A stretch of DNA of 46,955 bases, taken from the NCBI GenBank assembly GCA_030267965.1, contig BRYA01000281.1, forward strand, positions 1 through 46,955, in the 5' to 3' direction. The notes beneath the pieces were generated by a model. The model saw nothing but the letters and a program-made list of their open reading frames with translations. It was not told the DNA's origin and did not search any database. Position 1 is the first letter of the stretch; every line of letters begins with the position of its first letter. Source of the DNA: Triparma columacea. Lineage: Eukaryota > Sar > Bolidophyceae > Parmales > Triparmaceae. The translations under genes and the position numbers were made by a program. Shown here piece after piece: positions 1-46,955 of this stretch.

Positions 1-432
1 GCAAACAGTTGTGAGGTGTTAAGAATACATTTTGTTTTACTTCATCGCTTAACCATTATTATCCCGTGGTCGACAAACAGGCGGCTGGACGCTGAGCCTT
101 AAGGACAATTCTGTTCTAATTCTGTGCTTGTGAGTACGCGATCGGGACTCGAGATAAAGTGAGAGCCCTTCTCTTTCATCTAGTTTCTAGACTTCCTGGC
201 AAAAGTCTCCGGTCGAGGTCTTCTCCTCTTCTCTCGCCTTTCCAGTTCCAAGAAAGGCCCTTAAAACCAACCTCACCGGATTCCTCCCCCCCTAACGCAC
301 CCATCTCAACTCCCAAAGACGTCACACCCACCAGGCATTATCAATCTATCTCGTGGCTGCTTCCACCTCAATCTCTCCTTCTCCTGATCCCCCAAATCCC
401 CCTTCCCTAACAGTTCCACCGAAGAACCCCCC
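1..432. other. Upstream region of the CYFIP gene, no gene seen
   Basis: No open frame here looks like protein; the short frames are low-complexity. The stretch from about 170 to 432 is C/T-rich and runs directly into the CYFIP start, so it is probably promoter plus 5' UTR. A GTGAGTACG at about 130 could be a 5' UTR donor, but no acceptor decides it. Confidence 0.5.
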
Positions 433-3400
433 ATGGCCTCTTCCCAACTTCTAAGCTCCTCTGACCCTATCCTCCCTTCCATCCGCCATCTAACCTCCGG
501 TCTCCCTACCGACGACACACCCTGCATCGAGTCCGCCCCCCTATCCCTCGTAATTTCGATAGCCCCCACCCACAATCCCCTCAACTTCTCCGACCACAAT
601 GCGTTTGATCACATGTTCGTAAACGAGATGGAGACCAAGGCTGCGATCGAGCAGCTCTTAGATGAGGGATCCCACTTCGTCGACATGCTGTACACCTTCC
701 GATCAGTGTCAAGGGCTATCCCTATGATCAACGACCAGAACGCCCCAAACAAGGCGGAGCTAAACAGGTCTACCTTCGACGTCCTACGTCCAGAGATTGT
801 CAAGCTCAAGGTAAGAATGAGGGCCGAAAATGAGCAAGGACGCCTATTAACGACGCACTCCTCCACCACTGTTTCCTTTCTCTCTCTCTTCTAACTTTCT
901 TTTGCTCCCCCCTTCCCTCCCTCCCTCCCTCCCTCCCTCCAAGGCCTTCATGGAGTTCCAGGACCTCACTATCCGCACGTTCTGCGGTAACATCCAGCAC
1001 CTCGTTTCCCCTGAAGCCCGAAAGAAGGTGGTCCCTGAGGGCCTGTACGACGCTCTCATCAAGATTGTGGACCTGCTGCAGAAGCTCGACAACCTCAAGG
1101 ACATGAAGGCCAGCCTCAACAACGACTTCTCTCGCTACAAGCGCGCCTTCGGTTCCATCCGCGCTGACCTCCCCGACGGCGACGCCCTCTCTGAGGAGAT
1201 CCACGCCCTCCAGCTCTTCCTCGGGAACCCAGAGCACCCAAAGCAGCTCCTCTTCTACAACCTCAGGGACGCGCTCAAGAGAATCCCGAGCCACGAGGAG
1301 GTGATCTGCGAGATGATCGAGCAGTGCGTAAGCTTCCTCGAGGAGGATAACTACCTTGTCCCGGACGAGAAGTACAGACTCATCAGGGCTGTGCCACACC
1401 TCATGCTACTGGCGGACGGGGAGGAGGACGTGCCGAAGTCATTCAATATCTTCAAGAACAAACTTGTCAACGTTTCGCGCCTACAGAAGGTGAGATTATA
1501 TATGGAAGGACCGGATGGGAAACAATCACAATCTAAACTCCCTCCCCCCCTTACCCCCCTTCCCCCCCCTCCCCCCCTTACCCCCCCTTCCCCCTCATCA
1601 CAGCTCTTCAAGAGGTACCCGTACATCCCCGAGATTGGCGACATGTCCATCAAGATGACTTTTATCCTCGCTAGGGCCCCTCACTACGACCCAGCCACCA
1701 TGGACTCCTACTGGGGCGGTGGGTCCAATGACAACTACGTCGCCCCCCACTACCTCCTGTCCAAGCAGTGGAAGGACTTCCGCGAGGACCACCTCGCTTG
1801 GGCTTCAGACTTTGCCAACGCCATGAACACCTTCGGCTCCAGCACCACTTTCGACAAGTCTTCGCATAACGCAGAGGACTTCGCCATCGTCTCGAACATT
1901 GTCCTCTCCGGCATCAAGCTCGTAAGGGACATGACGTGCGCCGTCACTGAGCAGTCCTGCTGGAAGTTTCAGCACCCAGTGACGGACGAGAACCTCACCA
2001 AGATGGGCCTTGACGTCCCCTCCCTCTGCATGAAGCCTGGGTTCGAGTACGAGCGCGTTGTCCGCTATAACTACTCCGCCCCCGAGCTCTCCGTATTGGT
2101 GGACACTATCTCAATGATCAAGTCCATGTCCTCCCTCCTCCTTAAAAACGAGGCCATCCTCGCCCCCATGATCAGACTCTACGTGCACAGCGAGCTCCAG
2201 AACCTCGTCCAGAACGACCTCGTCCCCGCTCTCCACCGCGCCGACAAAAAGAAGCGGTCCGTCATGACCAACCTCATGCAGATCCGCACCCTCGCCCTCG
2301 ATCTCCTCCAGGGCAAGCGCCAGGACGAGTTCAGGACGTACAAGAGGTCGAACCCCAAGTCCGACGTCCCCGCCCGCGTCGTTGGCCCGGCCCCCACGCA
2401 GCTCCACCTCATGCGCACCATGATCAGGGCACTCTACGACGACAAGTCCGAGGCGAGGGCGTCCCGCGGCTTCTTCTCGAAGCGCGACCTGGACGCGGAA
2501 GAGGCCAAGGTCCTCGAGACCTTCTACAGGACCTCCCTCGCTTTCCCTTACCTCCTCTCCTTCTCAGACACCGTCTCTAAGGTCTCGGACGTTGGGGATA
2601 TATGGTACAGGGAGTTCTACCTCGAGGTCTCGAAGCAGATGAACTCTGGGCTGCCCCAGTTTCCCATTGCCATGTCCCTCCCTTGGATTATCACCGAGCA
2701 CGTCATCAACAACGTCACAGCGGACACCCCTCTCATCGAGGACCTCGCATACACCATGGACGTCTACAACGACGCGGCCAACCGGGCCCTTTATGTGTTC
2801 AACAACCAATACCTGTACGATGAGATCCAGGCGGAGGTGAACCTTGCCTTCGATCAGTTGGTGTTTGCCATTTGCGACGAAACTTACTCGTACCACAAGG
2901 ACCTAGCGGCCACTTTCCTCCTCCCCGACTCCTTCAAGAGTGTGGTCGAAAATGCCATGAAGGCCAAAGTCTTGACCAAGGCCGTCAGGCGTCACTTCAT
3001 CCCCACCAACCAGCGCCACATCCAGCTCCTAGGCCGGTCCATCGATCTCAACCACCTGGTGTCTCAGCACACTTCCAACAAACTGTACTCTGACATTGAG
3101 CTGTGCGTCAAGAGGTACGAGGCATCCGACCTCAGCTTCATCTGCGAGTTCCAATCTACTCTCAATGTCATCCGCACCACTCACAAATACCTCTGCGAGA
3201 GCGGGTTGGCTTTGGACGACTTCGGTTCCATGCTCGACGTTGTCAACGAGTCCGTAGGAGCCACCTCCGTCCGCGGTAGGATCGCCATACACACCCTGAG
3301 GACGCTCGTCACGGACCTCTTCCCAAACTACTCCTACAATATCTACACACAGCGATACGTGCGCTCCCCCATCATGTTCAGACCCACAGACCGGAAGAAG

Positions 3401-5476
3401 CCCAAGAGCGCAACGGGGAACATGGGGTACGGCAACATGTGCAGCAAGGCTTACGAGGCCATTAACAAAAACAAGAAGGGTTTCGTCGGTGAGCCCCACT
3501 TCATCGCAGTCGTAGATGCTCTCGGGAAGCAGTGCTTGCCGCTGCTTATTGAGGAATGCCTAAACAACCTGGAAGAGAGGCTGGTGGACGTCGACAGCTA
3601 CCTAAGGGCTATGAAGGAGGGACTGCCGCCGAGCAAGCTCCCAAAGTACATGTTCCGCACGGGAGGATGCTACGGGTTCTTCGAGGCCAAGCTCAAGGGC
3701 TTCCTAGGCTACGAGGACCTCAAGAGCGAGGTGTTCCAGAACTTCAGGGAATGCGGGAATACCTTGTTCTTCCTCAAGGACATCTCGGACTTGATTGACC
3801 TTGACGATTCATTCTCCTTCGTAGGATCTGCGCCATTTGTCGGTGTGGACGCCCCCAAAGAAGCCTACTCGTCGGCGGGCCGCGGAAGCAGCAGCTCCGT
3901 TTACAGCGCCGAGGAGGATGTTACGTCGACCCCCCTATATGGGTTACTCAACGAGTTCCTCTCGGGAGGGGGACCGCAAAGCGCCAGCGCTGGTATGTCC
4001 GACGCCCACGACTTATACACCAAGGACGTCAAGGGCGTAAGGAGTGTCTTCAAGACGTCGCTGCTTCACGTCAGCGAGACGCTAGAAGCGATCGGAATTA
4101 CCAAGACTTGGGCCACTGTACCAACAGCGTCGGGCACGATCGAGGTTGAGAACCCCTCTGAATTCCACCGCCTCTTCTCAGCGCTCAACTTCCTCTTCTG
4201 TATGAACGAGCAGGAGAAGGGGGAGGACGAGGAGTTCAACCTCACCGATGAGGAAGAGTTTGGCCACGGTTTTGCTCTTTGCGGCCTCTTGCTTATCCAC
4301 AATCTGAACCAGCGCTCAAGCTTCGAGCTGCTGGACTTCAGCTACCACGTCCTCAACGTACAGAAGCACGAGCTTTGCAGCATAGAGAAGCCAGGGGCGA
4401 TGATAGCGAGTGTTGACGATGAAATGCAGATGCAGACTGACAGATTCGTCGTCATGGCGAACAGGCAGCGCGACGTTCACTTCAAACTCTTCAGCATGCT
4501 CGCCGCGCAGGACCCTACATCAAGCAGTGTCTCAATGGTTACGTTCCATCCGCCCCCGGAGGACAAGGATCTCAAGAGCATTCCGGCTGGCGCATTGAAG
4601 ATTACCAGCAGCATGAAGCTCATTGAGCAGAAAACAAACGCGCTGGACTTGGACGACACAGCAGCCATATCCGCGCCACCCGCCCCACCGCCTCGTTCTG
4701 CCCCACCTGCTCCCCCCAAACAAATCAGTGCCGCCTCATCGAGACCAGCTCCTCCACCCAAGGCGGGTGTGAGTAAGCCGCCAGCCCCACCGAAGCGACC
4801 TGATCCCCCAGCAAAACCCTCTGCAGCTGCTCCTGCGCCAGCATCTCGCCCACCGCCTCCACCTAAGCCGGCTGCACCGGAGGTACCGGTCAAGAAACCT
4901 CCTGCACCTCCGGTTCCAAGTAAGCCTACTCCTGCACCTGCACCTGCTCCTGCGCCAGCGTCTCGCCCAGCGCCACCACCCAAGCCGACTGCTCCTCCGG
5001 TGCCTGTCAAAAAACCTCCTGCACCTCCGGTTCCAAGTAAGCCTACTCCTGCACCTGCACCCGCACCTGCACCTGCACCTGCGCCAGCATCTCGCCCAGC
5101 GCCACCACCCAAGCCGACTGCTCCTCCGGTGCCTGTCAAAAAACCTCCTGCACCTCCGGTTCCGAGCAAGCCCGAGCCTCCCGCCAAACCTGAAAAAGCT
5201 CCCGCAGCAGCCGGTCCCCCTGCAGTGCCAACCAAGGCTCCACCGGTTCCCCCGAAATTGACGACAACTGCATCTGACGACAGACCTGCACCACCGAGCA
5301 ACCGTCCAGCACCACCTCCCAAACCGACATCATCAGGAGACGCGGCTAAGGAAAAGTCGGCACGCCCTAAACCACCTCCTCCACCTCCTAAGAAAAAAAT
5401 TACCAACTTGAGTGGAAAAGCGGCATTGCCACCAGGACTTGGACGAGCCCCACCACCCCCGCCCCCTAAAAGATGA
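433..5476 (+). CDS. CYFIP/SRA1-PIR121 family WAVE-complex subunit with proline-rich C-terminal tail
   Basis: Three exons: 433-810, 944-1489, 1604-5476 (1598 aa). Introns are GTAAGA...AAG and GTGAGA...CAG, both between codons. CYFIP is the large Rac-binding subunit of the WAVE/SCAR regulatory complex, which activates Arp2/3 actin nucleation at the cell cortex. The N-terminus is recognisable (DTPCIE, then DHNAF, then a stretch ending SRAIP) and homology continues to about residue 1310. From about residue 1325 to the end the protein is proline-rich, with many PPAPP, PVPSKP and RPAPPPKP motifs of the SH3/profilin-binding type. Animal CYFIPs are about 1250 aa and lack such a tail. The second intron is 114 nt, a multiple of three and stop-free, so intron retention would still read through; it is treated as an intron because it has good splice sites and interrupts a conserved block. 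The start ATG is the first in frame and gives the expected N-terminus. Its stop lies 58 bp from the convergent neighbour's stop. Confidence 0.92.
4892..5170 (+). repeat. In-frame tandem repeat in the CYFIP proline-rich tail
   Basis: Two near-identical units, 4892-5008 (117 nt, 39 codons) and 5009-5137 (129 nt, 43 codons), plus the start of a third from 5138. Each encodes KKPPAPPVPSKP, then a (PA)n run, then SRPAPPPKPTAPPVPV. The 12-nt length difference is extra Pro-Ala codons in the second unit. The near identity at DNA level points to recent duplication. Confidence 0.9.
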
Positions 5477-5534
5477 TGCTAAACGATGAAAAAAAACACA
5501 AAAACATAACGTTACATACAGAATGCAGTTTAAT

Positions 5535-6472
5535 TTACAAGCCTGCGTGCTGGTTTTGTGTGACGTACCCGCTACTCCACGTGAAACTCGATCCCGGAAT
5601 TATGTTGCTGACAATTTGCCTGTGCGTTCTCCCGCTTATAGGGCGCCTGTCGACCTGCCACTTGTCGGTGTTCATGTCCATTGCCCTTGACTTTGTCCCC
5701 GGCCTCATCCTGTAAAGCGTTTTTTCGAAGCCCGCCTTGGACGACGGGCGAAATTTTAGCGTGTCGTTGACTGGCGGGTCAGTCGGTATGTAGGTGGAGT
5801 TTCTTCGGAGCTTGATCTCCTCCTCGAGTTTTTTCGCCTCATCCTTGAGCTTCTCACGTCTCTCCAGCACCAAATCGAGAGCATTAAATTTCGACCTGTC
5901 CACATTGGGATCTTTGTACACAAACTGCTTCTGGGGGGGAGCGAAGGGCTGGCTGAGGGAGCGCTCCTGGCAGGTTTTGTACATGAACGGGTCCTTAATG
6001 TTGACGACGTTGGGCGCTGAAGGAACAAATACTTTGCACAATCCCTCTTTGTCATTGTAACCAGCAGGCATGAGTATTCTCTTGCTAGCTCCCTCGGACA
6101 TTTTGTTCTTTGCATCAGGGTGAAAGATTGACATCTGCGCGCTTTCCTGTCGGAGGGCCGTGATTGGGTTGGCAGGCCAGGTGCTGGTGCAGTTTGCCTT
6201 ATATTTGGACCTTGCAAGCAGATAGTTACGAACGCGCTGTTTCAAAAGGGGATTATCCGGGGGAATCTGCGATCGAGCATTTTTCGCGTCTGTAACGAGG
6301 GGGAGGGTTAGATGTTTGGGCTGGTAAGGCAGTCCCGAGAAAGGGTTGGGGGCATGAGCTTCTTACATATAAGCTCTTTTCTTCGCATGTTAATGAGGAA
6401 GGCGGTCGTATTTCGATCGATAAACCGGAACTCGGTCGGGTCCTGCTCTTTCTTCTTCTCCTTTCCAGTCAT
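5535..6472 (-). CDS. Unrecognised basic 286-aa protein
   Basis: Two exons on the minus strand: 6472-6367 and 6289-5535, joined by a 77-nt GTAAGA...TTACAG intron that splits a Tyr codon. The start ATG (6470-6472) opens MTGKEKKKEQDPTEF. The protein is basic and soluble, with a charged helix around residues 165-195 (ERREKLKDEAKKLEEEIKLR) and a conserved-looking C-terminal part rich in Arg, Pro and Tyr. No signal peptide or membrane segment. I do not recognise a family. It shares a 159-bp divergent promoter region with the EF-hand gene at 6632, and both have the short Tyr/Pro-spaced look of axonemal structural proteins; that link is inference only. Confidence 0.75.
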
Positions 6473-6631
6473 CTCCTTCTTTTTTTATCCAACTGCTCCC
6501 TCACCTGGCAAAAACATTTTTCCAGACAAGGGTGTCCTTAAAACGCTTTACTTGTTCACCAATTAGGGTTCAACCCCTCTAACGTTACACTTACTACCCT
6601 CCCACACCCCCAACGTGCCCCTTTGACCACT
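6473..6631. promoter_or_regulatory. Divergent promoter region between unknown gene and EF-hand gene
   Basis: Only 159 bp separate the two start codons, so the promoters must overlap or be shared. A T-rich stretch lies at about 6479-6500. No motif can be assigned with confidence. Confidence 0.45.
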
Positions 6632-8009
6632 ATGAAGGATAAAAAACCACCCACCCCCTTCACCCCCTCGAGGGGCCTGAAAATAGTTGAATTTGTGTGT
6701 AAGAAGATGCAGAAGCAGATGAAGCACGACGTTTCCCTCGGAGGGAGCTGGTTCAAGCTTTTCCAGAGGTACGACAGGGACAGTAGCGGCGCTATGGATT
6801 TTGCTGAGATGGAGTATGTTCTGCGGAAGGAGGTAAAGATTAGGAAGACCGAGGTTAGCGACGAGGAGCTCCATATACTGTGGGGAACCTTCGATGCGGA
6901 CGGAAGCGGGACTGTTTCCATCAAGGAATTTGCAGGCTTCATGCGGCGTTACCAGAGGTGAGTGGTTGTGGAGGAGAGAAAGAGGCACACAAGACTAGGC
7001 AAGGCCTTCCCCCCCCCCCCCTTCTTCTTCTCAATCATACCCCCCCCCCCCTTGCTCCCGGCGCAGATTCGGATCGAGCTCCTTCTCCGGAAAGATTCCA
7101 ATCACCCCAATGGGCAACGTGAAAGAACTGGCGGCGTCCATCATGGAGGAGGGAAGAAAGAACATGAAAGAGGACAACAAGCTCATCATTGAGGAGGTCT
7201 GCGTGCATTTCGAGGGGACAGAGTACGAACAGTTCGCACAGTTCGCACAGTGGCTCCACGCTAACCGGTCTAGGTACGACGAGGACGGAAACGGAAGGAT
7301 CGAGATCCACGAGTTGGAACATGCGGTTCATGAGTTCCAGCTCGAGATGGAAAGGGATTTGGCGAGGCTTTCAGGGAAGCACGTGCCAGAACCATCCCAG
7401 ACAATGTCAGAAAGCCAGAGCTTGCCCAACCTGGGGAGCGCGTATCTCATGTCGAAGGAGTACAAAACCGCCAATCCCTACAATGCAATGACAATGGACG
7501 AGAAAATGAGGACTATTAGGGATTACAGGACCATTGCTGGGTACAGTAGTATCAGCAGGTCGGGAGTTATTATGGGAAATATCCCCCATCGTGCCAGCGA
7601 CTGGCAGGACGTGGCAGACAAGCTCAGGATCGACCTGGATGGCAAGAAGGAATGGAGGGAAAGGTACGAGGATACAACATTTACGGGGGCCCCGGCGACC
7701 TCCATTACGAAACTACCGCTTGCTAGCTACAATGCCGGTGCCCACATGCACAATTACGTGCCCACAAAGTGGGGCGGCTGGAGGAGTAGGTATGACAAGC
7801 CGCAGCTCATTAAAGGGACCATTCTCCCTCCCGAGGAGCGGGAGTTCATGGAACAGGTCAGACACAGTCACACAGCGCCTATGTGGCCAAAGCCTATGGA
7901 AGAAGACCTCCACTGGTGCCAGAGGTTGAGCACCATCCCAACCATGGGGAGCCTCATCAGGACGCAGAACAAATACGAGGAGCTTGTAGGGAAGATGAAG
8001 CACATTTAA
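6632..8009 (+). CDS. EF-hand calcium-binding protein (three EF-hands), 422 aa
   Basis: Exons 6632-6957 and 7067-8009; the intron is GTGAGT...GCGCAG with long C-tracts and splits an Arg codon. Three canonical 12-residue EF loops are visible: DRDSSGAMDFAE at about residues 49-60, DADGSGTVSIKE at about 89-100 and DEDGNGRIEIHE at about 178-189, all with acidic residues at positions 1, 3 and 12. The C-terminal 210 residues have no known domain; they are rich in Tyr, Trp and Pro and include SESQSLPNLGSAYLMSKEY. Such EF-hand proteins with long structured tails occur among ciliary and cytoskeletal calcium sensors, but the partner is unknown. The start was set at the first ATG (6632) rather than an upstream TTG. 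Divergent with the gene at 5535-6472. Confidence 0.88.
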
Positions 8010-8283
8010 GGCAAGGCGGGGCGCAATGTAACAACACAAAGCACAACTAAAGAAATAAAATGTCGCACCTTACTTACTTCATGTGCGTCGAACATGTACA
8101 TCGACCATGTGTTTTGCTCCCACTTCCACTTCCTCCCCAGGCCACATCGCAAAACAGAATTTATGTCCGTTTGAGAACCACAGGGAAGAAAGACAGCAAA
8201 TTTCTTTAAATTGGAAACGGAACCTACTACCAACCCACATTATACGAGCTAGCAAACATTTATATTGTAGACGGTGTGAGGAG

Positions 8284-11200
8284 ATGCCAAAATTGGGGAG
8301 GGTGGGGCGAGGTCCTTTGGGGACAAGCACCCAGGGTTTGGCACCAATATCCGTTCACGAGCCTCTGGACAGGAACATGCTGCACGCAATGAGACCAGAC
8401 TCGACGCCGAAGCGACAGTTTTCCAAGGTAAGGAGTTTCTGATACAAATCAAGAACTTGATGTTCACCAGCCGAGACTGTTGACATTTGACATGCCTCCC
8501 CACTTCACTCACCTCAACCCAATCCCCCCACCCTCATCTTCCTCCTACTCCCTCCTCACCTCGACAATTTTACAGGAACACGAGGACGTCAAGGACAAAA
8601 TACGTACCATCCTCAACTCATACGATGAGTTTGCTGAAGAAGGCAGTGCCTTGAGTGATACAACCTCAAAGTACCAGCTTGACAGCCTCTTCGAGGACTT
8701 CGAGGGCATCGTAGTGCGGGAGAACGACACCCTGGTTGGCATCCACGACAACTTAAAGAAGAGCGAGGTGAAGGGGTCAGCGGTAATCCAGGATATTGAG
8801 AAAGATTTCGACAAAGCTCCGCAGACCCTGGAGATGAGCAACAGAGCGCGAGAAGCGCTCCACAGCTCCCTTTGTAAGATCGCATCTGCAATGCGAAACA
8901 AAACGTCTCTCTCAGCCTCGGAGCTTGAGGCCCTCCAATCCGAGATGCAAAAGGCCTTTGACACCATATCCATCTTGGAGGAAGATTGTCAGAAGCACTT
9001 GGGAGCACTCGGGGCCAAAACCAAGGAATACAACAAGTACAGGGAGCACTCTCAAAAGAAAATGAAGGGGATGGACGACAGTTTCAACCACAGAATGAAT
9101 GAGATGATGATGGAACTAAGGCAGACAGAAATCAATGTGAGAACGAGAAAAGCGTTGAACGGAGGAGTGAAAGAAACAAGCAGTGCTCTCTCCCTCTCCC
9201 TCTCCCTCTCTCTCTCTCACACACAAACACACAAACACACACACGTCGCAGCATGAGGAATCCCTAGAAAGGGTGAAGGAACTGGAGAAGGTCATTAAGT
9301 CAGTTACGAAGGGGCACAAGGCATCATCCGATCATTCTTCAAGGTCGGGTGCAGGGTGGGGAGACTCTCCGGAACGCAGCCGGAAGGGCCACTTTGAAGA
9401 GAATGGTAGGGAAGAGTCAGAATCTGACTTAGACTATGTGCCCTCGGCAAGGCAGCTGGCGGACAGGGCGAAAGAGCTCGAGGTGATGCTTGCACAGAAG
9501 GAGAGGGAGACTGACAGGCTCAAGAATGAGGTCGAATTGTTGCACAAGAAAGAGATGGAGAGCATAATGAAAGCAGCCGCCGCCTCTGCTCCCAAGAAGG
9601 TCAACACTGCGACGACCCAGACCATCGTAGAGAAAGAGACAATCTATCCCATGATGAAGAGCACTGAAAGCGTCATCGATTACCTGGAGAAGTTCCTTGA
9701 ATATTACAAGCACCCCGACGTGCTCGGCGTTCTTGACGGACTCAAGAAAATAAAGTCTGTCAGCGAAGAGAAGACGAAGGAGGCGTCTGCACTGACGAGG
9801 GAGAACAGGGTCCTGCAGAAAAAGTTGGGAGATGTCAAGAAGAATTTGGAGGAGGCGGAAAGGAAGCTGAAGGAAGGGGGCGGAAAAGGAGGATCAACGC
9901 CACGCCCGGGTCAAGATAAGGGGGCGGCAAAGGCGCTCACGGAGCTACAGATCCAGCTGAAGGATGCCCTGGGAGGAAGAGATGCCCTACAAAAGAGCCT
10001 AGATACCACATCGGAATTGCTTGCTAGCACGACGTCCGAGCTGCAAAAGGTCAAGGGCGACCTCATGGCGGAGAAGATGAAGAGTGTCGGGTTGAAGAGC
10101 TTGATGGACACGAAGGAGAAGCAGCTCGAAAGCGTCAAGAGCGCCTTGAGCGAGCAGAAGGAGGCCCTACAGAGCCTAATTGAGGACCAAGGAGAGAAGG
10201 ACGGCGAGGAAAAGATGAAGTACATGCAAATGATGGACGAGTTGAACAAGAAGCTGGAAGTAGTAAGCAAGAGAGAGGCAGAGCTCGGGGAGAGAGAGGT
10301 GCTGCTTGACGTTCGGGAAAAGGAGGTCGGGGTTCTGAGGGAGAACCTGGAGGGGAGGGAGAAGGGCTTGGAGGAGAGAGAAAGTGGGGTTGATGAGAGA
10401 GAGAAGCGGGTGCAGGAGAAGGAGAAGGGGGTGGAAGAGGAGGCCAAGAAAATGGCTGAGGGTATGAAGGCGATGGATGTTCAGCAAGTCAGCGATGGAG
10501 GGTTAGAAGAGGAAATTGAGAGGCTCAAGGATCTACTGAAAAAGTTCGGGGAGGTTGAGCAGAGTGAAAATGAACTAAACAGCAGGAAGGACAAGCTTTT
10601 CGAAATCGAGGCTGAGGTCGAGGAATTAGAACACGCCCTTGATAAGAGAAGAAAAGAGTGGGACGATGATTCTCACAGACTGCAAGAGATGGAGGCAAAA
10701 CTCCGAACTACGGAGAAGGAGCTGTCGGACAGGGAAAAGAGCCTCGAGAGTAGGAAGGTGGAGTTGGAGGAGAAAGAGATGGAGCTCAAGGAGAGCTTCG
10801 ACAAGGTGGGATTGGAGAGTGAGGGCTTACTACACCACGACCATCCTGAGGGCGACGAGGTAAGCGAGATACAGCTCGACCCGGCACGGAGGAAAGATAG
10901 CGTCTCTGTGCAGCCCAGTAGCTTCAAGGACATGCAGATAATTGCCGAATTGAAGGAACAAATCGACGATCTTGAGGAAAAGCTCAAGAAAAGGGAGGAG
11001 GACGTGATATTGCTTCAGGGAGATCTTGTTGCGCTGAAGGACGAGGCGGAAAAGGCGGTTAAAGAGAAGGGGGAGGTAGAGGAGAAGGAGGAGAAGGAGA
11101 AGGAGGAGGAGGAGGAGGAGAAGCAGAAGGAGTTAAGGGCCATCGTTGATGACTACGAAAAGAGGATGGGAGAAATTACGAGATTGAGAGCTGAACTTGA

Positions 11201-13411
11201 AGAGAGGGAAGAGAGCCTGATGGCGAAGGAGGACGCGCTGGAGAAGAGGAAAGCAGAGGTCGAGGAGCACTTGGCGAACGAGCTTGAGCAGGTGAAGGTC
11301 AAGGTGGAGACCAGCGGTCCGCCCGGGGTCTTATCTGGGATCGACTTTGACTGGCTCAGAGGCGACTACAGATCCAACAGGGACCAGCTGGGTGTCTTGC
11401 TCATGATGGTTGAGGACTGGGTCAAGGGGATGAAGGAGGGAACTTGGCGTGTCGGGGAAGGGGGAGAGGATGGACTAGGGTTGTTCGAGGACGGCAAGAA
11501 GGGAGAGGAGGGGAAGAAGGCGTTCAAGCTGAGGCTGACAGAAATGCACGTTAACCCGCTCACGAGCATGTACGGGGTGTTTAAGGACTCTTTCGACAGT
11601 AAGCTGAGAAGAAAGTTCCAAAACATTCTCACGCAAGTAGAGAGGTTCGGGGGCTTCTTAACCCCGGACGTTTGCAAGAGCGAGCTCGTATCGGCGAAGG
11701 AAGACTTGGGGAGGGAAATGAAGATGCACAGGACCGGAATTGAGGAGTGCAGCACAGCCGTGAGCCAAGTAGAGAGGCAAATGGTGAAGCTCATCAATCA
11801 GGCCAAAGCCAATCCTGAGATGAGCTATAGCGTGGTGAGGAACGTTATTAAGAAATGGGGCGAGAAACTTGAGGCCCTGGGAAAAGTCGTGGGGAAGCAG
11901 GACGCTCTGGCAGGAGAGTTCAAGGAGCTCGCTGCGATATGGGCAGGGTACGTGAAGGTGCTACAGGACGAAGGGGAGGACGAGGATACCATGGGGGTGG
12001 CAGGTATGACGGGGGAAATGGAAAAGCTCCGCAAGGAGGTTGATGGCTGTACGAAGGACGTGGAGGACTTAGGGAAGAGGAGGAAGGCCATCGGGGAGCA
12101 GATAGGGGTTCTGGGGATGGAGTACGAAATGGCGAACGGGAAGAAGGAGGGCACAGAGTTTGCCGGGTTGTTCGAGATCGTAGTAGATGATGGGTTCGTG
12201 AATCCCGACAAGGACGCCGCGGACCCGGCGGAGATACAGAGGCTAAATGCGAGGATAGAAGATTTGCTCTTGGAGATTGAGGACTTGAAGGGAGATAAAT
12301 ACGAGAAGATGATGTCGACCGACGGGAGGTAAGACAGTTTGAGGCGATGCGAGGAGCAAAGCGAGCGACGAGCAAAAATTGTTGTTTTAGTTCGTTGGTG
12401 GGTGGAGGTATTTCTCGTCGCGTTCCCTCACCTAACCCTTTTCGCGATACGTTTGCTTCACCCTGCTCATCTCATCACAGCTACGGTGGCTTGATGTTCT
12501 TTGCATTCTTACAGGAGCATCACTTTGAGGAGAAGATCGACAAAATCATAGGGTCTGTCAATGAGCTTTGGGAGGCCAGCAAGGGAGGGGGAGGCAAGCA
12601 CTTGAGCTACAGCGACTTGCAGAAGATGGTCGAGAATATTGCGAGGCACAGGATGCCACTGCTCGGGAAGATACGGAGCAGGTACTCGAAACTCCACAAG
12701 AAGTGGAGCGAAACGAGGGTGAAGATGATGAAAGAATTGAGTTTGAGTGGCGGGGACGGGGACGTCGCTGCTATCTGCCCTGTGTGCAATTTGGACAGGA
12801 GGAATGTCCAGCTGGAGAAGAGGGAGGGGGCAAAGGAGCTGAAAGGCGGGACCGGGCAGTTTACCAAGAAGATAGAGAAGCCAGTCAAGCAGGTCCAAAC
12901 AACCGTGGGTGTCATGAAAATGGCCAAGAGCTGGAGGAGCAAGAGCATGAGGGAAAAGGAGAGTAAGGGGGGCAAAGGGGGCAAAGGGTATAAAGGGGGT
13001 CACAATGCCAAGGGTGGAATGGCGATGGAAGCAAGCAGGAGCAGCGACTTCGTTGGGGTTGGATCAGGGGACGAAGGCAGTATAGGCAGTATAGGGAGCT
13101 TGGAGAGCGAGGTTAGGGCCGTAAGCAGGGAAGCTGGGCAGGGCTTGAAGATGTTAGGGGCCGTGGGGAAGAAGGGGGGGGGGATGGAGAGGGTTAAGAG
13201 GAAGAGCAGGGAGAGGATTGAGGTTGTTTTGCGTAGCCCAATGAAGGCCAGGAAGGGGGTGGGTGGGAGGGAGGGGGGGGAAAGTCCTACGCTGAGCTTA
13301 GAGCAGACGGGATGGGGCGGGGTGGGGGAAGACATGCTGGGAGAGGGAGGGTTTGAGGTGGATGGATTCATGGGGGAGAGTCCAGAGAAGGTCACGTTGC
13401 CGGGAATATAG
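8284..13411 (+). CDS. Large coiled-coil protein, about 1570 aa
   Basis: Four exons: 8284-8427, 8576-9136, 9252-12328, 12481-13411. All phases close; the last junction (AG|C, Ser) uses the acceptor CATCACAG at 12480. A stronger-looking acceptor at 12514 would break the frame, so this junction is the least certain. Most of the protein (about residues 50-1250) is charged heptad-type coiled coil, with runs such as LEEREKGVDEREKRVQEKEK and a Lys/Glu-only segment around 11060-11130. The C-terminal 300 residues are Gly/Lys/Ser-rich and disordered-looking. No motor, membrane or enzyme domain is seen. The architecture fits a centrosomal, basal-body or cytoskeletal scaffold; that is inference from composition, not homology. 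Downstream of the EF-hand gene on the same strand, 274 bp away. Confidence 0.8.
9181..9240 (+). repeat. CT and CA microsatellites inside an intron
   Basis: A (CTCTCC/CT)n tract followed by (CA)n in the third intron-side of the coiled-coil gene (intron 9137-9251). It forms the polypyrimidine region before the CGCAG acceptor at 9251. Confidence 0.85.
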
Positions 13412-13521
13412 GAAGAAAAAACGTTTGTTAGATAAAAAGGTTTGCGCGTTGTAACTAGGTGATGATCTGTTTGGTAAGGGTTGTGTAAGTGCGAGGTCGA
13501 GTACTTTTTGGTGTGGCTCAG

Positions 13522-15329
13522 TCAGTTCTGTCTTACCTCTTCGAAGTCAAAATCGTTCCCAGAACCATACCGCCAATTCTCCTTCCTCCTCTTCCAAATC
13601 CACGACTCCTTCTCATCGGGGATCCTGTCTGGGTCAAGATTAGGCGAGACGAGAGCGTCAGCAAGCGTGTAAGCCCCTAGAGCAAACACATGCCCCATCC
13701 ACTCCACCAGCGCTGGGAGGCCAACGTGTCCGATGATGACAGGCATCTCAAGAGGAGTCGCGACAAAGCTCCCGGCAAGGGACCCCAGAAGACCGTCGAA
13801 GCGCACTACGTCCTGGAGAAAGGGTACCATAGTCTTAGGACCCATGTCGTCCATCACGCGAAAGTTGCCGGAGAGGAGACGCTCGATGAAACCAGAGTCG
13901 GTGGACTGGTCAGGGGTCTTCATCATGGCTTTTTGAAACATCCAGGCCGCGGATAGGTTCGGTAGGTATTCATTGATGGACTGGAGTTCGTTTCTGTCGA
14001 GTTTTAGCGGCACGGCTTCGTGCACTGCTTTCGTGATCCTCGTGAGATGCCTTGTAGTGGCACCGAAACCTCCGAAGGATAAGGGGGACTGAATGCCCGA
14101 GGCATCGCCGACAAGGAGGACCCTATTGGAATCAATCTTTAGGGGAGACGCCTTATAGGTGGGGAAAAAAGCGGAGAGGGAGCGGATGATTTTCAGGTCA
14201 TCGACGGACTTGAGGGAGGGCTGGTAAGCCGGGAGGAGGTCAAAGTAGTCGTCGTAAATCGATTCAATAGTGGGTCTGCGAGAGTCCGCATCCAAGTATG
14301 TGAACATATAAGTGGTCTTCGTGTCAGACACCTGTGCAGCGAGGGTTAGTCGCTGTGATGCACCTTTTGCTTCATGAAGGGAAAACGGTTCTTGCACATT
14401 CTCACCTCTCCCTCCTTCACCTTCCCGACGGGGAAGCTCTCCCAAAAGTACTGCAAGTTCTTCTCATTGATCCCGCCATTCGTATATATAACATCCCCAA
14501 AGTCATTCGTGTCCGCATCATAACCAGACGCACATGTACCTACAACAACACAGATTCCACTCGGTTTGTCTTTCCTATAATCCCGTGCGATCGGGGAACC
14601 GTTGCCTGTGCAGTCTAGGACAATCTTACTCTTGCAAACGTCTCCGCTCTCCTCAACGCCCTTCATTACCACCGCATCAGGGTGCTCCACCAGCCCCACA
14701 ACACTCGTGTCCTCAAAACATGTTCCCCCAAGCCTCTCAAATTCAGCCTTCAAGATCTCCGTCATTACATCGGGCTTCACACCGAGATCAAGCACGCCCT
14801 TAACTCTGCACTCAAAGTCCCCAAAGCCGACGCGGTTAGTCTCGAAGGAAGATCCGATCGCTGAAGTAAGGTCAAGACCGAGGGAAGATTGGAGAGAGTT
14901 AAACTCCCCGGTACCTATGTTCCACTCCTGTACCCTGCCCTTCACTTTTCCTCGTTCGAGGACGGCAACCCTCGAGCCCATTGACTGTAGCTTAAGGGCG
15001 TAGATTAGACCGAGCGTTGAACCCAAAATGGCAACATCAAAGGTATCAAGAGATTTGGGGGATGGGGCGGTGGACTTTGTAATGAATGGAGTGGGGGGGC
15101 TGATGGGAGGGGAAGATCGCGTCATCTCCCATCGTTTCTCTGCCGCTTGAAGCATTGAGAGACCATCCCCTGCCCCTGCACCTCCTCCCACTGTTTTTGA
15201 ATTTTGGTTGCTGTCCCCGAGAAGCCTTCGTGTTATACTCGGGGGGTTTGCCAATTTTGTGGTGGATGGAGACAAAGCAAAAGCGTGCGAGACAAAGAGG
15301 AGACTGCAAATTGCCAGGAACTTCGGCAT
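13522..15329 (-). CDS. Plastid-targeted CruA/CruP-type lycopene cyclase-like flavoprotein, 577 aa
   Basis: Two exons: 15329-14406 and 14331-13522, with a 74-nt GTGAGA...CACAG intron between codons. Residues 1-17 are a signal peptide (hydrophobic LAICSLLFV) followed by HAFALSP, the Phe-after-cleavage pattern of heterokont plastid presequences, then a Ser/Thr/Pro-rich linker. An FAD/NAD Rossmann motif (DVAILGSTLGLIYALKL) lies at about residues 98-114, QEWN at about 134, and LLVGDASGIQSPLSFGGFG in the second half, the typical second FAD-contact region. The QEWN and GIQSPLSFGGFG elements are the ones I associate with the plant/cyanobacterial CruP branch of lycopene cyclase relatives. CruP's reaction is not settled; roles in carotenoid/ROS handling are proposed. 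Convergent with the coiled-coil gene (110 bp). Confidence 0.82.
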
Positions 15330-15600
15330 CTGAGCTGGTAGGTTTTTGGTGGAAGGAAACGGTAAGGGGCGATGGGAACACTTGTGAGCTAAGTATCGTA
15401 TCCAAGAATTTTCAAGGGTGCAAAGTTTGGCGCGATTTGATGTTAAATGTCAATGATATTGAGTTTCCCTTATTTACTCCTTTTTTTCTTTTTTTGGCAA
15501 AGGGTGAGGGGGGGAAGGGGGAAGAAAAGTAGTCGCGTGGCAATGTTTAAGGGGGTTGAAGCGACACAAATTGTCTCTAGTTTCCAGTCTAACATTTCAT

Positions 15601-16884
15601 CTAACTTGGGACCTCCGTGCCTCCCCTTGTTCTCCAAATTCCAGAGATGTCTCCCCCCATTCTTTCTCTGACAATCTCCGGTATGTTTAGCTGCGAGGTG
15701 AGCGTTCTGACATCTTCTACAGGTATGCCGTAGCGCTGCGGGGGATAGCAAGAGAGGGCGCGTAGGCGACGGAGGGCGCTGCGTTAGTGGTGGTCGCATG
15801 TGTTGTTGATACAACACTTGAGCAAACACACATTGAGTAGGCGCTACTCTAACTCGCAATCCATTAGGTGTTCCGGCCATTTCTCACCTCCGCAATGTGC
15901 AAATTGGCAGCCTCCTCGGTCCAACCCGGCGGGAGCGTTCCGGTGGAAGAGGGTTCGGCTGCGGCACCAACACTCTCCCAGTCGTCTTTAGATGATCCCT
16001 CCTGTGCCTGTATCGCCCCAGCCAGCCTCGACTGCTTCCTGATCGACGCGGGTTCCTCTGTCCGCGCATCCTGGCGCATACTTTCCGTGGTAGTACTAAT
16101 CTCCTCGAGCTTCTTCATGTCAGAGCGCCTCATCATGTCACCTCCGTCTTTGCCATAGTGGTAAATGCCTAATATTTCGCGAAGTTGCTCACCGTCGATG
16201 CAGCCCTTGGGGAGGGTGGGTTTCAGGGTAGGGCCGGGGGCTTTTCTACTTGAGGGGAGGGGGCGGGACTGCAGTGCGAATGATTCGGTGTGAGAAATGA
16301 AATTTAGCAGCAGCATCATTGGGGCGTGTCGAACTCACATTCTCCTCCTCCTCAGTTCTAACTTTTCCTCTCCCCTGCTGCAGTTCCCCCGGCTGCTTGG
16401 TCGTGCTCTCAACATACAGGTCGCTGGAGAGGAACTTGAGGAGCTCGGGATTCATCTCTTTGATCGGTTGCTCATTTGGGGCTGGGTGAGCAGGTAGCCC
16501 CTGACTGACTCTAAGAGTAGGAAGTAGGAACGGGGCTCGATGGTTAGTTTGAGATAGTCATGACTTTTGCGCAGTGTCAGTGCTCACCTGAGCCACTCCT
16601 CATTGTCAGTGCCCTTGTGCTCATCGCGGCGAAAACCAGTAAGCAGAGCATTCGGATCAGTATATTTTGTGTTCAGGCGCTTCGCAGTAGCCTCGTTCTC
16701 CTTTGCATGGCGAATGACTAAGGTGGAGGGAGTGGGTTAGGTTCCGCAAAGGGGGGGCGGAAAAGGGACAGAGAATCTCACCCTGATCGGCAGTAAACTC
16801 GTCCCTCTTCTTCAAGGCGTTCTCTAACGTCGGCGTTAGCCTATTCCTGAGGTTAACGATGTTCTTAGTTGCGGCCTGTCCCAT
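15601..16884 (-). CDS. Unrecognised 306-aa protein, five exons
   Basis: Minus-strand exons 16884-16782, 16717-16588, 16510-16339, 16268-15888 and 15735-15601; introns are 64, 77, 70 and 152 nt and all junctions close in frame. The protein starts MGQAATKN, which fits an N-myristoylation signal (Gly2, small residue at position 6). The middle is low-complexity and charged. A C-terminal block starting RYGIPVEDVRTLTSQLNIPEI looks folded. LPPGWTEEA near residue 253 resembles the first strand of a WW domain, but the rest of that domain is absent. No family recognised. Its start is 203 bp from the divergent NSE2 gene, so they may be co-regulated. Confidence 0.72.
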
Positions 16885-17086
16885 GATATTGTGAAGGAAT
16901 AGGGAAGACTGAGTAAGGATCAAGCGGAATTTGATGGGGAGGTGGGTGGGGGGAAGCGCGGAGGGTAAACTATTGAGTAGGGAGGTTGGCAGAGAGGGGC
17001 TATATTCTCGAGATTGCGTTGTACAGTAGTGGGGAGAAGATGGGGCTTTGGTGTGAAATTTGTGTTTTTATCTATTATTTCTAATA

Positions 17087-18273
17087 ATGCCATCAAATGT
17101 AACGGACCTCGCAATTGGGGACATCCTCAAGAACGAACAGGAGTACAAGCAAGGTGAGCATGTCAGTTTGTGCCGCTGAGGTCTCGCTAAGGGGAGGAAA
17201 TAGATGAGGGAGAGAGTCGGAGGGAGAGGGAGTGAGTTTTGCTGTGTATTTTTACTGACCCTGATGACTGTTTCGTCCATACCACCGACACAGGTTTTAA
17301 AGGTACCCGATCAAACCTCTATAATCTCGCAGAACTCATAGGAGAGTGCGAGGATGGGATCCTTGGGGAAAAGTACTTGGACCAAGTGAAGCTGGACATT
17401 ATGAAGGCGGACGGGGACGCTTGCAGGGGGATTTTGGAGGTGGACGACATGCTAGGAAGGTGAGGGGCGGGACTACGAGCATGGCGAATCGTGGCGGTTG
17501 TTCAATCTCTGGTATTTTTTGGTGGCCATCTCTGGCGCTATTGGCTCCTCTCCTCTCCCCTCCACTCCCCTCACCCCTATACAAACCCCAACATCACCCT
17601 TCTCTTTTATCTTCCATTCAGTGTGAGGGAAATGAAGTCGAAGAACGAGAGCCGCCCTGACCCTCCTCCTCCATCTGTGACTGCTGACCTCAAGGGCGCC
17701 TCCTCATGCTTCGTCCCAAGGGATTCATGCGACTTTACCGCGTTCATGCGCACAGCCGTGGAGAATAAGAAGACGATCGGAGACGCCAAGGTGAAGGGGG
17801 ACAGTAGGATCTCAGCCCTGAGCAAGATGTTAGGGGTCGAGTGGAACGGGAAGAGGAAGAGGGGAGGGGGAGACGACGACGATGACATTCAGGTCGTTGG
17901 AGGTAACAAGGAGGAGGAGCTCAAGTGCCCCATGACTAGGCAATTCTTCGTGAATCCCATGAGAAACACTGTCTGCAACCACACTGTCGACCAGCAGTCC
18001 ATCGACCAGCTCAGGAAGGTGAGAATGTCGAAGGGTAGGGTTAGTTCGCAGGTCGTCGTAACTCTCCACTCTAATCTTCCCCACCCCTCCTCAACACAGG
18101 CTAGAAAGACTCACTGCGCCAACCCCGGCTGCTCCAACAAAACCAAGGGAGTGGACCAGAAGTACTTCGTGGAGGACGAGGACATGAAGCTCCGGATACA
18201 GAGCTGGAAGAGGAGGAAGGAGAAGGAGGAGAAGAAGAGGAGACAGGAGGAGGAGGAGGATGACGTGCTGTGA
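17087..18273 (+). CDS. SP-RING SUMO E3 ligase, NSE2/MMS21-like (SMC5/6 complex), 267 aa
   Basis: Exons 17087-17153, 17294-17459, 17622-18018 and 18100-18273, all in phase. The C-terminal third holds an SP-RING: LKCPMTRQFFVNP, then VCNHTVD, then CANPGCSN, spanning about residues 178-230. The Cys/His pattern is that of NSE2/MMS21, where one zinc ion is bound by a C-x-H-x-C-x-C set. NSE2 docks on SMC5 by an N-terminal helical bundle and SUMOylates repair proteins in the nucleus; the N-terminal 100 residues here are helical and could serve this. A Lys/Arg/Glu-rich tail (EKEEKKRRQEEEE) follows the RING. The PIAS alternative is less likely because SAP and PINIT domains are missing. Confidence 0.88.
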
Positions 18274-18474
18274 GGGGTCGTGTGTTTATGTGTCCACGGG
18301 CAGCCCCCCCCTCGAGAAAATCGAAAAGTTTTATTTGAAAGGTTAGGAAAAATGAAAAATAGAACTTGAAATGAAAGAAAAAAAGAACATCTTTCCCTAC
18401 TACTACCCCTGCCTCCCTCCCCCAATATACCTCGCACCCCTCTTCCCTTGTCACCCCCCCTCTCACTCCCCCTC

Positions 18475-19863
18475 TCACTCCCCCTCCATCCTCTCCTCCT
18501 TCCACTTCCTCCATTTCTCCCCCCTCTCCTTCCCCCCCTCAAGTTCTAAGTTCTCCTCTACCTTAACATCATAAACGTTCTTATTATCCCTCTCCAGCGT
18601 TTCCCCAACCGCCTCATCCCCCCCCAGCCACTTCCCCGTCAAGAACCCCGTAGCCTTATCTTTCCCCCCGTCTTCCCTCTCGTTGACAGGTTGGAGGGAA
18701 GAGTCCACGGTGTAGCAGAGGGGCACGGCCCTGGGTAGACTTAGGTTGATTATATCAGAGGGCTTTATACCTTCTAACCTCATGATCAGACTCCTTAGGT
18801 TATTCTCGTGTCCTACGATAAGCACAGTTTTACCAGCTTTGAGGGAAGGGGCGACAACGGTGTCCCAGTAAACGCTGCTCCTTCCCACGGTGTCCTTCAG
18901 GCTCTCACAGTCTGGTATAATGTCCTTGATCTCCCTGTACCTTTTGAGTTTCCGAGGGTGGAATTCATGCTGTTCGTCCATAGGTGGTGGTGGTGTGTCG
19001 TATCCTCTCCTCCATTGTTTGAGTTGCTCAGGTCCGTGTAGTTTCGACATCTCCTTCTTGTTGGATCCTACGAGGGCACCGTAGGAACGCTCGTTTAAAC
19101 GCCAGTGCTTGTAGACGGGAACGTACTCCTGACCGAGCTCCATTAGGACGAGGTTCACGGTTCGGATTGAACGACGGAGCATGGACGTGTGGACCTTTAG
19201 GGGGGAAGGGGGACGGATTAGGGGTGGAGGAGGTGGGATTTGGTCGGCGAAATCTACTATTCTACAACTGTCGATACAAATTTCCTCCCTGAGCTCTCTC
19301 TTTCTCTCTCTCTTTCTCTCTTTCTCTCACCTCATCTATTTGAACCCCGCACTCCTTCATGATAGAACCTGCGACCCTAGCCTCCAACACACCGTCCGAC
19401 GTCAAGGGCGTGTCAGTCCAACCTATGAACCTATTATCGCGGTTCCATGTTGACTAAGGGGGTTGGGGATTTTTTTTTGAGAGAGCAAGAGTGAAGCGGG
19501 AGAGGAGGGGTGAGGAGGGGGGGAAGGGAGGGAAGGAGGGAGGGAGGGAGAGAGAGAATGTCGGCCATTATATTTATTAGAAAGAAGAGGTGGGGATGGG
19601 GACGGTTGGGGAGGGGGGGGTGAGGAGAAACTTACCTGACCGTGACGTAGAAATATTAGGTTGTAGTTGGTGTTTTCATTAAGAGTATTCTCAATCTTGG
19701 GTATCAACGTCGGCTCTTTTGTCATTGTTGAGAATTGCAGGGCAGGTTGCGTCCGAGGTGGAGAGGGAGATGGAGAGGAGAGGTGAATAGGGAAGGGAGG
19801 AAGGACAGATAGAAGGGAAGATGGATTGAGACGGTGGTGGTGAATTAAACGAATACGAGACAT
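18475..19863 (-). CDS. Cofactor-dependent phosphoglycerate mutase with N-terminal leader, 356 aa
   Basis: Exons 19863-19636, 19453-19331 and 19194-18475; junctions fall between codons. Converts 3- to 2-phosphoglycerate in lower glycolysis. The catalytic phosphohistidine motif RHGQSTWN straddles the first junction (residues 73-80), followed by NRFIGWTDTPL, ERSYGALVG, RRGYDTPPPP and the second histidine in VGHENNLRSL. The first 46 residues before MTKEPTL are rich in Arg, His, Ser and Pro and lack acidic residues, as in mitochondrial presequences; an internal ATG at 19725 would give a cytosolic form. The C-terminus carries about 60 extra charged residues compared with bacterial dPGM. Convergent with NSE2 (201 bp). 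Confidence 0.9.
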
Positions 19864-20203
19864 TGTAACGTTGTTTGAGTTTTGCAGGCTTGGGCGCTTT
19901 GGGGAAGAATTAGAGAAAGATGGATCAGATCTTCCTGGGTTTTTTCCATCTTTATGTCTGCCAGGGTCTCAGACTCTACACGCGCTGCGTTTCCCAACCA
20001 ACCTAACTCTTCACAATACCAACAATAATACTACTACCTACACTATATCCAAACACATTGCAGGCTTTAGCTACAATTTGGTCCCCAACAAAACTACATC
20101 GCCCAAATACCTAACTTCTTTCATACACCTCCTCTCCATCTAAGCCTTTACGCCATATCTTAGCTCAAAGCCTATCAGTGCTACCACTTTCATCCTCCCC
20201 GAG
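19864..20203. other. Divergent spacer between phosphoglycerate mutase and first LRR gene
   Basis: 340 bp without a gene. The right part, from about 19986, is a diverged copy of the leader found before the other three LRR genes (TTAGCTACAATTTGG, CCAACCTAACTCTTCACAAT, CTCCTCTCCATCTAA), so it marks the left edge of the tandem duplication. Confidence 0.75.
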
Positions 20204-21031
20204 ATGCCCAGCTCAGCAGTGTACTCTGGCGTAGAGAGCTTCAGGGACAATGATGAACTCACGGAGGTGACTTTTGCAGAGGGAGTGACAACGATTGGCG
20301 AGGGCGCCTTCTGGGGATGCTCCTCCCTCGCAGCCATCACCATCCCAGACGGAGTGACAACGATTGGCGAGGGCGCCTTCTCTGAATGCTCCTCCCTCAC
20401 AGCCATCACAATCCCAGACACAGTGACAACAATTGGCAATGAGGCCTTCTTGGAATGCTCCTCCCTCGCAGCCATCACCATCCCGGACAGAGTGACGAGG
20501 ATTAGCGATCACGCCTTCTCTGGATGCTCCTCCCTCACGGCCATAACCATACCGGACGGAGTGACGACAATTGGCAATGGCGCCTTCTGGGGATGCTCCT
20601 CCCTCACAGCCATCACAATCCCGGACTCAGTGACAAAGATTGGCAATAGCGCCTCCCTCACGGCCATCACCATCCCGGACTCAGTGACAACGATTGGCAA
20701 TCAAGCCTTCAACGGATGCTCCGCTCTGACGAGATTCAGTTTATCTCCTGCCGTCTACGTCGGTTTCTTCTGCTTCTCAAATTGCACCGCCCTAATCACT
20801 GCCGCTGCCACACAAAATATGTCGACTGTCTCGGACCTTCTCCATTCTAGGTGGCACCGCATACGTGAACGCGCCGCCGTTCTGTCGTGCCTCAAGCCAC
20901 CCTGGAATGACGACTTGGAGAACCAGCCCGGATCGGATAATGACGGAGATGAAGTGGTCGCGCTTCAGGGAGCTGCGGCATTCAAGAGGCTCCCGAAGGT
21001 TATGTGGAGAGTTATTCTGGAATTTCTGTAA
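20204..21031 (+). CDS. BspA-type leucine-rich-repeat protein A, 275 aa
   Basis: Intronless. Seven 23-residue BspA/LRR_5-type repeats of form VTTIGxxAFxxCSSLxAITIPDx, then a conserved tail that ends RLPKVMWRVILEFL. The sixth repeat has lost five residues in frame (IGNSASLTAITIP instead of IGNSAFxxCSSLTAITIP). No signal peptide or membrane segment, so probably intracellular. LRR_5 solenoids act in protein binding; the ligand is unknown. The tail includes LLHSRWHRIRE and a DGDEVVALQG block shared with copy D only. First of four tandem paralogues, about 26 kb from the telomere. Confidence 0.88.
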   Translation: MPSSAVYSGVESFRDNDELTEVTFAEGVTTIGEGAFWGCSSLAAITIPDGVTTIGEGAFSECSSLTAITIPDTVTTIGNEAFLECSSLAAITIPDRVTRISDHAFSGCSSLTAITIPDGVTTIGNGAFWGCSSLTAITIPDSVTKIGNSASLTAITIPDSVTTIGNQAFNGCSALTRFSLSPAVYVGFFCFSNCTALITAAATQNMSTVSDLLHSRWHRIRERAAVLSCLKPPWNDDLENQPGSDNDGDEVVALQGAAAFKRLPKVMWRVILEFL

Positions 21032-21462
21032 CTCTAAAATCAATGTTGAACAATGTAGGCAAGAAAGGTGTCATATTCTTTAGCCCTTTTCAGAAGCGAC
21101 GTGCTCATGCTGCTCCCTGAGCTATTTTAGAGTAGCGCTTACAAGTAGAGGAAAAATGAGGAAAATGAGGAAAACCGGAGAGGCTTGGAGGGAGATTTGG
21201 GCAGAATTTGGCAAGAAAAACTCTATTATAAGCTTTAGCTACGTTTCACAACCAACTTAACTCTTCACAATACCAACATCGATAATAATACCTACACCAT
21301 AATCAAACATACTACAGACTTTAGCTAAATTTGGTCCCCAACAAACTACATCGCCCAAATCCCTAACTTTCATTCTCTCCTCCTCTCCATCTAAACATTC
21401 ACGCCATACCCCAGCATACTCTAGCTCGAGTACTGCCATAAAAGATCCTCTTCATCCCTACA
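21032..21462 (+). repeat. Duplicated spacer between LRR genes A and B
   Basis: 431 bp without a gene. It opens with a 3' flank shared after copies A, B and C (AACTCTAAAATCAATGTTGA, then CAGAAGCGACGTGCTCATGC) and continues into the shared leader (CTATTATAAGCTTTAGCTAC). Likely holds terminator of A and promoter of B. Confidence 0.8.
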
Positions 21463-22509
21463 ATGAGTGAATTAGACTTTGCTTATGGTGAGGACTATAG
21501 TGATGACGATGGTGATGAGCATGGTGATGAGTATGGCGATGAGTATGGTGATGACGATAGTGATGACGATAGTTATCACTATGAAGTCCCAGCTGGGTAC
21601 TATCCTCTTCCCAAAACAGCAGTATACTCTGGCGTAGAGAGCTTCAGAGACAACGATGAACTCATGGAGGTGACTTTTGCAGAGGGAGTGACGACGATTG
21701 CCGATGAAACCTTCTGGGGATGCTCCTCCCTCACGGCCATTACCATCCCGGACTCAGTGACGACGATTGGCTGTAGAGCCTTCTTTGCATGCTCCTCCCT
21801 CGTAGCCATTACAATCCCGGACTCAGTGACGACGATAAGCACTGGCACCTTCAACAGATGCTCCTCCCTTGCAGCCATCACAATCCCGGACTCTGTGACG
21901 ACGATAAGCGATTACACCTTCTTCGTTTGCTCCTCCCTCACGGCCATCACCATCCCAGACGGAGTGACGACAATTGGCGAATGGACCTTCTGCGAATGCT
22001 CCTCCCTCACGGCCATCACAATCCCAGTCGGAGTGACGACGATTGGTAGTAACGCCTTCCACGGATGCTCCTCCCTCGCAGCCATCACAATCCCGGACTC
22101 AGTGACAAAGATTGACCAATACGCCTTCTATGGATGCTCCTCCCTCGCAGCCATCACAATCCCGGACTCAGTGACTACGATCGGCCTACGTGCCTTCGAC
22201 GGATGCACCGCCCTGACAAGACTCAGTTTATCTCCTGCCGTCACTATCGGTCCAAACTGCTTCTCAAACTGCACTGCCCTAATCTCTGCCGCTGCCGCTC
22301 AAAATATGCCGACTGTTGAGGACCTCCTCCATTCTAGGTGGCACCGCATACAAGTTTGCGTCACCGTTCTGACCTGCCTCAAGACACTCTTTACTACCCA
22401 AAAAAAGAGGAAGCGACAGGACGGAGGTGAAGCGCAAACACTTGGGGTAACTGCGACACGCAAGAGGCTCCCGAAGGTTATGTGGAGAGTTATTCTGGAA
22501 TTTCTGTAA
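21463..22509 (+). CDS. BspA-type leucine-rich-repeat protein B with acidic N-terminus, 348 aa
   Basis: Intronless. Unlike the other copies it has a 47-residue acidic N-terminal extension built from a short GD(E/D)xGDE repeat (21490-21570 in DNA), then PKTAVYSGVESF, the start-equivalent of the siblings. Eight repeats follow; the pairs at the variable positions differ in every repeat (for example DE/WG, CR/FA, TG/NR, DY/FV). Tail type matches copy C almost exactly (KKRKRQDGGEAQTLGVTATR) and ends RLPKVMWRVILEFL. Function unknown; protein binding inferred from the fold. Confidence 0.87.
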   Translation: MSELDFAYGEDYSDDDGDEHGDEYGDEYGDDDSDDDSYHYEVPAGYYPLPKTAVYSGVESFRDNDELMEVTFAEGVTTIADETFWGCSSLTAITIPDSVTTIGCRAFFACSSLVAITIPDSVTTISTGTFNRCSSLAAITIPDSVTTISDYTFFVCSSLTAITIPDGVTTIGEWTFCECSSLTAITIPVGVTTIGSNAFHGCSSLAAITIPDSVTKIDQYAFYGCSSLAAITIPDSVTTIGLRAFDGCTALTRLSLSPAVTIGPNCFSNCTALISAAAAQNMPTVEDLLHSRWHRIQVCVTVLTCLKTLFTTQKKRKRQDGGEAQTLGVTATRKRLPKVMWRVILEFL

Positions 22510-22926
22510 CTCTAAAATGAATGTTGAACAATGTAGGCAAGAAAAGTGTCATATTCTTTAGCTCTTTTCAGAAGCGACATGCTCATGCTGCTCCCTGAGC
22601 TATGCATATTTTAGAGTAGAGAAAAATAAGGAAAATGGGAAAAAGGCCTTGAGGTGGGAGATTTGGGCAGAATTTGGCAAGAAAAACTCTATTATAAGCT
22701 TTAGCTACCATCCTAAGTCTTCACAATACCAACAACGATAATAGTATCTATAATATCTACACCATAATCTAAAATATTGCAGGGTTTAGCTAAATTTGGT
22801 CCCAAAAAACTATTCGTCCACACACCTAACTTTCAATCTCCTCCTCTCCATCAAAACATTCACGCCATACCCTAACTCAAGCGCTGTTTGGACTTCTTCT
22901 TTCATCCTTCCCAAATCCTTCCCAAA
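22510..22926 (+). repeat. Duplicated spacer between LRR genes B and C
   Basis: 417 bp, homologous to the other two spacers in the same order (3' flank, AAAATGGGAAAAAGG tract, TTGGCAAGAAAAACTC, leader). No additional gene. Confidence 0.8.
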
Positions 22927-23967
22927 ATGCCCAAATCAGCAGTATACTCTGGCATAGAGACATTCATTGATGATCATGAACTCACAGAGGTGACTTTTGC
23001 AAAGGGAGTGACAACGATTGGCGAAGGCGCCTTCTTGAGATGCTCCTCCCTCATGGCCATCACAATCCCAGAAGGAGTGACGAAGATTGGCAAGGGCGCC
23101 TTCGAAGGATGCTCCTCCCTCATGGCCATCACAATCCCAATTGGAGTGACTACGATTGGCAACGACGTCTTCTTGAGATGCTCCTCCCTCGCAGCCATCA
23201 CAATCCCAGAAGGAGTGACGACGATTGGCAAAAGAGCCTTTTGCGGATGCTCCATCCTCGCAGCCATCACAATCCCGAACGGAGTGACGACGATAAGCTA
23301 TGGCGCCTTTGCGAGTTGCTCCGCCCTCACGGCCATCACCATCCCGGACGGAGTGACGACGATTGACGAATGCGCCTTCCAGGAATGCTCCTCCCTCGCA
23401 GCCATCACAATCCCGGACGGAGTGACGATGATTTGCAGAGGCGCCTTCGAAATATGCTCCTCCCTCACGGCCATCACAATCCCGGAAGGAGTGACGACGA
23501 TTGGCAATCACGCCTTCTACGGATGCTCCTCCCTCGCAGCCATCACCATCCCGGACGGAGTGACGATGATTGGCAATAGCGCCTTCTACGAATGCTCCTC
23601 CCTCGCAGCCATCACAATCCCGGACTCTGTGACGACGATTTGCCACAACGCCTTCAACGGATGCACCGCCCTGACAAGACTCAGTTTATCTCCTGCCGTC
23701 TCCATTGGTTTCGACTGCTTCTCAAACTGCACTGCCCTAACTTCTGCCGCTGCCTCACAAAATATGTTGACTGTTGAGGACCTCCTCCATTCTAGATGGC
23801 ACCGCATACAAGCACGCGTCACCGTTCTGACCTGCCTCAAGACACTCTTTACTACCCAAAAAAAGAGGAAGCGACAGGACGGAGGTGAAGCGCAAACACT
23901 TGGGGTAACTGCAACACGCAAGAGGCTCCCAAAGGTTATGTGGAGAGTTATTCTGGAATTTCTGTAA
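22927..23967 (+). CDS. BspA-type leucine-rich-repeat protein C, 346 aa
   Basis: Intronless. The start is the ATG at 22927 in CCCAAAATGCCCAA, the same context as copy D; an upstream in-frame TTG is not used. Ten repeats of 23 residues. The last repeat and tail are nearly identical in DNA to copy B, while the first nine repeats differ in their variable residues. Ends RLPKVMWRVILEFL. No signal peptide. Confidence 0.87.
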   Translation: MPKSAVYSGIETFIDDHELTEVTFAKGVTTIGEGAFLRCSSLMAITIPEGVTKIGKGAFEGCSSLMAITIPIGVTTIGNDVFLRCSSLAAITIPEGVTTIGKRAFCGCSILAAITIPNGVTTISYGAFASCSALTAITIPDGVTTIDECAFQECSSLAAITIPDGVTMICRGAFEICSSLTAITIPEGVTTIGNHAFYGCSSLAAITIPDGVTMIGNSAFYECSSLAAITIPDSVTTICHNAFNGCTALTRLSLSPAVSIGFDCFSNCTALTSAAASQNMLTVEDLLHSRWHRIQARVTVLTCLKTLFTTQKKRKRQDGGEAQTLGVTATRKRLPKVMWRVILEFL

Positions 23968-24397
23968 CTCTAAAATCAATTTTGAACAATGTAGGCAAGA
24001 AAGGTGTCATATTCTTTAGCTCTTTTCAGAAGCGACAAGCTCATGCTGCTCCCTGAGCTATTTTAGAGTAGCGCTTACAAGTTGAGGAAAAATGAGGAAA
24101 ATGAGGAAAACTGGAGAGGCTTGGAGGGATTTGGGCAGAATTTGGCAAGAAAAACTCTATTATAAGCTTTAGCTACGTTTCACAACCAACCTAACTCTTC
24201 ACAATACCAACAACGATAATAATACCTACACCATAATCAAACATACTACAGACTTTAGCTAAATTTGGTCCCCAAAAAACTACATCGCCCAAATCCCTAA
24301 CTTTCATTCTCCTCCTCTCCATCTAAACATTCACGCCATACCCTAGCTCAAGCGCTGTTAGGACTTCTTCTTTCATCCTTCCCAAATCCTTCCCAAA
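23968..24397 (+). repeat. Duplicated spacer between LRR genes C and D
   Basis: 430 bp, most similar to the A-B spacer (both have GAGCTATTTTAGAGTAGCGC and the (AAAATGAGG) pair). Ends with the GACTTCTTCTTTCATCCTTC leader also found before copy C. No additional gene. Confidence 0.8.
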
Positions 24398-25453
24398 ATG
24401 CCCAACTCAGCAGTATACTCTGGCAAAGAGAGATTCACTTATGATAGTGAACTCACAGAGGTAATTTTTGCAAAGGGAGTGACGTCGATTGGTGAGGGCG
24501 CCTTCGACGGATGCTCCTCCCTCGCAGCCATCACAATCCCGGACGAAGTGACGATCATTGGCAAAGACGCCTTCTCTGGATGCTCCTCCCTCACGGCCAT
24601 CACAATCCCGGACGGAGTGACGATAATTGGCAATGGCGCCTTCCACGACTGCTCCTCCCTCACGGCCATCACCATCCCAGATAGAGTAACGACGATTGGC
24701 AATTACGCCTTCTCCAAATGCTCCTCCCTCACAGCCATCACCATCCCAGATGGAGTGACAATGATTAGCAAACACGCCTTCTATGACTGCTCCTCCCTCG
24801 CAGCCATTACCATCCAGGACTCAGTGACAACGATTAGCACGTTTGCCTTCTGCGGATGCTCCTCCCTCACAGCCATCACAATCCCGGACGGAGTGACAAA
24901 GATTGACAAACACGCCTTTGCAAGATGCTCCTCACTCACGGCCATCACCATCCCGGACGGAGTGACGTTGATTGGTGAATACGCCTTCTTGAGATGCTCC
25001 TTCACGGCCATCACCATCCCAGACGGAGTGACAACGATTGAATATTGCGCCTTCTACGAATGCTCCTCCCTCGCAGCCATCACAATCCCGGACTCTGTGA
25101 CGACGATTGGCCGTTCCGCCTTCAACGGATGCACCGCCCTGACAAGACTCAGTTTATCTCCTGCCGTCTCCGTCGGTGAAGACTGCTTCTTGGACTGCAC
25201 TGCCCTAATCTCTGCCGCTGCCGATCAAAATATGTCGACTGTCGAGGACCTCCTCAATTCTAGGTGGCACCGCATACGTGACCGCGTCACCGTTCTGACC
25301 TGCCTCAAGACGCTCTTGGAGGAACAGCCCAGGAGATTGGATGGACTGAAGCGGAAGCGCCTTGATGGAGATGAAGTGGTTGCGCTTCAGGGAACTAAGG
25401 CATTCAAGAGGCTCCCGAAAGTTATGTGGAGAGTTATTCTGGAATTTCTGTGA
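24398..25453 (+). CDS. BspA-type leucine-rich-repeat protein D, 351 aa
   Basis: Intronless, ten repeats. One repeat has a 3-nt loss (CSFTAITIP for CSSLTAITIP). Tail has the DGDEVVALQGTKAFKRLPK form shared with copy A, not the form of the adjacent copy C. Ends in TGA, unlike the TAA of A-C, and homology to the shared 3' flank fades after about 20 bp, marking the right edge of the array near 25480. Confidence 0.87.
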   Translation: MPNSAVYSGKERFTYDSELTEVIFAKGVTSIGEGAFDGCSSLAAITIPDEVTIIGKDAFSGCSSLTAITIPDGVTIIGNGAFHDCSSLTAITIPDRVTTIGNYAFSKCSSLTAITIPDGVTMISKHAFYDCSSLAAITIQDSVTTISTFAFCGCSSLTAITIPDGVTKIDKHAFARCSSLTAITIPDGVTLIGEYAFLRCSFTAITIPDGVTTIEYCAFYECSSLAAITIPDSVTTIGRSAFNGCTALTRLSLSPAVSVGEDCFLDCTALISAAADQNMSTVEDLLNSRWHRIRDRVTVLTCLKTLLEEQPRRLDGLKRKRLDGDEVVALQGTKAFKRLPKVMWRVILEFL

Positions 25454-25633
25454 CTCTAAAATCACTTTTGAACGGCATGCAAGTTGATTTTGGCGGAAAA
25501 CATAAATTGACGTACGTTTTTCTTTCCTTCTTGCCTTGGTATTTCTCCCATCTCTTCTCCTTCACCCAACTTCATCCATCACCCATCACCGGCGTCGCCA
25601 CCCCTGACTTCATTCCCCCATTCTATTTTATAT

Positions 25634-27238
25634 ATGTCTTTTTCAAGGCCATATTTGCTAATTATGTCATTTTTACTTCATAATGTCGCTACTCGAGGTT
25701 TAATACTTCCATCAATGTCCTCAATACGTTCATTATCTTCGTCCTCTGTCTTAAATCGGAACAGAGCGACTTTGTGTAAATTTTCAAGTGGAAATTTCAA
25801 CTACAACAACAACAACGACAACTCCAACGACACCTCTAACGATACCTCCAACGATACCATATTCGCACTATCAACACCTACACCACCTGCTGCACTTGCT
25901 ATAATAAGAATATCAGGTCCCTTAGCGATACAAACCCTTACCTCAATGTCCCCCAATCTCCCTCACCCATTAAAGCCACGTAACCTCCGTCGAACACCCT
26001 TAAAATCCCTCCAAGGTAAACCCCTAGATTCAGCCATGTCAGTAACCTTCCCATCTCCCCATAGTTACACAGGCGAGGACATAGTAGAGCTCCATCTCCA
26101 CGGCTCACGCGCTTGTGTTAACGGTGTATTATCAGACCTAGGTGAACGACCAGGTCTTAGGCAGGCGAGGAGAGGGGAGTTTACAATGCGAGCATACGAG
26201 GCAGGTAAACTCAGTGTATACGAAGTGGAAGCACTCGGGAGTTTACTTACGGCGGATACGGAAAGAGAGAGAATTCAAGCGCTAAACTCTGGTGGTGGGA
26301 AAGAGGTTTTAGAGGAATGGAGGAAGGGGCTAGTGGAAGGTATGGCACATGCGGAGGCTGTTATTGACTTTAGCGCTGACGGGGATAACACTGATTTACA
26401 GGATGTTGAACAGGTTTGGGGGGGGGTTACAAAGAAGATTAGGACACTTAGGGAAAGGATGGAAAGGGAATTAAGTAGTTCGGTGGGGGAACTTATAAAC
26501 GACGGCGTGAGCGTTGTGTTGACGGGACCGCCAAATGCTGGTAAATCCTCGTTGATAAACAAGCTCCTAAAACGTGACTTTGCAATCGTGTCACCCGAAG
26601 CTGGTACGACAAGGGATGTAATGACGGCAAACATAGACCTGGACGGGGTGAAGTGTAAGGTCAGCGACACGGCTGGGATAAGGGACGCGGAAGGTGCGGA
26701 GGGGATCGGGGTGGAGAGAGCTAAGGATATGAGAGAGGGGGCTGATGTCGTTGTTGAGGTTAGAGGATACGGAGAGGAGGAGGAGGAGGAGGAGGAGGGG
26801 GTGGGGGGGGGGGAGGAAAGGAATGTTATTAGGGTTAGGAATAAAATCGACCTCCGTAAAGAGGGGGAAGGCGGGGTCGAGGGGGTCATTGACATCAGCG
26901 CAGAAACAGGGGAGGGGATGGAGGAGTTCATAGACCAGCTCAGGGTCCGCGTCAACGAAATTCTCGACTCAGGCGGCGGATCAGCCTCTACAGAAGGTGA
27001 TGGAACTCTGGCACCTGAGAGCGTCGTTGTTACACGTGCAAGGCATAGGGAGCACATATCTAACGCTGTTGAAGCACTCTTGAGATTTGAGGAAATGGCG
27101 GGGTACGGGGAGGGGGGTGTAGACATGGCAGCGGAGGAACTTAGGCTGGCGGCAAGCGAAATTGGGAGAGTGGTTGGGAGAGTCGATGTTGAGGATGTAC
27201 TTGATAGCCTTTTTAACGACTTCTGTGTAGGGAAATGA
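25634..27238 (+). CDS. mnmE: Organellar tRNA-modification GTPase MnmE/TrmE (MSS1-like), 534 aa
   Basis: Single exon. MnmE with MnmG adds the carboxymethylaminomethyl group to wobble U34 of organellar tRNAs. Visible: N-terminal formyl-THF-binding domain (FALSTPTPPAALAIIRISG; SYTGEDIVELHLHG; RRGEFTMRAYEAGKLS), G1 motif GPPNAGKSS at about residue 297, switch TTRD, G3 DTAGIRD, G4 NKID, and the C-terminal FCVGK that replaces the usual FCIGK and supplies the catalytic cysteine. A leader rich in Arg, Ser and Leu without acids (to about residue 47) suggests mitochondrial import; an (SNDT) run follows. Between G3 and G4 sits a Glu8 plus Gly-rich insertion coded by a GAG run. A second ATG at 25664 would also leave a presequence. 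Confidence 0.93.
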   Translation: MSFSRPYLLIMSFLLHNVATRGLILPSMSSIRSLSSSSVLNRNRATLCKFSSGNFNYNNNNDNSNDTSNDTSNDTIFALSTPTPPAALAIIRISGPLAIQTLTSMSPNLPHPLKPRNLRRTPLKSLQGKPLDSAMSVTFPSPHSYTGEDIVELHLHGSRACVNGVLSDLGERPGLRQARRGEFTMRAYEAGKLSVYEVEALGSLLTADTERERIQALNSGGGKEVLEEWRKGLVEGMAHAEAVIDFSADGDNTDLQDVEQVWGGVTKKIRTLRERMERELSSSVGELINDGVSVVLTGPPNAGKSSLINKLLKRDFAIVSPEAGTTRDVMTANIDLDGVKCKVSDTAGIRDAEGAEGIGVERAKDMREGADVVVEVRGYGEEEEEEEEGVGGGEERNVIRVRNKIDLRKEGEGGVEGVIDISAETGEGMEEFIDQLRVRVNEILDSGGGSASTEGDGTLAPESVVVTRARHREHISNAVEALLRFEEMAGYGEGGVDMAAEELRLAASEIGRVVGRVDVEDVLDSLFNDFCVGK

Positions 27239-27377
27239 AAGGGGGGGGAGGGGAGGGTAGAGGGGGGAGGGGGGAGGGGGGGAGGCGAACGTTCAATAAG
27301 AGGGAAACCTTTTTTCAAGAAAACAACAACCTCGGCTTAACAATCTCACTCTTCCCCCCAGGAATTATTATCAGCCT

Positions 27378-29444
27378 TTAAACAAACACCCAAATCTTAA
27401 CCCATCCGTCCCACCCCGCAGTCGTGATCGCATCACCGCATCTCTTCATATCCCTGATCTTCCCCCTATGTCCTTCCCCATCCCCCTCCCCCTTAATTAT
27501 CTGAAGCGCCTCACCGGTAGAGCATGAGTACAGGTAGAGGTAGTTGTCGAAGGAGTTCGAGATTATACGGGAGGAATCAGAGTCCCAGAGGAGGAGACCG
27601 AGGAAGAAGTCGTCGCCCTGAAGGGGGGGGAGGGGGTTAAGGATGGGTTGGTAAAATGTTCTTCTCTTCCCCGCTAAATGTAAAATCCTTCCCTTACCTG
27701 ATGCCCGTACAGTTCCCTCACGATGTCCGGTACATTAGTCTCCCCCCTTCCCTCAATGTTCCATATGATAATTTTCCCCTTATCCGTCTGTCCCGCTAAA
27801 TGTCTCCCGTCCTCTGATGCCTCCATGTGTAGTATCCTCGTTGACTTGTGTAAGTCCTCTCCCCTGTTCACGGGGATTAGGAGGGCGGGACCGAGACCCT
27901 GACCACCGGGGGAAGGAGGGGAGTAACGGTGAACGTGAACACCGTCGGCGTATAGGTAAAGGTAAGGGGAGGAGAAGCAAGCGGAGACCACGTTCGTCTG
28001 AAGGGGAAGAGGGGAGCGAAGAGGGTTGAGTTGGTTTGGGTAGGGTTGGGTTGGTAAGGAAGGATGCACTTTCTCACCTCAAGCCGGGCGGTGGTTTGGG
28101 AAGGGTTGGAGGAGGAGAGGGAGGTTATTTTGAGGATGCCGGAAGTGTCGGCAGTCAGAACAGAGGAAGATGGAGGGTAGGAGATCATGGTCGTAATTCG
28201 GTTGGGGTGTTTGGTGAGCTGTGATGAATGACGAGAGAAGCGAAATGTCGAGGGGATTGGGTGAGAGGGAGGAGAAGGAGGAGAGGGAGGAGAGGGAGGA
28301 GAGGGAGGAGAGGGGTGCTATATTCTCTCTACTGCACAATCACAATATTTCTACTGTACAATCGCAATCACAATCACAATCGCAATCATAATCATTTTCG
28401 CAATTACCATTGTCCCCCCCTCTTACCTCCTCGAACCCTTCTCCCCCGTCAAGATTATGGAGGAGGACCTTGCCGTCGAGGCAGGCAACGACAATCTTGC
28501 TACCAATGACCTCCATGGCAATGACCGGCGCAGAAACGTTTCCAATCTGGGAGGCCGCGGGACTTGTGGAGCGGGTAGGGAGCAGCCCGCCCTCGGAGTC
28601 GTAGAGACCGTGGGTGATCGAATATACGGTCCTATCGGAGTGGGCAGTGTAGGTGCAGGTTGGCGTGGAAGCAACAGCGGTGATGTTGGACTTTGAAGGG
28701 GAGGGAATATTGTTGGATAGAGCGAGGGTGGTGGTGGGAGGGGGAGGGAACAACGGGGAGAGGAGGGTCGAGGTGGAGGTGGCGGAGGAGGAGGTGGGTT
28801 GATCAAGGTCGAGCATCTCCCTGAGGACGGTTACTTCTGCGGGGAGTGTGGGGAGTGTCGGAGTGCATTGATGGTGAAACAGGGGGGGGCAGCATTTTGG
28901 GCGAGATGAAGCTCGACGTGGGCATCTCTTGCTCCTTGTCATTTTCTCACCTGCTTGCAACGCAGTCTTTTCGGCTGTTATCGTGCTGACGGTAGAGTTG
29001 AGGATGTGGATCTTATTCTGCATGGTGGGGGAAGGTTTTTGGGTGAGGGGGTTAGGAAGAGGGGGGAAGAAGAGGGGGGGAGGTAGAGGAGCACCAACGA
29101 GTGGCTTCAGAACATCTTCACGCACTCACCTTAAGCAGCGAGTTCTGAGAAAGTGGGAGAGGAGGTGAGGGGTGAGTCTACAAGTGTGTGCTGGTGACAT
29201 TCAGCTCAATCCACCCCCCCCACCCACCTGGTCCTTCACAGCAACCAACTCAGCCCTTGCTGACTCAAGTTGCTCATTTAACCCTGTGAAAGGAGAAGAG
29301 AAGAGAGGAAACGGCAATCGTGAATTAGGCAAGATTATACCACCATTACATTTGACCTCGCCATCCTTCCCCTCAATTCCTCTTGAAATCTTCCTTCCTT
29401 TCCCCTACCTCACCTTGATCTTGCATGGAATTTAGAAGATCCAT
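27378..29444 (-). CDS. Coiled-coil plus WD40 repeat protein, 8 exons, 419 aa
   Basis: Minus-strand exons 29444-29414, 29283-29228, 29144-29130, 29017-28951, 28836-28427, 28218-28078, 27997-27698, 27617-27378; every junction is GT-AG and in frame. Residues 1-75 form a coiled coil (LNEQLESARAELVAVKDQN). A Ser/Thr/Pro-rich linker follows, then WD-type blades: ITAVASTPT..VYSITHG, VIAMEVIGSKIVVACLDGKV, ITTMISYPP..VLTADTSGIL, GKIIIWNIEG, FLGLLLWDSD and AITTAGWDGWVKIWVFV at the C-terminus. Coiled coil plus seven-blade propeller is the layout of ATG16 and some trafficking proteins; I cannot assign it. The third exon is only 15 nt (NSLLK). Convergent with mnmE (139 bp). Confidence 0.83.
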
Positions 29445-29595
29445 AGTTCGGGATGATTAGGAAGGTAGAGACGCCAAATGGAATGACAGTTTGTAGTTTT
29501 TTTGGGCAGTGTTTTGGAAGTGACTGGAAGAGACCTTTCAGAAGTGGGGTAATGTAGAAATCATATCAAAAAATCGAGAAAGCAGGGCAATCTTA

Positions 29596-29798
29596 GCTTT
29601 TGTGGCGCGTGAGTTACCCCCATCAATCACCTACCATCGAGTCTATATTCTTACCGCACTCTCTCTCTCCCCCTATAGAATGGATAGCGCGTGTAAGTTT
29701 CCTCCCACCTCCCTGTTAATGTGTTGGCCCTCTTCTTACCCTTCTACTTCAGCTGACTTCTAATCAGAAAGTTGCAGGTTCGAGTCCTGCCTAAGGCG
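29596..29798 (+). tRNA. tRNA-Arg(UCU) interrupted by two GT-AG introns
   Basis: Exons 29596-29608 (13 nt), 29679-29692 (14 nt) and 29753-29798 (46 nt) add to 73 nt. Joined, they form a full cloverleaf: acceptor GCTTTTG with CTAAGGC (one U-U mismatch at 6:67 and one G-U), D stem GCGC/GCGC, D loop AATGGATA with G18G19, anticodon stem TCTGA/TCAGA (all paired), loop CTTCTAA with U33 and anticodon UCU, variable AAGTT, T stem GCAGG/CCTGC, T loop TTCGAGT, discriminator G. Intron 1 (29609-29678, 70 nt) is GTGAGT...CTATAG, intron 2 (29693-29752, 60 nt) is GTAAGT...CTTCAG; intron 1 falls between 13 and 14, intron 2 between 27 and 28. There is no intron at the canonical 37/38 site. Both introns match the mRNA introns of neighbouring genes in length, donor and pyrimidine-rich acceptor. 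The B box is intact; intron 1 splits the A box. A degenerate, inactive copy is possible, but the perfect stems argue against it. Confidence 0.85.
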
Positions 29799-29802
29799 TT
29801 GA

Positions 29803-29811
29803 TTTTTTTTT
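29803..29811 (+). terminator. T9 run, probable RNA polymerase III terminator
   Basis: Nine consecutive T on the coding strand begin 5 nt after the tRNA discriminator base, the normal place and form of a Pol III stop signal. It supports Pol III transcription of the interrupted tRNA gene. Confidence 0.75.
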
Positions 29812-30038
29812 GCACGTGCGCGCACCAACCAAGCGAGAGCTGCACGCTGGCAAAGTTTGAGAGTGATTGGGGCCAGTTAAACTTTTTTTTTGACCAGATT
29901 TTGCCCCCAACGCGAAGAGAGGAGCGGCTGGCGAGACTGATGCGGAGTGAAGGAAAATAAATAAGAGTTGCTATTCAAATCTTGCACGCAGGCATTTATT
30001 ATCGTTCAACCCATACCACCTCAAGATGACGTCGTTGT

Positions 30039-32539
30039 TCAGTCTCCTTTCTTGTTCTTGTTCTTGTTCTTCCCCCCCCCCCCACCCCCCACCCCCAACT
30101 CTTCTAAAACTTTGCCCAAGATTACTACATACCAGTAACAGCTCAATCCCCATAAAACTACTAGGGGCGTAAGCTCCACTACGTACCCCATGGCAATTCC
30201 CCACTCAGGCACTCCGACCCCCCCATTTTTATCTCCGAAGATCTTCCACATGTCACCGCTCTCCTTCAAGGCAGAGAGGATGATGTAGGCTGGGAAAGCG
30301 TACACCCTGAGGATGGCCCACGATACGAGCACGGCCGCTACAGACACGTACAGCCCTAGTTCCGCGTCTGCAATCTGGCAAATTCTCATTGCGTCGATTG
30401 GAATGTCGCTGGCGTCGTGAATTATGAGGACTGCGGCTCCAACCCTAGCGAATCCGAATCTGCGTTTGTCGGTTTCGGATGCGGATTTGGGGTGCGCGTG
30501 AGGAAGGTTTATACCGGTGGTCCTGTTTACCGGTGGTCCTGTTTACCGGTGGTCCAGGTCACCGGTCCAATATACCCGTTTTGTTTTTTACCCATCATTT
30601 GTTTACCAGGAACTCTTCCCGCACTCACCTCCAAGCCGCCATGATAACAAAGAGGGTTGCCGCATGATGTATCATCATCGCCACATCCTTCTTTCCTCCT
30701 CCTCCTTCCCCACTCCCCGCCAACCCCTCTACCATGTAAAGAGCAGCCTCGAGGTTGAAGGCCATTTGCGCAACGTAGTAAGCCCAGAGTCCCCCCCCGA
30801 GCGGAGGCTGCAAGAAGGCCCACCAGTCCTCTCCCCACCCCACGCTCTCTCTCAGCGAGATAACCGCGAATGTCGTCAGGGCAACGTGGACCGAGCTGAA
30901 GTACAGGATGTCCCCGAGCCTGAGAAAGGGGGTGGGAGGTGCAGGTTGATTTAGAAGCGAACAAGGAGGGAAGGGACCACCAAACCAAAGACCCTACGCC
31001 CCCCCTCCCCCCTCCCCCCTCCCCACCTCCCCTACTTACCTTCCCTCCCTGACCTTTTTCCATCCCATCCTCAATCCCCTCAGCAACACCGCCCCTCCCA
31101 ACACCCCGAACACCACTCCCCATCCCCAAGGCTCGTGGCCCTCGATCTGGGCGTGACCGAGCGGGTACGGTGGAATGAACCCGAGCATCCAATCACCGCC
31201 CTTCAGTCCATCTCCAAGTCTCTTGACAATAGATTCTGCATTGAATGGTTGGGCCGCCGCCTCAACCGTCACGAGGCAGAACTCCTCCTTCACGTCTCCC
31301 CCGCACCATATTAGCACTGCAACAGCCGTTCCCGTAATAATGTGCCACACCCCGTGCCCCACCCACGCTACCTTTTGCCCCCACTCGCCGAATATCTTCT
31401 TCCTCTTGACGTCCAGGAGCCTCACCCCAACTCCGACCCCCATAAGCGCGACGTACCCCCCCCAAGCGTAGGCGTGCCTCCTGCTCTTCCACGCTCCCAG
31501 TGGCCCCCACTCCACTGCTAACTGCCCAACCAAGTTGGTCACGAGAACAATGTCGCTCCACCCAGCCGTCCGAGCCATGATGTGGACCATGATGAATCCT
31601 CCAATGCTGATCAACAGAAAGACCTCCCCACCCTCTCCGGCCCCTCTCAAACCTAATGACGCCCACCACCTCCAGAGGGCAAAACCCAGGGGAAACGTTG
31701 TTATGCCCATTGTACCGCCGGCGTCAAGCATCCTCCAGAGTTCCGTCAGGGAGGCGTGGAAGAGGAACGAAGCTGTGTGAGGTGGTGGATGAGATGGGGT
31801 GCATTGTTCAAGGGGAGGGGGAGTGGGGGAGGGGGTGAGGAGTGAAGGAGTGAAGGAGTGAAGGAGTGAAGGAGTGAAGGAGTTCACATGTGTGATGATT
31901 GCGCTAACGATAATGCATATGCAGCGTGCGAGTCACACCAAAGTCTTCTTTTCGTTCGCTTCGCTTCATTCTTTTCTTCATTCTTTTCGCTTCGCTTCGC
32001 TTCGCTTCGCTTCGCTTCGCTTCGCTTCGCTTCGTTCTTTTCGTTCGCTTCGCTTCGCTTCACTTCTCCGCCTACTCACCAACCCCTGTCCAAAGCAAAG
32101 TCCCTGCAATGCAGACTTGCCACATCAAGCTAACGTCGCCACAGTTCTGTGGCTCCCTCCCCCACCCCCTCTCAGCTGCCTGCCACAGCGCGTAAATCCC
32201 AACGTACCAGTAGCTGAGGCTCGTCCAACTGTTAATCACAGTGATTATCGCCTTCCCACTCTCACTCCCCCCCTCTCCGCCTCTCCTTCTCTCCCCGTAC
32301 TCGTCCCGCCACTTCCTATACCTCTCCATCCCATCCCACATCCCCTCTCCACACCACTCCAACCACATGCCCCCCAAGATAGGCCCCACTGTTAAAGCCC
32401 ATAGCCCAGCCTTTACCATATCTGCACCTTCCCCAGCCCCTCCCCCCCCTCCACCCCCGCCTACTCCCCTCTCAACCCCAGTACCCTCCACCTTCCCTCC
32501 ACCCCAAACCCATCCTCCCAAATCCTCCAAAAAATCCAT
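30039..32539 (-). CDS. CREST (alkaline ceramidase-like) and TLC (ceramide synthase-like) fusion membrane protein, 634 aa
   Basis: Exons 32539-32080, 31772-31040, 30919-30629 and 30459-30039; introns 307, 120 and 169 nt, all in phase. After a Gly-rich N-terminus, residues about 50-330 are a multi-pass domain with NSWTSLSYWYVG and a CREST hydrolase signature: S155, H159 and D170 (ASFLFHAS...MLD) with H293 and H297 (VGHGVWH). The S+4H, H+11D and HxxxH spacing is that of alkaline ceramidases (ACER3), whose zinc site uses these residues. Residues about 398-610 are a TLC domain: GDILYFSSVHV, KDVAMMIHHAATLF (H482, H483) and LIIHDASD (D510, D513), the Lag1-type active-site elements of ceramide synthases. 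One protein thus carries both the ceramide-cleaving and the ceramide-forming family. Substrates are inferred. Located presumably in the ER membrane. The GTG upstream of 32539 was not used. Confidence 0.85.
30513..30555 (+). repeat. 16-bp tandem repeat in an intron of the CREST-TLC gene
   Basis: ACCGGTGGTCCTGTTT occurs twice perfectly and a third time as its first 11 bases, within intron 30460-30628. CCGGT is followed downstream by GGTCACCGGTCC, so a hairpin is possible. Confidence 0.85.
31840..31880 (+). repeat. 8-bp (GAGTGAAG)n repeat in the first intron of the CREST-TLC gene
   Basis: About five copies of GAGTGAAG in head-to-tail order, within intron 31773-32079, close to the acceptor side. 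Confidence 0.8.
31984..32060 (+). repeat. (TTCGC)n microsatellite in the first intron of the CREST-TLC gene
   Basis: A run of TTCGC pentamers with two short TTCGTTCTTTTCG interruptions, in the same intron. It makes this intron (307 nt) the longest of the gene. Confidence 0.9.
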
Positions 32540-32939
32540 CTCCCGGAGTCCCAAGGCTCTCACTCCTTTCTTTTTTCCTTCGCTCTTTTGTCACCCCCCC
32601 GTCCGTCCCTCCCTTCACCTTACTTGTCTACCTGGTGTAAGTCGTCCAGGGTGGGTGAGGCTGGTGTATTGAAAAAATCAATCTGCTTTAAGAGGCATTC
32701 TTCAGCAGGTTCGGATCAGCAGGTGTTCACCGAAAACGCGAGTTGTTTTTCTGTTTTTTCTTTTCATCTGATATTGGACCATAATCAAGAACGTATCATC
32801 CCTCTCTGTACTGTTCGTAACTCCTGAATCCAAGTTTTCACTGGAGAAGTTCCAAAATACGCTCAAAAGCTTTTTTCAAGAATAGTTCATTGAAAGTGGC
32901 GTAAGCTTCTGCTGTCAACCCTGCCTCTCACTAGGAACA
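32540..32939. other. Divergent spacer between CREST-TLC gene and Q/N-rich gene
   Basis: 400 bp with no credible ORF. The left half is C/T-rich (5' leader of the minus gene). The right half is A/T-rich with TTGAAAAAATCAATCTGC and GTTGTTTTTCTGTTTTTTC stretches. Promoters for both genes are expected here; no motif is certain. Confidence 0.5.
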
Positions 32940-35086
32940 ATGGCGGATGATGAGAACAATGCCGCTCTTTTGATGGATATCCGTGGAACTCCGGGTATAG
33001 ATGGTAAGTTTAGTGTGATTGGGAAGAAAATTGGGTGCAATTTGGCGTCGTGATTATACTTGTGGATGATTTTCTCCAAGGATATGGCACCTTTGATAGT
33101 TATGGACGGTTTCAAAATTCACTTTACGTTATCTTGTGCCATGTCAGCGCGCGCGCTAATTATGCCTCTTTGTTAAGGTACATCAAAGATAGAGACTCAC
33201 GCAATCCCCAACAATCACTCCTCTCCCAAAACATCCAAAACATGACCAACTTACTACTACTCGATGCATAACCACAAGATCAACCACATAGCCAAGGTCA
33301 GCTCAACAATCACCTTCACAACCAATTATATCCCCCAAACCATCTGGGCAGCAACCTTCATAACCAATCCAAGTTATGGACAGCCTTTCACACTGGGGAT
33401 GTTGACCCTATCGACTTGGGAGGTATACCTGATAGGATTCCGCTCTTCCACGGTTATTCGGACGACGCTATTAACGAGGTCTGTGTGAATCTTGCCGGTG
33501 ATTTGTTCAAGTCCTGGGCGAGACCGTCATTGAGACAGTTCAACCCGCTCCTCCCAGAAATCACCAAGTCCAACGCCAACAACACCAAAAAGACCATCTA
33601 CAACAAGATAAAGAAGGTCATCAGGGAGAATCCGAACACGGGTTACATCCCAGTCATGGAGGTCAAGAAGAAGCTTATCGAACAATGGGGGTCGCTGGTA
33701 CATAAAAACACAAGCAGCAGCTTCCTGACACCTTCAGCACTCACGAACGCAAACAACCCTGCAATTATAAAGAACGTCTCCGCTCCGTTACAAAACCAGA
33801 CTGCCATGATGATGGGCATCCCAGGGATGCAAAACCCTCTTGGCATGCAGGGAATGTCGGCAATGGACTCGCTAATGCCCCCCCCTATCCTTAACCCCTT
33901 CAACCCTTTAGCCCCAATGGGTGGGCCATTGGTCAACCCAATGGCAAACCCAATGGCCAACCCTATGGCCAACCCTATGAACCCAATGTCCATAATACCC
34001 CCCCCCAATATATGGAACCCTCTCTACGTTGCGGCCGGCGCGTTAGATCCCTCAATTCCTTCCGGCAGCGCCCCCATCTCTTCATCCTCTCAAGCTACCA
34101 CTCCCTCCCCTACCCCCCCAGAGACCGACATATCCAAGGACGCTGACTCTAAGGAAGTTGCCAAGGCAGGCAAGGCAGGAAAGGTAGAGGTCGATACTAG
34201 AAGGGACAACGAGGACGCGGGCAATACCGGCAACGGAAAATGCACAGACGATTCAGATATAGCCACCGACGACGATAAGACAGAAAAGGTGAGAAAGGGA
34301 AGACTTTTGGTGGAGGAAGGACGGACGGAAGAGGGAGAACACGTTGGGAAGAAATTGGCCTACCCCTACCCCCTCACACACGCCCACCTATATTTCCCTT
34401 TTGTCCTCTTCAGAACTCGATCCCTAGCGTAGGGTCCAAGAGGAAAGCCGAAGGAGACCCTGAAGTCGAGGTGAGCTGGATTAACAGCCCGGGAAAATAA
34501 CAAAAACAGAACCTGCTTTCTGCTTTGCACACTTCACTCACCACTCCACGTTTTTCGCTTCGCTCGCCGCTCCTTAGTGCGCGACACCTCCTCCGGGACA
34601 GGCAGAGGGACTCTTTTACGCAGTGAGAGCGATACCCCAAGATGCAACAGATGAGGAGAGGAGCCAAATCGAGGTGAGAGGTTTGGGAAGGGAGGGGAAA
34701 TAATTTATTTCGCAAATCGCACATAACCTAACACAACCTAACCTAACACAACCCCCCCCCCCATTCCAACAGATTGAGAACGGTATCATTCGCAACATGG
34801 ATGCTCTAGCTCAAGCAACCGCTCCCTCCGTCTCCCGCCAGTACATTCTCCTCTGCCACCTGCAGCTCGACATGCAGATCGCGCAGGGTGTTCAAGCTCA
34901 GAGGTTGACCAGTATGCAGGTCAGACCTTTCGAATCCGATGAAGCCTTGCAAACAAAAATCTTCAATTCTCACCCACTTCGTCCCCCAACCCCTCCAACA
35001 CACACCTACAGCAGCTTTCCCAACACCAATTCCAGAGCGTCCCACCGCAATCTGCCATTGGTTTTGATCACGAAGACGACACATGA
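32940..35086 (+). CDS. Unrecognised Q/N-rich protein, about 482 aa
   Basis: Exons 32940-33003, then 33279-34288, 34414-34470, 34578-34673, 34773-34919 and 35012-35086; all close in frame. The second acceptor (CACAAG at 33278) is weak. The alternative acceptor at 33080 is also in phase but places one in-frame TAA at 33269-33271 inside otherwise continuous Q/N-rich coding. The protein has a Gln/Asn/His-rich N-terminus, one folded-looking block (YSDDAINEVCVNLAGDLFKS to GYIPVMEVKKKLIEQWG, about 33455-33690), Met-Asn-Pro repeats from ATGGCCAACCCT units at 33940-33990, an acidic Ser/Thr region with a possible nuclear signal (SKRKAEGD), and a helical C-terminus (RQYILLCHLQLDMQIAQGVQ). No family recognised; composition resembles transcription-related proteins. 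Confidence 0.68.
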
Positions 35087-35144
35087 TCACTCTGCCAGAT
35101 TGCCCTTTCTAACTGCCCATTTTTGAGAAGATGATATTTGGTCT

Positions 35145-35185
35145 ACATACATACATAGACCTGGTAACATACATACATAGACCTG
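35145..35185 (+). repeat. Duplicated 19-bp element
   Basis: ACATACATACATAGACCTG occurs at 35145-35163 and again at 35167-35185, between two genes on the same strand. It may lie in the 3' UTR of the Q/N-rich gene. Confidence 0.85.
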
Positions 35186-35304
35186 CATTTATTTTGAAGC
35201 TGCTAATGTTTTTTTTTTTCCGTATGGAACCACCCCCGTTTCCAACCCCTATTAATTAACTCCCCAAAGTCAAAGGAATCCATTTCTTGCATATCTTTCT
35301 TGGC

Positions 35305-36177
35305 ATGAAAAATACGACAGCAGATGCCCCAGAAGTCCTGCTTTGCATGTCCACCGGTCGATGTGGGACGGCGTACCTCCAAAAAATCCTCTCAAGCGCT
35401 CATTTCACGCACTCCTTACATGAGCCTAGCCCCACGCTTGCATCCTTGAGATCCTGCAATGCAGAAATAATAATACCAGCGATAGTAGAAAAGGTTACAA
35501 CAATGCTCGACTGTCAACCACCGGGTACAACGACTTATGCTGAGACTAACCATTGTCTCCTCCACCGTCACTGGAAATATTTTCTAATAACCCTCCTCGC
35601 TCGAATTGACCCTAGAAGGAAAGTGGGGGTCGTGGTACTAAGGAGAAGGGAGGAAGACGTTGTTAGATCAAGACTGGAATTAGGTCACGGCACCAAGTAC
35701 ACGAAAGACGGGGAGGAACGATTTCGGGGGGAGGGCTGGATTTATTACCCGCAGCGACTTGGGCCTATAGACGACGCCTCTCCTCTTGATATTGTTTGTG
35801 GCTATGTGGTATCTGTCAGGAATCACGTCAGTGAGTTCCTGGAAGAGTACGGGAGCGACGACAGGGTGGTGATCTACGAAACTTCCCTCGATGAGCTGAA
35901 TGACCTCAACCGAGTGTTGGAACTCTTCGATGTTTTCAACTTGAAGAGCGAAAGAAGTGAGCTGGAAGAAATCGTTGGGAGGAAGGTCAATGAAAGGTGA
36001 GAAGCAGTCACACACTTTCCTCCCTCCTACTACTTTCTTCCGCTAATTCCCATCGCTCGACACTGCAGGGAAGGAGACAAGACCAAGGCAGCCAACCACA
36101 AGGGCGGGATCAGCGTGGCAGGAGAACATGTGATATCCGCGACGCTGAGTAGAATTTCGGCGAAGCTCGCGAAATAA
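35305..36177 (+). CDS. Sulfotransferase-like P-loop protein, 266 aa
   Basis: Exons 35305-35996 and 36069-36177; the 72-nt intron is GTGAGA...CTGCAG and splits an Arg codon. Near the N-terminus VLLCMSTGRCGTAYLQKIL resembles the 5'-phosphosulfate-binding loop of PAPS-dependent sulfotransferases; LHEPSP follows, and VVVLRRREEDVVRSRLE fits the 3'-phosphate-binding Arg region. No membrane anchor, unlike Golgi enzymes. Substrate unknown. Its stop is only 45 bp from the convergent J-domain gene's stop. The ATG at 35305 is chosen over an upstream TTG. Confidence 0.75.
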
Positions 36178-36222
36178 TTGAAAAGCGAAGCAATTGCTTG
36201 TTGGATTTGTAAACACAATGAT

Positions 36223-39200
36223 TTACTTCCGTTGCTGACCCCAGTACTGATTCACTTTGGGTGTTACGTCTTCTATTCCATCATCCGAAAAGTCATCAGA
36301 CAAGTCGTCGTCATATTCCTCCTCCAATTCCCCCCCTTCGCCATCTTCTTCCTCACCGAGCTCCACCTTCCAATCTATCCCATCATCTTCATCCTCCACC
36401 TCTTCCTCGCTCTCCCCCGCCAAATAGTCGGCCTCAGAGATACCCTCTTGCGATCCATGCAGCCAAAAGTTGACCTCCTCCCTGATGGTGAAATTCGGCA
36501 GGGTTGCATTCAGCTGGTTGATGCGCTCCCAGCTCTCCTCGTCTATCTCGTAATCTCCTCCCTCCCCCTCCCCCTCCTCCCCAGCGTCCACCTCCACCCC
36601 GCCCCCCATGAGGCCTTCACGCTGGAGCTGCTGCCTGGCAATGAACGCCGCCTCCGCAGGGGTCAGATTCACGGTGTGCTTAGGGAGTGGTCGTCGTGAA
36701 GCATTCGTTTTAATTGGCTCCCACTCGACCCCCTCTGAGGACTCAGAAGACGACTCGATTTCTTCCTTGTCCCATTTCATCCCATTGACGAGGAAATCCT
36801 TTCCCCTAGTCGTATTCTCCCACTTTGTGTCGACGGCGGGCGAAGTGTTCTCCCCATTGTTGTCGCCGTTCTTGCTTTCAGACTCAAGCTTACCCTCCTC
36901 TCCGAACCCCGGTTTCATCTTGTACATGTCCTCGTAGACCTTCTTCAAGTCGTCCTTGCTCATTGGCTTCGGAGATTCCTGACGAGGTGTTTCGGTCTCA
37001 TCAGAGCGCGGTGTTTCGGGCTCATCACTTCGCGGTGTCGTCAATCCCTGCTGCTGGTCTTCTTCCTCCTCCTCCTCCTCCTCCTCCTCCTTGTCCGAGT
37101 TGACGTCCACGTTCAGCCCAGCCCTTCCGAACGCCGTCCTGCCCATTCTCTTCCTGTACGCGCTAACGACATCCTCGAGGGTCACGCCGCTCTCATCGTC
37201 ATCGACGCCATTCGCAGATTTCGACTCCTTTCGCGTCTCTCCCGTCTTATTGCTGCAGAAATATGTGCGAAGCGGAGAATGAGTTTCTAAGAGAGTTGGA
37301 ACGCTACTTAAAAGACCTAGACCATCCAAATTCTGTTCTCACCCTTTTCCGAACTTGGTCTCGTATTTTCTCATTCGCTCCGTGGATATAACAGGCTTTG
37401 AGGGTGACGTCTTCTTCTCCCTCTCCTTCTCCTCTTCCTTCTCTTCGAAGTTGTTCTTTCCTTCCTCTTCCTGCCCATTATCTTCATCTTCAAATCCGTG
37501 AAACGCAAATTGAGTTCTAGAAGACGAGGAAGGAGGTTAGCATATATACATCATGGTGAGCAAAACATAATAGTGAGCAAAACATAATAGTGAGCAAGAA
37601 AGTAAAAACTCTCACCTTCCCATTGCCTTCTTGACTCCCCCGCTCTCAACGCCTCTGTATAGGAGTAGGGCAGCGTCGATGATCTCCGATTTTTCCAAAA
37701 GATTCGCAACGTCTCCATTCCGATCCTTGATGAACGATGTGAGCTCCTTGACAGACATTGCGCGTATCTTGTCCTCAAAAGCAAAGTAGCTGCCGTCGTC
37801 CTCGAGACCGGACCTGCTGTTTGCGACGACGACGGGCTTATAGAGCTGGCCGGTTACCACACAGTACTGCATATGGTGTGATGGGGTAAGAGTCGAGGAG
37901 CGTTCTACCACAGATGCATGCTATCATCGGCTTTTCTGCTCACCTTTTTCACAAAGTCCTCCTTCTCGATGCAACCGATAACAGTGTGTCCCAGGATTTT
38001 CAAGCGCTCCTTGATTTCTTTGGCCTTCATCTCTCTCAGCTCCGGGAGCTTTGCGATCTTCTTTAGTTTGGAAACCCTCTGTGATGGATAGGGAGGGGGT
38101 TAAGGGGCGCGAGGGTTGAGGGGAGAGTTTGGGTATGCTGTCAAGGAAAACATTGCAGCACCACTCACCTCCTCGTCTTCGCGCTGCTTCCTAAATTGTG
38201 CCTCCCTCTCAGCCCTCTCCGCCTTCCTCCGCGCAGCTTCCGCCTTGGCCTCGGCCTCCTTCCGTTTCCGCCTTTCCTCAGCCTCCTTCTTCTTCTTCTG
38301 AATTTCGGCCATACGTTTCTTGAAAGCTTCGGACTGCGAATTGCGAGTTCGGGTGGTGTGAGAGAAGAACACGATAGGAGAGTGAAGCTACTGTCAAGAT
38401 CGACCCCTCCCTCATAAGTGTAATGTGGTTTGCTCTCTGCATCACAGCACCACCCCCCTTACCTCTTCTTCCTGCTTCTTCCGCTCCCACTTCTGCTGCT
38501 GATGGTAATAGTAGTCGTCGTAGGTATTTTGGTTCTTCTTTCGGCGTTCTTCTTGCTCCTTTTCCTTGGCCGCCTGCTCCGCGGCCCACTGGTCCTTCCA
38601 ATTCGAATAGTATTTCTGCTGCGGATTCGGCTGCTCAGCTTGGGACTTTTTCTCTCTATGATTGGAGTAGCTCCTGTTCTCGGTGTAGTTTGAGCGCGAG
38701 CTTGAAGATGAAGGCTGCGATCGGGGCTGCTGTTGCTTGGGCGGTCTTGAGTAAGGGTACTTGTGTGAAGCATTATTGGACTTGTAGCTGCTATTTTCGT
38801 TCGATGCATTGGAGGAGGAAGACGACGAAGATGGGGTCGAATTCTTCCCGGCAGCTCGAACCTTCATAAGACTCGTGCGCAAGTCAACCTGAGGTCGGTA
38901 CTTCTTTCGGGTCGACGGATCGCTAAGGCACTCGTATGCATTCTGGATCATTGGGAAAATCTTATCGGCGCCAGGACAGCCGCCCGCAACGGCTTTGTCA
39001 GGGTGGTGCTTCATCGCAAGTTTCCGGTAGGCCTTCTTTACCTCGGAGGAAGAGGCTGAAGTGGAGACTCCCAAGGCCACATAGTAGTTCCCCTCCTACG
39101 TGGGCAATAAGGTGTTAGGATGCAACGAGACCTCAGGTTCAGTAAATATGGGGGTGACGAACTCACCATGAGCTCCGTGTAAGCCTTCAGCTCAGCAGTG

Positions 39201-39382
39201 ACCTGCTTGAGTAACTTTGTGGTGATTAATTTGATCTTGTTGTTGCTTGCAGGGGCCGCCTCAGCCTCCTCGATCAAATTAGCCTCGACGGCATAAAACA
39301 TTCTCATTGCGTCATGGTGCTCTGACGCATCGCTCTTTGCATGGGCCTGAGACCAGACCTCCATAGTGGGAGCAATCGACAT
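36223..39382 (-). CDS. J-domain (DnaJ/HSP40-like) protein with SAP-like repeats, 867 aa
   Basis: Exons 39382-39167, 39095-38463, 38333-38169, 38078-37944, 37866-37616, 37516-37343 and 37252-36223; all phases agree. The J domain starts at NYYVALGVS (about residue 75) with the HPD motif at 103-105 (MKHHPDKA), so it should stimulate an Hsp70. Then come a Ser/Asn/Gln-rich low-complexity stretch, a Lys/Glu/Ala single-helix region (KEAEAKAEAARRKAERAERE), and two SAP-like helix-turn-helix units (EIKERLKILGHTVIGCIEKE and MSVKELTSFIKDRNGDVANL). The C-terminal 340 residues are acidic with a Glu10 run, a TPRSDEPE repeat and WERINQLNATLPNF. No signal peptide or J-protein zinc finger (class C). Divergent with the TTL gene (224 bp). 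Confidence 0.87.
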
Positions 39383-39606
39383 GACAGTTTAAAATTGAGG
39401 ATGCTATTATAAACGGTTGGACAACTGGAAATGCGCAAGGGACAAGAAAACAATCGGGTGAGCTGGGGAGGGGTTGAAGAGGCGGGTAGTATTTGTTGGG
39501 TTAAGTGCTTCACTTTTTTTCAGAATCCTGATTTCGGACCAAAAAAAGAAATAAGTTAGTTAGAGTTTGCCGCCGACTTGAAAAATAGTCAACGTTGCTG
39601 TTCAAA

Positions 39607-40929
39607 ATGTCCGCTTTCACAGGCGATTGTGAACCTCGACGTGCTTCCGCGCCAGTGCATCCCATTCAGAGCATGGAGGAGAGCATCGAGGATCAAGCGG
39701 AGATTGTTGCCCCCAAAGCTGTTGTCCCCAAAGCCGGGGGACCTTCGAGTCACGAGCTTGGGCACTTCTGGTCGTCGATTAATTGGAAGGCGGTAATGGC
39801 GAGGAAGATAGTCGCTCCCAGGATGTTCATGAGGAGTGGATTAATCAGGAAGGACCTGCTGCCAACTTTTGCTGGGGAGAAGGACCACCCAACGACGGCA
39901 GTAGTTGAGAATGACGAGGAGCTCCGCGACTTCTTCAAGGGCGAGGCGGGGTCAGGGAGGAGGTACGTCGTCAAGTACTCTGACTCAAGCAACGCATACG
40001 GCATGAGTTTTGTTGACTGTGGGACACAGGCTGGGATGGATGCAGGGGTCATGAAGGTCGCAAAGGACATGCGGGTAGATAACGACAAGAGGGTAGTTCA
40101 AGAGTACATTGAGCCTCTGTTGATTCGGGATTGGAAGGGAGGTGTGAAGGGGGGGCAAGGGGATTTGGGAGGAGGGGAGGGCCTGCACAAGTTTCACATC
40201 AGGGCGCTCCTTCTCGTCGTGGGGGACATGGACGTATACTTGTTTGATGAGTGTCGCGTACTGATCGCCCCCGAGGTATATAAGGAAGGCCTCGTGGTGG
40301 GGGGGAGAGCAGTTGGGACGAAGGAGTCCAGAGTAGAGGGGGAGGGAGGTAGTGAGGGGGGAGTTGATGACGAAGTCGACAAGGCATTGCATGCACACGT
40401 CACCAACCAGTCTTTTAACAAACTCCACAAGTCCTATGACGAGAGGAAGCACAATGTTGCTCTGCACGAGTGTGACGAACTTGGAAGGGGGGACAATGAC
40501 GAGGGGGGTGAAGGAGTCTTCAAGGAAAAGGGAGTATGGGAACAAATTCGAGGAATCTGTACCAGGCTGTTTAAGAAGCTCTCAAAGGATAAGAGAAAGT
40601 TCATGACCCTCGTCAACACATGGGAACTCTTCGGACTTGACTTTCTAGTTGATGGCAGTGGCAAGGTGTGGGTCCTTGAAGCCAACCCGGAGCCGAGCAT
40701 GAAAATGTTCGGAATGAAGCGAATCGACATTGAGGGAAAGGATCCACTGAGCAACGTCCCAGACGGGTACGTTCCAGTGTACAGCAGGAGGAAAGAGCAG
40801 GCAATGGAGAGGATGAAGGCAATGGCAGCAGAGTACAGGAGAGAAAAGGAGGCGGCTAAGGAGGTCAGGGGGCTTGAGGAAGTGGGACCAACGGGGGGGG
40901 AGAGGACTGGAGGGGAAGAGGTGGACTAG
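39607..40929 (+). CDS. Tubulin-tyrosine-ligase-like (TTLL) ATP-grasp protein, 440 aa
   Basis: Single exon. TTL-family enzymes add Tyr, Glu or Gly to tubulin tails on axonemal and cytoplasmic microtubules. The ATP-grasp core is visible: RRYVVKYSDSSNAYGM (nucleotide region), VVQEYIEPLLI, KFHIRALLLVVGDMDVYLFD, then the metal-binding WELFGLDFLVDGSGKVWVLE followed by ANPEP. A Gly/Glu-rich linker (about 40310-40370) and a charged C-terminal tail are lineage-specific. Which amino acid it transfers cannot be told from the sequence. Start is the ATG at 39607, in TTCAAAATG. Shares a promoter region with the J-domain gene. Confidence 0.85.
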   Translation: MSAFTGDCEPRRASAPVHPIQSMEESIEDQAEIVAPKAVVPKAGGPSSHELGHFWSSINWKAVMARKIVAPRMFMRSGLIRKDLLPTFAGEKDHPTTAVVENDEELRDFFKGEAGSGRRYVVKYSDSSNAYGMSFVDCGTQAGMDAGVMKVAKDMRVDNDKRVVQEYIEPLLIRDWKGGVKGGQGDLGGGEGLHKFHIRALLLVVGDMDVYLFDECRVLIAPEVYKEGLVVGGRAVGTKESRVEGEGGSEGGVDDEVDKALHAHVTNQSFNKLHKSYDERKHNVALHECDELGRGDNDEGGEGVFKEKGVWEQIRGICTRLFKKLSKDKRKFMTLVNTWELFGLDFLVDGSGKVWVLEANPEPSMKMFGMKRIDIEGKDPLSNVPDGYVPVYSRRKEQAMERMKAMAAEYRREKEAAKEVRGLEEVGPTGGERTGGEEVD

Positions 40930-41726
40930 CATGGGAGATGGGAGTTCGGACTTATTCATGACCCATGTCAACATCATCGGAGATGAATATTAAAGTTCGT
41001 CGGAGAAATAAAGACCGTTGGCTTTTTATGGCGTTTGAGCGCGTTGGCGACCAAAGGTGAATGAGGGACGGCCCTTTTGAGTTAGTAAATGCAACCAACT
41101 TTGGTGACACCTTTGATCATATTTTTAATTTTGGAAAAGAACCAAGAATAGCGAAAACTTAGAGGTGAGGACGTACGGAGAGTGACCGCTGATTATTAGT
41201 TGGCGCGTTTAATGCAAAAGAGACACAAATATTCGGCCGTATATAGAAATATCAGAATTGCTCCCCCGAAACCAGTAAATTCCGAATCCAGGGATTATTC
41301 ATCTTCATGAGAACCCCAACGGGATTTTAGCTACACTCCCGGGCTACCATTGTCCGACGCCCGGAATTCTGAGATCTTTTGACGAATATGTCACCCTTCA
41401 TCCCTCACCACCTCCCCCCCTTTCCCCTTCCCGTCCTCAGCCAAAGTAAACCCCAAGAATTAGCCCCTGTAAAAGCTTCATTAAGGTAAGAATGTGCATG
41501 GAGACCCAAGCTCGGGGGGAACGAGACGTAAATTGAGAAAGAAACGACCGCAACGTAAAAATCCAAGCCTCAGCTCAAATCCACCTTGGTGCCTCGACCA
41601 GGAAGGTGGGGTTGTTTGCCTGCACTGGAGTCAATCGCCTTATATTAATTAGAAAAAACTCTTGTTGCCCCTCATCATCTCGCCCAAACTAACCTTCCAC
41701 CTTAAGCCTTCCCCCCCCTCTTCAGC
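40930..41726. other. Intergenic region with a possible 5' UTR intron
   Basis: 797 bp with no credible ORF. A GTAAGAATG donor at 41486 and a strong C-rich acceptor CCCTCTTCAG ending at 41725, one base before the next ATG, suggest a 240-nt 5' UTR intron for the gene at 41727. The rest is of mixed composition with an AT-rich stretch at 41095-41150; no RNA gene was recognised. Confidence 0.45.
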
Positions 41727-44700
41727 ATGAAAGTTAGCCCCAAGCAGGAGGACGAACAAGTCATCGCCGTAAACGATAACGAGAGGGGCCTCACTGACCA
41801 AGAAGAAAATGTCGACGTAGAGAGCGAGTTAAACGAGGAGATTGTTGATGCTCCTGACGATATTATTGAGTTGATCAATGACAATGATATGGAGAAGGGA
41901 CGCGTTACTCGTGTCTACGACCCCCCCGACAAGGTTGACGACGCCGAAAATCTGGAGGAAAAAATAGCCGAGGGGATCCAACTGTCCCCAGTCAGTGTCA
42001 GTGACACCAAACAGACTGATGACAAGATTGACCAAGCCGCGCTGGAGGCTCTTACCAATATTATTAGGAATGAGCCACAGGATTACACCGAGGAGGAGGA
42101 GGCGGTTATGAGGGACGGCAAGGAGTTCTATGGGAAGTGCATGACAAGTAAGAAATTCAAGAATGCGAAGAGTCCAGATCCCAGGGTGAAGATGAAGTTT
42201 GTCCATCTTGAGGGAGAATCTCAAGGCATTGGGATATGCGAGGCTGTTGTCGATGCTTCACTTGCAGAATGTGTGGCATACGAGTTCATTAAGGATTCAA
42301 GGCAGAGGCTGGCCAAACTTGCGAAGAAGTATAAGGCGATCGAAACAAAGAAATTGAACGGCCACTCACAGCTTTATTTGAACAGGAGGAGTCTTGGGGT
42401 ACAAGGGCTTTCTGATAGGGAATGGAGAAGCTTTATTTGCTGGGAAAAGGAGGAAGGAGACAAGGTCTGTTGGACCGTGTACAAGGACACCAACTTGCTT
42501 GATGAAGATTACCAATTGAGCTCTCAAACTGTGCTTGCAACAGTAAGAACTACCTGGATGTTTGAAGCAATCGCAACCACTGGTGGTGTTCCCCAGACTA
42601 AAGTCATATTTGCTTCGAAGGTGGACATCAAGGGCTCTGTGCCTAGTTTTGTCATGAATCGCTTGTCAACCGGGTATGCAAGCAACATGATTGAATTGCG
42701 GAAGAAGTTTCACCAGAGTGATGACAAGATCGACAGGGCAGCGCTGGAATACCTTGCAAATATTATCATGAATGAATCTCAAGATTATACCAAGGAGGAG
42801 GAGGAGGCCATTGGGAAGGGAAAGGAATTCTATGAGAAGTGCAAGGAGGATGAGAACTTTGTTGAACTGAAGAGTCCTGATGAGAGGGTCAAGATGAAGC
42901 TAGTGCATGTTGATGGGGAAAGTCTTTGCACTGGGTTTGCCACTACTGTGGTTGATGCGAGTGTGGAGAAGTGTGCAGCAAATGAAATAATCGGTCTGAA
43001 CAGCAGAGACGAAATGAAGAAAGCGACAATGAATGGGATAACCACTATGAAGGTAGTAAATGTTAATCCCCACACTCTCTACTACATAACAACGAGGAAT
43101 CTTGGCATTCCTGGTTTTTCTCCACGTGATGGTCGGAGTAAACTTACCTGGTTCAGGCAAGATGACGGCAAAGACGGCAAAGTTATTATTGATGTTGCAG
43201 ATACAGACCAACTTCAGGTAGACTTTCCAGTGAAGGCTAGGAATATTTTAGTAAAGGTTCACACAGTATGGGTGTTTGAGCCACTTGGCACTATTGGAGG
43301 TGTGCCACAAACATCAGTGACTTTCACAACAAAGGTAGACCTTGGTGGTGTCATTTTCTCCTCCATCATGAACAAGCTCGCACCAAGGTTTCTTGCAACT
43401 GTCTCAAATATGAGAAGAAAGTTTGACAGAAGCAGAGACATTGATGCCTTCAAGAGACAGCAGATCATTGCAAAATTTGAGGAGATTGCAATTGAGGGAG
43501 CACCAGGGATTGAAAGTCACTTTGACGAGATTGATGGAGCTCAAGAGATCAGTAGTGCGTTGACTGGGCAGGCATTGATAAAGGCAGAGAAGGGAATGGG
43601 GTGGGGCAAGACTTCAATAACTGTGAGATCATCCCACAAGGAAGTTGCAGCATTTTTCTGGGACATTGAAAGTCTTGCAATGAAGAGGTGGGACATTGTG
43701 AGAACAGTCACAAAGAGGCAAGACTTTGAGGTGGAGTTAACAACAACAGAGAAAGGCTTTGGGAAGCTTGAGTTGAAGTACTTTTCGAGGATGAGCGTGT
43801 TCAGGGTAGATAACAAGACACTGGTGATTACCTGCAATCCTACAACATCAGCAGCACCACTTGTGACTGCCACTTGGAGATTCTCCAAACTTGGAGAGAA
43901 GAAGACCAAAATTGAGCTTGTGACTCAGGTTGAGCATAGAGGGGGCAGCAAGAGTATGGTGGAAACTAGCTTAAAGAGGCACCTTGAGGCAGGGAACAAA
44001 GCTGCAATCTATTTTTCCAATCTTCTATGTAGTGAAGAAGCAGAAGAGAAGGATGGAAAGTTTTTTGGTGAGGAACTAATGCAGAGGGTTGAGAAGAGAG
44101 AGAAGAAGCTGAGCAAGGATGATGCAGTGTCTGCTTTTACAAATGAAAACTGCGCACTGAATGAGGTGTTTGAGAAGTACCCTTGGTTTTTGACCGTGTT
44201 GAAGCGTGCAGTACTTGGAGAGGTTAGCAGGAACCATCCTGTGTCAAAGAGACTTGTAGAGGTGGGCGAGGAGGAGGCCCTTGTTATTGGGAACAACCTT
44301 ACTCTATGCTTGAAAAGTAGGAAAGTTGTGGAGGCAGGTGTCGACCAGTGGCGTCTGCAGAATGCTGCTGTGAGGGAGCTTTTTGAGGAGTATCCTTGGA
44401 TGAACACCATGTTTGTAGCTGTTGGGTATGGCGTAGTGAAGGGAGCTCCTTGGGGGCTTAGGATGAGAGTGACAGTTGGTGCTGTGACGAGCATGACTGA
44501 TTTGCTGACTGATGTGTATGTGACTCACATGTTTTGGGATGATAAGAAGTATGGGTACTTTAAGGCTTCATTGGCAAGTTTGGCAGTGTCAATTGGGATT
44601 CAAATGTTCACTGTTTGGGCACAAAACAGGAAGTTGGGGATGTTGAGGGTGCTTAAGGAATGGTTTCCTATTTTGATTGGGTTCAAGCCTGCTGTCGATG

Positions 44701-45908
44701 CCTACAGAGTTGCAAAGGGAGAAAAGCAAGAGGCTGGGCAAGCACTAAATGCTATTGAAGAGTTGACTTTTATGAAAGGGGCTGAGATGTTTGCAGAATC
44801 CATACCTGGAGTGATCATCCAACTTATGGCTATATCAACAAGTGACAAAGAAGATGTTGGAATTTCAGCATGGCTTTCAGTTGCAGTGTCAGCAATTACA
44901 ACAGGATTTGCCTCTGCAACAATTAGTTATGACTGGGACACAGACCCTGCTAGGAGAGAATATTCACCAGACTTTTATGGGTATTTACCAGCAAATGCAA
45001 GCAAGAGATCAGTAGTGTTTGTGTCTATGTTGATGTTCTCAGCAGGAATGCTTCTAATACGATGTACAACAATAGTTCTTCTTGGGTTAATGGGAAGTAG
45101 CTGGGCCTTTCTCTACATTGGAGCTGACCTTGGCCTGTACTTGTTGGTTAAAATATTGAGTGGAGACTTCTGGTATTGGTTACCATTAGGGGGTAAGGCA
45201 GAAATCATGAGTAGTATTTCAATGAGAGTGGTGGTAAAGATCATTGTAGACTTCACTTCAATGGTACATTTACGACATCCAAATGAAGTTGGGGGAGTGT
45301 ATTGGTTGTTTGGTCTTGTGTTGACAATGGGTAGCCTACCAATTTCAATACATTTAGCTTCATCTTATGTTGACGGCAACACAATTGATGTTGCATCATT
45401 GATCATGAATTATTTCATACCAATAACTACCATGTACTTTGCTGTCTTCTTTTTGAACATTGAGAGGAAGTACTTGCATACCTTCTGGAGTACACAGAGG
45501 TCAAAGGATACGACAATGTCATATTTTCTTGAAGGGGAAAGTGATAAAATGAAATTTGAAACTTTGAAGCGTTCAAGGCATCACTGGGTCTCAATTGAAG
45601 GAGAAATTAGGAAATGGATTGTGTCAAACTGGGCTAAATGGGAAGAGGAGCAGCCAGAATGGTTTACTGACGTGATGAAGTCTAAAGTACCTGTAGATTT
45701 TATTCCAGCAGATGGAGATGCTAGAAGGAGAGAGAGTGTTAGGAGAGCAAGTGTTGATGTTGAGGCTGAGGGTGGTGTAGCAGGTGCTTTTAGAGCAAGT
45801 ATTAGGAAAGCAAGTATTGGAGGCGCTTATGGTGGAGATATTGTAGAGGTAGGAGGTGGGAAGGCTAAAGTTAACAGTGTTATGCCGAAGATGGGGAATG
45901 GGGAGTGA
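41727..45908 (+). CDS. START-like repeat protein with multi-pass membrane domain, 1393 aa
   Basis: Single exon. After an acidic N-terminus come two homologous START/lipid-binding-like repeats (DNA 42013-42715 and 42718-43430; each starts DDKID(Q/R)AALE and contains SPD(P/E)RVKMK(F/L)VH and GGVPQT), then a third, diverged one (AEKGMGWGKTSITVRSSHKE to VTQVEHRGGS, residues about 620-760). Residues about 900-1260 hold roughly eight membrane segments, including a TSMTDLLTDVYVTHMF stretch and EMFAESIPGVIIQLM, which recall XK-related scramblases, then cytosolic basic Ser-rich repeats (RRESVRRAS, RASIRKAS). A membrane lipid-transfer or sensing role is inferred. Codon third positions drift towards T/A and away from C along the gene. 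Confidence 0.78.
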   Translation: MKVSPKQEDEQVIAVNDNERGLTDQEENVDVESELNEEIVDAPDDIIELINDNDMEKGRVTRVYDPPDKVDDAENLEEKIAEGIQLSPVSVSDTKQTDDKIDQAALEALTNIIRNEPQDYTEEEEAVMRDGKEFYGKCMTSKKFKNAKSPDPRVKMKFVHLEGESQGIGICEAVVDASLAECVAYEFIKDSRQRLAKLAKKYKAIETKKLNGHSQLYLNRRSLGVQGLSDREWRSFICWEKEEGDKVCWTVYKDTNLLDEDYQLSSQTVLATVRTTWMFEAIATTGGVPQTKVIFASKVDIKGSVPSFVMNRLSTGYASNMIELRKKFHQSDDKIDRAALEYLANIIMNESQDYTKEEEEAIGKGKEFYEKCKEDENFVELKSPDERVKMKLVHVDGESLCTGFATTVVDASVEKCAANEIIGLNSRDEMKKATMNGITTMKVVNVNPHTLYYITTRNLGIPGFSPRDGRSKLTWFRQDDGKDGKVIIDVADTDQLQVDFPVKARNILVKVHTVWVFEPLGTIGGVPQTSVTFTTKVDLGGVIFSSIMNKLAPRFLATVSNMRRKFDRSRDIDAFKRQQIIAKFEEIAIEGAPGIESHFDEIDGAQEISSALTGQALIKAEKGMGWGKTSITVRSSHKEVAAFFWDIESLAMKRWDIVRTVTKRQDFEVELTTTEKGFGKLELKYFSRMSVFRVDNKTLVITCNPTTSAAPLVTATWRFSKLGEKKTKIELVTQVEHRGGSKSMVETSLKRHLEAGNKAAIYFSNLLCSEEAEEKDGKFFGEELMQRVEKREKKLSKDDAVSAFTNENCALNEVFEKYPWFLTVLKRAVLGEVSRNHPVSKRLVEVGEEEALVIGNNLTLCLKSRKVVEAGVDQWRLQNAAVRELFEEYPWMNTMFVAVGYGVVKGAPWGLRMRVTVGAVTSMTDLLTDVYVTHMFWDDKKYGYFKASLASLAVSIGIQMFTVWAQNRKLGMLRVLKEWFPILIGFKPAVDAYRVAKGEKQEAGQALNAIEELTFMKGAEMFAESIPGVIIQLMAISTSDKEDVGISAWLSVAVSAITTGFASATISYDWDTDPARREYSPDFYGYLPANASKRSVVFVSMLMFSAGMLLIRCTTIVLLGLMGSSWAFLYIGADLGLYLLVKILSGDFWYWLPLGGKAEIMSSISMRVVVKIIVDFTSMVHLRHPNEVGGVYWLFGLVLTMGSLPISIHLASSYVDGNTIDVASLIMNYFIPITTMYFAVFFLNIERKYLHTFWSTQRSKDTTMSYFLEGESDKMKFETLKRSRHHWVSIEGEIRKWIVSNWAKWEEEQPEWFTDVMKSKVPVDFIPADGDARRRESVRRASVDVEAEGGVAGAFRASIRKASIGGAYGGDIVEVGGGKAKVNSVMPKMGNGE

Positions 45909-46770
45909 CTAATAGGGCAGCAACATTTGTAGGAGAAATTGATTTGATTTGTTATTGTTGTGAATATTTTGAAAGCCTTTTAGGTATATGTTGAGTACTA
46001 AAGGGGTTTTGTAGTGGTTTGTGAGTATTGTGGAAGTGTAGTAGAAGTATTGTGAGAATATTTTAGTGGTTTGTGAGTATAGTGAAAGTTTAGTAGAAGT
46101 ATTGTGGGAGTATTATAGTGGTTTGTGAGTATTGTGAAGTGTAGAAGTTGTACTGTGAGAATATTATAGTGGTTTATAAGTATTTTGGAAGTGTACTAGA
46201 TATGTATGGAGTTTTGAAGAGTTGTAGCAGCATTATATTGGTTTGTGAGTGTTGTGGTAGTGTTGTAAATATGTATGAAGTTTTGAAGAATTGTGGAAGT
46301 GTTAAGGTAATTTGTGAGTATAATGCAAGCGAAGTAGATGTGTATGGGGATGAATAAAAGGAAGGTGAGTGTAGTTGGGGTTAGGAGAGAAAAAAAATAA
46401 AGGGTGAGAGTAGGGGTTTGTGAGTATAATGAAAGTGTAGTAGATGTGTATGAAGTTGAATTAAAAGAGGATGAGTGTAGTGAAGGTAAGGAGTGAGAGG
46501 AGTTAAGGAGTGAGAGTGAAAAAGAGAAGGGTTAGAAGGGATAGTGAGTGTAAAGGTAAAGTGTGTGTGAGAGTATGTGTGTAAGTGTAGTAGATGTGTA
46601 GTGAAATGAATTAAAAAGAAAGGGTGTAGTTGTTTAGAGAAGTGAGAAATTAAGGAGTGAGAGTAGAAGAGAAAAAGTTATAAGATGTAATGGTTTTTGT
46701 GAAGGTAAAGTATTTATAAGAGTAAAGTATGTTTGAAGGTAAAGTGTGTGAAGGTAGAGTTTGTAGAGTT
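45909..46770 (+). repeat. Subtelomeric region, cytosine-depleted, degenerate tandem repeats
   Basis: No gene. From 46014 a degenerate unit of about 52 bp starts GTGGTTTGTGAGTATTGTGG at 46014, 46066, 46118 and 46169, then a related unit of about 69 bp (TATGTATGGAGTTTTGAAGA) follows. Between 46021 and 46955 the + strand contains six C in total, and none after 46330. A GAGTGAGAG-rich tract lies at about 46480-46520. Confidence 0.9.
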
Positions 46771-46941
46771 TGTAAAGGGTGTAAAAGGTGTAAAGAGTGT
46801 TAGGAGTGTAAGGAGTGTAAGGGGTGTAAGGGGTGTAAAGGGTGTAAAGGGTGTAAAGGGTGTAAAGGGTGTAAAGGGTGTAAAGGGTGTAAAGGGTGTA
46901 AAGGGTGTAAAGGGTGTAAAGGGTGTAAAGGGTGTAAAGGG
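46771..46941 (+). repeat. Nine-bp minisatellite TGTAAAGGG
   Basis: About 19 head-to-tail copies of TGTAAAGGG, imperfect at the left (AAGAGTGT, AGGAGTGT variants) and perfect towards the right, directly joined to the telomere repeat. The reading frame through it (VKG)n is an artefact. Confidence 0.95.
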
Positions 46942-46955
46942 TTAGGGTTAGGGTT
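46942..46955 (+). repeat. Telomere repeat TTAGGG (chromosome end)
   Basis: Two full TTAGGG units and a partial third close the window. The G-rich strand runs 5' to 3' to the edge, the orientation of a right chromosome end. Confidence 0.85.

Follow-up and report, generated by a model that had tools for sequence, protein, structure and literature searches.

A tRNA-Arg(UCU) gene of Triparma columacea split by two GT-AG introns, probably removed by the spliceosome

The window, by which we mean the whole stretch of 46,955 nucleotides of Triparma columacea DNA that was analysed, carries a tRNA-Arg(UCU) gene whose three exons are separated by two GT-AG introns (Table 1). Excision of both introns leaves a 73-nt tRNA, with intron coordinates exactly those given by a first-pass annotation made from the letters alone, and ARAGORN called the spliced form tRNA-Arg(tct) across all 73 nt; the unspliced gene gave no ARAGORN call with the intron option on or off. 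Read from the sequence, the D (4/4), anticodon (5/5), and T (5/5) stems are completely paired, as the annotation had stated, but the acceptor stem, a flaw it left unmentioned, has six of seven pairs, one of them G-U, and a U6-U67 mismatch. The exon lengths agree with its placement of the introns after positions 13 and 27, away from the canonical 37/38 site. The longest T run within the two introns is T3. Because the gene is split, the raw window gave no match with ARAGORN or with Rfam at the gathering score; at a permissive threshold, Rfam aligned the 3' part of the gene only. Group I and group II self-splicing introns were rejected: no such Rfam family reached the gathering score in the window or gave a match at E ≤ 1 in 29500-30000, the catalytic core was not found, and lengths of 60 and 70 nt are insufficient for such introns. 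At 29899-29951, a c-di-GMP riboswitch family matched with 20.7 bits (gathering score, 40), which was dismissed as chance. Elsewhere in the window, at 20204-25453, four adjacent open reading frames encode similar repeat proteins with CSSLTAITIPDGVTTIG-like repeats, apparently a tandem family.

Table 1. Features of the window at the split tRNA gene and in the CYFIP gene
Feature	Position	Strand	Remarks
tRNA-Arg(UCU) exon 1	29596-29608	+	tRNA positions 1-13
GT-AG intron 1, 70 nt, GTGAGT...TATAG	29609-29678	+	Site 13/14
tRNA-Arg(UCU) exon 2	29679-29692	+	tRNA positions 14-27
GT-AG intron 2, 60 nt, GTAAGT...TTCAG	29693-29752	+	Site 27/28
tRNA-Arg(UCU) exon 3	29753-29798	+	tRNA positions 28-73; anticodon TCT at 29759-29761
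Branch-point-like motif of intron 1, TTCTTACC	29648-29655	+	A 25 nt from intron end
Branch-point-like motif of intron 2, TTCTTACC	29733-29740	+	A 14 nt from intron end
T9, likely Pol III terminator	29803-29811	+	T7-T9 lies 3' of 12/12 split tRNA rows
Upstream box AAATCATATCAAAAAATC, likely external promoter element	29558-29575	+	CAAAAAATC pattern
Downstream element CTGGCAAAGTTTGAGAGTGATT, possibly a displaced B-box-like promoter element	29847-29868	+	20 genome places
CYFIP mRNA intron, GTGAGA...CTTAC...CACAG	1490-1603	+	Missing from CYFIP1 (3p8c) and transcriptome-derived protein P0002
Second CYFIP mRNA intron, GTAAGA...CTAAC...CCAAG	811-943	+	Flanking exons joined in P0002

The genome was searched as a fragmentary assembly of 37.85 Mb in 789 contigs. 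The spliced tRNA-Arg(UCU) matched only its own 3' exon there, so no intact copy was found; the annotation had proposed looking for one. A covariance search for tRNA, with 63 of 675 candidates scored, returned 22 places at E ≤ 10, of which 12 were full length and above the cut-off. Several of the weak partial matches correspond to other split tRNAs, and at least one intact tRNA, a Gly on contig C494, was missed. Given this miss and the 789 contigs, an intact tRNA-Arg(UCU) elsewhere is possible.

The locus singled out by the first-pass annotation is real, but it is one case of a pattern that recurs in ten further tRNA genes and in the U6 gene. A 20-nt motif noticed downstream of some of these tRNA matches occurs at 19 places in the genome (the reversed pattern at none), each directly behind a tRNA gene; two near-identical Val copies reduce these to 18 distinct genes. 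Ten are split by GT-AG introns (Arg UCU, Arg CCU, Leu UAG, Leu CAA, Thr CGU, Gln UUG, Lys UUU, Trp CCA, Met CAU, and Val AAC) and six are uninterrupted (Ser UGA, Leu UAA, Leu CAG, Thr UGU, Gly CCC, and Ile UAU). The remaining two, Val UAC and a gene that is Pro AGG in our reading but Leu UAG according to ARAGORN, have an intron at 37/38 only. An 11th split gene came from the upstream box described below: the single place read from upstream-box picks alone, on contig C663, is a tRNA-Arg(UCG) gene with two GT-AG introns, in line with the prediction from that box, and has no downstream element at ≤3 mismatches.

Together the 11 genes hold 15 GT-AG introns, a tally that excludes the second Val copy and two Pro(CGG) copies. 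Numbered from exon lengths, they occupy 13 tRNA sites, mostly in the D arm and T loop: 5/6, 9/10, 11/12, 12/13, 13/14 (twice), 14/15, 15/16, 24/25 (twice), 25/26, 27/28, 57/58, 58/59, and 59/60. All 15 thus lie outside position 37/38. After splicing, ARAGORN without the intron option accepted 10 of the 11 genes; Met was accepted with the option, which it needs because it also holds a canonical intron of 37 nt. Before splicing, none of 12 rows was called without the option; with it 5 of 12 were, with introns placed elsewhere and, in three, a different anticodon. When the 11 spliced tRNAs were searched against the genome, the 17 matches comprised the split genes and weaker paralogues at 80 to 88% identity (Lys CUU twice, Leu CAG), with no intact copy of any.

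Several other loci were recorded along the way. On contig C54, two tRNA-Pro(CGG) genes stand in tandem, each interrupted in the T stem by a GT-AG intron of its own (148 nt in one, 108 nt in the other); both copies read as tRNA-Pro once spliced, and no upstream box was seen. Besides its GT-AG intron, the tRNA-Trp(CCA) gene includes a stretch that is either a long variable arm or a canonical intron of 11 nt. The common upstream box is missing from four intact and identical copies of tRNA-Arg(CCG), and a decayed copy lies within an apparent mRNA intron; these are perhaps a tRNA-derived repeat. T-arm pattern matches on contigs C9 and C126 were judged by eye to be chance. The element search gave no match in bacterial or archaeal contigs; its one viral match, which falls within an open reading frame on an IMG/VR contig and showed no tRNA, was rejected. 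The split-Arg pattern had no match in viral contigs.

With the two introns of U6, the set comprises 17 introns of 59 to 80 nt. All are GT-AG as chosen, their boundaries having initially been picked by eye on that basis, and 16 of 17 have a GTRAGY donor. A branch motif, yT(A/T)AC (CTTAC/CTAAC-like), with its A 12 to 45 nt from the intron end, is found in 15 of 17, being missing from Thr intron 1 and Val intron 1; in shuffled introns the mean was 5.33 and the maximum 12, and none of 2,000 shuffles reached 15. In four introns the A is just 13 to 15 nt from the end. For comparison, nine predicted mRNA introns of the window (64 to 115 nt) were picked by eye from 46 candidates with a required GTRNG donor; 37 were discarded, being either coding sequence in frame or uncertain. 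Eight of those kept were intron-like and needed splicing, and the ninth, in CYFIP at 1490-1603, is the sole one checked against homologous proteins (over 501 residues, the CYFIP protein is 91% identical to that of Triparma retinervis and 86% to a Bolidom-labelled transcriptome protein). The motif is present in seven of these nine (shuffle mean, 1.95; 1 of 2,000 reached 7); it was no criterion in the picking, though the sequences were visible at the time. In donors, branch-like motif, length, and pyrimidine richness, the tRNA introns therefore look spliceosomal, as the annotation had proposed.

It had also set them beside the ectopic tRNA introns of red algae and nucleomorphs, which it knew as being of the bulge-helix-bulge (BHB) type. 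The 4-bp central helix between two 3-nt bulges at the splice sites is complete in 1 of 17 introns (Met) and, in the other orientation, in none of 17, and about 2% per intron is expected by chance, so the count is at chance level; the two Arg(UCU) introns have one and two of the four pairs. BHB introns were accordingly rejected as a class for the GT-AG set. The canonical introns of the same genome score four, three, and three of four pairs, and are a weak control, since several placements were tried for each.

The tRNA could in principle be a product of choosing where to cut. Pairs of 50- to 95-nt stretches running from GTRAGY or GTACGY to AG were excised on both strands, with success defined as a tRNA spanning both junctions. 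Of 332 such combinations in the window, Arg(UCU) was the only success; shuffled sequence from the window and from two loci yielded none in 893. The same scan recovered Thr (1 of 2 joins), Arg UCG (1 of 2), and Val (2 of 19 joins in each copy, with two acceptors). Single excision at 17 loci recovered all six single-intron genes among 347 joins; no tRNA came from 388 joins of the window, whose gene requires a double excision, or from 3,360 shuffled joins.

U6 is a Pol III gene in nearly all eukaryotes. Above the family cut-off, the genome has one U6 gene (contig C272, L092-L094), and it too contains two GT-AG introns. The first lies inside the 5' hairpin, directly behind the CUUCGG loop, and the second falls between GATGACA and CGCAAA, in the region of the catalytic internal stem-loop; splicing restores the CTTCGG/ATTAAT hairpin, which folds, and the continuous GATGACA-CGCAAA sequence. 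CAGCAAAAAACC, similar to the upstream box of the tRNA genes, precedes the gene, which is flanked by sequences related to that box and to the GTTTGAG element. As markers of a spliceosome, both U6 and PRP8 (PROCN domain) were found in the genome; U2 snRNA gave no genome match at E ≤ 1, perhaps because its gene is also split.

Putative transcription elements are shared among these genes. Of 25 tRNA rows examined, 18 carry CAAAAAATC (≤1 mismatch) in the 75 nt before the tRNA: 17 have it at a distance of 25 to 57 nt and one at 71 nt. It was not seen at the Pro/Leu gene, at Trp (where a similar A run is more extended), at one Lys(CUU) row, or at the four Arg(CCG) rows. When lengthened, the box pattern matched 133 places at ≤3 mismatches, against 59 for the reversed control. 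The downstream element was beside a tRNA gene at 19 of its 20 genome places, against one place for a reversed pattern in this looser search; at the other, on contig C208, it follows a T8 run, and visual inspection of the preceding 600 nt showed no tRNA. The GTTTGAG element is present in 10 of the 11 split genes, loci that were mostly found through it. A block about 45 nt behind the T run, GAGAGGAGCAYGCTGGCAAAGTTTGAGAGTGATTGGAG (window 29812-29880, loci L024-L042), is well conserved across 18 aligned genes, themselves gathered by its 20-nt core, and is possibly an external promoter or terminator element. Behind each split tRNA row, the T7-T9 run begins at a distance of 1 to 21 nt. Within some introns there are T4-T5 runs, with a maximum of five in Thr and Gln, and these could stop Pol III in some organisms.

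The A box of Arg(UCU) is split, and 10 of the 15 introns fall inside an A or B box as these are usually delimited. The upstream box is found at split tRNA genes and at most of the intact ones, so the internal boxes may have been relieved of their role by a promoter elsewhere; we infer that the promoter lies outside these genes, which would let introns enter the boxes unpunished. The Pol III promoter of yeast SNR6 combines an upstream box with a B-box-like element past the terminator. The layout here is the same, with elements that are putative; unlike that of SNR6, it would serve tRNA genes.

On this sequence evidence, we consider it highly probable that the two GT-AG introns of tRNA-Arg(UCU) are removed by the major spliceosome from what is probably a Pol III precursor, the exons forming the 73-nt tRNA. 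Transcription would be driven by external elements, the CAAAAAATC box upstream and, for most split genes, the GTTTGAG element downstream, so that introns can break the internal A and B boxes, and would end at the T run. The signals GTRAGY, CTTAC, and AG would be read by U1, U2, and U6 in the same way as in mRNA; RNase P and RNase Z would then trim the ends, and true 37/38 introns would be left for the tRNA endonuclease. The gene structures, their signals, the shared elements, and the lack of intact copies in the searches run were observed in this analysis; that Pol III transcribes the genes, that the spliceosome removes the introns, that the steps follow in this order, and that the tRNAs function is what we infer from them.

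Removal by the tRNA splicing endonuclease, with incidental GT-AG ends, is the obvious alternative. The genome encodes the catalytic domain of this enzyme and has introns at 37/38 for it to cut (Val UAC, Met CAU, and the Pro AGG/Leu UAG gene), the GT-AG intron of Met can form the 4-bp helix, and ectopic introns of the Guillardia nucleomorph are described as often having no defined BHB (PMC3978253). The GT-AG introns, unlike the canonical ones, sit off 37/38, Met having one of each, and their helix count is at chance, against four, three, and three of four pairs, over several placements, for the canonical introns. An endonuclease has no need of a GTRAGY donor, branch motif, and pyrimidine tract, yet these are common to the set, U6 included, and U6 is not known to be a substrate of the tRNA endonuclease. 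We therefore regard this explanation as very unlikely. It would resemble the situation in Cyanidioschyzon merolae, where, as in T. columacea, most tRNA genes are described as disrupted, outside 37/38 and with several introns per gene (PMC3978253, PMC9602550); the introns of C. merolae form a BHB for the endonuclease, in contrast to the spliceosomal signals found here.

The tRNAs might instead be made by Pol II within longer RNAs, spliced there, and trimmed later. Spliceosomal splicing is normally coupled to Pol II, and both this and the T4-T5 runs inside some introns count in favour of such a route; T7-T9 behind all 12 split tRNA rows and the similar box upstream of U6, a Pol III gene nearly everywhere, count against it and make it improbable. 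The split copies might also be dead, with intact tRNAs in unassembled sequence, as the 789 contigs and the intact Gly missed with 63 of 675 covariance candidates scored would allow. This would have to hold for 11 isoacceptors that have no intact copy, that all yield tRNAs when spliced, and that would read about 18% of the 4,677 codons counted in the window (AGA and AGG make up 177 of its 250 arginine codons), and the only U6 gene above the cut-off is split as well; we think it most improbable. The two Val copies differ in 0 of 74 exon, 5 of 128 intron, and 1 of 80 upstream columns, and being nearly the same upstream too, they tell little about dead or live genes.

The introns also bear traces of their history. 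Intron 1 of Arg(UCU) and that of Arg(UCG) occupy the same site and differ in 8 of 72 alignment columns, whereas the second introns are at different sites, which could reflect gene conversion or else one common gain followed by independent ones. U6 intron 1 and Val intron 2 are alike in 59 of 75 columns, beyond the signals; 2 of 5,000 shuffles reach this, and since 136 intron pairs were compared, the resemblance is only suggestive after correction. Tentatively, and with some doubt, we suggest that in this algal lineage the Pol III promoters of tRNA and U6 genes shifted to external positions and that spliceosomal introns, some perhaps mobile between Pol III genes, then invaded these genes.

The U6 gene of Rhodosporidium reportedly contains introns of mRNA type, as does the U6 gene described here, with its two. 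Fission yeast U6 is described as having an mRNA-type intron that is spliced (PMC10484740), and the spliceosome can therefore act on a Pol III product. The first-pass annotation, which knew of no established case of spliceosomal removal from a Pol III transcript, was mistaken to that extent, but a tRNA as the substrate does appear to be new. Unlike in those U6 cases, at least 11 tRNA genes are split here as well, at many sites. No report of spliceosomal introns in tRNA genes was found among the titles and opening abstract lines of the open-licence PMC papers listed, and tRNA introns removed by the spliceosome are likely new. A 2026 review keeps tRNA splicing apart from the spliceosome (PMC13149111), and the text of the Parmales genome paper contains neither "intron" nor "splic", its methods mentioning tRNA as tRNAscan-SE predictions (PMC10328945).

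In the textbook view, eukaryotic tRNA splicing is a pathway of protein enzymes apart from the spliceosome. At least 11 isoacceptors found only as GT-AG-split genes, including those that read AGA and AGG, would break this division. If the spliceosome does remove these introns, Pol III transcripts can be routine spliceosome substrates, and intron gain in noncoding genes and the coupling of splicing to Pol II become directly testable. Standard tRNA finders can miss genes split in this way. Should the promoter shift and intron invasion prove true, much of translation, and splicing itself via U6, would hang on the action of the spliceosome on Pol III transcripts.
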